64,000 nt of DNA from Kaiparowitsia implicata GSE-PSE-MK54-09C (GTDB lineage: Bacteria > Cyanobacteriota > Cyanobacteriia > Elainellales > Elainellaceae): NCBI GenBank assembly GCA_019359435.1, contig JAHHHI010000093.1, positions 1 to 64,000 of the forward strand. The letters are read 5' to 3'. Each line of letters opens with the position of its first letter. Position 1 is the stretch's first letter. The notes under the pieces are model-generated. The model made no database searches. It saw only the letters and a program-made list of their open reading frames with translations, and had not been told where the DNA came from. Below, piece after piece: positions 1 to 64,000 of the stretch. The position numbers and the translations under genes were made by a program.

Positions 1-61
1 CCTCTACATTTTGTAGTGAAAACTCTTGTTTTCTTTGGGCGATTGGTTTATTCTTTGCGAT

Positions 62-273
62 ACCGGAATTCGATTCCGGTGACATCTCTAACGCGCACTT
101 GGGGTTTTGGGCGCTGATTAGGAGTGCTACCAACACTCACTAACCAGCTGACCTGACTCCTGAGCATGGCAGGAGCCAGGCTTTGATGATTATCAAGCGC
201 CTCGCTAATGCTGACAAGTGGTTGGGTCAACCACGCCCTAGGCGCGTTTCCTCTACAACACGCATTAGCGAGG
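62..273 (+). promoter_or_regulatory. Structured 5' leader of the 67-aa gene, may hide its ribosome-binding site
   Basis: No gene is seen in the first 282 bases, but the stretch is dense in hairpins: 62-69/73-80 (8 bp, perfect), 122-126/134-138, 152-162/170-180 (11 bp, one mismatch), 218-223/229-234, and a long-range 12-bp perfect helix 200-211/262-273. The last arm ends in GAGG at 270-273, the only Shine-Dalgarno-like sequence before the ATG at 283, so this helix would mask it. A competing 6-bp helix, 197-202/240-245, shares bases with the long one. A switchable leader is inferred; no known riboswitch class was recognised. Confidence 0.4.
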
Positions 274-282
274 TAAAAACCC

Positions 283-486
283 ATGAGTTCTGAGATTAAG
301 GCGCTGGTGCGATCGCACCAGGGCAACAGCCGTTTACAGATCTGGATTGTGGGGTCGCCAGATCAGGTGATCCACGCGATGAATGAGTTGTATGTGAAAA
401 AGGTGGCGACGGATCGAGCGCAGTTTACGCCGATTATTCCTGCACCATTTTCTGAGGGCAAGTTTATGTCGGTGCTCACGCGTTAA
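283..486 (+). CDS. Conserved hypothetical small protein (67 aa)
   Basis: A 67-residue soluble protein without signal peptide or membrane segment. The order is charged N-terminus, a beta-strand-like run LQIWIVGS, a helix-like PDQVIHAMNELYVKK and a C-terminal PIIPAPFSEGKF stretch. I do not recognise the family, and no catalytic motif is visible. The ATG at 283 follows GAGG (270-273) at 9 nt. The structured leader just upstream and the strong hairpin at 572-608 downstream suggest an independently transcribed, possibly post-transcriptionally controlled gene. It converges on acnB. Confidence 0.6.
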   Translation: MSSEIKALVRSHQGNSRLQIWIVGSPDQVIHAMNELYVKKVATDRAQFTPIIPAPFSEGKFMSVLTR

Positions 487-571
487 GCACACGACATCAC
501 GGCAGCGTCTTCAGTCAAACAGGCTGTAGTGGTATCTACTTGATTTCCAAGAGTCCTACCAGCAGCAATAG

Positions 572-608
572 TTTAGTGGAGGGCAAGCACTGCCTATCCT
601 CCACTAAA
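572..608. terminator. Bidirectional hairpin between convergent genes
   Basis: An 11-bp perfect inverted repeat (572-582 and 598-608, TTTAGTGGAGG and its complement) has an inner GGCA/TGCC pair. It lies between the end of the 67-aa gene (486) and the stop of acnB (623). There is no long T tract, so terminator function rests on position and stem strength. Confidence 0.55.
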
Positions 609-622
609 GTACGGCCCACGCT

Positions 623-3241
623 TTATCGCGCTCCTGCTGTCGGCATGCCTAGAATGTCTTCAATCTTAGGCATATCTTCTAGGGCAATCACCCGACCCTC
701 ATCTTCAAAGCCAACAATTTGGTCAAAGTTGAGATAGCGATATAGCTCTGCCCCAAACGGATCAATGCGATCGGCCATCACTGTCAAGTACTCGTCCACC
801 GTGGGGATTTTGCCCAGCAGCGCACAGACCGCCGCCAGTTCGGCAGAGCCCAGATAAACCTGCGCCCCCTTGCCCATGCGGTTATTGAAGTTGCGTGTGG
901 AGGTTGAAAACACCGTCGTGCCATCGCCCACCCGAGCCTGGTTGCCCATGCACAGCGAGCAACCGGGCATCTCTAGCCGGGCACCAGCCGCCGCAAATGT
1001 GCTGTAGTAGCCTTCTTCCCGCAGCATTTTTTCATCCATCCGCGTGGGCGGGCAAATCCAAAGGCGGGCTTTTGCTTCGCCCGCGCCTTCCATCACCTTG
1101 GCTGCAGCGCGGTAGTGGCCAATATTGGTCATACACGAGCCAATGAACACCTCATGCACCGGATCGCCTGCACATTCCGACATCAGCTTAATATTGTCGG
1201 GGTCGTTGGGTGCTGCGACCAGCGGCTCGGTGATTTGGGCCAGATCCACCTCAATCACATCGGCATAGTCTGCATCGGCATCGGCTTCCATCAGAGAAGG
1301 ATTGGCTAACCACTCCTCCATCTTGGCCACGCGCCGCAGAATCGTGCGGGCATCGCCATAGCCCCGCGCCACCATGTTGGTCAGCAGCGCTACATTCGAA
1401 CGCAGGTATTCCGCCACGGTATCAATACTGAGCTTAATGGTGCAGCCCGCTGCCGATCGCTCCGCCGTTGCATCCGTCAGCTCAAAGGCTTGCTCTAGCT
1501 TCAGGTCGGGCAAGCCCTCCATTTCAATAATCTTGCCTGAGTAGATATTTTGCTTATTCTCCTTAGAGACTGTCAGCTTGCCTTGCTGAATCGCCACATA
1601 GGGAATCGCATTCACAATATCTCGCAAGGTCACACCCGGCTGGAGCTTGCCCTTAAACCGCACCAGCACCGATTCCGGCATATCCAGCGGCATCACGCCC
1701 AGGGCAGCCGCAAACGCCACTAGCCCCGAGCCCGCCGGGAACGAGATGCCCAAAGGAAAGCGGGTGTGAGAGTCGCCACCTGTGCCGACAGTATCCGGCA
1801 GCAGCATTCGGTTTAGCCACGAGTGAATGATGCCATCGCCGGGGCGCAGCGATACGCCGCCACGCTGGTTGATGAAATCCGGCAGGTCGTGATGGGTTTT
1901 GATATCCACTGGCTTGGGGTAGGCGGCGGTGTGGCAGAAGCTCTGCATCACCAGATCTGCCCCAAAGCCCAGACAGGCCAGTTCCGTCAACTCATCGCGG
2001 GTCATGGGGCCAGTGGTGTCTTGAGAGCCCACTGTGGTCATCATGGGTTCACAATAGGTGCCGGGACGCACACCGGGCAGCCCGCAGGCCTTGCCTACCA
2101 TTTTTTGCGCTAGGGTGAAGCCTTTGCCGCTGTCGACCGGCAGGCTGGGGCGAGTGAACACGGGGCTGGGGTCAAGACCCATCGCAGCCCGCACCTTATC
2201 CGTTAGGGTGCGGCCAATTAACAGGGGAACGCGCCCCCCCGCGCGCACCTCGTCCAAAATCGTGTCGGGCTTGAGGCTAAAGGTAGAAATGACCTCACCG
2301 ACCTCGTTGGTGATTTCGCCCTTGTAGGGATAAATGGTGATCACGTCCCCAGTGTTCATGCGAGTCACATCGCACTCAATGGGCAGCGCGCCGGAGTCTT
2401 CTAACGTGTTGAAAAAGATCGGCGCAATTTTTCTACCCAGGCAGAACCCGCCCGTGCGCTTGTTGGGCACGCACGGAATGTCATCCCCCATATGCCAGAG
2501 CACAGAGTTGGTGGCGGATTTGCGCGAGGAGCCGGTGCCCACGACATCGCCCACATAGGCAACGGGATGCCCCTTCTCTTTGAGCTGGGCGATCGCCCCA
2601 ACGGGATCCTCCATTCGGCTTTCGAGCATGACCACCGCATGCAGCGGAATATCGGGTCGCGTTGTAGCGTGGGGTGCCGGAGACAGGTCATCCGTGTTGG
2701 TTTCGCCAGGGACTTTGAACACCGTCACCGTAATCGCCTCGGCCAGCTCAGGGCGCTGGGTAAACCAGTCTGCGTTGGCCCACGAGTCCATCACCTGTTT
2801 GGCATAGGCGTTGCCGTCGTTCGCCAGTTCATCAATATCGTGATAGGCGTCATACACCAAGAGGGTTTTACTGAGGGCCGTTGTGGCAGTAGCCGCCAGC
2901 TCGGCATCTTCAGACTTGAGCAGATCGATCAGCGCATGCACGTTATAGCCCCCCATCATCGTGCCCAGCAGTTCCACCGCGTCTACAGGCGTAATGAGTG
3001 GACTAGAGAGGGTGCGCTGGGCGATCGCCGTCAAAAACCCAGCTTTTACATAGGCCGCCTGATCGACCCCGGGGGGAATGCGATCGCGCAACAGGTGCAG
3101 CAAAAACGTCTCTTCTCCCGCCGGGGGCGCTTGCAGCAAGTCGCACAGGGCAGACGTTTGCTCTGCATCCAGCGGCAGCGGCGGAATGCCTAGCTTGGCC
3201 CGGTCGTCTACGTGGCTGCGATAAGCATCTAGCATCGTCAT
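623..3241 (-). CDS. acnB: Aconitate hydratase B (bifunctional aconitase / 2-methylisocitrate dehydratase)
   Basis: Interconverts citrate and isocitrate through cis-aconitate in the cytosol, using a [4Fe-4S] cluster. At 872 aa it matches the usual AcnB length. The N-terminal HEAT-like part begins LDAYRSHVDDRAKLG, a typical AcnB opening. The swivel domain precedes the cluster domains, as in AcnB and unlike AcnA. Cluster ligands are seen as C703 (GSCMTN) and C761/C764 (PGCSLCMGN). I chose the ATG at 3241 because GGAGGG lies 5 nt upstream; an ATG at 3286 would add 15 residues with no family counterpart. AcnB supplies isocitrate for 2-oxoglutarate, the cyanobacterial nitrogen signal. argG lies upstream in the same direction, but the 383-bp gap argues against one operon. 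Confidence 0.96.
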   Translation of the reverse strand: MTMLDAYRSHVDDRAKLGIPPLPLDAEQTSALCDLLQAPPAGEETFLLHLLRDRIPPGVDQAAYVKAGFLTAIAQRTLSSPLITPVDAVELLGTMMGGYNVHALIDLLKSEDAELAATATTALSKTLLVYDAYHDIDELANDGNAYAKQVMDSWANADWFTQRPELAEAITVTVFKVPGETNTDDLSPAPHATTRPDIPLHAVVMLESRMEDPVGAIAQLKEKGHPVAYVGDVVGTGSSRKSATNSVLWHMGDDIPCVPNKRTGGFCLGRKIAPIFFNTLEDSGALPIECDVTRMNTGDVITIYPYKGEITNEVGEVISTFSLKPDTILDEVRAGGRVPLLIGRTLTDKVRAAMGLDPSPVFTRPSLPVDSGKGFTLAQKMVGKACGLPGVRPGTYCEPMMTTVGSQDTTGPMTRDELTELACLGFGADLVMQSFCHTAAYPKPVDIKTHHDLPDFINQRGGVSLRPGDGIIHSWLNRMLLPDTVGTGGDSHTRFPLGISFPAGSGLVAFAAALGVMPLDMPESVLVRFKGKLQPGVTLRDIVNAIPYVAIQQGKLTVSKENKQNIYSGKIIEMEGLPDLKLEQAFELTDATAERSAAGCTIKLSIDTVAEYLRSNVALLTNMVARGYGDARTILRRVAKMEEWLANPSLMEADADADYADVIEVDLAQITEPLVAAPNDPDNIKLMSECAGDPVHEVFIGSCMTNIGHYRAAAKVMEGAGEAKARLWICPPTRMDEKMLREEGYYSTFAAAGARLEMPGCSLCMGNQARVGDGTTVFSTSTRNFNNRMGKGAQVYLGSAELAAVCALLGKIPTVDEYLTVMADRIDPFGAELYRYLNFDQIVGFEDEGRVIALEDMPKIEDILGMPTAGAR

Positions 3242-3624
3242 CAAGTCCCTCCAATCACCAACGCATAGGATTACGATCAATCCCAAAGCAATTTAAAAAA
3301 GCATCTCAAACCCAGTCAAACTGGCGCTCTCCAGGCAGCGTCCCTAAGGGATCTGCCGGTCAATAGTGTACCTGCGAGTCCCTAATGTGTGGGAGCGTGG
3401 CTGCATGGGTTGTCCCCGCGCAACGTCTCCGAGCGGCCTCTCCCCGTAACCTCTCTCGTAACCTCTCCCCATAACCTCTTCGAACTCAAGCTCAACCCAA
3501 CTACGCTCAAGTCAAATACATGGTGCCAATAACTTTACGGTAGCGCGCGGCAGCGGGCCTTGTGCAGGAGTCGCCGGGTATGATACCCGACAACGCGAGC
3601 CCTATCTGCCGCGATCGCCAAGGC
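3242..3624. other. Intergenic region argG-acnB with a short tandem repeat
   Basis: No gene is seen. At about 3446-3479 the unit taacctct occurs three times at 12-13 bp spacing (cgtaacctct, cgtaacctct, cataacctct). The acnB ribosome-binding site is at the 3242 end. No confident promoter or terminator was recognised. Confidence 0.5.
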
Positions 3625-4827
3625 CTAACCGCGAATTTTCTCTGACCACACGCGCGTAGGCAACCCCCACACATAGATAAAGCCCTCGGCAGCCTTGTGG
3701 TCAAAGACGTCATCTTCCCCATAGGTCGCCAGATCTGGCGTATAGAGCGAGTTTTCGGATTTGCGGCCCACCATGGATGCCGTGCCCTTAAACAGCTTCA
3801 CCCGCACCGTGCCCGACACCTGCTCCTGAGTTTGTGCAATAAACGCATCCAGCGCGCCCTTGAGCGGGCTATACCAGAGGCCGTTATAAATCATTTGGGA
3901 GTAGGTTTCTTCGATGCCCCGTTTGTAGTGAGACACATCAGCAGTGAGCGTGAGGCTTTCGAGATCGCGGTGGGCTTGAATCAGCACTAGCAGCGCCGGA
4001 GCCTCGTAGATTTCTCGCGATTTAATGCCCACGAGGCGGTTTTCAACCATGTCAATGCGACCGACGCCATGCTTGCCCACCATGTCGTTCAACGCATCTA
4101 CCAACGCCAGGGGATCGAGCGCTGTGCCATTGAGGCTGACGGGAATCCCCTTAACAAAGTCGATTTCCACATAGTCGGGTTCATCGGGCGTGTCGGCGAT
4201 CGCCCGCGTCATGGCGTAGATTTCTTCCAGCGGCTCCGTCCAAGGATCTTCCAATGGCCCCGCCTCAATGCTGCGGCCCAGCAAGTTGCGGTCAATGCTG
4301 TAGGGCGACGACTTTTTCACCGGCGATGGAATCCCAAACTTTTCGCCATAGGCAATGGTTTGTTCGCGGCTCATGCCCCACTCTCTCGCCGGAGCCAGCA
4401 CCTTAAGACTGGGGTTGAGCGCCGCAATCGACACATCAAACCGCACCTGATCATTCCCTTTTCCGGTGCAGCCGTGGGCGACCGCATCCGCCCCATACTC
4501 TGCCGCTGCATCTACCAGCAGCTTTGCAATCAGCGGACGAGCCAGCGCGGTTGATAGGGGATAGCGATTTTCATAGAGCGCATTGGCCTGAATCGAGGGA
4601 AACGCATAGTCGCGGATGAACTGAGCCTTGGCATCGGCCACCAGCGAGACCGACGCGCCTGAGGTTAGTGCCTTCTCTTTAATGGGGCCAAGTTCTTCTC
4701 CCTGCCCTAAATCTGCCGCCAGCGTAATGACCTCTTTTACGCCCCATTCTTCCTTGAGGTAGGGGATGCAAACAGAGGTGTCTACCCCACCGGAATAGGC
4801 CAAAACGACCTTATCAGCACGACCCAT
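3625..4827 (-). CDS. argG: Argininosuccinate synthase
   Basis: Joins citrulline and aspartate with ATP to give argininosuccinate, the penultimate step of arginine synthesis, in the cytosol. The protein has 400 aa, normal for the family. The N-terminal PP-loop AYSGGVDTS (about residues 10-18) binds ATP, and the catalytic region contains [14 protein letters not shown]. The ATG at 4827 ([13 protein letters not shown]) is preferred; an ATG two codons upstream at 4833 is also possible, and neither has a strong Shine-Dalgarno. Arginine made here is the substrate of the dihydrolase at 18003-20123, so both ends of cyanobacterial arginine metabolism lie in the window. Confidence 0.96.
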
Positions 4828-5297
4828 AATCACTGATCTCGATAAACCACAACCCCATCATTATGGGACTAATCGGCTCAAAATCTGTTCAACAGGGTAC
4901 GGATTGGGAGTTGGGGATGCGAGGGTGCACTAGGGGGTTAACGGTTAAGAGCAGGATTTGAGACTTCGTCCTTTCCGTTAGTCGGCTTGAGCCTAAGACC
5001 CTAAATCTTGCAGAAAACCTTGCAGAACTCCATGCCGAATTCAGAATGCAAAAATTCATGATGCACAGTTACACTCATGTCGTATATTGAGAAAGACTTT
5101 CAATAGGAAAATCCAAACCTACATCCTGTTGAGATGGTTTGTGCTCTGAGTTGTGCACGGTTTCTACGGCTATGGCAGCTTAGATCCTACTATGTCGATC
5201 AGATTGGGGCATGGCTTGCTCAATCGATGGCGTATCTCTCAGAGCAATGGCTTGTTCTTATAACTATTTTCTGCTAATAACACTCAGGAGTTTTGTC
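4828..5297. promoter_or_regulatory. Divergent intergenic region argG / iron binding-protein gene
   Basis: No gene is supported in these 470 bases. At 5086-5104 an imperfect palindrome, ATTGA-N9-TCAAT with AAAG/CTTT inside, might be an operator for the binding-protein gene at 5298. It is A/T-rich like Fur boxes but does not match the Fur consensus well. The ribosome-binding site CAGGAG sits at 5285-5290. Confidence 0.3.
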
Positions 5298-6371
5298 ATG
5301 AAGCGTCGATCGCTTTTATCGTATTTTGGTGCTGCTGTGCTCGCTGGGACGTTGGCGATCGCCTGTGGTGGGCCTGCATCGGTCGACCCCGCTGCCGATT
5401 CCGCTGCCGATTCCGCCGCTGATTCCGCTGCTGGGGCAGCAGGAGAAGGCGCTGAACTCACCATTTATTCCGGGCGAAATGAGGAGCTGATTGGCTCTCT
5501 GCTTGAGCAGTTTGAAGAAAGCACTGGCATCTCCGTCGAGGTACGCTATGGCGACACGGCTGAACTCGCCGCTGCGATTCTAGAAGAAGGAGACAATACC
5601 CCTGCCGATGTGTTTTTTGGGCAAGATGCGGGCGCGCTGGGCGCACTGCAAAAAGAAGGGCGCACCCGGGCCATTCCCGAAGAATTGCTAAGTCAGGTGG
5701 ATGAACGGCTGCGATCGCCCGAAGGTCAGTGGATTGGCATTTCGGGTCGAGCCCGCGTGCTGGATTACAACACCAATGATGTGGATGCTGCCGAGCTGCC
5801 TGACTCTATTTGGGAACTGACGGAAGATGAGTGGCAGGGGCGCGTGGGCTGGGCTCCGACCAACGGGTCGTTTCAGGCATTTGTGACAGCGCTGCGCGTG
5901 ACCGAAGGCGACGAACGCACGCTGGAATGGCTCGAAGCGATGAAAGCCAATGACACCCAGGTATTCAACAACAACACGGGCATTGTGGAAGCGCTGGGCC
6001 GGGGCGAAGTCGAAGTGGGCCTCGTTAACAACTACTACTTAGGTCGGTTTAAGGCCGAAGACCCCAACTTCCCTGTGGCGCATCACTACTTTGCGGACGA
6101 TGCTGGCGCGATGATCAATGTGGCGGGCGTGGCCATCATCGACAGCACCGACCAAGAAGAAGCGGCGATCGCCCTGGTTGAATACCTGCTCTCTTCCGAA
6201 GCTCAAACCTACTTCACCCAAGAAACCAACGAGTATGCCCTAGTGAGTGGCGCACCAGCCCCCGCCGATCAGGTGCCGCTAGAGCAAATTCAAGCACCGG
6301 ATCTAGACCTAAGCAGCTTAGAAGATCTGGAAGGCACGCTAGAACTGCTGCAACAGGCGGGTTTACTATAG
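5298..6371 (+). CDS. Fe(3+)-type ABC transporter substrate-binding lipoprotein (FutA/FbpA family)
   Basis: Periplasmic binding component of an iron-type importer. At 357 aa it fits the family. Residues 1-22 are a lipoprotein signal ending in the lipobox LAIAC, so it should be anchored to the membrane. Next comes a low-complexity linker of repeated AADS units. The mature part starts LTIYSGRNEELIG and carries NNYY near residue 257, where this family places iron-binding tyrosines. ATG 5298 has CAGGAG at 7 nt spacing; a start at 5211 would put 29 residues before the signal peptide. It is followed after 125 bp by the fused permease. The ATPase subunit is absent here. Iron as substrate is inferred from family. 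Confidence 0.85.
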   Translation: MKRRSLLSYFGAAVLAGTLAIACGGPASVDPAADSAADSAADSAAGAAGEGAELTIYSGRNEELIGSLLEQFEESTGISVEVRYGDTAELAAAILEEGDNTPADVFFGQDAGALGALQKEGRTRAIPEELLSQVDERLRSPEGQWIGISGRARVLDYNTNDVDAAELPDSIWELTEDEWQGRVGWAPTNGSFQAFVTALRVTEGDERTLEWLEAMKANDTQVFNNNTGIVEALGRGEVEVGLVNNYYLGRFKAEDPNFPVAHHYFADDAGAMINVAGVAIIDSTDQEEAAIALVEYLLSSEAQTYFTQETNEYALVSGAPAPADQVPLEQIQAPDLDLSSLEDLEGTLELLQQAGLL

Positions 6372-6496
6372 GGATCATTCGGGATCATTCAGACGGGATC
6401 ATTCAGATCTCACCCCATCTGCTGCCTGAGGGGTGGCGCTCAGTGCCGCGCCACCCCTCGCTGACGTAACAGACGCGATACTTGCGCCAGAATGCT

Positions 6497-8119
6497 ATGA
6501 CCACTCCTGTTTGGAAGGCGCTGCAAAACCGGTGGAGACAGGGGCGATCGCCTCTGTCTCCACCCTTGTTTTTAGTGGTGATGGGCAGCATGACGGCGAT
6601 CGCCCTTGCCCTGCCGCTGATCTACCTCGTCTTGCGGACGCTCAGCATTGAGCCGCAGCGATTGTGGACGATTTTTTCGCAGCCGCGCACCGCTCAAATT
6701 CTGCTGAACAGTCTGCTGATGGCAGGGCTGGTGACGCTGTTTGCCAATTTGATTGCCGTGCCGCTGGCCTTTTTAACCGTTTGCACTGACCTGCCGTGGC
6801 GACGGTCTTGGGCAGTGGTCACGGCGCTGCCGCTGTCGGTGCCTACCTATGTAGGCAGCTTTGCCTTAATTGCCACCGTGGGGCCACGAGGCAGTTTACT
6901 GCAATCATGGTTAGCACCGCTGGGGGTCGATCGCCTGCCGTCTATTTATGGGCTACCGGGCTGCGTCGCGGCGATTACGCTATTTTCCTACCCATATTTG
7001 TTGCTTAGCGTGCGCGCCGGATTGCAGGGCCTCAGCCCGTCGGTCGAAGAAGCGGCGCAGAGTTTAGGGCACAATCCCTGGTCGGTGTTTTTTCGGGTCA
7101 CGCTGCCGCAGCTCAAGCCGTCGATCGTAGCGGGGTCGCTCTTGGTGGCGCTTTACGCGCTGCAAGATTTTGGGACGCCGTCGCTGATGCGGTTTAATTC
7201 CTTTACCCAGGCGATTTTTACTCAATATCGCGGCAGCTTTGACCGCAGCGTGGCAGCGTTGCTGTCGCTCATGTTAGTAGCGCTGGTGCTGGCAATTCTT
7301 TGGCTGGAGTATCGGGCGCGCAGCCGCGCAGCTTACTACAGCAGCCGAGAGCCTAGGGGCGATCGCCGCCTCATTCCCTTGGGTCGCTGGCGTGGGGTCG
7401 CGCTGGCGTTCTGCACCCTGGTGACGCTGCTCTGTGTGGTGCTGCCCTTAGGGGTAATTTTTGTATGGCTGGGGCGATCGCCCCGCATCTGGTCTGCGCT
7501 GACGAATGTGGTACCCCTAGCGCTGAATTCAGCATGGGCCTCGGGACTCGCCGCCGCTGTTGCGACGGTGTTTGCGCTCCCCATTGCCATCCTCTCCGTT
7601 CGCTTTCCCGGACGCCTCACCACGCTGATCGAACGTGGCTCCTACATTGGGTTTGGCCTGCCGGGGGTGGTGGTGGCGCTAGCGTTAGTCTTTTTTGGAG
7701 CGCGCTACCTGCCTGTTATTTACCAAACCATGCCCATGCTGGTGTTTGCCTATTTGGTGCTGTTTTTGCCGCAGTCGGTGGGCACCCTCCGCAGTTCGCT
7801 CTTGCAGGTGCGCCCATCGCTCGAAGAATCGGCCCGCAGTTTGGGGCGATCGCCCTGGCAAACGCTGCGCCAAATCACCCTGCCGCTGATCAACCCCGGT
7901 CTGATCAGCGGCTTCGTGCTGATCTTTCTCACCGCCATGAAAGAACTGCCCGCCACCATGATGCTCTCCCCCATTGGCTTTCGCACCCTAGCCGCCCAAA
8001 TTTGGTTCGCGACGAATGATGCGTCCTTTGCCGATGCCGCTGCGGCCTCCTTGGGGATTTTGCTCGTGTGTGCTGTGCTCACCCTAGTAGTGCTGTCGCA
8101 AGAACAGGTTACGGATTGA
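6497..8119 (+). CDS. Iron ABC transporter permease, two fused permease domains (FutB/FbpB type)
   Basis: A 540-aa integral membrane protein with two tandem binding-protein-dependent permease halves, the normal form of FbpB/FutB. Each half has about six hydrophobic segments and an EAA loop for the ATPase: VEEAAQSLGHNPWSVFF in the first and LEESARSLGRSPWQTLR in the second. It forms the membrane channel for the substrate delivered by the protein at 5298-6371. The ATG at 6497 is chosen; a TTG at 6482 would add five residues, and neither has an obvious Shine-Dalgarno. No ATP-binding gene follows, so the ATPase must be encoded elsewhere. Confidence 0.88.
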   Translation: MTTPVWKALQNRWRQGRSPLSPPLFLVVMGSMTAIALALPLIYLVLRTLSIEPQRLWTIFSQPRTAQILLNSLLMAGLVTLFANLIAVPLAFLTVCTDLPWRRSWAVVTALPLSVPTYVGSFALIATVGPRGSLLQSWLAPLGVDRLPSIYGLPGCVAAITLFSYPYLLLSVRAGLQGLSPSVEEAAQSLGHNPWSVFFRVTLPQLKPSIVAGSLLVALYALQDFGTPSLMRFNSFTQAIFTQYRGSFDRSVAALLSLMLVALVLAILWLEYRARSRAAYYSSREPRGDRRLIPLGRWRGVALAFCTLVTLLCVVLPLGVIFVWLGRSPRIWSALTNVVPLALNSAWASGLAAAVATVFALPIAILSVRFPGRLTTLIERGSYIGFGLPGVVVALALVFFGARYLPVIYQTMPMLVFAYLVLFLPQSVGTLRSSLLQVRPSLEESARSLGRSPWQTLRQITLPLINPGLISGFVLIFLTAMKELPATMMLSPIGFRTLAAQIWFATNDASFADAAAASLGILLVCAVLTLVVLSQEQVTD

Positions 8120-8180
8120 GTTCTGCTATCTTATGCGGTATACATGAGTGCTAACGTTTTATCTCCCCCAAGGTTGACCT

Positions 8181-9848
8181 ATGGCGTGGTTAGGGTTTTC
8201 ATCTCGGCAGTGGCGCGGGTTTTGGCGGTTTTCGGCAGTGATGGGGCTGTGTGCTGCCCTCGTGGTGGGCTGCGGCGCACCGCAAACAACCCTGTCAGGA
8301 GATGCGCCTGAGGTTGATCCCGCGGGCGAGGTCTCGGGCACAGCCGGAGGGCGGGTCACGATGGGCACGACCCAAAAGGTTGACACCCTTGACCCAGCAG
8401 ATGCCTACACCATCTTTACCGGGATCTTGCTGCATAACTTGGGCGATCGCCTCTATACCTATGCCCCCGGCACCACGGATCTAGAACCCCAATTGGCCAC
8501 CGCCCTGCCCACCGTTAGCGACGACGGGCTGCTCTACACCATTCCCCTTCGAGACGGCGTCGCTCTACACGACGGCACCCCCTTCAACGCTGAGGTGATG
8601 AAGTTCTCCATCGACCGTTTCATTCAAAACGGCGGCGGCCCTGCCTATCTCTTGGGCGATTTGATCGAGACCGTTGAGGCCAGCGGTGACTATGAGCTTA
8701 CCCTCACGTTGAAGTATCCCTTCGCGGCGTTCCCTGCCATCCTCACCTTTTGGGGCGTCACGCCCATTTCCCCCGAGGCCTATGAAATTGGTGAAGGCCA
8801 GTTCAATCCCGATACATTTGTGGGCAGCGGCCCCTATAAGCTGGCCTCGCTCACACCCGATGCCGTGCGGCTAGATGTTAACCCCGACTACTGGGGCGAC
8901 CCCCCTGCCAATGACGGGGTAGATATTCAGCTGTATGCCAGTGCCGCAAACCTTTACAACACCTTCCGCACGGGCGGCCTCGATGTAGCCTACCAAACCC
9001 TAGAGCCCGATCAAATTGCTGGGCTAGAACGCGATGCTGAGTCAGGCGGTTGGAACGTGATTGAGGCGGGCACGAACGTTGTCAATTACATGTCGCTCAA
9101 TCAGCGCATTGAGCCCACCAGCGATCTCAATGTGCGGAAGGCGATCGCCGCCATGATCGACCGTAATCTCATTAATGAGCGGGTCTTCCAAGAGCAAGCC
9201 GCACCGCTCTACACCATGATCCCCACCGGTTTCGATGTCTCTAAGCCCGTGTTTGAAGAGGCCTACGGCGATGGCGACTTCGACAAAGCCCGCGACTTTC
9301 TCACCGCCGCAGGCTATTCAGAATCCAACCCGCTCAACTTCGAGATCTGGTATCCGTCTGCGTCTACCGTGCGCGGCATCGTCGCCAATACCATGAAGGA
9401 ATCCATTGAATCGGGGTTGCCGGGGCTCGTTACAGTGACTGTCAACAGTGCCGAGCGCGCCACCCTATCTCAAGGCGTGGACAATGGGCTATACAATGCC
9501 GTGCTGCTCAACTGGTATCCCGATTTCTTCGACCCCGACAATTTTGTGCAGCCATTCCTCAGTTGCGACCAGGGCTCGCCCGAAACCCTCTGTGAAAGTG
9601 GGGCCAGCCAGGGAAACGGCTCGTTCTACTACAGCGAAAAAGCCAACGATTTGATTCGTGAACAGCGCGCTGATCGCGACCCCGAAGACCGCGCCGCTAT
9701 CTTTGAAGAGCTGCAAGACATGCTGGCCGAAGATGTGCCCTACATCCCCCTGTGGCAAAACAAAGACTATATCTTTGCCCAAGGCAGTGTGGAGGATATT
9801 GACATCGAGCCAACGCAGCAATTGCTGCTGTGGCAGATTCGCAAGTAG
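8181..9848 (+). CDS. ABC transporter substrate-binding lipoprotein, family 5 (peptide/nickel type)
   Basis: A 555-aa protein of the DppA/OppA/NikA class (SBP_bac_5). The signal peptide ends in the lipobox LVVGC at about residue 31, followed by an acidic linker. The mature domain has the expected order: VDTLDPADAYTIFTGILLHN, then RDGVALHDGTPFNAEVMKFS, then NVRKAIAAMIDRN. It should deliver an oligopeptide-like or metal-chelate substrate to the permease that starts 6 bp downstream; the substrate cannot be told from sequence. ATG 8181 has AAGG upstream. The 61-bp distance from the iron permease leaves shared transcription possible, but the two systems are unrelated. Confidence 0.9.
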   Translation: MAWLGFSSRQWRGFWRFSAVMGLCAALVVGCGAPQTTLSGDAPEVDPAGEVSGTAGGRVTMGTTQKVDTLDPADAYTIFTGILLHNLGDRLYTYAPGTTDLEPQLATALPTVSDDGLLYTIPLRDGVALHDGTPFNAEVMKFSIDRFIQNGGGPAYLLGDLIETVEASGDYELTLTLKYPFAAFPAILTFWGVTPISPEAYEIGEGQFNPDTFVGSGPYKLASLTPDAVRLDVNPDYWGDPPANDGVDIQLYASAANLYNTFRTGGLDVAYQTLEPDQIAGLERDAESGGWNVIEAGTNVVNYMSLNQRIEPTSDLNVRKAIAAMIDRNLINERVFQEQAAPLYTMIPTGFDVSKPVFEEAYGDGDFDKARDFLTAAGYSESNPLNFEIWYPSASTVRGIVANTMKESIESGLPGLVTVTVNSAERATLSQGVDNGLYNAVLLNWYPDFFDPDNFVQPFLSCDQGSPETLCESGASQGNGSFYYSEKANDLIREQRADRDPEDRAAIFEELQDMLAEDVPYIPLWQNKDYIFAQGSVEDIDIEPTQQLLLWQIRK

Positions 9849-9854
9849 GTACCC

Positions 9855-10880
9855 ATGTCCCGTTCTCGCTCTTTGCAATATTATGTGCTGGCACGGCTCA
9901 TGCTGCTGCCGCTGGTGCTGTTGACGATTGTGACGGTGGTGTTCTTGCTGATGCGAGCCACGCCGGGAGACCCAGTCGATGCGGTGCTGGGGGCACGGGC
10001 CCCCGAATCAGCGAAGGAAGCCATGCGGGAGCGGCTAGGGCTCAATGCCCCGTTGCCGATTCAATACCTGACCTATTTAGGGTCGCTGCTGCGGCTTGAC
10101 TTGGGCACTTCGCTGACAGCTCAGGGTCAGTCGGTATGGCGCATCATTTGGCAACATTTTCCTGCCACGGTGGAGTTGACGGTGATTGCCATGACGGTGG
10201 CTCTAAGCGTGGGGATTCTCATCGGCTCAGTTGCCGCCTCGCGCCCCAACTCGCCGCTAGATGCGGGGGGCCGGCTCTTTGGCATCATCACCTATGCGTT
10301 GCCCACCTATTGGTTTGGGATGCTGCTGCAGCTGCTGTTTGCGGTGCAGTTGCGCTGGTTCCCGATTGGCAACCGATTTCCCATCGCCACGCTACCGCCC
10401 GACGGGCCTACCGGGCTTTATTTGGTGGATAGCGTGCTGACGGGTAATTTCAGTGCCTTTTTGACCAGTGCTTACTACTTGGTGCTGCCCAGCATGACGC
10501 TGGGAATTTTGCTCAGCGGTATTTTTGAGCGCATTGTGCGGATTAATCTGAAGCAAACCCTGCGCTCGGACTATGTAGAGGCGGCGCGGGCGCGAGGCAT
10601 TGGAGAGCGCCGGATTGTCATGGCCCATGCGCTGAAGAATGCGCTGATCCCCGTTGTCACTGTGTTTGGGCTGACGGTGGCGTCGCTGCTGGGGGGGGCC
10701 GTGCTGACAGAAGTGACGTTTAACTGGCCGGGGTTAGCGAATCGGCTTTATCAGGCGATCGAGTTCCGCGACTACCCTGTCGTGCAGGGAATTATGGTGT
10801 TCTTTGGAGTGATTGTGGCGATCGCCTCTATTATCATCGACATCGTTAACGCCTGGATTGACCCTCGCATTCGCTACTGA
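9855..10880 (+). CDS. ABC transporter permease, DppB/OppB type
   Basis: A 341-aa inner-membrane permease. The N-terminal membrane segment is followed by FLLMRATPGDPVDAVLG, the DppB-type signature, and the LGLNAPLPIQYLTYLG region. The ATPase-contacting loop is YVEAARARGIGERRIVMAHA. About six membrane segments are visible. It begins 6 bp after the family 5 binding-protein gene, so the two are co-transcribed and probably work together. A complete system also needs a DppC-type permease and one or two ATPases, none of which are here. Confidence 0.92.
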   Translation: MSRSRSLQYYVLARLMLLPLVLLTIVTVVFLLMRATPGDPVDAVLGARAPESAKEAMRERLGLNAPLPIQYLTYLGSLLRLDLGTSLTAQGQSVWRIIWQHFPATVELTVIAMTVALSVGILIGSVAASRPNSPLDAGGRLFGIITYALPTYWFGMLLQLLFAVQLRWFPIGNRFPIATLPPDGPTGLYLVDSVLTGNFSAFLTSAYYLVLPSMTLGILLSGIFERIVRINLKQTLRSDYVEAARARGIGERRIVMAHALKNALIPVVTVFGLTVASLLGGAVLTEVTFNWPGLANRLYQAIEFRDYPVVQGIMVFFGVIVAIASIIIDIVNAWIDPRIRY

Positions 10881-11035
10881 TCCATGATTAGCTGATGGTA
10901 GCTGTCGTGGGTATGGCCTAACCAGTGGGAGAGCTGTCTTAGGTGGCGTTATCGAATCATCGAAGGTTTCCCACTCCTCAATCAGCTTCAGGATCTGTTG
11001 CTGTCGGTACGCACTCCATAGGGTCTCTTGGGAAC

Positions 11036-11076
11036 GTTGGACAATGATTGACGTAGCCTCCTAACAATTGTCCAAC
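11036..11076. terminator. Inverted repeat between convergent dppB-type and VOC genes
   Basis: Perfect 10-bp arms GTTGGACAAT (11036-11045) and ATTGTCCAAC (11067-11076) are separated by 21 bp. It lies between two convergent genes, which suits a terminator, though there is no T tract; a protein-binding operator is the alternative. Confidence 0.35.
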
Positions 11077-11097
11077 TGCTCTTTCTCAGCAATGCAG

Positions 11098-11562
11098 CTA
11101 ATCGTTTGATTCGGTTCCCTCACGATTGAGGGTTGCCATCACTCGAATAAACTCTAGCGGCAACCCGTCACTATCGGCCAAAAAGGCGACTTCGTAGACG
11201 CGATCGCCAATAATTTGCTGCGCTGGTTCTAGCAACACGGTGAGCGGCTGCACCTGGTCTGAGGTCTGGCTAGCGTTAAAGAATTCATCCCTTAACCCTG
11301 TGAGCCATAGCGGCAAGTCCTCAGTCACCTCAGTCAAATCAAACGATAGATGGTAATACCCGGTGTAGTGCTCATCACCAAAGGCATCTGCTGCCGGATG
11401 AGGCTGCGGTATCTGCAACAGCTCAATCCGTCCATTTAGCCCCTCCATCCAGCAGGCCAGCGTAGAACCCGTGGTAAACCGCTCACAAACGGTAAACCCA
11501 AGCAGTTCATAAAAGGCGATCGCCCGAAAAATGTCAGCGGTGCGAATCGAAGCGTGATGCAT
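11098..11562 (-). CDS. VOC (glyoxalase/bleomycin-resistance) family protein
   Basis: A 154-aa protein of the vicinal-oxygen-chelate fold. The N-terminus MHHASIRTADIFRAIAFYELLG has the typical first module: strand, metal His, then helix with FYELLGF. The second module contains YYHLSFDL and the final EVAFLADSDGLPLEFIRV strand pair with a terminal Glu. H3, the His in YYHLSF and E in LEFIRV are candidate metal ligands. The substrate is unknown. It is followed on the same strand, 38 bp upstream in coordinates, by the TIGR02652-type gene, so both may share a transcript. Confidence 0.85.
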   Translation of the reverse strand: MHHASIRTADIFRAIAFYELLGFTVCERFTTGSTLACWMEGLNGRIELLQIPQPHPAADAFGDEHYTGYYHLSFDLTEVTEDLPLWLTGLRDEFFNASQTSDQVQPLTVLLEPAQQIIGDRVYEVAFLADSDGLPLEFIRVMATLNREGTESND

Positions 11563-11600
11563 GAATCAGAGGCGTGAGTGTGACTCTTGAGACAACCCGT

Positions 11601-12113
11601 CTACTCAAACAGTCGGAAATAGGGATACCGCACGGGTGCGCCCGGCTCTTTCTCTAGGTCAAAGTTGATCACATCCCAACAGGGTTCATCGGTTGGGTCG
11701 GGACTAAATTCTACCGGCAGCCCATACAGGCGAGGCTTAGCAGAGGATTCAGCTTGACCGCGCCAGGGTGTGCTGCGTTCTAAATAGGTACTAATTAATT
11801 CTTGATAGCGGCGCGCAATGATCACGCGAGTGGCGCGATAGCCTTGGGTATAGAGGCGATCAAGCGCTTCATGAATTTCAAACCGGATGCCATCAGGATG
11901 AGTGTGCTGACGGTACCACTCGCTGTTCCAACGTCGCCAGTGGCGACCTGACTGCAAATGCACCAACTCACTGGTGTCCGGGTTGGCCTCAAAGGCTCCA
12001 TGCCGGGGACAGAGATAGGTATCGGTCAATGTCAATGCCGGGATGGTCTGACGGCAGTGAGGGCACTGAATCTCTGGTCCGAAAATCGGATACTGTTGAA
12101 CTAGATTCATCAT
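11601..12113 (-). CDS. Cyanobacterial conserved protein with zinc ribbon (TIGR02652 type)
   Basis: A 170-aa protein that I place in the TIGR02652 family found in cyanobacteria; function unknown. The N-terminus MMNLVQQYPIFGPEIQCPHC has a CPHC pair followed by LCPRHG, likely a zinc site. The middle region HWRRWNSEWYRQHTHPDGIR is rich in Trp and basic residues and is followed by a helix and YRATRVIIARRYQ. The start at 12113 is chosen over a GTG at 12149, because a TATAAT-like -10 box at 12159-12164 would put transcription start inside or next to the longer form. Confidence 0.75.
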   Translation of the reverse strand: MMNLVQQYPIFGPEIQCPHCRQTIPALTLTDTYLCPRHGAFEANPDTSELVHLQSGRHWRRWNSEWYRQHTHPDGIRFEIHEALDRLYTQGYRATRVIIARRYQELISTYLERSTPWRGQAESSAKPRLYGLPVEFSPDPTDEPCWDVINFDLEKEPGAPVRYPYFRLFE

Positions 12114-12158
12114 GCGATCGCTACCGCGTAAGCTCCAAAATCTGGACACAGTGGCTTC

Positions 12159-12164
12159 ATTATA
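12159..12164 (-). promoter_or_regulatory. Predicted -10 box for the TIGR02652-type gene
   Basis: TATAAT on the minus strand. Transcription from it would give a leader of roughly 35-40 nt before the ATG at 12113. No good -35 element at 17 bp was found, so it may need an activator or not be used. Confidence 0.35.
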
Positions 12165-12216
12165 CTCCCTAAGCCCGCAATGCCTATGGCCTTGTCCGGC
12201 ACGGCAAGTGTCTGCT

Positions 12217-12251
12217 CTCGTCTGAGCCGCGGCAGGAAGGCTGGTGTTGTC
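12217..12251 (+). repeat. 35-bp direct repeat, copy 1
   Basis: A 35-bp sequence beginning ctcgtctgagccgcggcagg is repeated exactly at 12291-12325, 74 bp further on. It lies in the divergent intergenic region between the TIGR02652-type gene and the gamma-carbonic-anhydrase-like gene. Confidence 0.85.
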
Positions 12252-12290
12252 CCTTAGATGCAGCCTTTAGCAGAATCCGTTAAGTAAAAC

Positions 12291-12325
12291 CTCGTCTGAG
12301 CCGCGGCAGGAAGGCTGGTGTTGTC
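12291..12325 (+). repeat. 35-bp direct repeat, copy 2
   Basis: Exact second copy of the repeat at 12217-12251. The spacer between copies is 39 bp. Two perfect copies point to a recent duplication or a pair of binding sites. Confidence 0.85.
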
Positions 12326-12476
12326 ACCGCCCAGGTTTCTCCTGACTGAATGCCCATGAATGCCTGATAAATGCAGCGAAAGAGGGATGCAGCGAGATAC
12401 TCTGGTCAATAGTGTTTAGTTTAATATCTTCAAGGTTTAACAGCTCAACCCCGCATGATTCATAGAGGTTTCGCTG

Positions 12477-13037
12477 ATGATGCTCAATAGGGCGATCGCC
12501 CCTGCCGATGTTTCACAAGCTGCGTTTGTGGCCCCCACGTCAACAGTGATTGGGCGGGTAGCGGTGGCTTCAGAGGTCAGCGTATGGTACGGCGCTGTGG
12601 TGCGGGGCGATGTGGAGCAGATTGTGCTGGGGGAATGCTGCAATGTGCAGGATGGCGCAGTGCTCCATGGCGATCCGGGTCAACCCACCGTGCTGGAGCC
12701 CTATGTGACGGTGGGGCATCGGGCTGTGATTCACAGTGCTTATATAGAGCGGGGCTGTTTAATTGGCATCGGGGCGATTGTGCTCGATGGCGTGCGGGTG
12801 GGTGCAGGCAGCATCGTTGGCGCTGGAGCGGTGGTGACTAAAGATGTGCCAGCGCGATCGCTCGTTCTGGGCGTTCCCGGCAAAGTGGTGCGATCGCTCT
12901 CTTTAGATGAAGCGGAAGAGTTGATTGAGCATGCCAAGCGCTATGCGCAGCTTGCGCGGGTGCATGCAGGCACGGGCACAGAGTTGGGGTTCTCTGCAGT
13001 CGGGGCTGAATCCGCTGCTGAGACGGAGTGCTCATAG
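12477..13037 (+). CDS. Gamma carbonic anhydrase family protein (left-handed beta-helix)
   Basis: A 186-aa hexapeptide-repeat protein of the YrdA/PaaY/gamma-CA family. Hexapeptide turns run from about residue 12 to 140 (VGAGSIVGAGAVVTKD is typical). The three candidate zinc ligands are H64 (VLHGD), H81 and H86 (GHRAVIH), with Q58 and D59 in the usual NVQDG motif. It could hydrate CO2, but many relatives are inactive or redox-controlled, so activity is not certain. It lacks the RbcS-like domains of CcmM, so it is not the carboxysome scaffold. ATG 12477 is directly followed by another ATG. Confidence 0.85.
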   Translation: MMLNRAIAPADVSQAAFVAPTSTVIGRVAVASEVSVWYGAVVRGDVEQIVLGECCNVQDGAVLHGDPGQPTVLEPYVTVGHRAVIHSAYIERGCLIGIGAIVLDGVRVGAGSIVGAGAVVTKDVPARSLVLGVPGKVVRSLSLDEAEELIEHAKRYAQLARVHAGTGTELGFSAVGAESAAETECS

Positions 13038-13335
13038 GGGGCGCAGGGGCCGCTCATTCTTGATGGATTTTAGCGACGGGGCGGTTTAGCAAGGCGGTTT
13101 GCTAAGTACTATTGGGGGATGAGTCGCAGCATGATATTGCTTAATATCGGCTCTTTTCTCATAAATGTTACAAAGCGGCTGCGTTGCAATAGTGATTAGG
13201 CGATCGCTCAGATGCATATAGAAACAATTGGATCGGGCGATCGCAAAAAACTGTAACTAAATTGCGTCAAGCGAAGCAAGAGACCATAATGTATAAATAT
13301 GAGAGGTTTTTATAAATCTTTAGGGAGGATCTGAG

Positions 13336-13452
13336 ATGGACTGGCGTATCGTTGTGGTTCTGTTACCTGTAATCTTGGCGGCAAGCTGGGCAGGGTATAA
13401 CATTGCACAGGCAGCACTTCGGCAAGTGCAGGGCTTCTTTAATAAGTCGTAG
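13336..13452 (+). CDS. psbY: Photosystem II protein Y
   Basis: A 38-aa single-pass thylakoid membrane protein. The N-terminus [16 protein letters not shown] and the C-terminus with [13 protein letters not shown] match cyanobacterial PsbY (MDWR start, one membrane helix, AAxxQ tail). It binds at the edge of photosystem II near cytochrome b559 and is dispensable in known cyanobacteria. AGGGAGG at 13322-13328 sits 7 nt before the ATG, a strong site. An A/T-rich stretch with TATAAA about 40 bp upstream may be the -10 region. The gene stands alone. Confidence 0.92.
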
Positions 13453-13465
13453 CCTCGACTTGCCC

Positions 13466-13594
13466 TAGGGCGTGTCATCAATTCCGACCAAAAGTCTTAT
13501 GCTATGAGCGTTACCACGCCCGATTCAAAAAACAGGCTAGGGGCTGTGACCGTTGATTTCTGCGCCATTAGCGGCTAATTAATGACAGCCCCTA
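13466..13594. mobile_element. Small MITE-like element with imperfect terminal inverted repeats
   Basis: The left end TAGGGCGTGTCATCAATT and the inverted right end TAGGGGCTGTCATTAATT match at most positions, enclosing about 129 bp with no coding capacity. It starts 14 bp after the psbY stop. Short non-autonomous transposon remnants look like this, but only one copy is visible here. Confidence 0.45.
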
Positions 13595-13629
13595 AGCGTC
13601 TCATGGCCGAATAGCTCTGAAGTAAGGCT

Positions 13630-13646
13630 GGTGGGCACTGCCCACC
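13630..13646. repeat. Short palindrome GGTGGGCA-C-TGCCCACC
   Basis: Perfect 8-bp arms around one base, followed by CTAC. This GTGGGCAnTGCCCACCCTAC type of palindrome is a common interspersed repeat in cyanobacteria. It might act as a hairpin on either strand. Confidence 0.55.
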
Positions 13647-13817
13647 CTACGGCAGATCAAGGCTGTTGACGATTTGCGAAGGTTGTCCTTCAGCTTAATT
13701 CAGTGACATTCGTCTCATGGCCCACTGAGCGTTTCGCCTAGCCGTAAATCTAGTCGTGAGTTCAGTGGCGTTTCATAAGTCTAGTTTAGGTTTGTCCATC
13801 TACTGCTATACAACTGC

Positions 13818-13853
13818 GAAAGGCGATCGCCCTCAACGGGGCGATCGCCTTTC
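13818..13853. terminator. Bidirectional hairpin after transaldolase, built on two HIP1 sites
   Basis: Perfect 15-bp arms (13818-13832 and 13839-13853), GAAAGGCGATCGCCC and its complement, with a 6-nt loop. It lies downstream of the transaldolase stop (13972, minus strand). The T-rich flank is short, so efficiency is uncertain. Confidence 0.55.
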
Positions 13854-13971
13854 CTGTCACAAGGGTTCTCCCCAAGCTGATGTAGCGCCTTAACAAGGCC
13901 CCCAGCCTGCCCTCATTTCTACAGGAGACAGGCAGGCTGCAAAGATCTATGCTTTAAGGATCTACAAAGAT

Positions 13972-15144
13972 CTATGCTTTGGTGAGAAAGGCCGCACCGA
14001 GTCCGGCCACCATTTCCTGGGGAGTGATTTTGCCATCGTGGTTGGCGTCTAAGGCATCAAAGACGCTATCTGCGCCCATCCACTCTTCGCGGGTGATGAA
14101 GCCGTCGCCGTCTAGGTCATAGGCCTTGAACACATCCTCAGCAGCATGGGCGATGGCGCTTTCTCCATCCAATCGAGACAGGCGATCGGCGAGCAGTCCT
14201 TCCAATGCTTCGAGCGCTTTGGTAAAGCCTTTGATGCCTTCGTCGAGCTTGTCAAACGCCATTTTGTCTTCGGCGTGCATTCGGTCGAAGGTGGCTTTGT
14301 CGATCGAGATCTTCTCAATGTCGTAACTGGCCGCCTTAGACGCATCCAGCTTGCGGGGCAGATCAGCCTGGGAACTGTGAAGTTGTGCCAGTAGCTTGGG
14401 TGAAATGGTCAGCAGGTCGCAGCCAGCCAGCTCCGTAATCTCGCCAATGCTGCGGAAGCTAGCTCCCATCACCTCGGTGGGATAGCCAAACTTTTTGTAG
14501 TAGTTGTAGATGGTGGTCACCGAGAGCACGCCTGGATCTTCATGGGGGGCGTAGTCTTTGCCGGTGTCGGCTTTATACCAGTCGAGGATGCGACCCACAA
14601 AGGGCGAGATCAGGGTGACTCCAGCTTCTGCACAGGCGATCGCCTGGTGTAGCCCAAACAGCAGGGTCAGGTTGCAGTGAATCCCTTCCTTCTCTAGAAT
14701 CTCGGCAGCTTTGATGCCCTCCCAGGTAGAGGCAATTTTGATTAGGATGCGATCGCGCGAGACTCCAGCGGTTTCGTATTCAGAAATCAAATACCGAGCT
14801 TTTTCTAACGTAGCTTCTGTGTCATAGGACAAGCGCGCATCGACTTCAGTCGAAACCCGTCCGGGAATGATTTGGAGGATTTTGATGCCAAAGGCAACGG
14901 CCAGTCGATCAAACGCCAAGGTCGCAATCGATTGCTGCGATGCATCGGCTCCCAACTCTTCCTTCGCTTTCAGCAGCGTATCATCCACAATTTCCTGATA
15001 CTCAGGCATTTGCGCCGCCGTGGTGATCAGCGATGGGTTGGTGGTGGCGTCGTGAGGCTTAAATTCTTTGATGGATTGAAAGTCTCCGGTGTCTGCGACC
15101 ACAATGGTCATTTCACGAAGCTGTTCCAGCAGGCTCTGAGTCAT
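13972..15144 (-). CDS. tal: Transaldolase with C-terminal EF-hand pair
   Basis: Transfers a dihydroxyacetone unit between sedoheptulose-7-P and glyceraldehyde-3-P in the pentose phosphate pathway. Residues 1 to about 320 are a class I transaldolase barrel; the Schiff-base lysine is K136 in [12 protein letters not shown]. Residues 343-354 ([12 protein letters not shown]) and 366-377 ([12 protein letters not shown]) are two complete EF-hand loops with acidic residues at the calcium positions. EF-hand tails are known on cyanobacterial transaldolases and make the protein about 390 aa instead of about 317. GGAGAAAG precedes the ATG. Calcium control is inferred from the loops. Confidence 0.95.
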
Positions 15145-15747
15145 ATCTTTCTCCGCAGTTGTCTTTCACAGGGGTATCCTAACCGGGATTTAGCAGGATC
15201 TGGCGATCCCTTTGGCATGGCTTAATCCAATCACACTTTATAGATGGCGACTGGTATTGCACATGCCATTTCGGCAGTGGCGTCTCAGCGAATGATGAGG
15301 CAGGTGTTGCGTGGTCGCTAATCTACCGTCCTAACCCATCTCTCTCGCCCATTCCCTTACTCCACTGAATCAGTCGTGTGATGGCGTGTGGGTCTGTGCA
15401 GAGGTCGCCCGTGGGCAAGCGAAAGTAATGTTGTGTGGGATGGGGAATTCTTTAGCACTGGTTCACGCCGTTATTCTGGCTGCGGTTTTGTGCGATCGCC
15501 CTCGCATCAGTAATTTGAGTTTGAGAGTCAGGCTGGCACTGCGACATCCCTTCCGCTCCGGTTTAATAGCCCTCTAATTTCCATTGTGAGAATTTCAGCC
15601 GCAGTTGTGTGAGTCTGCTTCAAAATTAGGCAAGATTTCTACCCTTTGATGACAAGTTGATGACGGGACAGATGCAGGAATCAAGAATTTCGCGGTACAG
15701 GTAGGAGAAAGAGCACTGGGCGATGGGGCGTCACTCTGGTATTCTGC
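15145..15747. other. Intergenic region tal-amidase
   Basis: No supported gene in about 600 bp between divergent genes. A short open frame at 15386-15577 has no ribosome-binding site and no recognisable product. The promoters of both flanking genes should be here; none was assigned. Confidence 0.5.
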
Positions 15748-17799
15748 ATGGGTTACATGTGGAGGGTCTCTCGGTTGACTCTAAAGGCTATAGGATGGTC
15801 GTCGCGAATGGTGGGCGTGGCGCTAATGCTGATGCTAGCGACTCCCGCCTCGGCGAACAGCCTGCGCTCTTGGCAATATGACACGCGCAACCAGCAACTC
15901 ACGTTTACGACGCAGCAAGACGTGCAGCCGAGGGCGCAGCTTATTTTTAATCCCACGCGGTTAGTCATTGACTTGCCCGGTGTGCGGGTGGGGGCACCTC
16001 GCACCCAGGCGGGCAGCGCAGGCATTCGCGAAATTCGCACGGGGCAGGTGACGGCAGATGCGGCGCGCTTGGTGGTAGAGCTGGAGCCAGGCTATACGCT
16101 GGATCCGCAGCAGGTGGCCTTTCGCGGTCAGTCGCCTACTGACTGGACTGTGCAGTTGCCTACGCCTACCCGCACGGCGGCTGCGTCGCCGCCCTCTGCT
16201 GCGATCGCCCAACCATCCTCCGAACAGGATCGGTCTAGCGAGATGGCAGAATCGGCAGATGTGGCGGATGAAGAACTAGATAACGCAGACGAAACAGACG
16301 AAACAGACGAAACAGACACGATAGATGCGGCGGCTGTAGACGAGGCCGTTGCCGTGCCCCCATCCCCTGCCTCAACGTCCCCCAATCGATTTGATCGACC
16401 GGGCACGCAATCTGATGCGTCTGTGGATGACTCGACGGCTGCCCTGATTCAGACCATTCGGCTGACTGGGGATGGATTATTTGTGCTGACGCAAGGTGAG
16501 GTTTCTCGGGCGCGGGTGCGGCGAGAACGGGGCGATCGCCGCATTTTTGTTGACTTAGAAAATACCCGTTTACCCGAACGACTGCTCGACCAAACCGAGC
16601 CGATCAATCGCTTTGGCGTGACCCAGATTCGTTATACCCAACGCAGTTCTGACCCTCCAACCACGCGACTAGAGCTAGAGCTAGAGCGCCCCAACCCCAA
16701 CTGGCAGGCTAGTGTTAGCCCGTTGGGTGGCGGTGTGGTGCTGCTGCCAGGCCGCCAGGCCGAGGCTAATAGAGAGGCCGACATGGAGGCCGACATGGAG
16801 GCTGCGCCGACCCCGACCCCCTCGCCGGATATGGCAGCCGACCCGGAGGGTTCGACCGACATCCCTGTGACGCGGCCTGTGGTAGAACCGACGATTACCG
16901 CCATTACGCTGGCGCGCAACGGAGCCAGTCTAGAAATTCAGGGCAATTATCCGCTGGATTTTGAGGTGGAGCGCGATCGCTCTAATCGGTATCGCTTCAC
17001 GTTTCCCAATACCCAAGCAGCGCGGGGCGCGATGCGTGTAGACGTGACCCAGAGCAGCCGCATTGTGGCGATCAACCTGCAGGAGCGGCAAGGGGCGTTA
17101 GAGCTAGACCTAGAGCTTGCGCCAGATGTGGAAATTCCCCAAATTCCTCAAGCTGAGGGACGATTTGGCACGCGATCGCCCAACCTCACGCTGCCATTGG
17201 CGCGCCCCCACTGGCAGCCCAATGACCCGGTGCCGCCGGTTCGCTTGCCGGATCTAAGCCGCCGCAACCTCACCGTTGTGCTCGATCCGGGGCATGGCGG
17301 GCGTGACCCCGGTGCCGTGGGCATTAGCGGCCTGCAAGAAATTCAAGTGGTGAACAGCATCACGCCCCAAGTGGCGGCGTTGCTAGAGCAAGCAGGGGTG
17401 CGCGTGGTGCTGACCCGCCGTGACAATACCACGCTCGACCTAGAGCCGCGCGTGCGGCTAGCAGAACAGGCTAACGCGACGATTTTTGTCAGCATTCATG
17501 CCAACGCCATCAGCCTAAGCCGCCCCGATGTCAACGGCATCGAAACCTTTTATGCGTCGGGTCAGGGGCAAGTGCTGGCGCAGGCGATTCAAGACAGCCT
17601 GATTGAGGCCACGGGGTCGCCCAGCCGTGGGGCGCGATCAGCCCGGTTTTATGTGATTCGCCGCACGTCGATGCCGGCTGCGCTGGTTGAAGTGGGCTTT
17701 GTGACGGGTGCAGAAGACGCGCCCCGCATGAGAGATGAGCGCTATCGGGCGTTGCTGGCTCAGGCGATCGCCCGCGGCATTTTGCAATACTTGCAGTAG
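15748..17799 (+). CDS. N-acetylmuramoyl-L-alanine amidase with AMIN domains (AmiC type)
   Basis: A periplasmic zinc enzyme that cuts the bond between MurNAc and the peptide stem of peptidoglycan, needed for daughter-cell separation and, in filamentous cyanobacteria, septal nanopores. The order over 683 aa is a signal peptide ending near residue 36 (ATPASA), AMIN domain about 38-128, acidic linker, second AMIN-like region about 225-330, another linker, a further AMIN-like stretch about 380-460, then Amidase_3 from about 508. Zinc ligands are H516, E531 and H584, and the catalytic Glu is E648 (LVEVGF). The linkers contain tandem DET and EADM repeats coded by 9-bp and 12-bp DNA repeats. ATG 15748 is chosen; an ATG three codons on is possible. 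Confidence 0.92.
   Translation: MGYMWRVSRLTLKAIGWSSRMVGVALMLMLATPASANSLRSWQYDTRNQQLTFTTQQDVQPRAQLIFNPTRLVIDLPGVRVGAPRTQAGSAGIREIRTGQVTADAARLVVELEPGYTLDPQQVAFRGQSPTDWTVQLPTPTRTAAASPPSAAIAQPSSEQDRSSEMAESADVADEELDNADETDETDETDTIDAAAVDEAVAVPPSPASTSPNRFDRPGTQSDASVDDSTAALIQTIRLTGDGLFVLTQGEVSRARVRRERGDRRIFVDLENTRLPERLLDQTEPINRFGVTQIRYTQRSSDPPTTRLELELERPNPNWQASVSPLGGGVVLLPGRQAEANREADMEADMEAAPTPTPSPDMAADPEGSTDIPVTRPVVEPTITAITLARNGASLEIQGNYPLDFEVERDRSNRYRFTFPNTQAARGAMRVDVTQSSRIVAINLQERQGALELDLELAPDVEIPQIPQAEGRFGTRSPNLTLPLARPHWQPNDPVPPVRLPDLSRRNLTVVLDPGHGGRDPGAVGISGLQEIQVVNSITPQVAALLEQAGVRVVLTRRDNTTLDLEPRVRLAEQANATIFVSIHANAISLSRPDVNGIETFYASGQGQVLAQAIQDSLIEATGSPSRGARSARFYVIRRTSMPAALVEVGFVTGAEDAPRMRDERYRALLAQAIARGILQYLQ
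16287..16318 (+). repeat. In-frame 9-bp tandem repeat in the amidase linker
   Basis: The unit gacgaaaca is repeated three times and encodes Asp-Glu-Thr triplets in an acidic linker. Copy number could vary by slippage without a frameshift. Confidence 0.7.
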
Positions 17800-18002
17800 G
17801 GGTGCGTGAATACGGCATCCCTCATCCCTGGGCCTTCTGCTGGCAACCTGTTGTCCAACAGGTTGGACACCCGCTCAAATGTCACCATTGCTTGACATTT
17901 CGCCTAATGATGCATAGGGCGATCGCCCCTGCGTACTAGAATAGATGACTGGCTGCACTGCACGAGTCCGCCTAATCTACCCTCTGTAGCCTGAGATTTT
18001 TT

Positions 18003-20123
18003 ATGACTTCCTCAATTCGGTTCTTGATGTGCGCGCCCGACCACTACGACGTAGATTATGTGATTAATCCTTGGATGGAGGGCAACGTTCACAAGTCCTC
18101 GCGCGATCGCGCGGTAACGCAATGGCAAGGGCTCTATCGCATTCTCAAAGACCGAGCCCTGGTAGACTTGGTCACGCCGCGCCAGGGCGTGCCCGACATG
18201 GTGTTTACCGCCAATGCGGGGCTTGTGCTCGACGATAAAGTGGTGCTGAGCCGCTTCTTCCACAAAGAGCGCCAAGGCGAAGAGCCCTACTTCAAAGCCT
18301 GGTTCGAGGAAAACGGCTTTACTGTCTACGAACTGCCGAGAGATTTGCCCTTTGAAGGGGCGGGCGATGCCCTGCTCGATCGCGAAGGCCGTTGGCTGTG
18401 GGCAGGCTATGGCTTCCGCTCTGAGCTTGATTCCCATCCGTATCTGGCTAAGTGGTTGGATATTGAAGTGCTGTCGCTGCGGCTGATGGATGAGCGCTTC
18501 TATCACCTCGATACCTGCTTCTGCCCCCTAGCCGATGGCTATCTGCTTTACTATCCCCCCGCGTTCGACGCCTATTCCAACCGCTTGATTGAGATGCGGG
18601 TTCCGGCAGAGAAGCGGATTGTGGTAGACGAACTCGACGCAGTGAACTTTGCCTGCAATGCGGTCAACATTAATCGCATCATCGTGATGAATCAGGCCAC
18701 GGATGAGCTGAAGCAGCGCCTCCAATCGCTGGGGTTTGAGGTGGTAGAAACGCCGCTGACAGAATTTCTCAAGGCGGGCGGTGCGGCCAAATGCCTGACG
18801 CTGCGCGTGACGGAGCCGCTGATGCCGCTGCACCAGGCGATCGCCACCGTTGAGAGCCGCACCATTCAGCTCGAAGGCCATCTGCTCGATTCTGGCATGA
18901 TCAACCGAGCGCTAGACCTGATCGTAGAAGGCGGCGGCAGCTTTCAGGTGTTGAATTTCCGCTTGGGTGAGCAGCGCAACAGCACTTCGTCTGCTGAAAT
19001 TCGCGTCACGGCACCTCGCCACGACGTGATGGAAAAAATCATGTCGCAGCTGATCGACATTGGCGCAGCGACGCAACCGCAAGAGGTGTGCGACAATCCG
19101 CTGGAAACTGTCGAGATGGACGGCGTGGCGCCCGATGACTTTTACGTCACCACCATTTATCCCACTGAGGTGCGGGTGAACTGTGAATGGGTGCGGGTGC
19201 GCAATCAGCGCATGGATGGCGCAATCGTGGTCTCCCAGACGCCCGATGGTCCCCGTGCCGAATGCAAGCTGCTGCGAGATCTCAACCAGGGCGATCGCGT
19301 GGTGGTTGGCATTGACGGCATCCGCACGGTGCGCAAAACCGAATCGCGGGAGCAGCGCACCAGCAACGACAAAGAGTTCAGCTTTATGGGCTCCGGCGTG
19401 TCGAGTGAGCGCCGAGTGGAGCTCGTGGTTGAGCAAATTGCCTGGGAACTGCGCCAAATCCGCGATCGCGCTGGAAAAGTGGTAGTGGTAGCTGGCCCGG
19501 TGGTGATTCACACGGGTGGGGCAGAGCACTTGTCTCAGCTTGTGCGCGAAGGCTATGTGCAGGCACTCCTCGGCGGCAATGCGATCGCCGTTCACGACAT
19601 TGAGCAGGCGATGCTGGGCACCTCTCTTGGCATGGACATGAAGCGGGGGGTGTCGGTGCGGGGCGGGCATCGCCACCACCTCAAGGCGATCAACAGCGTG
19701 CGCCGCTGCGGCAACATTGCCAACGCCGTAGAGCAGGGGTTGATCGAGAGCGGGGTGTTTTATGAATGCGTCAAGCACCAGGTGCCGTTTTCTCTAGCGG
19801 GGTCAATCCGCGATGATGGCCCCCTGCCCGATACGGAGATGGATCTGATCAAGGCGCAGCAGGACTATTCTCGGCTAATTGAAGGAGCCGATATGATCCT
19901 CATGCTGTCTTCTATGCTGCATTCCATTGGCGTGGGCAACATGACCCCGGCGGGCGTGAAGATGGTGTGCGTAGACATTAACCCTGCGGTCGTGACCAAG
20001 TTGAGCGATCGCGGGTCAGTCGAGTCGTTGGGTGTGGTGACGGATGTGGGCTTGTTCCTCAGCCTGCTCACCAAGCAGCTCAACCGCCTAACCCATCGCT
20101 ACGACCATCTGCAACTGGTCTAG
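18003..20123 (+). CDS. argZ: Arginine dihydrolase, ArgZ/AgrE type
   Basis: Converts arginine to ornithine, CO2 and ammonia, the entry to the cyanobacterial ornithine-ammonia cycle and to proline. The 706 aa match Synechocystis ArgZ and Anabaena AgrE in length and layout: an amidinotransferase-fold catalytic domain (1 to about 275) and a TIGR00300-type C-terminal part (about 280-700) that in AgrE makes proline from ornithine. The reported catalytic positions are all present: N71 (TANAG), H168 (YHLD) and C264 (AAKCLT). The first ATG at 18003 gives exactly this numbering. Its last 44 bp overlap the convergent xylulokinase gene. Whether the C-terminal domain is active here is not proven. Confidence 0.93.
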   Translation: MTSSIRFLMCAPDHYDVDYVINPWMEGNVHKSSRDRAVTQWQGLYRILKDRALVDLVTPRQGVPDMVFTANAGLVLDDKVVLSRFFHKERQGEEPYFKAWFEENGFTVYELPRDLPFEGAGDALLDREGRWLWAGYGFRSELDSHPYLAKWLDIEVLSLRLMDERFYHLDTCFCPLADGYLLYYPPAFDAYSNRLIEMRVPAEKRIVVDELDAVNFACNAVNINRIIVMNQATDELKQRLQSLGFEVVETPLTEFLKAGGAAKCLTLRVTEPLMPLHQAIATVESRTIQLEGHLLDSGMINRALDLIVEGGGSFQVLNFRLGEQRNSTSSAEIRVTAPRHDVMEKIMSQLIDIGAATQPQEVCDNPLETVEMDGVAPDDFYVTTIYPTEVRVNCEWVRVRNQRMDGAIVVSQTPDGPRAECKLLRDLNQGDRVVVGIDGIRTVRKTESREQRTSNDKEFSFMGSGVSSERRVELVVEQIAWELRQIRDRAGKVVVVAGPVVIHTGGAEHLSQLVREGYVQALLGGNAIAVHDIEQAMLGTSLGMDMKRGVSVRGGHRHHLKAINSVRRCGNIANAVEQGLIESGVFYECVKHQVPFSLAGSIRDDGPLPDTEMDLIKAQQDYSRLIEGADMILMLSSMLHSIGVGNMTPAGVKMVCVDINPAVVTKLSDRGSVESLGVVTDVGLFLSLLTKQLNRLTHRYDHLQLV

Positions 20124-21588
20124 GCTGCTGACAAAAGCTGGCATAGGCCCTGACTAGATCGGGCGGTATGGGCTGGGGCTGAATGCAGGTCGCAGGAGCC
20201 ACGGCGGTCTCGCCCTCTGCGAATGCGGCGAGTCTCTTTGCAAGACTTGCTGCATTCGTCTCTTGAGGTTCTGGGGTGGCTTCAACTGCCAGTTGTGCGA
20301 GCAGTGCGGCCCCCCGTGCCGATGCATCGGGATAGTGGATGGGATAGAGCGGCCGCTGCAACACATCCGCTAGCAGTTGCTGCCATTGGGGATGGGTGGT
20401 GCCGCCCCCCGCCAGCCGGAGGGTTTTGGCGCTCACCCCCGTCGCCTGCAGGGCTTGCCAACCCTGTGCCAGAGAAAACGCCACCCCTTCTAGTGCCGCC
20501 CGCATCAGGTGGGCGCGGCGGTGGTGCAGCCCCAACCCAATCCATGCCCCCCGCAAATTGGGGTTAAGGTTAGGTGTGCGATCGCCCGTTAAGTAAGGCA
20601 AAAATATTAGCCCCTCGCAGCCGGGCAGTACGGCAAAAGCCTCCTCATACACCTGGGGCCAGTCCATCTGCACAATGTGCCGCGCCCAGTCCAGCGCTAG
20701 CCCCGCATTCTGAATGGCAGCCAGACGATACCACTGCTGCGGCAGCGCACTGCGGAACAAGTGAGTGCATCCCGCTGGGTCGGGGATGGGTTCGGGGCAA
20801 AGCACGATGATTTGTGCCCCTGTCCCGATAGTCATTTGCACCGCGCCGGGCGTGATCAGACCGCTGCCCAATGCAGCGGCAGCGGTATCTGCCGCACCGA
20901 CTGCGACGGGAATCTCGGCGGGCAGTCCCACGTGCTCAGCCGCCTCAGCCGTCAATGCTCCTGCTAGGGCAGTGGCTGGCAAAATCGGCGGTAGCCAGTC
21001 CTGACGCAGCCCCACGTGGGTCAGGACTGGGTCATGCCAGCGATCGCCCACCAAGTCATACAGCAGCGTCCCCGATGCATCGGATGGATCGGTCGCCACC
21101 TGTCCCGTCAGGCGAAACCGCAGCCAGTCCTTGGGCTGGAGCGCCCACCGGGCTTGTTGATACAGGTCTGGCTCGTGCTGCCGCAGCCATAACAACGTTG
21201 GCCCCGCCATGCCTGTGACGATGGGGTTGGCCAAGCCGTGACGAAGGTCAGCAGATAAAGGGTGGTAGGTGCTGAGTTGAGCGTGCGATCGCCCATCGGC
21301 CCACAAAATCGCGGGACGCAGCGGCTCCCCATCGCCATCACACAGCACCACACCATGCATCTGCCCCGAGAGCCCAATCCCCTGAATGGCGCGGGGCGAA
21401 ACCTGCTGCATCACCGCATGAACGGCTTGCCCGACCGCTCGCCACCAGTCTTGGGGCGGCGTCTCTGCCCAGCCCGGTTGGGGTGAACACACGGGATAGG
21501 GTTGGGACTGAGTCGCGGCGATCGCCCCGTCCGGCCTCATCACCACGGCTTTTACTGATTGGGTTCCCAGGTCAATCCCCAGCCACAT
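20080..21588 (-). CDS. xylB: Xylulokinase (FGGY family)
   Basis: Phosphorylates D-xylulose to xylulose-5-P for the pentose phosphate pathway. At 502 aa it is a full-length FGGY carbohydrate kinase: the N-terminal ATP-binding motif is MWLGIDLGTQSVKAVV, the xylulokinase-type GLSGQMHGVVL is at about residues 73-83, and the second half starts near VGAADTAAAALGSG. It lies 17 bp downstream of an ABC sugar permease gene, so both are probably one transcript for uptake and phosphorylation of a sugar or polyol. The stop lies inside the 3' end of argZ on the other strand. Close FGGY relatives act on other ketoses, so the exact substrate is less certain than the family. Confidence 0.88.
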   Translation of the reverse strand: MWLGIDLGTQSVKAVVMRPDGAIAATQSQPYPVCSPQPGWAETPPQDWWRAVGQAVHAVMQQVSPRAIQGIGLSGQMHGVVLCDGDGEPLRPAILWADGRSHAQLSTYHPLSADLRHGLANPIVTGMAGPTLLWLRQHEPDLYQQARWALQPKDWLRFRLTGQVATDPSDASGTLLYDLVGDRWHDPVLTHVGLRQDWLPPILPATALAGALTAEAAEHVGLPAEIPVAVGAADTAAAALGSGLITPGAVQMTIGTGAQIIVLCPEPIPDPAGCTHLFRSALPQQWYRLAAIQNAGLALDWARHIVQMDWPQVYEEAFAVLPGCEGLIFLPYLTGDRTPNLNPNLRGAWIGLGLHHRRAHLMRAALEGVAFSLAQGWQALQATGVSAKTLRLAGGGTTHPQWQQLLADVLQRPLYPIHYPDASARGAALLAQLAVEATPEPQETNAASLAKRLAAFAEGETAVAPATCIQPQPIPPDLVRAYASFCQQPRPVADGRSDGLGG

Positions 21589-21605
21589 GGTGCACTATCC
21601 CTGGC

Positions 21606-22472
21606 TTAACCCTTGACGCCGCTGCCGGTTTCGGTCGGCACGATGTAGCGCTGAAGCCAAAGAAACACCAGCAAAATCGGCGCGATAGAAATCACTGACC
21701 CTGCGGCGATCAATCGCCAGTCATCCCCAGAGAACGCCCCTGCCAGCCGCGCCACACCCAGCGGCAGCGTATACATCTCCGGTTGATCTAACAAAATCAG
21801 CGGCCAGAGAAAGTCGCTCCAAGAGCCAATGAAGACAAAAATCGCCAGTGTCACCAGCGCTGGACGCACCGCTGGCAACATCACATGCCACCAAATTCCT
21901 AGCTCAGAGCAGCCGTCCATCCGCGCAGCTTCTTCGAGTTCCTTCGGCACCCCCAAAAACGCTTGACGCAATAGAAAGATGCCAAAGGCCGAGGCGATCG
22001 CCGGAAACACCAGCCCCACATAGCTATTCCGCAGCCCTAGCTGCACCATGAGGATGTAGAGCGGAATCATCACAATCTGAAACGGCACCAGAATCGTTGC
22101 CACAATCAGACTAAACATAGCCTCGCGCCCACGAAATTGCAGCCGCGCGAGGGGATAGGCTGCCAGTGCGCAAAACAGCAAGTTGAGCCCAACGGTCAAC
22201 ACCGCCACCAGGGTGCTATTCCACAGATAGCGCCCAAAGGGATTGGTCTGCCACACCCGCACAAAGTTTTGCAGCGTGGGCGATTGAGGCAAAAACTGAG
22301 GCGGAAAGGTAAATAAATCTTCGGTCGGCGCTTTAAAAGCGGTGCTCACCAGCCACACCAAGGGTAACAGCATCACGAGGGCGATCGCCCCCAGCAGCAG
22401 ATAAATCCCCAGCGTCTTGAGCCAGGGGGTAGAAGATGCGATCGAACCGCTCGAAGAGTTGCTGGTTTGCAT
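21606..22472 (-). CDS. Carbohydrate ABC transporter permease (MalG/UgpE type)
   Basis: A 288-aa membrane permease with about six membrane segments. It begins with a cytoplasmic Ser-rich tail and LGIYLLLGAIALVMLLPLVW, carries FPLARL-like NPFGRYLWNS and AYPLARLQF, and has the EAA loop KELEEAARMDGCSELGIWWH, all typical of the second permease of CUT1 sugar importers. The partner permease (MalF type), binding protein and ATPase are not in the window. ATG 22472 is preferred over one at 22529, because the added residues are not family-like. It is co-directional with xylulokinase 17 bp downstream, which supports a sugar-use operon. Confidence 0.88.
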   Translation of the reverse strand: MQTSNSSSGSIASSTPWLKTLGIYLLLGAIALVMLLPLVWLVSTAFKAPTEDLFTFPPQFLPQSPTLQNFVRVWQTNPFGRYLWNSTLVAVLTVGLNLLFCALAAYPLARLQFRGREAMFSLIVATILVPFQIVMIPLYILMVQLGLRNSYVGLVFPAIASAFGIFLLRQAFLGVPKELEEAARMDGCSELGIWWHVMLPAVRPALVTLAIFVFIGSWSDFLWPLILLDQPEMYTLPLGVARLAGAFSGDDWRLIAAGSVISIAPILLVFLWLQRYIVPTETGSGVKG

Positions 22473-22637
22473 GACCTGACTTGACCTGACTTGGAAAAAG
22501 AGGGCGATCGCCCGTGTGTGCATGTCCACACCGTTGGCTATCCGCTCTATCCTACTTGAAACGTTGATGCCTGCTTTGAGGCCGACTGAGAAAGTTGAGG
22601 CCTGTCCAAGAAGTGATGCACAACGATGTAACCTGGC

Positions 22638-23450
22638 TCAGACCTCTCCGTCCACCGTAAAGGTGCTAGCGCCCACAGCCTTAACCCATACCGTCATGGA
22701 ATTGAGGGTGATGGGGCCAAACTGGGTCGCCAGCGCCACATCGGCAGCATCCCGACCATAGGCAATGGCAATGCGGTTGCCGCGGGGTGCAGATTGAGTC
22801 GCGTCGAAGGTAAACCAGCGATCGCCCACAAAGGCTTCAAACCAAGCGTGGAGATCCATCGGCTCTAGCTCGTAGAGATACCCCACCACCATCCGCGCTG
22901 GAATAGTGAGGGCGCGACAGAGAGAAATCCCCAAATGGGCATAATCACGACAGACCCCCACCTGCTGGTTTGCCACCTCTAGCGCATCGGTGGTGGCGTC
23001 GGTGGTGCCATACTCATAGCGCACCTGAGTCTGAATCCACTCACGAATGGCCTCTGCCTGAGCGTAGCCAGCAGGCACATCGCCTGCAATCTTGCTCGCC
23101 AAGTCATACATTTTGTCAGATGGGCAATAGCGACTCGCAAGCAAAAATTGCAGCACGTCATCGGGCAACTGCTCTACCGGCACGTAGGGCGCAGCGGGTT
23201 CTACATCAATTTCATCGCTAGCCTCTACGCAGGCCACGGTATAGATTTGAAACTTCCCCTCCGGCACCATCAAGCGCTGACATAGATTGCCATAGCTGTC
23301 GGTGTATTCCACCACGGGAATGGTGGGCTCTAACCGATACTCTTCGCGCATGACCCACTGCCCTGCCCCACTGCGCGGTCGCAGCATCAAAATCAGCGGT
23401 GCATCCCCATTGGCCTGAAAGATTAACTGGCACCCAGCTTCAAGTTGCAT
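22638..23450 (-). CDS. Transglutaminase-like cysteine peptidase family protein
   Basis: A 270-aa cytosolic protein with an N-terminal bacterial transglutaminase-like beta region (about 1-85) and a transglutaminase core (about 110-235). The catalytic triad is visible as C167 (VGVCRDYAH), H201 (DLHAWFEAF) and D216 (FTFDATQ). Members of this group are often predicted proteases, and their substrates are mostly unknown. The start at 23450 opens with MQLEAGCQLIFQA, which fits the family. The gene is alone on its strand; its reading direction and a 165-bp gap separate it from the sugar permease gene. Confidence 0.85.
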   Translation of the reverse strand: MQLEAGCQLIFQANGDAPLILMLRPRSGAGQWVMREEYRLEPTIPVVEYTDSYGNLCQRLMVPEGKFQIYTVACVEASDEIDVEPAAPYVPVEQLPDDVLQFLLASRYCPSDKMYDLASKIAGDVPAGYAQAEAIREWIQTQVRYEYGTTDATTDALEVANQQVGVCRDYAHLGISLCRALTIPARMVVGYLYELEPMDLHAWFEAFVGDRWFTFDATQSAPRGNRIAIAYGRDAADVALATQFGPITLNSMTVWVKAVGASTFTVDGEV

Positions 23451-23709
23451 ACGGTTCTAATTGAATCTGATTAAAGCAGATGTTGAATTTTAATTGTGAA
23501 CCATAAAAGTAGGCCTAAACCCCCAAAAAAGCATCTGCCTTGAGGGCTCAGGGGTGAGATTCATATCGTAGGATCTTTGGGCAGGTTGATCAGCCGCCTT
23601 TAGCCCGCACAACGGCTAACCAGCCGGGAGGAGAGCCGCGATAAAGTGGCCAATGGTTTTGCTGGCGTTAGGCCGATTGGGTTGCGATGATGCCAAGAGA
23701 GGATAGGAC

Positions 23710-25302
23710 ATGAGTCGGTTAACACAGGCGTTAATGCAGCACTTAATAGGGCGTTTAACACAGGCGTTAACGCAGCACGCAATAGGGCTTTGGCGTGGGT
23801 GGGGTATTGTGTTTTTGCTATCGCTGGGGCTGCGCCTGTGGGGACTGGGGCGGTTTAATACGCTTGTGTTTGACGAGGTCTATTTTGCCAACTTTGCGGC
23901 TGAGTTTTTGCAAGGGCGGCAGGCGTTTGGCGGGCATCCCCCGTTGGATACGTATTTGATTGCCGTTGGGATTTGGGTTGGAGAATGGGTGGGGTTGGGG
24001 GATGCCGCCACGCGCAACAGCCTGACGGGGATGCACCTTTCGACGCTGAGCTATCGCTGGCTGAATGCGGTGACGGGTGCCGTATTGCCGCTGGTGGCGG
24101 GGGCGATCGCCCTGCAGCTCACCCATCGACGCGGCTATGCCCTAGTGGCTGCTGTTGTGGTCGCGCTCGACGGCTTGTTTTTAGTCGAGTCTCGCTATGC
24201 CTTAAACAATGTGTATCTGGTACTGTTTGGGCTAGTGGGTCATCTGGGGCTGCTGTTGGCCCTGAATCGGCTGAATCAAGAGCGGCAAGAGCTACAGTTC
24301 TTCTCTAAACCCCGGCGCTGGTGGGTATGGCTGGCGCTGACGCTAGCGGGCGTTGGGTTTGGCGCGTCCATCGCCGTGAAGTGGAACGGAGCAGGCTTTT
24401 GGCTAGGGGCGATCGCCCTCTGGGGTCTAGCCTGGGCGCTGCGGCTCGCCAGCCGACGAGTTGGGGGACATCAGCCTGTAGAGTCGGTTGAACGAGCATC
24501 GGCGCTGTCGCTCATTTCTCCTCTGGCTGCTCTAACGCGCCTGTCGGGTTTTCAGGTGTTGTTTACCTTTGGGGCGATGCCTGCGCTGACCTATTACCTG
24601 CTCTGGCTGCCCTACATGCGCCTCGATCCCACCCTTAGTTTTTGGCAATGGCAGACGAGCGTGCTGGACTACCACAACCGCGTCGGCGGGGCAGAGGCGC
24701 ATCCCTACTGCTCCGACTGGTTGAGCTGGCTGTGGATGCAGCGCCCGATCGCCTACTTTTACCAAACTGCCCATGCGGCTGGGCCGCCGCCGCCTATTGT
24801 GGGGCCACCGCTGCCTGCGACGGCGGCTCGCATTGCCTACGATGTCCACGCGATGGGGAATCCCGTTTTATGGTGGCTGTCTACCCTGGCGGTGCTGGCG
24901 CTGGCGCTAGGGCTGGGACTGGCGCTGGTGGACATGACTAGGCGGGCGGTTAGGGGCAACGGCGCGCGCTGGATGAAGGGGTCTGGGCGATCGCCCGCCC
25001 TGCTCGGCTGGGCTGCGCTTTTTTTGGTGGTGAACTGGGTCGCAAACTGGTTGCCTTGGGCGTCGGTCAGCCGCTGTTTATTCTTGTATCACTACATGCC
25101 GTCGCTGCTGTTTTCAATGCTGGCGATCGCCCTTCTGCTCTATCTGGGGTTGGCAAGCCCCCATCAGTGGCACCGGGTGCTATCGCTGGCGCTGATGGCG
25201 CTGATGGCGATCGCCTTTGTCTATTGGCTGCCGCTCTACCTGGGTTTGCCGTTGTCGCCGTCAGAGCTAGCTGATCGCCGCTGGTTCCCCAGTTGGATTT
25301 AG
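23710..25302 (+). CDS. Dolichyl-phosphate-mannose-protein mannosyltransferase family (PMT/GT39) protein
   Basis: A 530-aa integral membrane GT-C glycosyltransferase with about 10-11 hydrophobic segments. The catalytic acidic pair D55-E56 in LVFDEVYFANF lies in the first periplasmic loop, and VALDGLFLVESRYALN follows. A C-terminal four-helix PMT module has PYMRLDPTLSFWQWQTSVLDYH. It should transfer a sugar from a polyprenyl-phosphate donor to a protein or other acceptor; donor and acceptor are unknown in cyanobacteria. The N-terminus holds a 12-residue tandem duplication (RLTQAL.QH.IG) coded by 33-bp near-identical units at 36-bp spacing (23719-23751 and 23755-23787). Confidence 0.88.
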   Translation: MSRLTQALMQHLIGRLTQALTQHAIGLWRGWGIVFLLSLGLRLWGLGRFNTLVFDEVYFANFAAEFLQGRQAFGGHPPLDTYLIAVGIWVGEWVGLGDAATRNSLTGMHLSTLSYRWLNAVTGAVLPLVAGAIALQLTHRRGYALVAAVVVALDGLFLVESRYALNNVYLVLFGLVGHLGLLLALNRLNQERQELQFFSKPRRWWVWLALTLAGVGFGASIAVKWNGAGFWLGAIALWGLAWALRLASRRVGGHQPVESVERASALSLISPLAALTRLSGFQVLFTFGAMPALTYYLLWLPYMRLDPTLSFWQWQTSVLDYHNRVGGAEAHPYCSDWLSWLWMQRPIAYFYQTAHAAGPPPPIVGPPLPATAARIAYDVHAMGNPVLWWLSTLAVLALALGLGLALVDMTRRAVRGNGARWMKGSGRSPALLGWAALFLVVNWVANWLPWASVSRCLFLYHYMPSLLFSMLAIALLLYLGLASPHQWHRVLSLALMALMAIAFVYWLPLYLGLPLSPSELADRRWFPSWI

Positions 25303-25367
25303 CGCCTCGCCCCGCGAAAAAGCTCGTGTTATGGAAGCCGCGCTTCTAAGATGGGAAAGGTTTAGTT

Positions 25368-25511
25368 GGGAGCATCCCACTTTCGTGAGCCCTCACCCTA
25401 AATCCCTCTCCCAAGGCGGGAGAGGGACTTTGAATCCGGCTCTCCTTCTCCCTTTTTGGGAGAAGGGGTTGGGGGATGAGGGTCATGAATTTGCAAAAGT
25501 GGGATGCTCCC
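25368..25511. mobile_element. Palindromic MITE-like element upstream of tlyA
   Basis: Perfect 16-bp terminal inverted repeats GGGAGCATCCCACTTT (25368-25383) and AAAGTGGGATGCTCCC (25496-25511) enclose two further hairpins, CCCTCTCCC/GGGAGAGGG (25404-25412/25418-25426) and CCTTCTCCC/GGGAGAAGG (about 25444-25466). The ccctctccc...gggagaggg core is a common cyanobacterial intergenic repeat. The element has no coding capacity and ends 30 bp before the tlyA start. Confidence 0.75.
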
Positions 25512-25540
25512 GGTTTAGTTTCGCTAACCCTGAGGTTTTT

Positions 25541-26353
25541 TTGGCAAAGCAACGACTGGATCAGCTTTTGCAGGTGCGATCGCTCTGTGACTCGCGGCAA
25601 CAGGCCCAGCGACTGATTCGCGCGGGCGAGGTGCTGGTCAATCGGCAGGTGGTGGATAAGCCCGGCACTGAGGTCGATGAAGCCGCGGTGATTGAGGTTA
25701 AGGCGCGATCGCCCTACGTGTCGCGCGGGGGCGAAAAGCTGGCGAAAGCGCTGGCAGAATTTGCGATCTCTGTGACGGGGCGCACCTGCTTGGATGGCGG
25801 CATCTCAACGGGGGGGTTCACCGACTGCCTGCTGCAATCGGGGGCGGCACGGGTGTATGGCGTGGATGTAGGCTACGGGCAGGTGGCCTGGGCACTGCAG
25901 CAAGACCCGCGCGTGGTGATCAAAGAGCGCACCAACCTGCGCTACCTGGTTCCCGCGGATCTCTATGGCGAGGCACCCCTGGCAGATTTTGGCGTGGTGG
26001 ATGTGTCGTTTATCTCCCTTGTCAAAGTTTTGCCAGCCGTGTGGGCGCTGTTGCAGCCACCCCGAGAGGTGGTGCTGCTGGTTAAACCCCAGTTTGAAGT
26101 GGGGCGCGACAAGGTGGGGAAGAAGGGGGTGGTGCGAGCCGCAACCGATCAAGCTGGGGCGATCGCCCCGGTGCTGCAAACGGCACTAGATCTAGGTTGG
26201 GGCTATGGCGGACTCACTTGGTCGCCGCTGCAAGGCCCAGCGGGCAATATTGAATACCTGCTGTGGCTGGGGATGAATTGTCAACAGCCTGCACCCGACT
26301 TTCAGGCCATTTTGCAGATGGCTGAGCAGGCAAGGCAGGAAATTAGCTCCTAG
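25541..26353 (+). CDS. tlyA: TlyA family rRNA 2'-O-methyltransferase (hemolysin A family)
   Basis: A 270-aa protein of the TlyA family, which methylates ribose 2'-O of cytidines in 16S (and in some species 23S) rRNA. An N-terminal S4 RNA-binding domain (about 1-62, KQRLDQLLQVRSLCDSRQQA) precedes a FtsJ-like SAM methyltransferase domain with LDGGISTGGFTDCLLQSG and VKPQFEVG. I chose TTG 25541, because TGAGG lies 7 nt upstream, the S4 domain starts there, and any earlier start would translate the palindromic element at 25368-25511. It has no haemolysin features of its own despite the old family name. Confidence 0.88.
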   Translation: MAKQRLDQLLQVRSLCDSRQQAQRLIRAGEVLVNRQVVDKPGTEVDEAAVIEVKARSPYVSRGGEKLAKALAEFAISVTGRTCLDGGISTGGFTDCLLQSGAARVYGVDVGYGQVAWALQQDPRVVIKERTNLRYLVPADLYGEAPLADFGVVDVSFISLVKVLPAVWALLQPPREVVLLVKPQFEVGRDKVGKKGVVRAATDQAGAIAPVLQTALDLGWGYGGLTWSPLQGPAGNIEYLLWLGMNCQQPAPDFQAILQMAEQARQEISS

Positions 26354-26393
26354 AGGCAACGCCTGTCACCGATAGTTTCCCCATTGGCTCCGA

Positions 26394-26819
26394 CTAGCCA
26401 AGAAAATCGACGAGGATGCCCAAAAAGGCGAAGATGCCGATGAGAATGAGGGCGATCGCCACATTGGTCGCGAGCGATCGCGTTTTGTAATACACATAAT
26501 CATCGCGCTGAATCAGGTTAAGAATTCGTCGGTGCTCAAGGGTGGCCGCAATAATGGCGTAGATGCCCACTGCAATAAACCCCAACCCGGTTATGCGGGC
26601 TAGCGCTGCTCGATTGCTGGCGATCGCCGGATCAGCGCTGGCAATCACCGTCACAATCTGATCAATCCCAAACCCGAAGCTAATCAGCGCCAGCGACGTT
26701 CGAATCCATGCCATCAGCGTGCGTTCTGCGGCAGCGCGGTTGCGCTCTTTAGCCAGTTCGTTATTGAGGTTATGAACCCGAGGCAGCGGATCGGGCTCAG
26801 GCGGTTGGCTAGATGACAT
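26394..26819 (-). CDS. DUF202 domain membrane protein
   Basis: A 141-aa inner-membrane protein. A short hydrophilic N-terminus leads into the DUF202 signature ERNRAAAERTLMAWIRTSLA (about residues 20-40), then three hydrophobic segments with a charged loop EHRRILNLIQRDDYVYYK. Function is unknown. The ATG at 26819 is used; a longer frame to 26945 would overlap the yifB end and lacks family support. Convergent with tlyA and 40 bp from the yifB stop, so it is likely the last gene of a yifB-DUF202 transcript. Confidence 0.85.
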   Translation of the reverse strand: MSSSQPPEPDPLPRVHNLNNELAKERNRAAAERTLMAWIRTSLALISFGFGIDQIVTVIASADPAIASNRAALARITGLGFIAVGIYAIIAATLEHRRILNLIQRDDYVYYKTRSLATNVAIALILIGIFAFLGILVDFLG

Positions 26820-26859
26820 CGCACTACAACAATAGTTGCGCCTTATTATTGCATTTGGC

Positions 26860-28386
26860 CTACTGCATTCGGTCAATTGTGCGGTATTGAATGGCCTCGG
26901 CCACGTGGGCGGTTTTGAGCGACCCATCCCCTGCCAAGTCTGCAATGGTGCGCGCCACTTTCAAAATGCGATCGGTGGCCCGGGCCGACAGCCCCAGCTT
27001 GCGGATGGCGTTTTCAATCAGTATGCGGCTGGTGTCGTCTAACTGGCACCATTGACGCAGGTGGCGGGGTTGCATCTCAGCATTGCATTGCAGGGCTTCT
27101 GCCTTCAGCCGTTGATAGCTGCGATCGCGCGCGGCTTCTACCCGCTGGCGCACCGGTTCAGACGGTTCACCTTCAGCCTGCTGGGTCATTTCTTCTGGCT
27201 TCAGCCGACTCACCACCACCTGCAGATCAATTCGATCCATCAGCGGCCCTGACAGCTTAGCCCAATACTGCTCGCGCTGGCGTGGGCTGCAGGAACAGGC
27301 CTGCACCGAATCGCCAAAATAGCCGCACGGACACGGATTTGTGCTGGCCACTAGGGTGAACTGCGCCGGAAACGAGACCGATTGCCGCGTGCGCGAAATG
27401 GTGACGTAGCCATCCTCCAGCGGCTGCCGCAAAAACTCCAACACGTCGCGTTTGAACTCGGTTAATTCGTCTAAAAACAAAATGCCGCGATGCGCCAAGG
27501 AAATTTCGCCCGGTTTTGGGAAGCTGCCGCCGCCCACCAGCGATGGGCCTGACGCGGAGTGATGGGGACTGCGGAAGGGGCGATCGCTCACGAGGCATCC
27601 CTTTTCCCGCAGCAGCCCGGCCACGGAGTGAATCTGGGTAACTTCTAGCGCCTCTTCAAACTGCAATGGGGGCAAGATGCCTGGCAGTCGCCGTGCCAGC
27701 ATGGTTTTGCCGCTGCCCGGCGGGCCAGTAAAAATCAAATTGTGCCCTCCTGCAGCCGCAATTTCTAAGGCGCGCCGGGCGTGGCGTTGTCCTTTCACAT
27801 CCCGCAGGTCTAAGGTGGGCGATCGCCCTTCGGCCAGCTCCCTCTGTCCGTCGATCTGCATCGGCTGATGCAGCGCAGGATGGTTCAAAAAATCTGTCAT
27901 ATCGGACAGGTGTTTAAAGCCGTAGACCTCCAGCCCTTCCACAACTGCCGCTTCTCGAGCATTGCCCGCAGGCACGACTAGCTTTTTGAAGCCAATTTTT
28001 TGAGCCGTAGCGGCGATCGCCAGCGCCCCCGCCACAGGCCTAAGCGAGCCATCCAGCGACAGCTCTCCCAAAAACAAACACTCATCCAGCAGCTCCAAGC
28101 TTACCTGCTCAGACGCCGCCAAAATTCCCACGCTAATCGGTAAATCAAAAATAGGCCCTTCTTTCCGCACGTCAGCCGGGGTCAGGTTGATCACCACCTT
28201 TCGCATCGGAAACGCATAGCCTGCATTCTTCAGTGCCGCCTTCACCCGCTCTTTCGACTCCTGCACCGCCATATCTGGCAGCCCCACCACAACAATGCCC
28301 GGCAGCCCACCCGCCAGATCAACCTCTACTCCAACCTTCAACGCCTCAATGCCAACAAGCGATGCACTCCAAACCCTGGCAAGCAT
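26860..28386 (-). CDS. comM: YifB/ComM family Mg-chelatase-like AAA+ ATPase
   Basis: A 508-aa protein with an N-terminal ChlI/Lon-like domain (about 20-140, KVVINLTPADVRKEGP), an AAA+ core with Walker A GPPGSGKTMLARR and Walker B GILFLDELTEF, a Cys-rich NPCPCGYFGDSVQACSCSP, and a C-terminal MCM-lid-like helix bundle. ComM of this family is a hexameric helicase that drives branch migration during natural transformation, so a role in DNA uptake and recombination is plausible here. It is not a magnesium chelatase subunit despite the similarity. The start MLARVWSASLVGIEA is the family start. Confidence 0.92.
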   Translation of the reverse strand: MLARVWSASLVGIEALKVGVEVDLAGGLPGIVVVGLPDMAVQESKERVKAALKNAGYAFPMRKVVINLTPADVRKEGPIFDLPISVGILAASEQVSLELLDECLFLGELSLDGSLRPVAGALAIAATAQKIGFKKLVVPAGNAREAAVVEGLEVYGFKHLSDMTDFLNHPALHQPMQIDGQRELAEGRSPTLDLRDVKGQRHARRALEIAAAGGHNLIFTGPPGSGKTMLARRLPGILPPLQFEEALEVTQIHSVAGLLREKGCLVSDRPFRSPHHSASGPSLVGGGSFPKPGEISLAHRGILFLDELTEFKRDVLEFLRQPLEDGYVTISRTRQSVSFPAQFTLVASTNPCPCGYFGDSVQACSCSPRQREQYWAKLSGPLMDRIDLQVVVSRLKPEEMTQQAEGEPSEPVRQRVEAARDRSYQRLKAEALQCNAEMQPRHLRQWCQLDDTSRILIENAIRKLGLSARATDRILKVARTIADLAGDGSLKTAHVAEAIQYRTIDRMQ

Positions 28387-28809
28387 AGACCCCTACCCAC
28401 AACGGCACACCTCGGGATTGCGCCTAGAAATGATGAATGCGAAGACGAAGACCTCACGGAGCAACGCCTCGGGCCTCCACCGCCATCGCTGCAGTCAGCA
28501 ACGCCCATCTTTCTGGTGCTTTGGTAAGAATGCCCTAAATCACCGCTCCTCCATCGACTTACCCCGTCCCGTCTTCTAGTCTGCTATCGGATAGTCTTCT
28601 ATCGGACGGGTGCAGGTGGGCGATGGAAGATGCGCCTGCTTCAAAGTTGAGGCTGAAACATCAAGTTCTCGTAAAACTCGGCCTGCCGGTTTCACCAGCG
28701 CTGCAGCAGCCGATAAGATGAGCAAATGGGCAAATATGGCAACGTGAATAACACTTAAGTGCATCAAACTTAAGTGCGTCAAAAAAGTAGGGTTGGTAAT
28801 GTGGCCGCT
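28387..28809. promoter_or_regulatory. Divergent region with tandem palindromic 15-bp repeats
   Basis: No gene is supported. At 28753-28782 two 15-bp units, acttaagtgcatcaa and acttaagtgcgtcaa, stand in tandem. Each begins with the palindrome ACTTAAGT, so the palindromes sit 15 bp apart. They lie 28-57 bp before the ATG at 28810, a position suited to an operator. Confidence 0.4.
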
Positions 28810-29217
28810 ATGGATAATTGCAAGCGCTTTAGGCAGATGGTGGCGCAACTCAAAGCCATTAATGCTGACATCCAGCTCAAGCTACCCTCGAATCCTGTGT
28901 CGATTCAGCGTCAGTTGCAGCGGGTTCTGCAGGCTCAGACGCAGCTCACTCGGCTGCAAGCCGATCTCGATCGCAGCTTTGGCAGGCAGCACAATCCTTC
29001 AGTGCGGGTTGCCTATATGGTTCTACTCGATTTGGTTCAGCAAACGACCCAGGCTACGCTCAACTACAAAATGCTGGCAGAAGAGTTTTCGCTCGATCCC
29101 CATGGCTCAATTCGGTGCTTGCTGACCATTCGGCAAACTACTGCAGCTACCCTCGATCAGCTCAACGAACTTGAAACCCTAGAGCTGATGAAGGACTCAG
29201 CCTCGCTGCATGTGTAG
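28810..29217 (+). CDS. Conserved hypothetical helical protein
   Basis: A 135-aa protein of unknown function with no signal peptide or membrane segment. It is strongly helical with heptad-like leucine and glutamine spacing (SIQRQLQRVLQAQTQLTRLQ), so a coiled-coil or helical bundle is likely. The ATG at 28810 is chosen; in-frame GTGs lie at 28801 and 28774, and none has a strong ribosome-binding site. It is followed 59 bp later by the HIT-family gene on the same strand. Tandem palindromes sit just upstream. Confidence 0.6.
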   Translation: MDNCKRFRQMVAQLKAINADIQLKLPSNPVSIQRQLQRVLQAQTQLTRLQADLDRSFGRQHNPSVRVAYMVLLDLVQQTTQATLNYKMLAEEFSLDPHGSIRCLLTIRQTTAATLDQLNELETLELMKDSASLHV

Positions 29218-29276
29218 GGTAGAGAATCGTCCCAGAGTGCTCTAGAATTCAGCAAGCAGTTGTTGGCACCCCGTAC

Positions 29277-29627
29277 ATGAGCGACTCTCAAGACACCCTC
29301 TTCAGCAAAATCATTCGGCGTGAGATTCCGGCTGATATCGTCTACGAAGATGAGTTGGCTCTGGCTTTTCGAGACATTAATCCCCAGGCTCCCGTTCATA
29401 TTCTGGTGATCCCCAAACAGCCCATCCCCAAACTGGCGGATGCGGTGCCAGATGACCACCGCATTCTGGGGCACCTGCTGATGACGGTGAAGCGGGTCGC
29501 CGATCAAGAAGGGCTGGCGAATGGATATCGCGTGGTGATTAATACTGGGGAAGATGGCGGTCAGACGGTTTATCACCTGCATCTGCATTTGTTAGGCGGT
29601 CGGCCTTTGGCCTGGCCCCCAGGCTGA
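29277..29627 (+). CDS. HIT family nucleotide-binding protein (HINT type)
   Basis: A 116-aa histidine-triad protein. The catalytic motif YHLHLHLLGG (HxHxHxx) is close to the C-terminus, after the typical opening TLFSKIIRREIPADIVYED. HINT proteins hydrolyse purine nucleoside phosphoramidates and aminoacyl adenylates in the cytosol; their physiological role is poorly defined. Length and motif order match the family exactly. Confidence 0.95.
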   Translation: MSDSQDTLFSKIIRREIPADIVYEDELALAFRDINPQAPVHILVIPKQPIPKLADAVPDDHRILGHLLMTVKRVADQEGLANGYRVVINTGEDGGQTVYHLHLHLLGGRPLAWPPG

Positions 29628-29764
29628 TGATGGGCAATGGATTTAGGTCTGGCGTGTCGTTATCTCTGATGTGAAGTAGCCCAAGGTTTTTCGGGAAATG
29701 AAGGTGCTGGTGATGAGTTTAAGAGCAGCGACCTCAGCCCATTCTGAAGCCCCATTCTGACCCT

Positions 29765-30739
29765 ATGGCCTTTCCCGCTATGACCAGCTCTGCTTCTGAT
29801 GCTTCAGACACGGCTCCACCTTGGCGCTGCGCTCATACCCTCAGAGGGCACCAGTCTTGGGTGCGAGCCGTTGATGTGAGTGCCGATGGCGATCGCATTG
29901 TCAGCGGCAGCGGCGACAAAACGGTGCGAGTGTGGTCGCTGACTCGTGGGGAGCTTTTGCACACGTTGACCGGGCATACCGCCTGGGTGCGGACGGTAGC
30001 CTTTAGCCCCAGCGGCAACCTGATTGCTAGCGCCAGCAACGATAAAACGATTCGCTTCTGGGATGCCGCTACGGGGCGCTGCACCGCAACCCTCACGGGG
30101 CATACCGACTGGATTCGGGCGATCGCCTTTAGTCCTGACGGGCGCACCTTAGCGTCGGGTGGGCAAGACAACACCATTCGCCTGTGGGATGTCGAAACCC
30201 AGCGCCTGATCTATACGATTCACGAACATCAGCACTGGGTATTGGCGATCGCCTTCAGTCCCGATGGACGCACTCTGATTTCTGGCAGTCGTGATACAAC
30301 CATTGGCCGCTGGCGCTGGCAAACGCTTCAGGGCCTGCCCTACCTGACAACTCATACTGCCGAGGTGCTCTCGGTGGCGGTAAGCCCCAACGGACAGCTA
30401 ATTGCCAGCAGCAGTGCTGACTGCACTGTGCATGTCCATACGTTCCATAGCGGCAGGCCTGTGTATCGCTTCAGCCCCCACGAAGCCGCCATTAATGCCA
30501 TCACCTTTAGTCCCGATGGTCGGCTGCTGGCCACCGCTAGCAGCGACAAAACGATTGCCCTGTGGAGCTTGCCTACGGCAGACCTACCCAAGTCGGGTAT
30601 TGCGTCACCTGACTCTATGACGCGGGTTGCGACCCTAACGGGACACCAGGGCTGGGTGTGGTCGATGGCCTTCACTCCTGACAGCCGCACTCTGGTTAGT
30701 GCCAGTTGGGATGAAACGCTCAAAATCTGGCATCTATAA
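29765..30739 (+). CDS. WD40 repeat protein
   Basis: A 324-aa protein made almost wholly of about seven WD40 repeats, a complete beta-propeller. The repeats carry the pattern TLTGHTDWIRAIAFSPDGRT...LASGGQDNTIRLWD. The first begins at about residue 20 (HTLRGHQSWVRAVD) and the last ends SWDETLKIWHL at the C-terminus. There is no enzymatic domain, signal peptide or membrane segment, so it is likely a binding scaffold; partners are unknown. Free-standing WD40 proteins are common in cyanobacteria. The ATG at 29765 is chosen; a second in-frame ATG lies five codons later. Confidence 0.92.
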   Translation: MAFPAMTSSASDASDTAPPWRCAHTLRGHQSWVRAVDVSADGDRIVSGSGDKTVRVWSLTRGELLHTLTGHTAWVRTVAFSPSGNLIASASNDKTIRFWDAATGRCTATLTGHTDWIRAIAFSPDGRTLASGGQDNTIRLWDVETQRLIYTIHEHQHWVLAIAFSPDGRTLISGSRDTTIGRWRWQTLQGLPYLTTHTAEVLSVAVSPNGQLIASSSADCTVHVHTFHSGRPVYRFSPHEAAINAITFSPDGRLLATASSDKTIALWSLPTADLPKSGIASPDSMTRVATLTGHQGWVWSMAFTPDSRTLVSASWDETLKIWHL

Positions 30740-30870
30740 CCGCTGCAGTTTTCTCTGTCTGCAACCTCAGTTTGGCATATATATATAAAACCGTTCTGCT
30801 CGCGTCGCGGGACTGAACCAATGCTATCGAGCTCACGGTTTCTGCAATTTTTCTTACTAATCTCTCACTA

Positions 30871-30994
30871 AACCTGAGTTCGGGATAAGCTCAAACCCTT
30901 AATGTGCTGTGCGCGACGCGCACAGCACATTAAGGGTTTTGGGGCATCGCGCGACGCGCGATGCCCCAAAACCCTCTTAACCCGAACTGACGTT
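30871..30994. mobile_element. 124-bp palindromic MITE-like repeat, copy A
   Basis: Near-identical inverted copy of the element at 50593-50716. The 19-bp ends (30871-30889 and 30976-30994) are inverted repeats matching at 16 positions. Inside are two strong hairpins, 30893-30915/30917-30939 (23 bp, perfect) and 30933-30953/30955-30975 (21 bp, perfect), sharing the arm at 30933-30939, so only one can form fully. ACTA occurs on both sides (30867-30870 and 30995-30998), a possible target duplication. It lies between convergent genes and may also terminate transcription. Confidence 0.8.
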
Positions 30995-31017
30995 ACTAAC
31001 CTCTACTAACCATTTAA

Positions 31018-31051
31018 ATAGAGAAAGGGGGCGATCGCCCCCTTTCTCTAT
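31018..31051. terminator. Perfect 34-bp palindrome downstream of mscL
   Basis: ATAGAGAAAGGGGGCGA followed directly by its complement (17-bp arms, HIP1 at the centre). It lies 38 bp after the mscL stop and 280 bp after the WD40 gene, so it can serve both strands. Confidence 0.6.
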
Positions 31052-31089
31052 CGATTCTCGATGCACCTGAAGCGCCAAACAAGTTGGCC

Positions 31090-31491
31090 TTAGGGCAAAG
31101 GTCGGCGCTCAATCGTGTCTGTGAGCCGAGTCATGGCGATCGCCAGCTCTTTATTAGCCTCCAATACTGGATCTGGTGGCTCTTCTACTTCTTCTTTTCG
31201 TCGCAGGCGATTAAACGCCGTGATAAAGAGAAACAAAACGAAGGCGATGATTAGAAAATTGATGCTGGCCGTAATCAACGGCCCAATCGCTAAACCCCCA
31301 ATTCTAATATCGTCGAAGCTTAGATCTGCGGGCAGAAAAGACTCGGTAATCAAGGTAACGAGCGCTTCTATAACTCTGCCGAACGCTCCCCCAATGATCA
31401 CACCGATCGCCAGATCTACCACGTTGCCCTTGAGCGCAAACTCTTTGAACTCGGTTAGAAAGCCCCGAGTTGCGCGTACTCCACGTGCCAT
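31090..31491 (-). CDS. mscL: Large-conductance mechanosensitive channel MscL
   Basis: A 133-aa pentameric inner-membrane channel that opens under membrane tension to release solutes during osmotic downshock. The signature FLTEFKEFALKGNVVDLAIG (N-terminal helix and TM1 start) and VIIGGAFGRVIEAL are present; TM2 is INFLIIAFVLFLFITAFN, followed by the cytoplasmic helix bundle. AAGGGG lies 6 nt before ATG 31491; the earlier ATG at 31506 overlaps this site. Slightly short of the usual 136 aa, otherwise canonical. Confidence 0.95.
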   Translation of the reverse strand: MARGVRATRGFLTEFKEFALKGNVVDLAIGVIIGGAFGRVIEALVTLITESFLPADLSFDDIRIGGLAIGPLITASINFLIIAFVLFLFITAFNRLRRKEEVEEPPDPVLEANKELAIAMTRLTDTIERRPLP

Positions 31492-31754
31492 ACCATTCCC
31501 CTTCACATGACCGTTGTGTCTAGCGTCTCATAGTGTGGCCCCTTTTAATTGAGATCGTGCGTCTGATGGAATGTGCGCTCAGTGCTAATTCCATCAGGCG
31601 CACGACTCAACTGCAATGGCTATTGCTATGGGTCTAGATTCGCAGTGGATTATAAGGAATCTGTAAAGGCTAAGACAAGTACAGGGTTGACAACCTCCCC
31701 TGGTCAAGGGTTGAGCGACGCAGGGTTTTTGGCAATGCTCTAACCGCTGAAGCG

Positions 31755-32129
31755 CTACTGGGGTGCATCGGTGCACGGCGGTGACGCCGCATCCCCATAC
31801 CAGCGCACGGCCAAATCATCCAATAGATTCAGCACGCTAATGAGTTCTTGCCCCCGCTCGGTAAGCCCATAGGTTACTTGAGGCGGCACCGTGGGCTCAT
31901 AGTGCCGAAACAACAGCCCTTCGGCTTCTAGCATTCGCAGGCGCTCTGTCAGCATTTTTGTGGAAATGCCTTCTATGCGGCGTTTTAGGGCTCCAAATCG
32001 GGTTGGCCCCTGGGTTGAGAGCACCCACAGCAGATACATCGTCCATGGGCCAGAGAGCAGATCCATGAGCCGACTGACAGGGCAGACAGGCCGTGTGGAC
32101 AAATCTGATTTACTTAATGCGTGTGTCAT
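31755..32129 (-). CDS. HxlR family winged-helix transcriptional regulator
   Basis: A 124-aa DNA-binding protein of the HxlR family (YodB, HypR and relatives). The opening CPVSRLMDLLSGPWTMYLLW holds the conserved N-terminal cysteine C16, which senses electrophiles or oxidants in studied relatives. The winged helix follows with RFGALKRRIEGISTKMLTERL and a GLLFRHYEPTVPPQVTYGLT wing. It is divergent from the flavodoxin-fold gene at 32342, with an inverted repeat between them. It most likely represses that gene and itself, and lets go on thiol modification; this is inference from family and layout. Confidence 0.9.
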   Translation of the reverse strand: MTHALSKSDLSTRPVCPVSRLMDLLSGPWTMYLLWVLSTQGPTRFGALKRRIEGISTKMLTERLRMLEAEGLLFRHYEPTVPPQVTYGLTERGQELISVLNLLDDLAVRWYGDAASPPCTDAPQ

Positions 32130-32188
32130 ACGTTGGGAGGGCGAGCTGGGTCACTAGTTAAAACACAAGTTTAGAGCAAGGCCTGAGA

Positions 32189-32234
32189 GTAGTTACTTTG
32201 CCGTACCTACTGTACTTTAGTAGGTAGTTACTTT
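32189..32234. promoter_or_regulatory. Candidate HxlR operator
   Basis: A perfect inverted repeat TACCTACT-N7-AGTAGGTA (32204-32211 and 32219-32226) is flanked by an 11-bp direct repeat gtagttacttt (32189-32199 and 32224-32234). Known HxlR sites contain TACT/AGTA half-sites with similar spacing. It lies 60 bp upstream of the regulator start and 108 bp before the reductase start. Confidence 0.6.
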
Positions 32235-32341
32235 TAGTATGTGCTTAACGGTTTGCAATCTGGGTGATGGTGCGATCGCCCCTGCAAATTCTCACGACTC
32301 AACGAGTCTAGGCAGATCTACAAAGTTTTCTAGAGGTCTTT

Positions 32342-32947
32342 ATGGCAAGCGTTGCAATTATCTATTTTTCGGGATCGGGGCATACGCAGCAAATGGCCGA
32401 GGCTGTGGCGGATGGCGCGCGGCAGGTGTCTGGCACCACGGTGCAGGTGTTGCGGGTTACAGGCGAGCAGATTAGCAATGGTCGCTGGCAAGATGATGCA
32501 GTGATGGAAACGCTAAACCAGGCCGATGCGATTGTGTTTGGCTCGCCGACCTATATGGGTGGGGTGGCTGCACAGTTCAAAGCGTTTTTGGATGCAGGCA
32601 GTGCGGCTTGGTTTTCGCAACAGTGGAAAGATAAACTGGCGGGTGGCTTCACCCATTCCAGTTCGCCCAGTGGCGACAAGCAGGGTACTTTGATCTACCT
32701 ATCAATTTATGCGGCACAACAGGGCATGGTGTGGATTGGCCCATCAGATTTGCCCAGCGCTTACTTCGGCAAGGACGATGGCGTGAATCGCTTGGGGTCG
32801 TTTTTGGGGGTTATGGGCCAATCGCCGCTGAAGACCGATGGCAGCGATGCGGAAGTAGACTCGGGCGATCGCCTGACGGCTGAAAAATATGGGTATCGGC
32901 TGGCAGAAGCCGCTCACCGCTGGAGCAAGCAGCTTGTTGCGTCGTAA
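32342..32947 (+). CDS. Flavodoxin-fold NAD(P)H oxidoreductase (WrbA-like)
   Basis: A 201-aa FMN-binding protein. The phosphate-binding loop is FSGSGHTQQMAEAV at residues 9-22, the FMN ring contacts are GSPTYMGGVAAQFKAFLD, and FTHSSSPSGDKQGTL corresponds to the WrbA segment. Relatives reduce quinones by two electrons and so protect from quinone stress. The divergent HxlR regulator, with its conserved cysteine, makes induction by electrophiles or oxidants likely. Enzyme activity and substrate are inferred. Confidence 0.87.
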   Translation: MASVAIIYFSGSGHTQQMAEAVADGARQVSGTTVQVLRVTGEQISNGRWQDDAVMETLNQADAIVFGSPTYMGGVAAQFKAFLDAGSAAWFSQQWKDKLAGGFTHSSSPSGDKQGTLIYLSIYAAQQGMVWIGPSDLPSAYFGKDDGVNRLGSFLGVMGQSPLKTDGSDAEVDSGDRLTAEKYGYRLAEAAHRWSKQLVAS

Positions 32948-33009
32948 TGCCAGCAGCCGCTACAGCGTCAGAATTCCCTCTCTTTTGGGAGAACCACCCC
33001 ACTCAGGAC

Positions 33010-33115
33010 AACTTGAGGTCGGGATAAGCTCAACCCCTTCATGTGCCGTGCGCATGAAGGGGTTTGAGGCCGCGGTATCCCAAAACCCGTTAGCCCGGGT
33101 TAACCTGAATTCACG
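33010..33115. mobile_element. Diverged copy B of the 124-bp palindromic element
   Basis: The left end AACTTGAGGTCGGGATAAGC resembles AACCTGAGTTCGGGATAAGC of copy A. The first hairpin is shortened to 12-bp arms (AACCCCTTCATG and complement), and GGGTTT/AAACCC of the second survives. The right end is eroded, so the end coordinate is approximate. It lies between the reductase gene and the cruP stop. Confidence 0.5.
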
Positions 33116-33161
33116 TCAAGCACAGTTTCTTTTGGCGTCGGTGTTAGTTTGAAACGCGGGG

Positions 33162-34757
33162 TTAGTCCGAATGGTAGTCTAGCCCCGCTCCGTATATCCA
33201 GCTCTCTAGCCAACGCTGAGCGTAATAGTGCGATCGCCCTGGCAAGGCTTGAATCCTCGACTCAACCCCGGTGCCCAGCGCGGCTAAACTGGCATAGGCT
33301 CCCAAGCTGGCATAGTGACGCAGCCAGTCTAGCAAGGCGGGCAGCCCCACTTGGGGCACAATCTTTAACACCAGCGCCGGATGCCGAATCGACGTGAGCA
33401 TCAGCGTTTGAAACAGAGCAGGGAACTGCACCACGTCCTGTAAAAAGGGCTTCAGCACCGGATCACCCAGGGCGCTCATTTCAGCAAAGACGGCGGAGAG
33501 CAAGTGGTTGATCTGGTCGGGGGGGAGTTTCTGTGCCATCCCCACACTCATAGACTGTTGGAATAGCCATGTGACCGATAGCCCCGGCTGGTAAGGATGA
33601 AGCAGCCCCAGCGCTGAGCGATTGAGCAAATCTGCCGTGAGCGCCTCGTGAATGCCAGGAATCAGCCTCGGTAAGTGGCGAATCAGCGCCCCAAACCCAC
33701 CAAAGCTAAGGGGAGATTGACTGCCGCTGCTGTCACCGAGGTGCATGACTCGGTGCCATTGGGGTTGCAGCGGACTGTTGCGATAGCAGGGAAACACGCC
33801 AAAGAGCGATCGCACGATGTGCAGTTGTGCTAACTCTACCTGCTGATACTCAGGCAGTAACCGAAAGTAATCCTCAAACATGGCTTCTAGGCTCGGGCGA
33901 TCGGGATGGGCATCCACATAGGTAAATAAATAGGTGGTCCGCCCATCTCGCGCCGGAAATGCTTCCCAGAAATACTGCCGCTGCTGTGCGACCGGCGTCA
34001 TTGACACGAATAGGTCGCCGCTGTCGTTCTGGGGCAAGCCAGTCGCGCAGGTGCCGACCACCATACACACAGCATCGGGCTGCTGCCCCGCCCGCGCCTG
34101 TCGAGCAATGGGGGAAAAATGCCCCATTGCATCAATCAGCAGCCGGGTTGAGATCCGGTTTGGGTGAGAGGCGGCGGAATCAGCCTGGACTGCCGATCGC
34201 CCAATCTGCACCTGCACCCCGTCGGGATGCACGGTGGCTGCTTCGAAGGCTGCATGCTCTAGCAGAACGCCGCCTGCCGCTAAAAACCGCGTCTTCAGCG
34301 TTTCTAGCAAATACACCGGGTCTATGCCAATGTTCAAAACATCACGTACCCAAAACTCCTTACCCTGGTGAAACGCAATGCGGCCAGGATTGTAGGTGGT
34401 GGCGATCGCCCGCTCTAACTCTGCTTCTGTGAGCAATCCCAGCGTCACCAACGCCTGTATTTCCTTACGGGAAATGTTCCACTCTTGATCGCGCCCTCGC
34501 AGCGCACCGCGCTCCAAAATCGCGACACGCCAGCCCTGTTGCGCCAGTCCACAACCCACCAAAATGCCTAGCGTGCCCCCACATATCAGCACGTCCCAGT
34601 CTAGGTGCTCGAGTGGCTGGGTCGATTCGGATATGACTGCAGGCGTCGTCAAGGTGCCGTGACGGAGCTGATGCCACAGCGCATCTGCCCGCCGCAGCCC
34701 CTGTAGCGGATTTCCCGCCACCTCAGCCAGCAGCCGTTCTGTTGTGGTCTGTGTCAT
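33162..34757 (-). CDS. cruP: CruP, FAD-dependent lycopene-cyclase paralogue
   Basis: A 531-aa FAD-binding protein recognised as CruP, the paralogue of lycopene cyclase CruA kept in cyanobacteria and plants. The dinucleotide-binding start is DVLICGGTLGILVGCGLAQQ; GRDQEWNISRKE, YFWEAFPARDGRTTYLFTYV and GDSSGSQSPLSFGGFGALIRH are segments shared with plant CruP. Cyclase activity of CruP is doubtful; in plants it limits beta-carotene epoxidation and oxidative damage. Solanesyl diphosphate synthase, another isoprenoid gene, lies upstream on the same strand (147 bp). The start MTQTTTERLL is the only good ATG. Confidence 0.9.
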   Translation of the reverse strand: MTQTTTERLLAEVAGNPLQGLRRADALWHQLRHGTLTTPAVISESTQPLEHLDWDVLICGGTLGILVGCGLAQQGWRVAILERGALRGRDQEWNISRKEIQALVTLGLLTEAELERAIATTYNPGRIAFHQGKEFWVRDVLNIGIDPVYLLETLKTRFLAAGGVLLEHAAFEAATVHPDGVQVQIGRSAVQADSAASHPNRISTRLLIDAMGHFSPIARQARAGQQPDAVCMVVGTCATGLPQNDSGDLFVSMTPVAQQRQYFWEAFPARDGRTTYLFTYVDAHPDRPSLEAMFEDYFRLLPEYQQVELAQLHIVRSLFGVFPCYRNSPLQPQWHRVMHLGDSSGSQSPLSFGGFGALIRHLPRLIPGIHEALTADLLNRSALGLLHPYQPGLSVTWLFQQSMSVGMAQKLPPDQINHLLSAVFAEMSALGDPVLKPFLQDVVQFPALFQTLMLTSIRHPALVLKIVPQVGLPALLDWLRHYASLGAYASLAALGTGVESRIQALPGRSHYYAQRWLESWIYGAGLDYHSD

Positions 34758-34904
34758 GGGTGTGGCCTGATTGGGTCTGAAGGGTGCGGATCAAGTACTG
34801 ATTGTGTAGGGGCGATCGCCCCTAGATTTCTCACGCCACAGCAAATGCTGAGGCACAACGCTGCACAACACCAGGAGCCGAACGCACATCAATGAACCGA
34901 ATGC

Positions 34905-35876
34905 CTAATGCCCCCGGCTCAGCACATACTCCGTCAAGGTATGCAGCGCCTGACGCGATGCTGATGGTGCCAGATCCGACAAATGCTCAGCGGCCAGTTG
35001 CGCATGGTGCTTTGCCAAATCCCACGAGCGCTGAATGCCCTTGCTCGAAAGAACCAAATCAATCGCCTGCTCCAAGTCGGTCTCTTGCGCAAACTCACGC
35101 TCAATTAAGACGTTCAAATAGGGCTTTTCTTCTAGCGCATACAGCACGGGCGCGGTTAGGTTGCCGCTTTGCAAATCAGACCCGGCAGGCTTACCCAGCG
35201 CGTCCATCGAGCTAGTAAAGTCCAGCAGATCATCCACGATTTGAAAAGCCAGCCCAAAGTGGCGACCATAGTTATATAGGTTCATCGCCACCGGCTCTGA
35301 CACGCCGCTGAGCACCCCTGCAGCTTTGCTGCTGTTCGCAATCAGCGAGGCTGTTTTGTAATAGCTCTTTTCAAGATAGGCCTCAATTGACAGCTCAGAT
35401 TCAAAGCGGTTCAGCCCTTGTTGAATCTCGCCTTCTGCCAAGTCCATAATCACCTGAGACAGCAGCTTGACGACCTCTAGGTTGTCTAGATTCGCCAGAT
35501 ACCAAGACGACTGGGCAAACAGAAAATCTCCCGCCAGCACCGCCACTCGATTGCCAAAGCTGGCATGCACGGTGGGCACACCGCGCCGCACATCAGCCTC
35601 GTCCACCACGTCATCATGCACGAGGCTAGCCGTGTGAATCATTTCGGTAATTTCTGCTAGGCGTCGATGGGTAGGCTTTAGGCCTGAATCTGCCATGGTG
35701 GCCTTTGAGATGAGCAGCACAATCGCAGGTCTCACGCGCTTGCCCCCGGCCCCAAACAAATGTTCGGCTGCAGCATAAAGGATGGGGTGTCGGGCGCCGA
35801 CGAGCTGTTTCAGATTGTCGGTCATCTGAGACAGGTCGGACTCCACCGGGGCGAAGAGAGACGTGACTGAAGTCAT
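34905..35876 (-). CDS. sds: Solanesyl (all-trans-polyprenyl) diphosphate synthase
   Basis: A 323-aa trans-prenyltransferase that extends allylic diphosphates with isopentenyl diphosphate to make the C45 side chain of plastoquinone. Both Asp-rich motifs are present: LVHDDVVDEADVRRG (about 85-99) and FQIVDDLLDFTSS (about 213-225), with GGKRVRPAIVLL near residue 50. The length and the opening MTSVTSLFAPVESDLSQMT fit cyanobacterial Sds. Chain length is set by residues upstream of the first motif and is inferred from family. Together with cruP it suggests a small isoprenoid cluster. Confidence 0.93.
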   Translation of the reverse strand: MTSVTSLFAPVESDLSQMTDNLKQLVGARHPILYAAAEHLFGAGGKRVRPAIVLLISKATMADSGLKPTHRRLAEITEMIHTASLVHDDVVDEADVRRGVPTVHASFGNRVAVLAGDFLFAQSSWYLANLDNLEVVKLLSQVIMDLAEGEIQQGLNRFESELSIEAYLEKSYYKTASLIANSSKAAGVLSGVSEPVAMNLYNYGRHFGLAFQIVDDLLDFTSSMDALGKPAGSDLQSGNLTAPVLYALEEKPYLNVLIEREFAQETDLEQAIDLVLSSKGIQRSWDLAKHHAQLAAEHLSDLAPSASRQALHTLTEYVLSRGH

Positions 35877-36404
35877 GGACGGGCAGCTCAGCTCTTATAA
35901 GATTACGAAACTTTACAGATTTGACTTTATTCTAAGCTAACCACCTGACCTGTGGCGCAGATTAGACTGGGGCTTGCTCTCGTTTTTTTGTGTTGGGGTG
36001 TTCTTGTAAGCATTGATACAGCTAGAGTTTAGCGCTTCTTAAAGTTATTGAGACTTTTTTAAAAAGACTACCCAGAACCCTGGGACTGTATGTTAGATTT
36101 AATATCAAGATATTTCAAAAACTAATAGCCCATTGTGGGCTGTGGGCATTTTAGGCATCCAGTGGCTCGGTAAGTGACGCAGGATCTGGGTAGCATTTCA
36201 TTGCTTTTGCAAGTGAAAAGGCACCAGTATTTTTGTTGTTTTGAGTCCACTCAATATTGGTCATTGGTTTGGCTTACTAAATCAGTAGGTCTGCTCGCTT
36301 TGCTCATGAGCCGTTTGCGCGTAATGGGCAGGGCTAGTTTTTATACCTATCTTGAAAAGTCTTGTGACTTAGCGTTTTCATTATTTACTGAGGGGAGGTG
36401 TCCT
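35877..36404. other. A/T-rich divergent region sds / small membrane protein
   Basis: No gene is supported in about 530 bp. A GTG-started open frame from 36174 runs into the 36405 gene, but its first 77 codons look non-coding. Promoters for both flanking genes are expected; none is assigned with confidence. Confidence 0.45.
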
Positions 36405-36506
36405 ATGCAAGTCTGGGGTGTGCCAGTCATTATTCCAATTCTGGCGAGCTTCTATCTAATGACCGTATATGTATTGCTTATATTAGTGGAGCGATCGCGC
36501 GCATAG
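36405..36506 (+). CDS. Small single-pass membrane protein (33 aa), unknown
   Basis: A 33-residue peptide, MQVWGVPVIIPILASFYLMT then VYVLLILVERSRA: one hydrophobic helix of about 22 residues and a short basic tail, giving an N-out/C-in orientation by charge. AGGGGAGG at 36391-36398 lies 6 nt before the ATG, which is among the best ribosome-binding sites in the window and the main reason to believe it. Size and layout resemble subunits of photosynthetic or NDH complexes, but it does not match PsbM, PsbX, PetL, PetM or PsaM as I know them. It stands alone ahead of the coiled-coil gene at 36989. Confidence 0.55.
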   Translation: MQVWGVPVIIPILASFYLMTVYVLLILVERSRA

Positions 36507-36988
36507 TCCTGCGTAAATTGAGAGAACGGCGTGGTTTGTCAACCGTACGTCATTCTGCAACTTTGCACTTGATTTATCGATTCATTCATTAGATGTAAGG
36601 GTCGCTAGTGATTGCATGCATGCAGGTGTTTGGAGTGTGTGGGTTTGAACCAGAAGTTTAGGTCACAGAGATTCCGAGTTAAGAGGGGTAGTGCAGCAAC
36701 GGCTAGCGCTGCCCCTCTTTAGTTTGAAGCGGTGTTAGTTTGAAGCGGTGTTTGTCTGGCAGAGGAAACTTCCCGCTGAAACGGAACCCCCAAACGCACT
36801 TCTATAAATGCTGGGGAGTTCTGGAATCGTTGAGGATTGACGTTGGTGGCTGTCTGCCTGCGGCTCGCCCCTCACCCCCAACCCCGATACCTGCTGCCAA
36901 TATTGGGAATACTAGGCTCAAACCCTCTTGGTATTGCCCCATGCGACGCCTACCCAATCAGGGGCAGATTCGCCCCAAAGTTAGCACG
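36507..36988. other. Intergenic region before the coiled-coil gene
   Basis: No supported gene. An open frame extends upstream from 36989 to 36740, but its codons encode Pro/Cys-rich text without family character. A short duplication, agtttgaagcggtgtt, occurs at about 36721 and 36737. Confidence 0.4.
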
Positions 36989-37261
36989 ATGCCCCGCAAA
37001 AAAACTGAGGCGGCGGCATTTTTGGATATTTATAAGCTGGTGGTCGAGAAAAAGCGGCTTGAAGAAGAACTCGGCGGCATGGATCAGCGACGGCAGTTGA
37101 TTTGCGATCGCCTGGCGGTATTAGAAAACCAGATTGCGACGCTAGAGCAGTCGGTAGAGCAACTGCGGGCAGGAGAGGGCGATCGCCCGTCACTTCCCGA
37201 CCGCCCAACTAGCGCAGAACCCCGCCGCACCACTTACGAAACCTTCACCCTGGACTACTAG
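36989..37261 (+). CDS. Small coiled-coil protein, possible gas-vesicle accessory protein
   Basis: A 90-aa protein: basic start MPRKKTEAAAFLDIYKLVVE, a coiled-coil of about 45 residues (KKRLEEELGGMDQRRQLICD, LENQIATLEQSVEQL), a short Pro-rich linker, and a C-terminal RRTTYETFTLDY. Small coiled-coil proteins with an aromatic, DY-ending tail occur as GvpV-like accessory proteins in cyanobacterial gas-vesicle clusters, and gvpG and gvpF/L lie 1-2 kb away, so that role is suggested. I cannot confirm it without a search. The ATG at 36989 has no strong ribosome-binding site; the in-frame ATG at 36941 is an alternative. Confidence 0.55.
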   Translation: MPRKKTEAAAFLDIYKLVVEKKRLEEELGGMDQRRQLICDRLAVLENQIATLEQSVEQLRAGEGDRPSLPDRPTSAEPRRTTYETFTLDY

Positions 37262-37432
37262 CTGTCGGTTCTCAGCATCATGGCAGTGGCACGCATAGAG
37301 CCACTGCTATTCTCAGAGACCTTTGTATGAATATGGCGCTCGAAGCGTTGACTATATTTTGGATGTTGTTGAACTCTTGCAGCGGGAGCTTTCTACAACA
37401 CTGATTGCCCTAACCCACTCGGCAGTTGCACT

Positions 37433-37888
37433 ATGTATGCGCTCTTAGTCCTCACATTCTGTGGCATTGCAGTGGCGTTGACCTGGCTGCTGTATCAAGA
37501 AATTCAGCATCAGCACCATCCTCAGCGTGCTCAAGTTGGGTCTAAGCGGGCACCGGTGCCGGTGTCGTTTCTCAATCAGCCCCACCCGTCGGCAGCGCGG
37601 CGTTCATCGCCTCCTCCTGCAGGTTCCCCATCCGCTAAACCTACGCCGTCGGTTCCCTCAACGCTTCCAGCAGAATTTAGGGCAAAGGCCGCTGCGCCCC
37701 CTGCAAAACCAGTCCGGCCTGCCCGTCAGCCCAGCCGCTCCTATCCCAAACTAGTGCGATTGCTGAATGGCGATCGCACTGCGGCTGATCGATTGGTGCA
37801 GGCTATGCTGCTCAAACATCCCGACCGTTCAGAAGACTGGTGCTACGAAAAAGTGGTGTTTGACCTAGAGCGCGATCGCGGGCGTTAG
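37433..37888 (+). CDS. Membrane-anchored hypothetical protein with Pro/Ala-rich linker
   Basis: A 151-aa protein with one N-terminal hydrophobic helix (YALLVLTFCGIAVALTWLLY), a Pro/Ser/Ala-rich linker of about 65 residues and a compact C-terminal domain, YPKLVRLLNGDRTAADRLVQ then AMLLKHPDRSEDWCYEKVVF. That C-terminal motif recurs in cyanobacterial hypothetical proteins; its function is unknown. The hairpin at 37917-37963 follows 28 bp after the stop and probably terminates it. Confidence 0.65.
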   Translation: MYALLVLTFCGIAVALTWLLYQEIQHQHHPQRAQVGSKRAPVPVSFLNQPHPSAARRSSPPPAGSPSAKPTPSVPSTLPAEFRAKAAAPPAKPVRPARQPSRSYPKLVRLLNGDRTAADRLVQAMLLKHPDRSEDWCYEKVVFDLERDRGR

Positions 37889-37916
37889 TGTTTTCCCGTC
37901 AGTTGGGAAGAAGCGC

Positions 37917-37963
37917 AAACCATTGATGCGCCGTACACATCCTGTACGGCGCATCAATGGTTT
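37917..37963. terminator. Strong hairpin, possibly from a fifth repeat-family copy
   Basis: Perfect 21-bp arms (AAACCATTGATGCGCCGTACA and complement) with a 5-nt loop, followed by TTTTGGGG. The flanks, cgtcagttgggaagaagc on the left and ttttggggca on the right, recall the 124-bp element, so it may be half of a diverged copy serving as a terminator. Confidence 0.6.
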
Positions 37964-38200
37964 TGGGGCAGCGCAGATGCTTTTCGCCTCTATGGATTGA
38001 CGATAGATTGACGATAGATTGATGAATGTGAAACCAGGAGTATGGGACTCGGTATGCCAGTTCTCTAAGCTTCAGCGACTCATTTATCCTGGCTGTAGGC
38101 AATTCGCATAGCCAGCGTCGCCTGAGCAGCGTTTAAGGAGACCTTTGTAGGGCTCTCGCAGGAAACCCGAAAGGATGACTGGGTCTCTTCTTGGGTGCTC

Positions 38201-38452
38201 TTAGGCGACCAGGCTTGTCTCATCTTCCATGTCCATATCCTGAATGGCTAGCAGCAGTTCTTCTTCCTTCGCCTCAAATTCCTCTTCGGGGACATCGCCC
38301 ATGTCAAAGGCCAGTTGTAAAGCTAAAAGCTGCTTTTTCAGATTTTCTCTTTCGTCTAGGTGGGGTTCTGCCTGATCTAGAATCTTTTCGGCAATCCACG
38401 AGAGGCCATTGACGGGAGCCATCACCGGAGCCAAGAGGAGATCAAAAAACAT
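38201..38452 (-). CDS. gvpG: Gas vesicle protein GvpG
   Basis: An 83-aa protein with the GvpG opening MFFDLLLAPVMAPVNGLSWI, then AEKILDQAEPHLDE and an acidic helix ending in DVPEEEFEAKEEELL. GvpG is an accessory protein needed for assembly of gas vesicles, acting with GvpF/L. ATG 38452 is the family start; the frame extends to 38488 but that adds unrelated residues. It lies 216 bp downstream of gvpF/L on the same strand. The shell gene gvpA is not in the window. Confidence 0.88.
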   Translation of the reverse strand: MFFDLLLAPVMAPVNGLSWIAEKILDQAEPHLDERENLKKQLLALQLAFDMGDVPEEEFEAKEEELLLAIQDMDMEDETSLVA

Positions 38453-38668
38453 GAGGAGATACCTTGGGTAACGCGTGGATAGGGGCAAAGTGTGCGAGGG
38501 GTTGTGATTCTAACTCCGAATTCAACGTCCCCAATTCAAAGCAGGTAGGAAGGCCGATCTTTAGCGGCGATCGCCCTGACGAATTAGGAGTGAAGCAGGA
38601 GTGAGTATAATTGCGGCGGGCAGAAAACCAACTCCAGTGACCTCAAGCTGGGCGATTGCGCTATCAGG

Positions 38669-39451
38669 CTACTGCAGTTGGGCAAAGTTGAAGGGTGCCG
38701 TGAAATTGTTGTAGCGAATTTTGAGGCGGCTCTCAAACTGGGCATCGAGTGCTTCTACATGTTGCCCAAATGCAGCTTCGTCATTCCAGGGAATCAGGTA
38801 GGCAGTGTTGAAGATCATCTCAGGGGACATCGGGGCGTTTTCAACCACCTCGGTCGCTAAAGGGTTAAGAGTAGTACGGAAGGCGTTGAGGATATGCTGC
38901 TGGCGATCGCCCATGGCTTGTTCTACCGACTGCCCAATCTTGACGATTTCGTCCATGCTGAGGGTTTTGCCTTCAAGGCGATCGCGCTCTGCTCGCAGGT
39001 CGGTATTCTCTTGCATCAGTTGTTGCAGTTCTTGGGGCTGATCCCAAAACAGCTTAACGCTCACCTCGCGGTGCCCCTCCAGCTTAGAAAATAGGGTTTT
39101 CAGCGCATCACCCTGGGGCTGAGTCAGTTGCGATCGCACCAACTGCCAGTCTTCAATCACTAACCCAAATTGCAGCGGCAGCAACGTCCGACAACCTTGC
39201 TCCATTGCGCTTTCTAGCACCCGCTCATGACGCATCAGATTCCGTCGACTGGCAAGATACACTTTCTTTTTCTTCGGCTTACCGTCAGGTGTCTTCTCCT
39301 CATCTGCCTTGAGCGATGCCGCTTCAGAATAGAGGAAGATGAACCCATCTAAATCTTGCGCTTGAACAGGCTGATCATCCAACCCGGCTAGATCAATCTG
39401 TTGCGGCCCAGGTTTGGGGAAAATGCCGTAAAGGTACAGTGGATTTGTCAT
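38669..39451 (-). CDS. gvpF: Gas vesicle protein GvpF/GvpL
   Basis: A 260-aa GvpL/GvpF family protein. It opens LYLYGIFPKPGPQQIDLAGL, contains the family run RTLLPLQFGLVIED and a central coiled-coil (LQQLMQENTDLRAERDRLEG), and ends FESRLKIRYNNFTAPFNFA, typical of the C-terminal domain. GvpF binds GvpA during vesicle growth. Cyanobacteria often have one protein for F and L, so the letter is arbitrary. A Lys-rich insert (GKPKKKKVYLASRRN) is unusual in charge. It lies with gvpG but apart from the structural genes. Confidence 0.9.
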   Translation of the reverse strand: MTNPLYLYGIFPKPGPQQIDLAGLDDQPVQAQDLDGFIFLYSEAASLKADEEKTPDGKPKKKKVYLASRRNLMRHERVLESAMEQGCRTLLPLQFGLVIEDWQLVRSQLTQPQGDALKTLFSKLEGHREVSVKLFWDQPQELQQLMQENTDLRAERDRLEGKTLSMDEIVKIGQSVEQAMGDRQQHILNAFRTTLNPLATEVVENAPMSPEMIFNTAYLIPWNDEAAFGQHVEALDAQFESRLKIRYNNFTAPFNFAQLQ

Positions 39452-39787
39452 ACGGGGGCAATGGGGGAAAACGAATCTACCGCCCTAGCATGCCCATGCC
39501 AAGAAATAGACTCACGATAATAGAGTGAGAATCACACAACCTGTTACACACCTCACCCCCGTGAACTAGCCAAATGAGATAGCGTAGTCAGTTGGGGCAA
39601 GCACTGTGGCCTTTGGCTTAAGCCTGTCTGCAACGGTTGTCGCACCCATTGGGTTAATCAGGACGACTAGTGTGGTGAACCCAGGAAGGCTCACGACACT
39701 CGCACAACCCATCCGCGCTTCTAGCGCAATAGCTCTAGGACTAATGCTCCCAATCTCATCCTCATCATTCTCAATTAATCAGCGTGT
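39452..39787. other. Divergent region gvpF / amine oxidase
   Basis: No gene is supported. Frames are open on both strands at about 39606-39791, but neither has a ribosome-binding site or recognisable product. Promoters of both flanking genes should lie here. Confidence 0.4.
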
Positions 39788-41725
39788 ATGACCACCACTC
39801 AAGATTTTGTCTCGTCTGCTACTGGGGCTATGCTGCATCCGTTAGAGCCGTTAACTGTGGCTGAAGTTGAACAGGCCGTGGCGATCGCCCGCCAGGGAAA
39901 AAGCCTGAGCAGCAGCGTTCGCACTCCGTGCGTCACCCTAAAAGAACCCGCCAAAGCGGCGATTCTCTCATACCAGCCCGGGGATGAAATCGAGCGCGAA
40001 GCCTTTTTGATCCTGCTCGACAATGCCACCAACCATACCTATGAAGCCGTGGTCTCCCTCACCCAAGGCAAGGTCACAGCGTGGACCCATCGCCCTGGTA
40101 TTCAGCCCAACATCATGGCTGATGAACTGTCAGAAGCAGAGGAGGCCGTAAAGCGCCACCCAGACTTTTTAGCCGCGTTAGAAAAACGTAGCATCACCGA
40201 TTTGGATTTGGTCGTAGTTGACCCTTGGGCACCGGGCCACTTTGGCTTTGAGGATGAAGTAGGCGTGCGGCTGTCTCGCGCCATCTGCTACCTGAGAGCC
40301 ACCCCCCAGGGCAACTTCTATTCCCGCCCGATTGATGGTCTGATTCCCGTCATCAACCTCAACACGATGGAGGTGATACGCATCGAAGATTGGGGCGTGG
40401 TGCCCGTGCCCCCTGACCCCGGTGAATATGAAGCGCAGTTCTTTCCCGATATGCGAACTGACATCAAACCGCTGCACATTACGCAGCCCGAGGGGCCGAG
40501 TTTCACGGTAGATGGGCACCACATTCGCTGGCAAAAGTGGGATCTGCGGATTGGCTTTAACCCCCGTGAGGGACTGGTGCTGTATCAGGTGGGGTATCAC
40601 GATCAGGGACGGCTGCGCCCTATTCTCTATCGCGCGTCGATGGCAGAGATGGTAGTGCCCTATGGCGACCCCCGAGTGCAGCACTATCGCAAAAATGCCT
40701 TCGACATTGGCGAACATGGCATCGGCATGCTGGCCAATTCTCTGACGCTGGGCTGCGACTGCCTGGGCGAGATCTTCTACTTTGATGCCGTACTGACAGA
40801 CAGCCGGGGAAATGTCTCCATTACTGAAAACGCAGTGTGTCTGCATGAAGAAGACGTTGGGATGTTGTGGAAGCACACGGACTGGCGGCGAGACAGTGTG
40901 GAGGTGCGGCGATCGCGCCGATTAGCCCTCTCCTTTGTGGCCACAGTAGACAACTATGAATACGGCTTTTTCTGGTACTTCTACCAAGACGGCACAATTC
41001 AGTATGAAGTTAAGCTGACGGGCATTCTGCTGTGTGGTGCGATGGCCGGACAACCAACGTATGGGGTAGAAGTTGCCCCCGGCCTCAACGCGCTTAACCA
41101 TCAGCACATCTTTTGCATGCGGCTAGATTTTGATGTGGATAGCTGCGACAACACGGTTTGCGAAGTCCACACCGAAGCCGAACCCCCTGGGCCTGACAAC
41201 CCCATGATGAATGGATTTTATGCAGTGACCACACCGCTTAAAACCGAGCAAGAAGCCCAGCAGGTCGTCGATCCGCTATCGGGCCGATATTGGAAAGTCA
41301 TCAATCCTTCAGTCACAAATCGGCTGGGTCAACCCGTGGGGTTTAAGCTCATCCCTGGCGAAAACGTGTTGCCGTTTGCCCATCCCGAAGCACCTATCCT
41401 AAAACGGGCAGGCTTTATGAATCAGCACCTATGGGTGACGCCCTATGCCGAAGAGGAGCGCTATCCTGCGGGGCAATATCCGAATCAGCACCCGGGTGGC
41501 GAGGGCTTGCCCCAGTGGACGCAGGCCAATCGGGAGATTGAAAACACTGATGTAGTGGTGTGGTATGTGTTTGGGCATCACCATATTGCCCGACCCGAAG
41601 ATTGGCCGGTGATGCCCACAGCCTATTCTGGGTTCATGCTAAAGCCGCTCGGCTTTTTTGCCGCGAACCCAGCGCTAGATGTGCCGCCTAGCGCCCCGGC
41701 TAACGGGCGCTGCCACTCAGACTAG
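39788..41725 (+). CDS. tynA: Copper amine oxidase (primary-amine oxidase)
   Basis: Oxidises primary amines to aldehydes with release of ammonia and H2O2, using copper and a self-made topaquinone. The 645 aa are full length. The cofactor tyrosine is Y390 in VDNYEYGFFW (consensus N-Y-D/E). Copper ligands are H438 and H440 (HQHIF) and H599 in HIARPEDWPVMP, which fits the second family signature. No signal peptide is seen, so it should be cytosolic. The substrate (tyramine, phenylethylamine or histamine type) cannot be told. The gene stands alone with its own terminator at 41752. Such enzymes are not universal in cyanobacteria. Confidence 0.94.
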   Translation: MTTTQDFVSSATGAMLHPLEPLTVAEVEQAVAIARQGKSLSSSVRTPCVTLKEPAKAAILSYQPGDEIEREAFLILLDNATNHTYEAVVSLTQGKVTAWTHRPGIQPNIMADELSEAEEAVKRHPDFLAALEKRSITDLDLVVVDPWAPGHFGFEDEVGVRLSRAICYLRATPQGNFYSRPIDGLIPVINLNTMEVIRIEDWGVVPVPPDPGEYEAQFFPDMRTDIKPLHITQPEGPSFTVDGHHIRWQKWDLRIGFNPREGLVLYQVGYHDQGRLRPILYRASMAEMVVPYGDPRVQHYRKNAFDIGEHGIGMLANSLTLGCDCLGEIFYFDAVLTDSRGNVSITENAVCLHEEDVGMLWKHTDWRRDSVEVRRSRRLALSFVATVDNYEYGFFWYFYQDGTIQYEVKLTGILLCGAMAGQPTYGVEVAPGLNALNHQHIFCMRLDFDVDSCDNTVCEVHTEAEPPGPDNPMMNGFYAVTTPLKTEQEAQQVVDPLSGRYWKVINPSVTNRLGQPVGFKLIPGENVLPFAHPEAPILKRAGFMNQHLWVTPYAEEERYPAGQYPNQHPGGEGLPQWTQANREIENTDVVVWYVFGHHHIARPEDWPVMPTAYSGFMLKPLGFFAANPALDVPPSAPANGRCHSD

Positions 41726-41751
41726 GGCTGGATTCACCTGAGGCTAACTGG

Positions 41752-41785
41752 AGCCCTATCCTGCGGATTCGACCGGATTAGGGCT
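41752..41785 (+). terminator. Rho-independent terminator of the amine oxidase gene
   Basis: AGCCCTATCC (41752-41761) pairs with GGATTAGGGCT (41775-41785) with one bulge and is followed by GTCTTTTCT. It starts 27 bp after the stop codon. Confidence 0.7.
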
Positions 41786-41845
41786 GTCTTTTCTGCCATA
41801 TACCTGCAGAACGTCCTTCTACAAAAAGGGAGTCCTAGACGGGTC

Positions 41846-41890
41846 ATGATTGTGTGAAGCAGAAGCGCGGCCCTTACTTCACACAATCAT
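41846..41890. repeat. 14-bp inverted repeat
   Basis: Perfect arms ATGATTGTGTGAAG (41846-41859) and CTTCACACAATCAT (41877-41890) with a 17-nt loop. No gene uses it as an obvious terminator, so it may be a transposon-derived hairpin or an operator. Confidence 0.5.
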
Positions 41891-41930
41891 CCCTTCAATA
41901 CCCTCAGACTCTAAGGCCGGGGGGCGGGCA

Positions 41931-41998
41931 GGTGCAAAGAAACAAAGGTCTGACTACCAAAGGTTTCAGCTTTACTCATGGAAGTTGTCTCTTAGGGG
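41931..41998 (+). repeat. Dispersed about 70-bp repeat, copy 1
   Basis: A stretch running from ggtgcaaag to gtctcttagg that can be aligned with 44388-44457, sharing GCAAAGAnACAAA, GGTCnGACTAnCA, CATGGAnnTTGT and TCTTAGG. It lies in a 628-bp region without a supported gene upstream of the receiver gene. Confidence 0.5.
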
Positions 41999-42078
41999 TT
42001 TGGGATACGCTTAAACCCTCGCTAGTTCATGCATGTCGCGCGGTGTGCCAAACCCTTCCTCCTTCGAACTAACGTTGA
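41999..42078. repeat. Strongly diverged copy E of the 124-bp element
   Basis: The left part GTTTGGGATACGCTTAAACC resembles GTTCGGGATAAGCTCAAACC of copy A, and the right part TTCGAACTAACGTT resembles its inverted end. The internal hairpins are eroded. The call rests on the two ends only. Confidence 0.3.
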
Positions 42079-42353
42079 ATCCTATGGTTGACTGGTTTTT
42101 TTAGCAGCAATCATCTCAATGGAAATGTTCAGTTATTTGTGAGTTTTATGTCATCAAATGTCGGCTTGTTACGCAATATTTAGCGTTAATACCGACTGTT
42201 TTTGCCTTTGAATAGAAGACTAAGAAAAACCAAAGTTGAATTGATGGTTACTCTTACGTGCATCGGTCTGGTGCTCTAGGTTTCAGGAGATATAAGGGTT
42301 CTGAGCGGGGAGTAAATCGTCGCTATATTAGCAATACCTTGTCAGGACTTTCT

Positions 42354-42758
42354 ATGTTTACTATGCAATTGGCACAGCGTTACGTCCTGGTATTAGAGCC
42401 TTCATCTGATGATTTGCAGGTGTTGCGATCGCTCTTCAATCGGTTGAGCTACGACATGGTTGAAGCCGCCTCTGCCGATCAAATGATGCAGCGAGCGCAG
42501 CAAGAGCCGCCATGCCTAGTCATTCTGGGCGGGCAACAGCAAAATTGGTCAACTGTACTGGTAGAACGACTGCGGAACCTGTCTGAGGCGCACCGCACGA
42601 CCATCGTCGCACTCACAGATTCTCAGTCGCCTAGCTGGCTCCCGCAAGATGAAAATCCTGGATTGGACGGTTTTCTGGTCAAACCCTTGAGCAGCGATGT
42701 GCTGACATCCCTTGTACAATCGGCTTGGGCACGTCAGACCTGTAATGCAGAAAGCTAG
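42354..42758 (+). CDS. Degenerate response-regulator receiver domain protein
   Basis: A 134-aa stand-alone receiver-fold protein. It has the beta1 strand YVLVLEPSSDD with an acidic pair, LRSLFNRLSYDMVEAASADQ, and the late GFLVKPLS lysine-proline motif. At the phosphorylation position, the end of beta3, the sequence is CLVILGGQQQN, with no aspartate, so normal phosphotransfer is not expected. It may act as a pseudo-receiver by protein binding. ATG 42354 has AGGA 7 nt upstream. It ends 3 bp before the deacetylase gene, so the pair is co-transcribed. Confidence 0.75.
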   Translation: MFTMQLAQRYVLVLEPSSDDLQVLRSLFNRLSYDMVEAASADQMMQRAQQEPPCLVILGGQQQNWSTVLVERLRNLSEAHRTTIVALTDSQSPSWLPQDENPGLDGFLVKPLSSDVLTSLVQSAWARQTCNAES

Positions 42759-42761
42759 CAC

Positions 42762-43502
42762 ATGGAGTTTGCACTCTTTTATCCATACCTTCATCAAATT
42801 TTGAAGCCTACGTTTCCGGCCTGTTTATGGTCGGGGTCGTCGGGTAAGCGCGTGGTGGCTCTCACGTTTGACGATGGGCCGCATCCTCGTCATACTCAGC
42901 CGCTGCTTGATTTATTGGATGATCATCAGATCTCTGCTAGCTTTTTTCTGTTGGGACAGTGTGTCGATCATGCGCCAGAGGTAGCCCGAGCGATATATCA
43001 ACGGGGGCACTGGATGGGCCTGCATGGCTACACCCATCGGTCATTCCCCATGCTGACGAATGCAGAAATCCGTACCAGTTTAGAGAAAACGCAAGAGGCG
43101 ATCGCCCGCGCCTGCCATCTCGATCTAAGTTTCGTGCAGCAGGCTATTTGCGATGTGCGTCCGCCTAATGGCCTGTTTACGCCGCCGCAGCTGCAGCGGC
43201 TCGATCAGTGGGGCTTTCGCCCAGTCATGTGGAGTGTGGTGCCCGAGGACTGGGTGCGTCCTGGCATTGAGGTCGTGGTTGGTCGGGTGATGAGCCAAGT
43301 CTGCGATGGGTCGCTGATTGTGCTGCACGATGGTTACTGTGGCGGTGAGGATGTTAGGGCGATCGCCGCCCGCATTATTCCTCTGCTCAAAGCCCAAGGC
43401 TATGAATTTGTCACCATCGACGAGCTGTGGCAGAACCACCCTACCCATGGCCCTCGGCAATCTTCGGCAGCATCAATATCCACACCCTTAGATGCCCGAT
43501 AA
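42762..43502 (+). CDS. Polysaccharide deacetylase family protein (NodB homology)
   Basis: A 246-aa carbohydrate esterase 4 protein. Motif 1 is ALTFDDGPHPRHT, with the catalytic and metal Asp; motif 2 is LHGYTHRSF (HxxxH); motif 3 is VRPPNGLFTPP, with Asn where RPPYG is usual; motif 4 is IVLHDGYCG. Family members remove N-acetyl groups from chitin-like or peptidoglycan sugars. No clear signal peptide is visible; the N-terminus EFALFYPYLHQILKPTFPAC is only moderately hydrophobic, so location is uncertain. It is translationally close (3 bp) to the pseudo-receiver gene. Confidence 0.88.
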   Translation: MEFALFYPYLHQILKPTFPACLWSGSSGKRVVALTFDDGPHPRHTQPLLDLLDDHQISASFFLLGQCVDHAPEVARAIYQRGHWMGLHGYTHRSFPMLTNAEIRTSLEKTQEAIARACHLDLSFVQQAICDVRPPNGLFTPPQLQRLDQWGFRPVMWSVVPEDWVRPGIEVVVGRVMSQVCDGSLIVLHDGYCGGEDVRAIAARIIPLLKAQGYEFVTIDELWQNHPTHGPRQSSAASISTPLDAR

Positions 43503-43918
43503 TTCTGCGTAGAGTTTGGGCAACGTAGGTGTAACCCCTGTGTTCAAATGTGTTTAAATGCACGGGCGATCGCCTGTGCAGTAGAGCTAGATAGATGCAG
43601 CAGGCTGTGTGATCGGTACACGCTTCACGCTATGCCAGACTACAGGCAAAGGGGTTGGAGCCATTCATTCAGCGGGGTGTGGCTAGTTGCCAGTGATGAG
43701 ATCCTGCCCTGACGGTTGCATTTCAAGAGATTTTAAGACAGCTCTTAACGCAGTGCTCCCCTTTGTGATCGACTGCTTATCCATCTGATTCCCTTGGATA
43801 TCGACTGGTTACGTTGAGAATTTAGAGATTAGCGTTTGCAGCCTGCTCTGAGCATAGGTTGTAAACGCTATCCCATCCTGCCGTATCTCATCCTGCTGTT
43901 TCACCCAGAGCTAAATCT
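43503..43918. other. Intergenic region after the deacetylase gene
   Basis: No gene, strong hairpin or RNA gene is recognised in about 415 bp. Confidence 0.5.
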
Positions 43919-44239
43919 GTGTTGCCGCCCGTTCTTGATGAAAGAGATGCCTCTCCATTTAAATTTTGGTTTGACCACAGCATCCAAGACGGCATGTATC
44001 ACCGCAGTGAGCTGTACTATCGCTTGCATTCCGCAGGCATTGCTCTACGAGCGCGGGTCTATCATTACGCCTGCAAAATGGTATTGCATGAGAACGTCAT
44101 CGTCACGATAGACGCGCAAAGCTGCAGCATTTGGGTGAGCCTTCGCAGTGAGACCCTTAAGCCCATTGCGGCTCGTTCCACGCCGTTGAAATCGTTCCAA
44201 GAATTCATGGCTGAACAGTCGTTTACGCTGCCTGAGTAG
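43919..44239 (+). CDS. Conserved hypothetical protein
   Basis: A 106-aa soluble protein I do not recognise. The first half has ASPFKFWFDHSIQDGMYHRS and ELYYRLHSAGIALRARVYHY, and the second has beta-strand-like VIVTIDAQSCSIWVSLRS. Codon use looks like its neighbours (balanced, G/C at third positions), which supports it as real. The start is uncertain: GTG 43919 or TTG 43922, neither with a strong ribosome-binding site. It stands alone. Confidence 0.5.
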   Translation: MLPPVLDERDASPFKFWFDHSIQDGMYHRSELYYRLHSAGIALRARVYHYACKMVLHENVIVTIDAQSCSIWVSLRSETLKPIAARSTPLKSFQEFMAEQSFTLPE

Positions 44240-44387
44240 TCGGCCCAAGGTCGCTCCACCGCTCTGAATGAGGCTCAAGGAACACGCTTATTAGGCATGG
44301 TTCTAGTATGGTGCCGAGGGCGATCGCGATCGCAACTGTTGAGTGTATTAACCTCACGTCAGTCTCCAATACCAGCGCGGCAAGAAG

Positions 44388-44457
44388 AGGCAAAGATACA
44401 AAAGAAAAGGTCGGACTAGCAGGGATTGCAGCCTCACCCATGGACTTTGTTTCTTAG
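44388..44457 (+). repeat. Dispersed about 70-bp repeat, copy 2
   Basis: Aligns with 41931-41998 (see that entry). It lies in the 480-bp gap upstream of the hydrolase fusion gene, a region without any supported gene. Both copies are on the plus strand. Confidence 0.5.
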
Positions 44458-44720
44458 GAGCGGCTGACCCAGTGCTGCGCACCGTGTCAGACAGGTCAGA
44501 AACTTCAAGCTCGTTTTAACTTGATCCCTCAACCTGTACCTGAGGAAGTTTCTTGAGAGTTCGGCTGCGGATGTCGGGCAATGAATTGAGAAGTGTAGGG
44601 TATAAACCCGCCCATGGTTGTGGAGAGTTGGCATCCTTCGCGCGCCGACTACTCACAAACCTAGGTAAACTGAAGCCGCAGAGCACTCGCTACTTCTCGC
44701 TACTTATTGAGGCGCGCACA

Positions 44721-47294
44721 ATGGGGCTGTCTGGTTTTTCAACAACGTTTAGCCAGTTGCATAGAGTGGGGCGGCGATCGCTCTGCGGAGTAACTGTGGG
44801 ACTTTTGGCTAGCCTGGGCTTGTTTCTACCGGCTGCGTCGAAACCCGCTAGCGCTGCGGAACGCATTCGCCTGACGCTAGCCCCGTTAGAAATCTCTATT
44901 TCTGTTGCAGAACTAGACACCTTTGCAAAAACTGGGGAAGCAACGGGCGGGCTACGGTTTTATCTGCAGCGATTGGATGAGCGTAGGCAGGCTGAGTTCC
45001 GCAGCTTTTTGCAACGGCGGTTAGACGTATCCCCTGAGGTGATTTCTCAGATTTCTTACTCGTTAATGGGTGAGCGAACGCTGCGGGAGCTGGGGCAAAT
45101 TATCCGCACTGACAATAATTTGGATGGGTTTCATGCGCTGCGTGGGGCATTGTTGCTGGCGGCCAGCGATCCCGAAGGCATGACGGTGGTGAACGTATTG
45201 CGGCGCTTTCCGGGCTATAGCGTGCGCCTGAATGCGGGGCAACTGCTGGCGCTGTGGCGTGAATTTGGGAATGTGCTGGATTATCGCGACTCTTCTGTTG
45301 AAGCAGTTCGCCAAGCCATGGTGGCAGAAAGTGTCGCTGAGCCCGTGGCTGATCCAACCAGTATGGCGAATTTAGCAACACGCGGTGAGTTCCGAGTTGA
45401 GCGGCGGGTGTTGGAGTTGCGGCGCGATCGCCAATCTCTCAATGGAGCTGCAATTGAACGCCCGTTTGGAGTAGACGTGTTTTTGCCGATAGGGGTAACA
45501 CAACCTGCGCCCGTAGTGGTGATTTCGCATGGGCTAGGGTCTACTCGCTCTGCCTTTGCGTATTTAGGAGAGCACTTGGCGACCCACGGCTTTGTCGCTG
45601 TCATTCCTGACCATATCGGCAGTGGTGAAGAAGCCCGCACTGCGTTGCTAGACGGCGTGCTGGGCAGCGACATTAACCCGGTAGAATACATCGATCGCCC
45701 GCTGGATATTCAATTCACACTGGATTATCTGGAACAACTGGCTGAACGTGATCCGGAGTGGACGGGGCGGATGAACCTGCAACAGGTGGGGGTCATTGGG
45801 CATTCCTTTGGCGGCTATACGGCGCTGGCGTTAGCAGGCGCACCCCTCAACAGTCCTCGGCTGCAGCAGACCTGCAGCCAGCCGCTATTTTCGCTGAATG
45901 CAGCCCCCATTTTGCAGTGTATTGCCAGCCGACTGCCGCCCTATGCGTATCCCCTTCGGGATGAGCGCATTCAGGCTGCCTATGCCATTAGCCCCATCAC
46001 GAGCGTGGCCTTGGGGCCTGAGGGGTTAAGTCAGATTCAGGTGCCGACGATGATTTCGGCGGGCAGCAATGACTTTATTGCCTCGATTGTGCAGGAGCAA
46101 ATTCACCCGTTTCTGTGGCTGACGACTGAGCCCAAGTATCTGGCGGTGATGGTGCCTAGTGGTCATGTGGTGGCCGATGCCACCCCCACTAACACTGATC
46201 CAACCTCTCAGCAGTTGTCGTTGCTGCTGGCGGGTGCAGAACCAGAGTTAGGGCGCGACTATGTGCAAGAGCTGAGCTTGGCGTTTATGCAGGCGCATCT
46301 GGCCGATCGGCCAGAATTTGCTGACTACTTGACTGCTTCCTATGTGCAAGCGACGAGTCGCGAGGGGTTAGATCTGTTGCTGGTGCGATCGCTCACCCCA
46401 GAGCAATTGGAGCTGGCCTATGAGGCCCCGCCGCCGATTCCGATTTTTCCAGAGTTGCCTGCGGTGGCATCCACCACGCGAAATCCTGTGTTGGGGGCGA
46501 TCGCCCAAACCGGCCAACTGCGCGCCGCCATCCGGCAAGATGCGGCACCCTTTGGGTATATCGGGAGCAACGGCCAGCTTACGGGGTTCTGTTTAGACCT
46601 GCTGACAGAACTTGCTGCTGACTTAGAGCAACAGCTAGGGCGCTCAGTAGAGCTGGAGGTGGTTGCTGTATCTACATTGGACACGCGTGTTGATTTAGTG
46701 CGCCGTGGCGCAGCGCAGGTAGAGTGCGGCCCCAATAGCATCCCAGCCGAAGACTCCCGCGTGGCCTACTCTACCCCCTTCTTCTTGACAGGGACGCACT
46801 TCCTCGTGCCGAGCGCAAATGGGGATGAGATTGATCCACTATCGGGATTGCAAAACCTGCGCGTGGGTGTCCAGCGCGGTACGACGACTGAACGGTTTGT
46901 GCGGCAGCGCTATCCCGATGCCTTAGTCGTCGCCCTAGAAGGCAGCGGCAGCGAGGTGCAGGCGCTACAGCAAGAAGTGGTCGATACCGTTGCAGGCGAT
47001 GGCATCTTGCTGTTGGCCGAAGCCGAGCAGCAGGGTTTAGGAGCCACGGTGCAACTCTCCCCAGCAACGCCGCTAAGCTGCGAGCCCTATGGCCTCATCC
47101 TGCCCGAAGGCGATGCCGAATGGACTTCTACGGTTAACCAGTTCATCAGCTCGCCTGCATTTCAGCCCGTTTGGGAAACCTGGTTTGGCACGGAGCTTTA
47201 TGACTATATTTTTCTTGGCCTAGATTTCTGCGCGCTTCAGCCTGAGCCAAATGGGGCAAACGGACTAACTGGACGCGAGTTCGATACCCCGTAG
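44721..47294 (+). CDS. DUF1400-type alpha/beta hydrolase fused to a family 3 solute-binding domain
   Basis: An 857-aa exported protein. Order: signal peptide 1-45 (cleavage after ASA), DUF1400-like helical domain about 48-190 (RIRLTLAPLEISISVAELDT), alpha/beta hydrolase about 245-545, and SBP_bac_3 domain about 588-835. The hydrolase shows the HG loop (ISHG, H270), the nucleophile elbow GHSFGG with S362, and likely D451 (SNDF) and H482 (SGHV) completing the triad. The C-terminal part has RAAIRQDAAPFGYIG, LTGFCLDLLTELA and DLVRRGAAQVECG, typical of amino-acid-type binding proteins. It is one uninterrupted frame. ATG 44721 has GAGG at 9 nt; upstream codons to 44553 precede the signal peptide. 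Substrates are unknown. Confidence 0.85.
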   Translation: MGLSGFSTTFSQLHRVGRRSLCGVTVGLLASLGLFLPAASKPASAAERIRLTLAPLEISISVAELDTFAKTGEATGGLRFYLQRLDERRQAEFRSFLQRRLDVSPEVISQISYSLMGERTLRELGQIIRTDNNLDGFHALRGALLLAASDPEGMTVVNVLRRFPGYSVRLNAGQLLALWREFGNVLDYRDSSVEAVRQAMVAESVAEPVADPTSMANLATRGEFRVERRVLELRRDRQSLNGAAIERPFGVDVFLPIGVTQPAPVVVISHGLGSTRSAFAYLGEHLATHGFVAVIPDHIGSGEEARTALLDGVLGSDINPVEYIDRPLDIQFTLDYLEQLAERDPEWTGRMNLQQVGVIGHSFGGYTALALAGAPLNSPRLQQTCSQPLFSLNAAPILQCIASRLPPYAYPLRDERIQAAYAISPITSVALGPEGLSQIQVPTMISAGSNDFIASIVQEQIHPFLWLTTEPKYLAVMVPSGHVVADATPTNTDPTSQQLSLLLAGAEPELGRDYVQELSLAFMQAHLADRPEFADYLTASYVQATSREGLDLLLVRSLTPEQLELAYEAPPPIPIFPELPAVASTTRNPVLGAIAQTGQLRAAIRQDAAPFGYIGSNGQLTGFCLDLLTELAADLEQQLGRSVELEVVAVSTLDTRVDLVRRGAAQVECGPNSIPAEDSRVAYSTPFFLTGTHFLVPSANGDEIDPLSGLQNLRVGVQRGTTTERFVRQRYPDALVVALEGSGSEVQALQQEVVDTVAGDGILLLAEAEQQGLGATVQLSPATPLSCEPYGLILPEGDAEWTSTVNQFISSPAFQPVWETWFGTELYDYIFLGLDFCALQPEPNGANGLTGREFDTP

Positions 47295-47525
47295 GGCTGT
47301 CATCCATTGACCGCTGACGGCCCAAAAATCACCAGTTGCAGTCCCCTAGCCTGTTTCTGGGTCGCGCGATGAAGCGCTTATGAAATAAGGATTTTAGCCA
47401 GAATTGATATTAGCGTGCCGATGCTATCTCGATTCGATTTTCTGGCAGCAGAGTTTCGGCGTGACCCGTCGATAGTGAGGAGTATTGAAACAGAGCGACT
47501 GATTGCCCTAGATTGATTTCAAGTG

Positions 47526-47627
47526 ATGGTAGCGCTGGGCGGCACGGTGATTGGCACAGTTGTGGCACAAACCGTCTTTGTGATCTACGAGCAGCGCCCC
47601 ACGCGCGAAGAAAGCGAAGACGAGTAG
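47526..47627 (+). CDS. Possible 33-aa membrane peptide
   Basis: ATG at 47526 opens MVALGGTVIGTVVAQTVFVI followed by YEQRPTREESEDE: one hydrophobic helix and a highly charged, acidic tail. That composition is unlikely in random sequence and resembles small cyanobacterial membrane subunits. Against it, no Shine-Dalgarno precedes the ATG, although an in-frame GTG lies directly upstream and a stop three codons before that. The opposite strand is also open here. It sits alone in a 735-bp gap. Confidence 0.35.
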   Translation: MVALGGTVIGTVVAQTVFVIYEQRPTREESEDE

Positions 47628-47796
47628 TGCCATTGGTGCACCAGTACTGAGCGTGAGCCTAGAGATTGGGATCAGCAGGCAGTACTGTGCGGCCTGACTG
47701 CCTGACACATCTCTGGAAACCCCTGATCTCTCGTCAGTCGCGTTGCCTTAAAGCCTATTGGATTAAGCCGACGTTGCTTAACGCAGGGATGATTTG

Positions 47797-47865
47797 CCCC
47801 CCAACCCCCAATGCTGGGGAAGCAAGAGTCTTCCAAGTCCCTTAATATTGGGGGATTTAGGGGCT
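47797..47865. repeat. C/G-rich cyanobacterial intergenic repeat
   Basis: Contains ccccaatgctgggg (arms CCCCA/TGGGG) and, further on, ttaatattgggggatttagggg. This ccccc-aat...attggggg-atttaggggg style of repeat is widespread between cyanobacterial genes. A gaattgatatta string at 47401-47413 also matches the end of the element at 58547-58672. Confidence 0.45.
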
Positions 47866-48030
47866 AGGAGAGGTTGCTGTTTTTGAAAGTTCATACCTCA
47901 TTTCAGCAACACTTAAACCAGTAAGGTCAAGACAAGATGTGCTAAACAAGATGTGTCAGGCTGGCGGGGCTGCGATACAGTTAGTCGTCGAAGGGTGCCA
48001 CGTGCCAGTTGATTGCTACTAGTCGCCATT

Positions 48031-49533
48031 ATGAACTTTTTGTCGATTACGTTTGGTTTGTTTCTGCTGAGTGTGCTGGGGCTGTATTGGTCAGTAGAAG
48101 GGCGGCTCAAGCTGTGGATTTTGCTGATTTCTAGCCTCGTCTTCTATAGTTCGCTGCAAGTTCAATATGTGCCGTTGCTGCTGGTGATGTTGTTCATCAC
48201 CTATTGGCTGGGCCTATCGTTGCAGGTGCCCGTAGAGCCCGCACCGGGGGAAATGGAACCCGAGAGTTGGCAGTTTGCTCAGCAAGACTGGAACCGCAAC
48301 CGCAGCCGACTGCTGGTGTTTGGCATTGGGCTAAATGTGCTGCTGCTGCTAGGCTTTAAGTATGTCCCGTTTTTGCTGACGGATGTAGGCGGAGCGCTGG
48401 GGGTGCCGGGGGCTGAGAGTGGGGCCGCTTGGTTTGGGCGGCATGTGGTTGCGCCACTGGGCATCAGCTTCTTTTGCTTTGAGTGCATTGCCTATTTGAT
48501 CGATGTGTATCGGGGTGCTCCGCCGACGGTAGATTGGCTCAAGTTCAGTGCCTACAAGCTGTTTTTCCCGAAGCTGATTTCGGGGCCAATTACGCGGTTC
48601 TATCCCTTTGTAGGGCAATTCCCGACGCTGCGGTTTCCGCGCACACCGCAGATTGTGGAAGGCATTTGGCTGATTGCCTGCGGGGCTGTCAAGAAGCTGT
48701 TGCTGGCGGATCACTTGGCGACACCCGTTAATTTGATTTTTGACAATGTGGAGCGGGCCGGGAGTGGTGACCTGTGGTTGGCGATCGCCGCCTATGGTCT
48801 ACAGCTCTATCTCGACTTTAGTGGCTATGTGGATGTGGCACGGGGGGCTTCGCTGCTGCTAGGGCTAGAGCTACCCCAAAATTTCAATTTCCCCTACTTT
48901 TGCACCAGCATTGCTGATTTCTGGCGGCGCTGGCATATGACCTTGGGTGACTGGCTGCGCAATTATCTGTACTTCCCTCTAGGCGGCTCGCGCCGGGGGC
49001 TAGGGCGCACCTGCCTCAACCTATTGCTGATTATGCTGATTGCGGGCATTTGGCATGGTGCTGCTTGGGGTTTTGTGGTGTGGGGGGGGCTGCACGGGCT
49101 ATTTTTGGTGGTGCATCGGCTAACGGATACGTGGGCGAAGCAGCGGGGGGCGATCGCCCACTTCTGGCAATCCACACCAGGCGTTGTGTTGGGATGGCTG
49201 ATCACACAGTTGGCCGTCTTTCTCGCCTGGGTCTTTTTCCGGCTACCGAACCTAAACCAATCATGGCTGGTGATGCAGCGGCTGTGGGGCTATCGAGCTG
49301 ATCTGCAATTTGGGCAGTTGGTGTATGTGGATGCGCTGGGGAGCGATCGCACGACTATAGCTCTACAAGTTGGGGCTGTGTTTGTAGGCATGGGCGTTGC
49401 TTACCTATTTCACCGAGGCTTGAAGCTGCATCTGAGCTTGGCGCTCAAACTGTTGCTCATTCCTACGTGTTTGCTAGCGGCTTGGCTGCTAGCCCCTAGC
49501 GAAAGCGCTCCCTATATTTACTTTGATTTTTAG
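48031..49533 (+). CDS. MBOAT family O-acyltransferase (AlgI/DltB-like)
   Basis: A 500-aa membrane-bound O-acyltransferase with about 11 hydrophobic segments. Family signatures are present: FDHSFYP-like region AAYGLQLYLDFSGYVDVARG, then SIADFWRRWHMTLGDWLRNY, YFPLGGSRRG and the catalytic His in AGIWHGAAWGFVVWGGLHG. AlgI and DltB relatives move acyl groups across the membrane onto polysaccharides or teichoic acids; here an exopolysaccharide or lipid is the likely acceptor. No AlgJ/AlgX-like SGNH partner is adjacent. ATG 48031 starts the first membrane segment directly. Confidence 0.92.
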   Translation: MNFLSITFGLFLLSVLGLYWSVEGRLKLWILLISSLVFYSSLQVQYVPLLLVMLFITYWLGLSLQVPVEPAPGEMEPESWQFAQQDWNRNRSRLLVFGIGLNVLLLLGFKYVPFLLTDVGGALGVPGAESGAAWFGRHVVAPLGISFFCFECIAYLIDVYRGAPPTVDWLKFSAYKLFFPKLISGPITRFYPFVGQFPTLRFPRTPQIVEGIWLIACGAVKKLLLADHLATPVNLIFDNVERAGSGDLWLAIAAYGLQLYLDFSGYVDVARGASLLLGLELPQNFNFPYFCTSIADFWRRWHMTLGDWLRNYLYFPLGGSRRGLGRTCLNLLLIMLIAGIWHGAAWGFVVWGGLHGLFLVVHRLTDTWAKQRGAIAHFWQSTPGVVLGWLITQLAVFLAWVFFRLPNLNQSWLVMQRLWGYRADLQFGQLVYVDALGSDRTTIALQVGAVFVGMGVAYLFHRGLKLHLSLALKLLLIPTCLLAAWLLAPSESAPYIYFDF

Positions 49534-49765
49534 AGGGTTTCTGTTTAGAACTACCGTCTGGGAATGATCTGGGTGCTCGGTCAGCACTTGGATACGCTGC
49601 CGTTAAGAGAACTAGCACCAGGTTCACTTTAGCTTGGTTTTGCAGGGCGATCGCCTCATAAAACTATTACGAAAACATTACAGCATATCCTCATCTAGAC
49701 TGATGGAAAAGTGTAAAAGAGGGGCATTCTGAAAGTACAACACCCATTCCTAGACTTGATTTGCC

Positions 49766-50524
49766 ATGTCAGCCCATCTCATCCCTTCAACGCCAGTGGT
49801 GGCTCAAGCCACATCACCCGTGGGGCAGCGTCCAGGGCAAGTTTGGATGCACTCCACACTTGGGTTGCTGCTGCTGCTGATTGGTCTGGGCATCTACTCC
49901 AAAATTGTGTACGACAAGATTAGCAAGGCCAAACGATTCGAAGAATACAAAAACCGCGAACTGCAAAAGAAACTCAAGCTGGCGCTTAACACCATCGCCA
50001 AGATGGAGAAAAACCCCGACTTGATCCACTCCCGCGAATTCAACCTCGACTATTTGCGAATGCGAATGGACGAAGGCACCTTCCACTTTTCCATCATCAA
50101 CCAGATCAAAATTCGGATCAAAGAAAAGATTACTGTGGCGCTGCGGCCTAGTCAGGCAGAACAGGGGACGCTGGGTATCGCCAGCACACCACGCCAAATC
50201 GATGAAATGTTTGATGTAGAATATGACTTGACAGAAACACCCGGTGGCAAAAAAGCAGTTCTGTTTCGCATTCAAGTCAAGTTAGCAAAGTTGCCTGCAC
50301 AACCAACGTCTGTCACCGTGAACCAGATTATTCAATGTCTGGAGAAGTTTATGAGCCAGGATGCAGAAGAGAATGAAAACTGGCAGCCTACGATTCAGGG
50401 ACGGATTGCTTCTATTCACTGGGATCAAAAGGCGAAGCCGACTCCTATGCTGGTGCTAGAACAGTCGCAAGAAGGGGTCAATGTCACCTTCCGCACCAAT
50501 CCTATGACGGCAAAGGCGACCTAA
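49766..50524 (+). CDS. Conserved hypothetical membrane-anchored protein
   Basis: A 252-aa protein: N-terminal 27 polar residues, one membrane helix (STLGLLLLLIGLGIYSKIVY), a basic coiled-coil of about 35 residues (RFEEYKNRELQKKLKLALNT), and a C-terminal soluble domain of about 140 residues with FNLDYLRMRMDEGTFHFSII and VTVNQIIQCLEKFMS. I cannot name a function. It probably exposes its C-terminus to the cytosol. It is separated from MBOAT by 232 bp, and the 124-bp element (copy D) follows. Confidence 0.65.
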   Translation: MSAHLIPSTPVVAQATSPVGQRPGQVWMHSTLGLLLLLIGLGIYSKIVYDKISKAKRFEEYKNRELQKKLKLALNTIAKMEKNPDLIHSREFNLDYLRMRMDEGTFHFSIINQIKIRIKEKITVALRPSQAEQGTLGIASTPRQIDEMFDVEYDLTETPGGKKAVLFRIQVKLAKLPAQPTSVTVNQIIQCLEKFMSQDAEENENWQPTIQGRIASIHWDQKAKPTPMLVLEQSQEGVNVTFRTNPMTAKAT

Positions 50525-50556
50525 TTCCTAATTCCTACGTCAGTTCGGCACAGGCC

Positions 50557-50593
50557 TAACCTGTACTAATCTCGAAGCGATCAGTACAGGTTA
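50557..50593. repeat. 11-bp inverted repeat beside element copy D
   Basis: TAACCTGTACT (50557-50567) and AGTACAGGTTA (50583-50593), perfect arms with a 15-nt loop. It directly adjoins the left end of the 124-bp element and may terminate the gene ending at 50524. Confidence 0.55.
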
Positions 50594-50716
50594 ACGTCAG
50601 TTCGGGTTAAGAGGCTTTTGGGGCATCGCGCGACGCGCGATGCCCCAAAAGCCTTAATGTGCCGTGCGCGTCGCGCACGGCACATTAAGGCTTTGAGCTT
50701 ATCCCGAACTCAGGTT
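50593..50716. mobile_element. 124-bp palindromic MITE-like repeat, copy D
   Basis: Same length as copy A (30871-30994) but in the opposite orientation, with six differences, of which five are in compensatory sets that keep both hairpins paired. The ends 50593-50611 and 50698-50716 are inverted repeats. CAGGT flanks it on both sides (50587-50591 and 50718-50722), a possible target duplication. It lies between the convergent hypothetical gene and thiO-thiG. Confidence 0.8.
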
Positions 50717-50814
50717 ACAGGTTAGTTTTTTTAGCCCCTGCCGTTAACGCCGCACAATTATCGGCTTTAATCGACTCAACGACTGCACTAGATCTAACTA
50801 GACCCTTACCTGAG

Positions 50815-53004
50815 CTAGCTAGTAATCGTGCCAGTGAGGGGCGAGCTCGCGCTGGCCATATTCTGGATCGGAATGCGCCCTGCCAGATACGCCAACCGCC
50901 CAGCCACCGTTGCCAGCCCCATCGCCCGACCCATGGCAACTGGATTTTTTGCCTGGGCGATCGCTGTATTGATAAGCAACGCCGAAGCCCCCAGTTCCAT
51001 AGCATGGGCGGCTTCACTTGGGGAGCCGATACCCGCATCCACCACCACAGGCACCTTAGACGTTTCCACAATAATGCGGATGTTGGCCTCGTTTTGAATG
51101 CCCTGCCCTGAGCCAATGGGCGACCCCAACGGCATCACCGTTGCGCAGCCAGCCTCTTCTAGTCGCTTAGCCAGCAAGGGGTCAGCGTTGATATAGGGCA
51201 ATACCGCAAACCCCTCCTTCACCAATTGCTCAGCCGCCTGAAGTGTGCCGATAGGGTCTGGCAGCAGATACTTCGCATCGGGAATCACTTCCAGCTTGAC
51301 GAAGTTGTTGTTTTCTTGCCCCAGTAGCTTTGCCATCTCACGCCCCAACCGCGCTACCCGCACCGCTTCCTCCGCTGTTTTGCAGCCTGCAGTATTGGGC
51401 AACATCCAAATCTTTGACCAGTCGAGCGCTTCGGCGAGGCCTTCATGCCCAGGTGCTTTGGTTTGCACCCGACGCACCGCCACCGTCACAATTTCGCAGC
51501 CGCTGGCACTGACGCTCTGGCGCATCGTGTCAAAGTCAGGATATTTGCCCGTGCCGGTCATGAGACGAGACCTGAAGGTGCGACCCGCAATGGTGAGAGG
51601 CGCATCCTCTGGGAGTGCGGGTGCAGAAGATTCAGTAAACTGAACAGCATCAACAAGAGTGGGATAGTGCAGCATGGTAGGCGTTGACGAAGGCGTTGAC
51701 GAGGAAGACCGAGATGGCAGAAATTGTGGGATCGACGCAGCGGCAGCGGGTGGCACTGGGGAATGGACAAAGCGCCGCCAAGAAAAAGCTGAGAGCAGAG
51801 CCTCAGGCGATTCTCTCTCAGACGGTACGGTCGAGTGCCCCAAGACTTGATCTGCCAGAAGCTGCGCCGTAATGGGAGCCAGCAAAATGCCGTTGCGGTG
51901 ATGCCCCACGGCCAGACTCAGGTTATCGCAAAGGCTGCTGCCCAAAATTGGCAGCTCATCGGGGGTGGCTGGACGGAAGCCCCACCAGCGCTCTTGGATG
52001 GGAAACTCTGCTAAGCCAGGGCATAGGCGGATCGTGGCTTGCAGCAATGCACCCAAGCCCGCTGGGGTGTTGCCGGGGATAAACCCAACCGCTTCACTGG
52101 TGGCCCCAATCACAATGCGCCCATCGCGCCGCGGCACAATGTACACATCGTCGCCAAACAGCACCCGCTGCAGCGGCAACCCATGAGCATAACCAGGGGG
52201 CATCGTCAGCGACAGCATTTGCCCTTTGCGCGGCGTGACGGGAATGGGCAACAGGTCTGACGTCCAGGCTCCGGTCGCTAAGACATAATGATCCGCCTGC
52301 CAGTCGCCTTCGCTGGTTTTGAGGCAGGCGATTTTCTGCGAGCTGCCGCTGTTGAATGCCCCGCTCTGCTGTTCTAAACCCGTGACGGCAACGCCCTCAC
52401 GAATGACCACGCCTGCGGCACGGGCTGCTGCCCGCAGTGCTATTGCTAGCGCCCGGTTATCGACTTGCCCATCTTCGGGATACCACCAGCCGCCCGTGAT
52501 GGCGTGGCTTAGCCCCGACTGCGCTTGGTGCATTGCCTCAGCACTGAGCCACAACGCTCCAGCGGGGGATGTGGCAGCCCCATTGGGTGGGGTGGGTGTA
52601 GAACGCTGCAGCGCATCTAGTGACTTGAATGAACTAGATGCAGGGGATTGATGCGGCGCATTTGTCAGGTGTGGCGGGCTAGAGTCGGAGTTCTCGTCTA
52701 CCGGGGCGAAGGTGGGTGCCAAAATGCCGCAGGGCCAGTAGCCTGCTGACTCGCCACTGAGGTCTTCGAGCTTTGCGACCCAGTCACCATAGAGCGCACG
52801 ACTGCGCAGGCAGATGTCTTGCATTGCACCAGACGCAAACGCTTCGGCGTGGGGAGCTAACATTCCGGCTGCAGCATGGGTGGCAGCTTGCTCAAAGTCT
52901 CGGCTGAGGACGGTGACTGATGCGCCCCGGAGCTTGAGTTCAGTGGCGATCGCCAACCCGACAATGCCGCCGCCAATAATTAAAATATCGTCTGTAAAAG
53001 GCAT
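50815..53004 (-). CDS. thiOG: Fused glycine oxidase ThiO - thiazole synthase ThiG
   Basis: A 729-aa bifunctional enzyme of thiamine synthesis. The N-terminal part (1 to about 400) is a FAD glycine oxidase: dinucleotide fold [20 protein letters not shown], a second FAD contact [12 protein letters not shown] and [14 protein letters not shown]-like [15 protein letters not shown]; it makes dehydroglycine. A Ser/Pro-rich linker of about 70 residues follows. The C-terminal part (about 470-729) is ThiG, opening [20 protein letters not shown], with the DXP-binding lysine in FVKLEVIPD and [20 protein letters not shown]. The fusion is known in cyanobacteria and would pass the unstable imine between sites. 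ATG 53004 (MPFTDDIL) is preferred to 53025. Confidence 0.94.
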
Positions 53005-53051
53005 AAAGGCACGGGCGTAATACAAAGTCCCATCAGGGAAGCGGCAACGGC

Positions 53052-53453
53052 CTACCAGCGAGCCGGCACAGGGGATGGGCGAGTTTGGCTCGGGGCTGTG
53101 CCCGAAGGCACACCTGTACCTGTTGGCGGCACCCCACCCCCGGGCGTGGTGGGTGGAATACCACCCGGGCTAGGGGTACCATTCACGCGAGGTTCGTCAG
53201 GAAAGGTAGTAGTGGGCGTTTGGGTGGTGGGCGTTTGAGTGGTGGGCGTCTGGTTTGTAGCAAAGATACGATTCAGGATGGGGACATTCCCCAACCGCGC
53301 TCGAAAATCAGGGGTGCCCACCATAATGAGTGTGAGTGCGGTTAGCACAATCAGGCTAGTTAACCGCATGGCGCCCGTGGTGAGAATGCCAATCAGTGCG
53401 GCCAACACCCCAAAGACGATGAAAAAGCCGATGATTTCTGGAAGTCCACCCAT
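53052..53453 (-). CDS. Hypothetical membrane protein with Thr/Pro-rich tail
   Basis: A 133-aa protein with two membrane helices near the N-terminus ([20 protein letters not shown] and [16 protein letters not shown]), then a short charged stretch and a disordered tail. The tail contains three tandem QTPTT units coded by a 15-bp direct repeat and Pro/Gly-rich text. Family unknown. It lies 47 bp upstream of thiO-thiG on the same strand, so co-transcription is possible without an evident functional link. Confidence 0.6.
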
Positions 53454-53633
53454 CCTAAGCCTCCGTCGGTCTACCCTTCAACATCATCGCGCAAATAGCC
53501 CGCCTTGTGCATCTAATTTCAGCAGATTACGGGGGTTTGAGCCTGCGATCGCCCCCGGTTTTACCCAATTTCTATCCAATAGCTGACGAATGGCTGAGTG
53601 ATGCAGGGCTGATCAGAGCCAACGTTGCCCTGA

Positions 53634-53966
53634 TTACGGTGACCACTGCACGGCCTCGCCCTGTCCCCAAAAGCCCTCATGTTTAGTGACCTTCACATCG
53701 CCCAACACCTGCGTTTGGCAGGCGAGTCGGCGGGGGTGTGCAGGCGAATGGGGCGGCAGCGCTAGCCGCGCTTGCTCCTTCCAGTTGGGGGCAGATGCGG
53801 CGCCCTCAATGGCCACAGCGCAGGTGCCACAGGTGCCTAACCCACGGCAGTTAATGAGCGTCGATCGCCCATTGTGTAGCGCGACGCCTGCCTGCAGTAG
53901 CACCCATCGCAGGTTTGCTCCCGTGGCGCATTCAAGGGTGTTGCCTTGGGCAGAGATAATGGGCAT
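53634..53966 (-). CDS. 2Fe-2S ferredoxin-fold protein
   Basis: A 110-aa plant-type [2Fe-2S] protein. The cluster cysteines are in INCRGLGTCGTCAVAIEG (C-x5-C-x2-C) and LACQTQV (fourth Cys). The spacing matches chloroplast-type ferredoxins, but the sequence is basic and more divergent than photosynthetic ferredoxin I and lacks its acidic surface, so it is likely a specialised electron carrier. No oxidoreductase partner is adjacent. The start MPIISAQGNTLECATG is a normal family start. Confidence 0.88.
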   Translation of the reverse strand: MPIISAQGNTLECATGANLRWVLLQAGVALHNGRSTLINCRGLGTCGTCAVAIEGAASAPNWKEQARLALPPHSPAHPRRLACQTQVLGDVKVTKHEGFWGQGEAVQWSP

Positions 53967-54175
53967 GAGTTGCCAAAAAACGCTAGAAAATGGGCCGCGT
54001 ATGCTTTTATGCTAACGCTTGATCTCAGCTCTCACCCAAATGCTCTTACCCAAATGTAGATGGGGCGATCGCCCGCTCAGCGGCGAATTGTATTACAACT
54101 CCGTAGAAACGGGAGAAAACGGCATAGAGCGGCTAGCACCTCGCTACAATTGGGGAATTCTCATACCTGCGTGCC

Positions 54176-55894
54176 ATGCCCGATTCTGCTGCCACCCCCA
54201 TCTGGATTTATGACACCACCCTGCGCGACGGAGCCCAGATGGAGGGGCTTTCCCTTTCTCTCGAAGATAAGCTGCGCATTGCGCACCAACTCGATCGGTT
54301 GGGGGTGCCGTTTATTGAGGGCGGCTGGCCCGGTGCCAATCCCAAAGATGTGCAGTTTTTTTGGCATCTCAAAGAGCAACCTCTGAGCCAGGCTGAGGTT
54401 GTTGCGTTTTGCAGCACCCGCCGCCCCAGTCGCACGGCGGAAGATGACCCCATGCTGCGCCCGATCTTGTCGGCAGGCACGCGCTGGGTGACGGTGTTTG
54501 GCAAGTCGTGGGATCTGCATGTGACGGAAGGCCTCAAGACGACTCTGGACGAAAATCTAGCCATGATTGGCGACACGCTGCGCTTTTTTCGCGACCAGGG
54601 TCGGCGGGTGATCTACGATGCCGAGCATTGGTTTGATGGGTATCGGGCGAATCCTGACTATGCGCTGAAAACGCTGAAGGTGGCGATCGCTGCTGGGGCA
54701 GAATGGCTGGTTCTCTGCGACACCAACGGCGGCACCCTTCCCCACGAGGTTGCCACGATCGTCCGCACTGTTCGTAGCGTGATGGATGCCACCGTGATGG
54801 ATGCCACCGCTAAGCCCGGTTGGTCAGAGTCCGCCCTCTCAATGGCCAACCCTCAAATCCCCAGCCCCAAGCCTCAATTGGGGATTCACACCCACAATGA
54901 CTCGGGCACAGCGGTGGCTAATGCGATCGCCGCTGTGATCGAAGGAGCGCAGATGGTGCAGGGCACCATCAACGGCTATGGCGAGCGCTGCGGCAATGCC
55001 AACCTATGCAGCCTCATTCCCAATCTGCAGGTGAAGCTGGGCTATCGTTGCGTCAGCGATGAGCAACTGGCGCTCTTGACGGAATCGAGCCGACTGATTA
55101 GCGAAATCGCCAACTTGGCCCCGGATGACCATGCCCCGTTTGTGGGACAGTCGGCCTTTGCCCACAAGGGTGGCATCCATGTCAGCGCGGTGGAGCGCAA
55201 TCCTCTGACCTATGAGCACATTCAGCCCGAGCACATCGGCAACCTGCGCCGCATTGTGATTTCGGAGCAGGCAGGGCTGAGTAATGTGCTGGCAAAGGCC
55301 CGCAGCTTTGGCATTGACCTGCAAAAAGATGATCCTGCCTGCCGCGAGATTTTGCAGCACCTCAAATCTCTAGAGCATGAGGGTTACCAGTTTGAGGCGG
55401 CGGAGGCTAGCTTTGAGCTGTTGATGCGAGAGGCCTTGGGGCAACGGCCTAACTTTTTTGACATCAAGGGCTTTCAGGTGCGGTGCGATATGCTGCCGAT
55501 TAACGGCGGCAGCAGCGATGCCCTGGCGACCATTAAGGTGGCGGTGAGCGGCGACGAATACCTAGAGGCGGCAGAGGGCAACGGGCCAGTGGCAGCGCTG
55601 GATGCGGCACTGCGGAAGGCGTTGGTGAATGTATATCCGGCGATCGCCCACTTCCACCTGACCGACTACAAGGTTCGCATTCTCGACAGCGGGGCGGGCA
55701 CTTCTGCCAAAACCCGCGTGCTGGTAGAGTCGAGCAACGGCCAGCAGCGCTGGACTACTGTAGGCGTGTCGCCCAACATCATCGAAGCCTCGTATCAAGC
55801 GGTGGTCGAAGGGCTAGAGTATGGATTGCTGAAGCAACGCGTCTGCCATCTGTTTGAACGAGAAGAACCCCCCCGCTCTGCAAATCCTCGGTAG
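54176..55894 (+). CDS. cimA: (R)-citramalate synthase
   Basis: Condenses acetyl-CoA and pyruvate to (R)-citramalate, the first step of the threonine-independent isoleucine route used by many cyanobacteria. The 572 aa comprise a DRE-TIM barrel (about 8-290) and a C-terminal LeuA allosteric domain (about 420-560). Motifs are IYDTTLRDGAQMEGLSLS (catalytic Arg and metal Asp), the long-form CimA segment EGGWPGANPKD, and the metal-binding GIHTHNDSGTAVANA. The regulatory domain includes LATIKVAVSGDEYLEAAEGN. A short DNA repeat, gatgccaccgtgatggatgccacc, encodes VMDATVMDAT near residue 202. ATG 54176 starts right at the fold. Confidence 0.92.
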   Translation: MPDSAATPIWIYDTTLRDGAQMEGLSLSLEDKLRIAHQLDRLGVPFIEGGWPGANPKDVQFFWHLKEQPLSQAEVVAFCSTRRPSRTAEDDPMLRPILSAGTRWVTVFGKSWDLHVTEGLKTTLDENLAMIGDTLRFFRDQGRRVIYDAEHWFDGYRANPDYALKTLKVAIAAGAEWLVLCDTNGGTLPHEVATIVRTVRSVMDATVMDATAKPGWSESALSMANPQIPSPKPQLGIHTHNDSGTAVANAIAAVIEGAQMVQGTINGYGERCGNANLCSLIPNLQVKLGYRCVSDEQLALLTESSRLISEIANLAPDDHAPFVGQSAFAHKGGIHVSAVERNPLTYEHIQPEHIGNLRRIVISEQAGLSNVLAKARSFGIDLQKDDPACREILQHLKSLEHEGYQFEAAEASFELLMREALGQRPNFFDIKGFQVRCDMLPINGGSSDALATIKVAVSGDEYLEAAEGNGPVAALDAALRKALVNVYPAIAHFHLTDYKVRILDSGAGTSAKTRVLVESSNGQQRWTTVGVSPNIIEASYQAVVEGLEYGLLKQRVCHLFEREEPPRSANPR

Positions 55895-55981
55895 CTAATC
55901 TCGCCCCGTCATTCGATGCTCCTGCTCACAAAGCCGGTATCCCATCGCTCAATACCCATCGCTCAAGAGGAGAGACCAAAG

Positions 55982-57214
55982 ATGAGCATGGAGCTCTCAA
56001 AAACCCAGGTCATCATTGTCGGTGCAGGGCCGACTGGGGCCACGTTGGCCTTGCTGTTGGTGCAGCGGGGCATTGCCGTGACTCTGATTGAGGCCGCGCG
56101 CGATTTTCGGCGGGTGTTTCGAGGAGAGGGGCTAATGCCCAGCGGGCTAGAAGCGCTGGCGCAGATGGGTCTGCTGCATTTGGTGGAGGCAATTCCCCAT
56201 CGACCGCTGACAGGCTGGACATTTTTGGTGGGCGATCGCCCCTTATTTCGCGTGGACGAACCGCTGGGCGCAGCGCGCCCCTGCACGCTCGTATCTCAAC
56301 CCCCTTTATTAGAGAACCTGGTGGCCCTAGCGAAGCAGCATGCGCACTTCACGTTTTTGCCGGGGGGGGTGGTTAAAGAGGTGGTGCAGACGGGCGATCG
56401 CATCTCGGGCGTCGTGGTGCGGGAAGAGGGCGATGGAGCCGATCGGGCGATCGCCGCTGATCTCGTCATCGGGGCTGACGGGCGCAGTTCTACCCTGCGG
56501 CAGCGGGCCGGGCTACCGCTACAGACGGAACCCACTCCCATTGACGTGCTGTGGTTTAAGGTGGCCGCTCATCCTCGGTTTGTAGAAGACAATGTGTTTT
56601 CTACCGTGCTGGAGGGCGATCGCGTCTTCAGCATTTTTCATGGGGCGGCACCGGGCAAGTTGCACATTGCCTGGGTCTTGCCTGCTGATGCGGGCGATCG
56701 CTGGAAGCAGACCGACTGGGTTGCGGAGTTTTCTGGGCTGCGGCTGGGCTGGCTGGCAGAACACTTTCGCACCCAAGGGCACACCCTAGAACCGCCCATG
56801 AAGCTATCGGTAATCGTAGGGCGCTGCCCTCAGTGGTGGCAGCCGGGTCTGCTGCTGCTGGGCGATGCGGCCCATCCCATGTCGCCAGTGCGCGCGCAAG
56901 GCATCAACCTGGCGCTGCGGGATGTGATTGTGGCAGCAAACCATCTGGTTCCGCTACTTCAGCATCCCATCAATACGGCTAAACTGGATGCCGCGCTCCC
57001 CCACATTCAGGCAGAGCGCGATCCCGAAATCATTCGTGCTCAAGCGCTTCAACGCGCCGAAGCTCACCAAGGCATCCTGATTCGCCGCAATCCCTGGGTG
57101 CTGCCGCTGCTGCATTGGTCCGTGCCCATCCTAGGGCCACTCGGGCGGTTATCGTGGCTGCGGCGGCAATATCCCCTGCGGAATGGGATCACGTCCGTGC
57201 GGTTAGAGGTTTAA
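55982..57214 (+). CDS. FAD-dependent monooxygenase (PHBH/UbiH fold)
   Basis: A 410-aa aromatic-hydroxylase-fold flavoprotein. The dinucleotide motif is VIIVGAGPTGATLALLLVQR (about 10-29), the DG motif is DLVIGADGRSSTLRQ (about 160), and the FAD ribityl motif is LLLLGDAAHPMSPVRAQGIN (about 293-312). It should hydroxylate or epoxidise an aromatic or polyene compound with NAD(P)H and O2; the substrate is unknown. GAGGAGAG lies 7 nt before ATG 55982, which fixes the start against the open frame to 55916. It begins 87 bp after cimA and may be co-transcribed. Confidence 0.88.
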   Translation: MSMELSKTQVIIVGAGPTGATLALLLVQRGIAVTLIEAARDFRRVFRGEGLMPSGLEALAQMGLLHLVEAIPHRPLTGWTFLVGDRPLFRVDEPLGAARPCTLVSQPPLLENLVALAKQHAHFTFLPGGVVKEVVQTGDRISGVVVREEGDGADRAIAADLVIGADGRSSTLRQRAGLPLQTEPTPIDVLWFKVAAHPRFVEDNVFSTVLEGDRVFSIFHGAAPGKLHIAWVLPADAGDRWKQTDWVAEFSGLRLGWLAEHFRTQGHTLEPPMKLSVIVGRCPQWWQPGLLLLGDAAHPMSPVRAQGINLALRDVIVAANHLVPLLQHPINTAKLDAALPHIQAERDPEIIRAQALQRAEAHQGILIRRNPWVLPLLHWSVPILGPLGRLSWLRRQYPLRNGITSVRLEV

Positions 57215-57271
57215 TCACTGCATTAGTACCGCTCAGCGTAAATTCCCATCCCGCTCGCTTAAACACTGCTG

Positions 57272-57532
57272 TTGGTCTTAGCAGAAGACAACACTCGCCG
57301 CTTGGTTGGGATCGTCCCGACCCTCCTGATAACTGGAGAATCTGAACTGCCGCAGCCAGGGACAGGACACATAAGCGAAGTCGCTCAGAGCGATGTAGTG
57401 GATGAAGCCACCTTGCGAGCAGCCGGAGTTAATAGCATTCTGCGGCTGGAAGGGGGCGTGCTGCACCTGTTGGTGGGGTTAGGGGCTGACCAATATGCTG
57501 ACGAGATGAATCAACGCCTCACGGCAGTTTAG
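57272..57532 (+). pseudogene. PTS EIIB-like fragment without the phosphocysteine
   Basis: A TTG-started frame of 86 codons, opened by a stop at 57260. The second half, VVDEATLRAAGVNSILRLEG then GVLHLLVGLGADQYADEMNQ, resembles the C-terminal part of glucose/GlcNAc-type PTS EIIB domains. The first half does not contain the family's Cys-Thr-Arg-Leu-Arg phosphorylation site or its LGG-x-NI start, so it looks decayed. No ribosome-binding site is evident. Its position just before nagB and nagA suggests a former GlcNAc-6-P related function. It could instead be a small intact regulatory protein. Confidence 0.4.
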
Positions 57533-57731
57533 GCTCGCCGCACTCAGGCCGTTCTCTAAAGGATGGTGTGGAGAGTCGCCATCGGTGCGCCATCGCACGT
57601 CGTTCGGCGTCCTAGGAATATGGGGCGATCCCATTAATCGCCTCACTGCGTCAGTCCTATGGGGGATGCTAGGGTGCAAAAGCCTGCGACACTACGGGTA
57701 GAGTTCATGACCCCTGTTCTATGCAATTTCT

Positions 57732-58541
57732 ATGCAATTGATGATTCGCGCGACCCCAGCGCAGGTCGGGGAGTGGGCAGCGCGCTATGTGCAACAGCGG
57801 ATTCACCAGTTTGCCCCAACGGGCGATCGCCCCTTTGTCTTAGGCTTGCCGACCGGAGGCACGCCCATTCCCATGTATCAACACTTGGTGGCTCTGCATC
57901 GCCAGGGCCACCTTAGCTTTCGCCATGTCATCACCTTCAATATGGATGAGTATGTGGGGTTGCCTGCGTCTCATCCCCAGAGCTACCGCGCTTACATGCA
58001 GCGGCATTTATTCGACCTGATCGATATTCCCCCGCATCAGACCCATATCCCCAACGGCAATGCGGTAGATTTGCTGCAAGAATGCCAAGACTACGAAGCC
58101 AAAATTCAGCAGGCGGGCGGCATTGAGCTATGTGTAGGCGGGGTTGGAGAAGATGGGCACATTGCCTTTAACGAACCGGGGTCATCCCTTAGCTCGCGCA
58201 CCCGCGTTAAGCCGCTAACCCAAAGCACCCGCCAAGCCAACGCCCGTTTTTTTGCCGATGATGTGGCGGCGGTGCCCCAAGAGGCCTTAACCGTTGGGGT
58301 GGGCACCATTCTGGATGCGCGCGAGGTGCTGATTTTGGCGCATGGGTCACGCAAGGCGATCGCCCTGCACCATGCCATTGAGGGCTGCGTTAATCATCTA
58401 TGGACGGTCTCAGCATTACAGCTTCATCCCCGCAGTATCATCGTCTGTGATGATGACGCCACCCTAGAGTTGAAGGTCAAAACCGTACGCTACTTTTGCG
58501 AGCTAGAGCAGCACAGCCCTCTTTTAGATTCAATGAATTAG
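57732..58541 (+). CDS. nagB: Glucosamine-6-phosphate deaminase
   Basis: Converts glucosamine-6-P to fructose-6-P and ammonia. The 269 aa match the short NagB family. Substrate phosphate loop: [17 protein letters not shown]; catalytic base Asp in FNMDEYVGL (about residue 77); ring-opening His in [14 protein letters not shown] (about 140-153). It precedes nagA on the same strand by 239 bp with a repeat element between. Together they recycle GlcNAc-6-P, for example from peptidoglycan turnover. Start ATG 57732, or ATG 57741 three codons later; neither has a strong ribosome-binding site. Confidence 0.93.
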
Positions 58542-58546
58542 GTGAG

Positions 58547-58672
58547 TTATATCAATTCTCTAAATCAGAATGACGGATTTTTTGAGGAGGGGAGTGGGGA
58601 ACGCAGTTCCCCACAAAGGGGCTTCGCCCCCTTGCCCCCCATTTGTAGCCCAAATTTTCGGAATTGATATTA
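58547..58672. mobile_element. MITE-like element between nagB and nagA
   Basis: Inverted ends TATATCAATTC (from 58548) and GAATTGATAT (58661-58670), flanked by TTA on both sides, enclose about 125 bp with hairpins GGGGAACGCAGTTCCCC and AAGGGGCTTCGCCCCCTT. It begins 6 bp after the nagB stop. An end-like gaattgatatta also occurs at 47401-47413. The ends recall IS630-type elements, but no transposase is present. Confidence 0.65.
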
Positions 58673-58780
58673 GGCAGATTTAACGAATTAGGGAATGCGG
58701 CTCGCAGCGTAAGCCTTGGAGCAGGACTGTACGGCTCATTCCCACCCCACTGGCAAACACCCCACAGGCAAACTACACGC

Positions 58781-60010
58781 ATGGCAACCCTAGCGCTAAC
58801 CAACGCGATCGTATACACCAGCCAGCAGGTGTTGCCCCACCATGCCGTGCTCATTGAGGGAACAACGGTCGTGGATGTAGTGCCCTGCAAGGCTTTGCCG
58901 CAAGGATGGCCGGAACTTGACATGGCAGGGGCCGCCATTGCACCGGGGTTTGTGGATCTGCAGCTCAACGGCTGCGGCGGGGTGATGTTTAACGACGTCA
59001 TTACCGCCGACACATTGGATCAGATGCATCGCACTAACCTTAAGTCGGGCACCACAAGCTTTTTGCCCACGTTAATTACAACATCAGATGAAGACATGCA
59101 GGCGGCGATCGCCCTAGTGCAACACTATCGGCGGGCGCATCCTGACTCTGTGCTAGGGCTGCATCTCGAAGGCCCCTACCTCAATCCCCAGCGCAAGGGC
59201 ATTCATAATGAGCGCTATGTGCGATCGCCCGACCCCGCCATGCTTCAGACCATCGCCAGTGCGGGATGCGAAGGGGTGCGGTTAGTGACGCTGGCGGCGG
59301 AATTAGCGACGCCAGACGACCTGCATCGGCTCACCACCGCAGGCATCACCGTCTCGACTGGGCACACCCACGCCACCTACGAAGCGGCGATCGCCGCTTT
59401 TGATCAGGGCGTCAGCATGGCCACCCACTTGTTCAATGCCATGACACCTTGGCAAGGTCGCAGTCCCGGCGTTGTGGGGGCGGTCTTTCATCATCCTCGC
59501 GTTGCCGCTGGCATCATTGCCGATGGGCATCATGTGCATCCGGCCTCGATCGCCCTTGCGAAGCAAATCATGGGCGATCGCCTGTTTTTGGTGACAGACG
59601 CGACGCCGCCTGCCGGAACCACCGACGTGGACTCGTTTATCATTGGCGGGCAGGAGGTGTTTTATCGCAATGGCCGGTGTCTGTCGGCAGAGGGCACCCT
59701 GGGCGGCTCTGCCCTGACAATGATTGAGGCGATCGCCTACTGCGTGCAGCAGGTGGGCATTCCGTTGGATGAAGCGCTGCGGATGGCTTCTACCTATCCC
59801 GCCCGTGCCATCGGCTTAGATCAACGGCTGGGGGCGATCGCCCCAGGCTATGTCGCTAACTTGGCAATCTTTAATTCAACGTTGCAAATGGTGGGACTGT
59901 GCGATCGCGGCGTCTATACACCTCTGACCCCACAGTCTCCTTACCCACAGTCCCCTCGCCCACAGCCCTCGAATCTAAACGAATCCACTGGCATTGGCCC
60001 CTCACGCTAG
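58781..60010 (+). CDS. nagA: N-acetylglucosamine-6-phosphate deacetylase
   Basis: Removes acetate from GlcNAc-6-P to give glucosamine-6-P, the NagB substrate. The 409-aa amidohydrolase has the N-terminal small domain, APGFVDLQLNGCGGVMFND (metal site region), LGLHLEGPYLNPQRKGIHN (metal Glu), STGHTHATY and ATHLFNAMTPWQGRSPG (His ligands), and the catalytic Asp in FLVTDATPPAG. A Pro/Ser-rich tail of about 25 residues (PQSPYPQSPRPQ) extends past the domain. Its last 9 bp overlap the convergent gene at 60002. ATG 58781 is at the fold start; upstream codons to 58664 lie partly in the repeat element. Confidence 0.94.
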   Translation: MATLALTNAIVYTSQQVLPHHAVLIEGTTVVDVVPCKALPQGWPELDMAGAAIAPGFVDLQLNGCGGVMFNDVITADTLDQMHRTNLKSGTTSFLPTLITTSDEDMQAAIALVQHYRRAHPDSVLGLHLEGPYLNPQRKGIHNERYVRSPDPAMLQTIASAGCEGVRLVTLAAELATPDDLHRLTTAGITVSTGHTHATYEAAIAAFDQGVSMATHLFNAMTPWQGRSPGVVGAVFHHPRVAAGIIADGHHVHPASIALAKQIMGDRLFLVTDATPPAGTTDVDSFIIGGQEVFYRNGRCLSAEGTLGGSALTMIEAIAYCVQQVGIPLDEALRMASTYPARAIGLDQRLGAIAPGYVANLAIFNSTLQMVGLCDRGVYTPLTPQSPYPQSPRPQPSNLNESTGIGPSR

Positions 60011-61432
60011 CTCATCCAAAATATCGGCAGAGAGCGTTTCCAGCATCTTTTGTTCCAGTGCGTCCAGCTCGGCGTCGGTTCCCGCCCCCGATTTAACCTG
60101 CGAAAAAATGCGACAGCCGTCCCATTCTGCCGCGTCAGCCCTGGGCTGTATCGAGGTGAAGTGAAATGCTGTCGCGTGATCTGTAGCCGCGTGATCCATA
60201 TTCACCAAATTAAATTCCACATTTTCAGCGTGGATTGCCATCGTAATATCAAAAATCTCAAAAAAGTTGATCACCCACTGGCACTCCTGCTCTGGGAGAT
60301 CTCGGTAATACTTCACTAGGTCTGCAATGCGAGCATCTAGATGGGTTCGCGCGTAGCGGCAGGCCAGCACCACTTTGAGCAACACCACCACTAGCGTTAG
60401 CGGGTTCCCATCCGCCAAAAGTTGAACAAATAGAGGCGATGGCCCAACATGATCCTCAGTGGTCAGAAACTCAATGACCCGATTGCAAGTCCGCAACGTT
60501 AGCGCATCATTGACGATATCCTCATCATGGTTTTGATATAGCGTCGTCAGCTTGTGCCATAGGTGAGTGCGTAGAGCCTCGCGCAGTTCGTTGCGCTCCA
60601 ACGCAAACAGCAGATAGTTGAGTAGATTGGTCTTAAAGTCGCGAAATTTTTGTTGTCGGGTTTGCCGCCGAAAGATGCTGGCCAAGTTTGCATAGCTAAA
60701 CTGGCCCTTGCGCACCACAATCACTTTAATCAGCCGCAGCACATCGTCACCCAGCCGCGTCGGGTTCTTGGCCGGGTGGGCGATCGCCCCCAACGACTGC
60801 GATCGCGCGGTATACATCGCCAGATCAAACTTGAATTGCTCCTTTAGCTTTTTTGACAACTCCCGTGCCGCCCGTCGCTGCTCTACAGAATTACTGAGAT
60901 TCGTGTATTGCGGCACCAGCAGGTAAGAGACATACCGATCTGACCAGTGCTGCTGAGCCTTTTCATCGTAACGAGCCGCAAACAGACACAATTGCCGATA
61001 GTCATCGCTAGCAACAAAGTGCCTTAGCCAGCTTCTCAACCGTCGGAGCGTAGGTGAGACCGTGGGCTTGTGAAGCAATGAGTTGCTAAACAGTTGAACT
61101 AATTTCTGAATCGAATCATGGTTTCTGGAAATATCCCAGTTATTAATCAAAATGTAACAAGAGCGCTTCAATGTATTTCTGAATTCGTCTTCTCGGTTAG
61201 CGAATACGATTTCATACAGCGACGGCAGCATGTCAGAGCTAACCGTGTTGGAGTGCTGAATAAACAGGTGATCAAACTCTTGTAAAACATCATCAGGCGG
61301 CCAAGCCTTAACAATCGCAATTAAATGTCGATAGATGGTCTCTTGTGCCCGTGGAATGTTCCGCACAATTCGCCTGTCCTGTAAATTCTGATTCGAGGTT
61401 CGTTCTCGATTGCTCGGCTCGATGACCATCAC
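60002..61432 (-). CDS. Conserved hypothetical protein, helical (476 aa)
   Basis: A 476-aa soluble, mostly alpha-helical protein of unknown function. It has many Leu/Arg-rich helices (LQEFDHLFIQHSNTVSSDML, RRLRSWLRHFVASDDYRQLC), which suggest an armadillo- or HEAT-like helical repeat, and an acidic C-terminus (GAGTDAELDALEQKMLETLS). No signal peptide, membrane segment or catalytic motif is seen. I believe relatives exist in other cyanobacteria but cannot name a family. The start is ATG 61432 or the next codon. The end overlaps nagA by 9 bp. Confidence 0.7.
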   Translation of the reverse strand: MMVIEPSNRERTSNQNLQDRRIVRNIPRAQETIYRHLIAIVKAWPPDDVLQEFDHLFIQHSNTVSSDMLPSLYEIVFANREDEFRNTLKRSCYILINNWDISRNHDSIQKLVQLFSNSLLHKPTVSPTLRRLRSWLRHFVASDDYRQLCLFAARYDEKAQQHWSDRYVSYLLVPQYTNLSNSVEQRRAARELSKKLKEQFKFDLAMYTARSQSLGAIAHPAKNPTRLGDDVLRLIKVIVVRKGQFSYANLASIFRRQTRQQKFRDFKTNLLNYLLFALERNELREALRTHLWHKLTTLYQNHDEDIVNDALTLRTCNRVIEFLTTEDHVGPSPLFVQLLADGNPLTLVVVLLKVVLACRYARTHLDARIADLVKYYRDLPEQECQWVINFFEIFDITMAIHAENVEFNLVNMDHAATDHATAFHFTSIQPRADAAEWDGCRIFSQVKSGAGTDAELDALEQKMLETLSADILDELA

Positions 61433-62735
61433 ATCACCCTGTTTCTGTTTGCAGTGTATTCGTCAATATTCATGAGCGTCTAGATTCTGGAAACAACGCA
61501 TCAAACCTTAGTTCTCGATATCTGTACCGCAGATATGGGAAGAATCGAGACGACATGTTTGATAGGCTGATCTGCCTCGGGGCTTCAAGTAAACCCAGGC
61601 GTTAAAAAGCTCAAAACACTCACTGGATACAGCCGGAACAGGGGTGACGCGGGACAGGGTAAATGCATGGGAACTAAATGCATGGGAACTCAGGGAAGAC
61701 TAGTGGTGGGTCAGATATAAAATAAATGTGAGGCCTTAGCTCCTTGGGTTAAACCAAGAGAAGGCAGCGATTGAGGTACAACATCACAGCAGCCAGTAAG
61801 TTGTTTGCCCTGCATAGGAGGCATCGTTTTTTTGGAATCGAAATCCTTTATTTTTTCCATATATTTCAAGGAGGATATGCAGGCCAACTAAAGTCATGCT
61901 GACTCTGTAAAATTGAATTCTATGGACATGATGCAACTGGGCTTTGAGTCCAGAGCGACCTATCTTTTCTGCAGTTTAACGAGTTTTTTATGAGCAGAAT
62001 AATTTACGGTTTACATTAAGTTCACAATCATGAATTCATCTTTAATAAAGGGCGTTACGGAATATCGAATTAGATTTATGCCAAACGATTGCAGGATAGC
62101 CTGATCGACTAAGTGAATTCATCGGCTTTCAGGAATAAGAAAGTATTGAAAGATTCTCAGTATTTATTAGCCCAACAGGCTGAGAAGCCCTCATCATAGA
62201 GCGATCGCTCATTTCGCCAGTAGATCGGATGTCTAAAAAAATACATTGCCTTTATTCTAGGTGTCAGAATGTGAATAAATGATTAGTCCTCAGCGGCAGA
62301 ACTCTTAACCCTGGGTAGTCAGTTAAGCGAGGAGCTTGATGTTAGAGCGTTAACGGTATGCCGTTCGGGACTAGAGAGAGGCCACTCCCTCTTAAGAGAT
62401 TTGAGAGCACAAAGCACAGGCTCTCTCTCCTCTTAGTTAAAGCGGTTAGATGGAACAGTTAGAGTCCTGCATCTATCCCGATTGGGGCCGATTGGGAGAT
62501 TGCATGAAGCCCGCACCATCCCCAATCAAGACGTCAAGACTACGGCGGCGGCTATCAGCCCGTTAGGCTTTTGCAGGTGGCGGATGCGGTTGCTAACAGG
62601 CGTGCTCTTGAAGATTGGCCTGGATAGCGCCTGAGGGGTCTCACCCCCTCTGATATTAATTATAGGGAGTGCTATCGCGAAAAATTGCTGTAAGATTTGG
62701 GGCAATGGATGGGTTGCTTGGAGGGTTAGGGCGCA
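61433..62735. other. 1.3-kb A/T-rich region without a supported gene
   Basis: The longest gene-free stretch of the window, and clearly richer in A/T than its surroundings. It holds a perfect tandem duplication of the 15-mer aaatgcatgggaact (61661-61675 and 61676-61690), a single HIP1-like site near 62200, and a hairpin GAGGGG-TCTCAC-CCCCTC at 62633-62650. Both flanking genes read outward, so two promoters are expected. A non-coding RNA or unusually long leader could lie here, but none is recognised. Confidence 0.45.
62633..62650. terminator. Short G/C hairpin upstream of the TPR gene
   Basis: gaggggtctcaccccctc, 6-bp arms with a 6-nt loop, about 85 bp before the TPR start. It might attenuate or end a transcript from the gap. 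Confidence 0.35.
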
Positions 62736-64000
62736 ATGGGTGGTATCTCCAGAATAATGGCGGCATGGGGGGCGGGATGCGGGGCAGGATGGGGCGTGGC
62801 GATCGCCCTAATTGGTGTCCCAGGAGCAGGTTGGGCGCAGGTGCCTGTGGCAGAGCCTGTAACGGAGCGTCCGATTACAGATGAATATGTAACCCGGCTA
62901 TACGAAAACGGGCTGCAGCACATTCAGCGGCAAAACTATAGTGATGCCATTGTGTTGTTGGATGAGGTGATCGCCATTTATCCCGACTATGCGCCGGGCT
63001 ATGTGTCGCGGGGATATGCCCATGCGGAATTGGGGGATGCCGACCAGGCGATCGCAGATTTTTCTGAGGCCCTCTCCCTCGACCCGACCTATGGCGAAGC
63101 CTACCTCAGCCGGGGGGCGCTGTATTTAGAACTGGGCAACTATCCTGCGGCCGATGCCGATTTGCAGCAGGCCACTGCCTACCTGTCCGACAATGCCCAA
63201 TCTCACTTTTTGTTAGGCGTGGTGAATGAAACTCAGGGCAATATGCCGGGGGCGATCGCCCTTCATACCCGCGCTGTTGAAATTAACCCCACCTACGCCG
63301 ACCCCTATCTGCATCGCGGCACCATTCGCACCGAACAGGGTGAATTGCAGGCCGCGCTGAGCGATTTTACTCGGGCGATCGAGTCGCGATCAAAATTCGG
63401 AGCCGCGTTTTTAAATCGGGGCACGGTGCATTTTGCCCTGCGCAACCCCGAAGCCGCTTTGCTCGATTTTGATGACGCGGTGAGCAGCGATGCATCAGCA
63501 ATTGCCTACTTTAGTCGGGGCTATGTGGCATCCCTCTTGGGCGATCCGCAAGAAGCGTTTGACGACTTTACCCGCGCGCTTGAGCTAGAGCCTAACTACT
63601 ACCTGGCCTACGTTAACCGGGGGGTGGTGCGCGCAACCGTAGGAGAAATGGAGCGCGCTGTTCAAGATATTGATCGGGCGATCGCCCTTGACCCCTTCAA
63701 CCCCATCGCGTTCAAAGCAAAAGGGGATGTGTATCGACTCTCGGGCGACAGTAACGCTGCCATTCTGGAATATACCCAGGCACTCACTCTAGACCCCAAT
63801 ATGGAGTCAGCGCTGCAAGCGCGGGCCGATGTGCGGCTGTCTCAGGGGGATACGATGGGCGCGTCTCAAGATCTGACCCAGGCGCTATCTCTTAACCCAG
63901 ATGATCCAGAAGCGTTCTCTACCCGAGGCGCACTCCGCACTAGCATGGGCGACTCTTTTGGGGCCATTCAAGACTACAACCGGGCGGTAGAACTCAACCC
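62736..64000 (+). CDS. Exported tetratricopeptide repeat protein (3' end beyond the window)
   Basis: At least 421 codons, still open at base 64000. Residues 1-35 are a signal-like segment (GVAIALIGVPGAGWAQ, cleavage likely after WAQ or AQV), so the protein should be periplasmic or thylakoid-lumenal. From about residue 50 there are tandem TPR units of 34 residues, with motifs like PGYVSRGYAHAELGDADQAI and AFLNRGTVHFALRNPEAAL; about eleven are visible. TPR arrays bind partner proteins, and no enzymatic domain is seen so far. GGAGGG lies about 10 nt before ATG 62736; a second ATG at 62757 is possible. Confidence 0.88.
   Translation, partial: MGGISRIMAAWGAGCGAGWGVAIALIGVPGAGWAQVPVAEPVTERPITDEYVTRLYENGLQHIQRQNYSDAIVLLDEVIAIYPDYAPGYVSRGYAHAELGDADQAIADFSEALSLDPTYGEAYLSRGALYLELGNYPAADADLQQATAYLSDNAQSHFLLGVVNETQGNMPGAIALHTRAVEINPTYADPYLHRGTIRTEQGELQAALSDFTRAIESRSKFGAAFLNRGTVHFALRNPEAALLDFDDAVSSDASAIAYFSRGYVASLLGDPQEAFDDFTRALELEPNYYLAYVNRGVVRATVGEMERAVQDIDRAIALDPFNPIAFKAKGDVYRLSGDSNAAILEYTQALTLDPNMESALQARADVRLSQGDTMGASQDLTQALSLNPDDPEAFSTRGALRTSMGDSFGAIQDYNRAVELN

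Follow-up and report, generated by a model that had tools for sequence, protein, structure and literature searches.

A conserved cyanobacterial protein family joining a DUF1400 hydrolase to a family 3 solute-binding domain

The closest described relatives of the protein presented here are the secreted cyanobacterial hydrolases carrying the domain DUF1400 (PF07176). Like the fusion, these proteins combine an N-terminal DUF1400 domain with a serine hydrolase displaying the same catalytic triad. The unfused DUF1400 hydrolases that were listed have nothing beyond the hydrolase and mostly occupy frames of some 525 to 620 amino acids, whereas the fusion adds a solute-binding protein (SBP) domain. 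In the accessible portions of the literature, DUF1400 is represented by a domain preceding a hydrolase, by a hydrolase annotated without function or by a partial open reading frame (ORF) beside the hox genes; in these same portions, searched for DUF1400 and PF07176, neither a tested function nor a fusion was mentioned. A search for fusions between SBPs and hydrolases, made on titles and abstracts and with subscription papers and domain-architecture databases outside its range, gave nothing relevant, and the architecture may already be listed in such databases.

The SBP_bac_3 family, to which the added domain belongs, serves amino-acid ABC importers. Among the NCBIfam models, the best one for this part of the protein is GrrP (TIGR04262), a model named as an orphan SBP, with a score of 88.2 bits that is below the cut-off of 190 bits; the fusion also differs from the GrrP proteins by being joined to an enzyme. 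The literature searched for GrrP, GrrM and GrrA returned nothing. A layout of the same kind is encountered in MltF, a membrane-bound lytic transglycosylase whose N-terminal regulatory domain is SBP-like. Muropeptides that engage the regulatory domain of MltF switch the enzyme on by opening the catalytic active site (PMC10746161). The likeness with the fusion is one of layout, a binding module being fused to a hydrolytic enzyme of the envelope; the two enzymes are unrelated, the order of the domains is opposite, and control by a ligand is, for the fusion, a possibility.

The fusion was analysed in a stretch of 64,000 nucleotides from Kaiparowitsia implicata GSE-PSE-MK54-09C (contig JAHHHI010000093.1), hereafter the window. 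Sequence comparisons reveal a conserved cyanobacterial family whose members combine, in one chain, a predicted DUF1400 serine hydrolase with a family 3 SBP domain. Our confidence in the architecture itself is high, close to certainty, and our confidence in the mechanism is less than half.

The fusion gene and its hydrolase part

The fusion gene, delimited from frame calls and homologues, occupies positions 44721 to 47294 of the forward strand and encodes 857 amino acids, from the ATG at 44721 to the TAG at 47292-47294, with no internal stop. Upstream, the same frame stays open as far as a TTG at 44553, so that the exact start is a choice. The ATG at 44721 is located before a plausible Sec signal peptide (residues 1 to about 46; positions 44721 to 44858, forward strand), judged by eye and accompanied by similar N-termini in the aligned relatives. 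The single uninterrupted and exported frame described in the earlier note is retained, the putative signal peptide being recognised by eye only. Promoter and terminator scans yielded no more than they did on shuffled sequence.

A Pfam search with profiles for DUF1400, alpha/beta hydrolase and SBP_bac_3, as suggested in the earlier note, reported all three above their cut-offs. The DUF1400 domain covers residues 45 to 171 (positions 44853 to 45233, forward strand) and is recognised by PF07176 with 132.2 bits for a cut-off of 23.4, which places the protein in the DUF1400 family and agrees with the DUF1400-like domain noticed before. DUF1400, SBP_bac_3 and a hydrolase model were all matched in the ten members of one set of fusions (A1).

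The alpha/beta hydrolase domain, delimited from Pfam, alignment and fold match, extends approximately from residue 212 to residue 558 (positions 45354 to 46394, forward strand). Several alpha/beta hydrolase models, including PF12740 above its cut-off, match within residues 249 to 422. The residues Ser362, Asp451 and His482, already proposed as the triad from the single sequence, occupy columns that are invariant in 20/20 fused and 25/25 unfused hydrolases, and Cys385 and Cys400 are likewise invariant in these 45 proteins. Compared with the PDB using VIA-align, the predicted fold is shared with PET hydrolases, with a cutinase and with a ferulic acid esterase, at Z about 26 and identities of 17-24%. 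With this fold and with Ser, Asp and His in the expected order, the domain is a putative serine hydrolase of the PETase/cutinase-like type. One position of the loop HPGS separates the fusion clade from the other sequences: residue 299 is Ile, Val, Leu or Met in all 25 hydrolases of the fusion clade, and proline in 19/20 hydrolases outside it, the latter being the unfused hydrolases that best match the query and not an even sample. This change could be older than the fusion.

A structure model of residues 44 to 840, calculated from 13 sequences, displays a mean pLDDT of 82.7 and a pTM of 0.64, a value that leaves the relative arrangement of the domains unfixed; the first model, based on 10 sequences, had reached an overall pLDDT of 60.3 and was poor in the hydrolase. 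The sole run of at least three residues with a pLDDT below 50 corresponds to a predicted flexible linker at residues 579 to 587 (positions 46455 to 46481, forward strand), close to residue 588 where the junction had been placed.

The binding domain and its pocket

The family 3 solute-binding domain comprises residues 590 to 838 approximately (positions 46488 to 47234, forward strand) and contains Cys624, Cys669, Cys787 and Cys837. SBP_bac_3 (PF00497) matches residues 600 to 810 with 43.5 bits for a cut-off of 26.4, and the predicted domain superimposes on the glutamate-bound structure 5eyf (Z 27.8, 2.0 Å over 232 residues, 23% identity), so that profile and fold agree on the family. Among the other PDB matches, glutamate- and arginine-binding proteins score about equally with ancestral cyclohexadienyl dehydratase (CDT) proteins. 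The matches obtained for both parts of the protein represent common folds and name neither the substrate of the hydrolase nor the ligand of the SBP domain.

In amino-acid SBPs, the arginine of the TxxR motif grips the carboxylate of the ligand. In the alignment, the column of this arginine (Asp678 in the query) contains arginine in none of the 31 fusions and in none of the five nearest unfused SBPs, whereas it does in all 13 of the more distant, GrrP-like orphans; the term GrrP-like is a working label, as the three of the 13 unfused SBPs that were scanned score 141-156 bits and are thus also under 190. Judged by this residue as aligned, the fusions do not conform to the amino-acid ABC type of SBP. 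An arginine three residues before the canonical place is present in 17/31 fusions and 5/5 nearest unfused SBPs. The query itself displays a proline there and Arg680 two residues after the canonical place, so some arginine could still reach the pocket.

The cysteines follow an opposite distribution: Cys624 and Cys787 are conserved in 31/31 fusions and 5/5 nearest unfused SBPs, and in 0/13 GrrP-like proteins. Cys837 is found in the 26 fusions that are aligned at this position, the five others being gapped. From co-occurrence, the pairs Cys624-Cys787 and Cys669-Cys837 might form disulfides, which is only a guess. The residues 610, 611, 721 and 760 correspond to positions lining the pocket in amino-acid SBPs, where the position of Asp760 faces the amine of the ligand. 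Pro610 is invariant and Phe611 nearly so among ten aligned fusions, Thr or Ser occupies position 721 in 28/31 fusions, and Asp occupies position 760 in 25/31. The fold is complete, but the pocket is altered, with the arginine lost and two cysteines gained. Of the complete-looking, amino-acid-type binding domain that had been read at about residues 588 to 835, the complete fold stands and the canonical amino-acid binder does not.

A second fusion in a relative (genome G011; L099:3203-5716, reverse strand) has an open frame of 837 amino acids in which most of lobe 2 of the SBP domain is gone, and SBP_bac_3 is no longer reported at E 1e-5 by Pfam. With lobe 2 mostly lost, the clamshell of this copy cannot close.

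Distribution and history of the fusion

After removal of duplicates, 31 distinct frames were retained that contain both a hydrolase and an SBP domain, two of them cut by contig ends and several retrieved on stretches that stop short of the beginning of DUF1400. A further fusion (L100, genome G405) ends after lobe 1 and was set aside; an assembly break is likely, because the genome has a lobe 2 match on a different contig. Besides the query, the genome of K. implicata contains another complete fusion (G000:C84, 41% identity over residues 14 to 838), three unfused DUF1400 hydrolases and one match covering the DUF1400 region only. The joining of two genes by a sequencing or assembly error, which the earlier note expected resequencing to show as a stop codon near position 46450, was considered and is ruled out in practice: no stop codon interrupts the frame around the junction, and the same join occurs in 31 distinct frames, in single-contig as well as draft assemblies and twice in the genome of K. 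implicata. No point in favour of such an artefact was found, and we give it a practically negligible probability.

In the order of the window, DUF1400 hydrolases are present in 36/36 genomes, mostly in more than one copy, and the fusion in eight of these genomes, K. implicata included (one of the eight cut by a contig end). Among 242 genomes sampled across the class, at least 18, again including K. implicata, have an SBP match in a frame of at least 738 amino acids, a count that does not include weak matches or two further genomes cut by contig ends. The fusion is absent from most sampled genomes. At E 0.001, the query finds something in 355/386 genomes of the phylum, the weak matches being possibly to alpha/beta hydrolases or SBPs of any kind. 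A scan of one genome per species across 84,980 species confirmed 11 relatives, nine of them complete fusions; the record titles of all 11 name cyanobacteria, including Leptolyngbya FACHB-8, Microseira wollei, Lyngbya aestuarii and Baaleninema simplex. The patterns used, six short peptides taken from the query, recover close relatives only, so absence outside cyanobacteria is not demonstrable from it. None of 199 matching plasmid records covers 80% of the query, and 66 pattern matches in viral contigs contained no relative. Of the possibility, raised earlier, that the architecture is already common and characterised, the recurrence across cyanobacteria is confirmed and a characterisation was not found in the literature searched.

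Phylogenetic trees were obtained separately for the two parts of the protein. The fused SBP domains (n=30) form one clade apart from 18 unfused relatives, with support 99/93 in a tree rooted on two distant SBPs whose long branches meet each other; the same split is recovered without a root (99/94). In the hydrolase tree, a clade with support 100/98 contains all 20 fused hydrolases together with five unfused copies, and forcing the fused hydrolases together is rejected (p-AU 0.0004). As judged from these topologies, both trees are best explained by a single ancient fusion, after which the tail was lost several times, with repeated transfer of the tail as a possible alternative history. No remnant of an SBP domain was found behind the unfused paralogue of K. 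implicata in this clade (L003) or behind its four other unfused members. If the tail was lost several times, the hydrolase can persist without it, which fits an accessory role.

For the four pairs with a usable dS (a fifth was saturated), dN/dS values of 0.08, 0.21, 0.08 and 0.18 were obtained for the SBP domain and of 0.05, 0.09, 0.06 and 0.06 for the hydrolase; with dS of 0.8-1.25, these values are rough. The SBP domain is less constrained than the hydrolase in all four pairs and is, by these ratios, under purifying selection.

Genomic surroundings and candidate roles

In the window, the neighbours of the fusion gene on the same strand are a polysaccharide deacetylase gene 1.2 kb upstream, with an unassigned ORF of 106 amino acids in the intervening gap, and an MBOAT acyltransferase gene 0.7 kb downstream. 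The neighbouring ORFs of 19 of the 31 fusion loci were compared all against all, Pfam being run on a part of them. Apart from the fusion itself, an ABC ATPase family occurs in three loci and every other family in at most two. Searched singly against a collection of loci, an AI-2E transporter, a CobT-like protein, GvpF, MBOAT, a small exported protein and a PotD-like protein were each found at one or two fusion loci. No permease family recurs across the 19 neighbourhoods, and a conserved partnership with permease and ATPase is thus lacking in them, a partner encoded elsewhere being possible. Around the five nearest unfused SBPs, the neighbours examined (four by Pfam, the rest by eye) include no recognisable ABC permease; among them are genes for ferrochelatase, semialdehyde dehydrogenase and AI-2E family transporters.

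Several individual loci deserve description. In Leptolyngbya sp. FACHB-8 (L009:1139-8472), an ABC operon composed of an ATPase, an SBP_bac_8 protein and two permeases immediately precedes the fusion on the same strand; no other fusion was seen next to such an operon. About 2.6 kb upstream of the second fusion of K. implicata (L095) is a distantly PotD-like gene (24% identity). These two observations favour uptake. In two genomes of one family, the unfused sister SBP is located beside an AI-2E family transporter gene (L080:7346-9979 and L083:7000-9731) and also beside a gene named by eye as triosephosphate-isomerase-like. In Lyngbya aestuarii (L012:4198-8439), an unfused DUF1400 hydrolase and a fusion are in tandem, 66 bases apart, and the tree shows that this unfused hydrolase is not a close relative of its fused neighbour. 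A GvpL/GvpF gas vesicle gene of the window (38669 to 39451, reverse strand) is located about 5 kb from the fusion, and in L010 the distance between a homologue (66% identity) and the fusion is about 4.6 kb. The window also contains, at 50815 to 53025 on the reverse strand, an FAD-dependent oxidoreductase (DAO) and ThiG in one frame, the oxidoreductase part being presumably ThiO-like.

The role of the binding domain can be read in several ways. The earlier note had suggested that it might capture the product or substrate of the hydrolysis. For uptake, the hydrolase would free a small molecule that the fused SBP hands to an ABC permease, in line with the service of the SBP_bac_3 family to amino-acid importers, with the position of the Leptolyngbya fusion directly downstream of an ABC operon and with the ABC ATPase family found in 3/19 neighbourhoods. 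This operon, however, already has its own SBP, no permease family recurs around the fusions or was recognised beside the nearest unfused SBPs, and the best NCBIfam model, below its cut-off, is of the orphan type. As no gene family occurs in more than three of the 19 neighbourhoods, product capture for uptake has lost support and is quite improbable. A conversion of the SBP domain itself into an enzyme, as happened when CDT arose from an amino-acid SBP, would be compatible with the ancestral CDT proteins among the best matches and with a CDT/chorismate mutase fusion in the PDB (8cq4); these CDT matches nevertheless reflect the common fold, glutamate- and arginine-binding proteins matching about equally, and we consider this conversion very improbable.

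The domain could also be a worn-out clamshell, retained as a structural or docking piece (e.g. towards an envelope glycan or a protein surface) without ligand-driven closing. The carboxylate arginine missing from every fusion, the large deletion of lobe 2 in L099 and a constraint weaker than that of the hydrolase point in this direction, and the two further cysteines may stiffen the domain. On the other hand, the dN/dS of the SBP domain is still 0.08-0.21, the four positions assigned to the pocket are kept in the proportions given above, and the fold match is good over the whole domain. This reading is somewhat unlikely.

We tentatively prefer, at a little under an even chance, an exported putative esterase to which a ligand-binding module is flexibly tethered as an accessory; this module would act in sensing or docking and not as an uptake protein, which keeps the ligand sensor suggested in the earlier note as a candidate. 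Sensing or docking is preferred over uptake because no transporter travels along with the fusion, the tail appears to be repeatedly lost while the enzyme is retained, and the domain is under selection. The protein would be exported and the hydrolase would cleave an ester, whether periplasmic or extracellular. The C-terminal clamshell, carried by the short flexible linker, would bind a small molecule, and this would probably not be a standard alpha-amino acid gripped by the usual arginine. Binding would then either dock the enzyme near its substrate or switch its activity, and the SBP domain would not feed a transporter. A narrower version, rather unlikely in its full form, is that of a ligand-gated secreted esterase, an extracellular sensor-effector chain that would have arisen once in cyanobacteria and in which the C-terminal clamshell would control the hydrolase in response to a ligand outside the usual amino acids.

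A branch of the DUF1400 hydrolases with its own binding module offers a handle on this family, as knowing what the module binds may reveal the enzyme's substrate or its signal. If gating is true, these esterases would join the envelope enzymes that are controlled by a fused binding domain.
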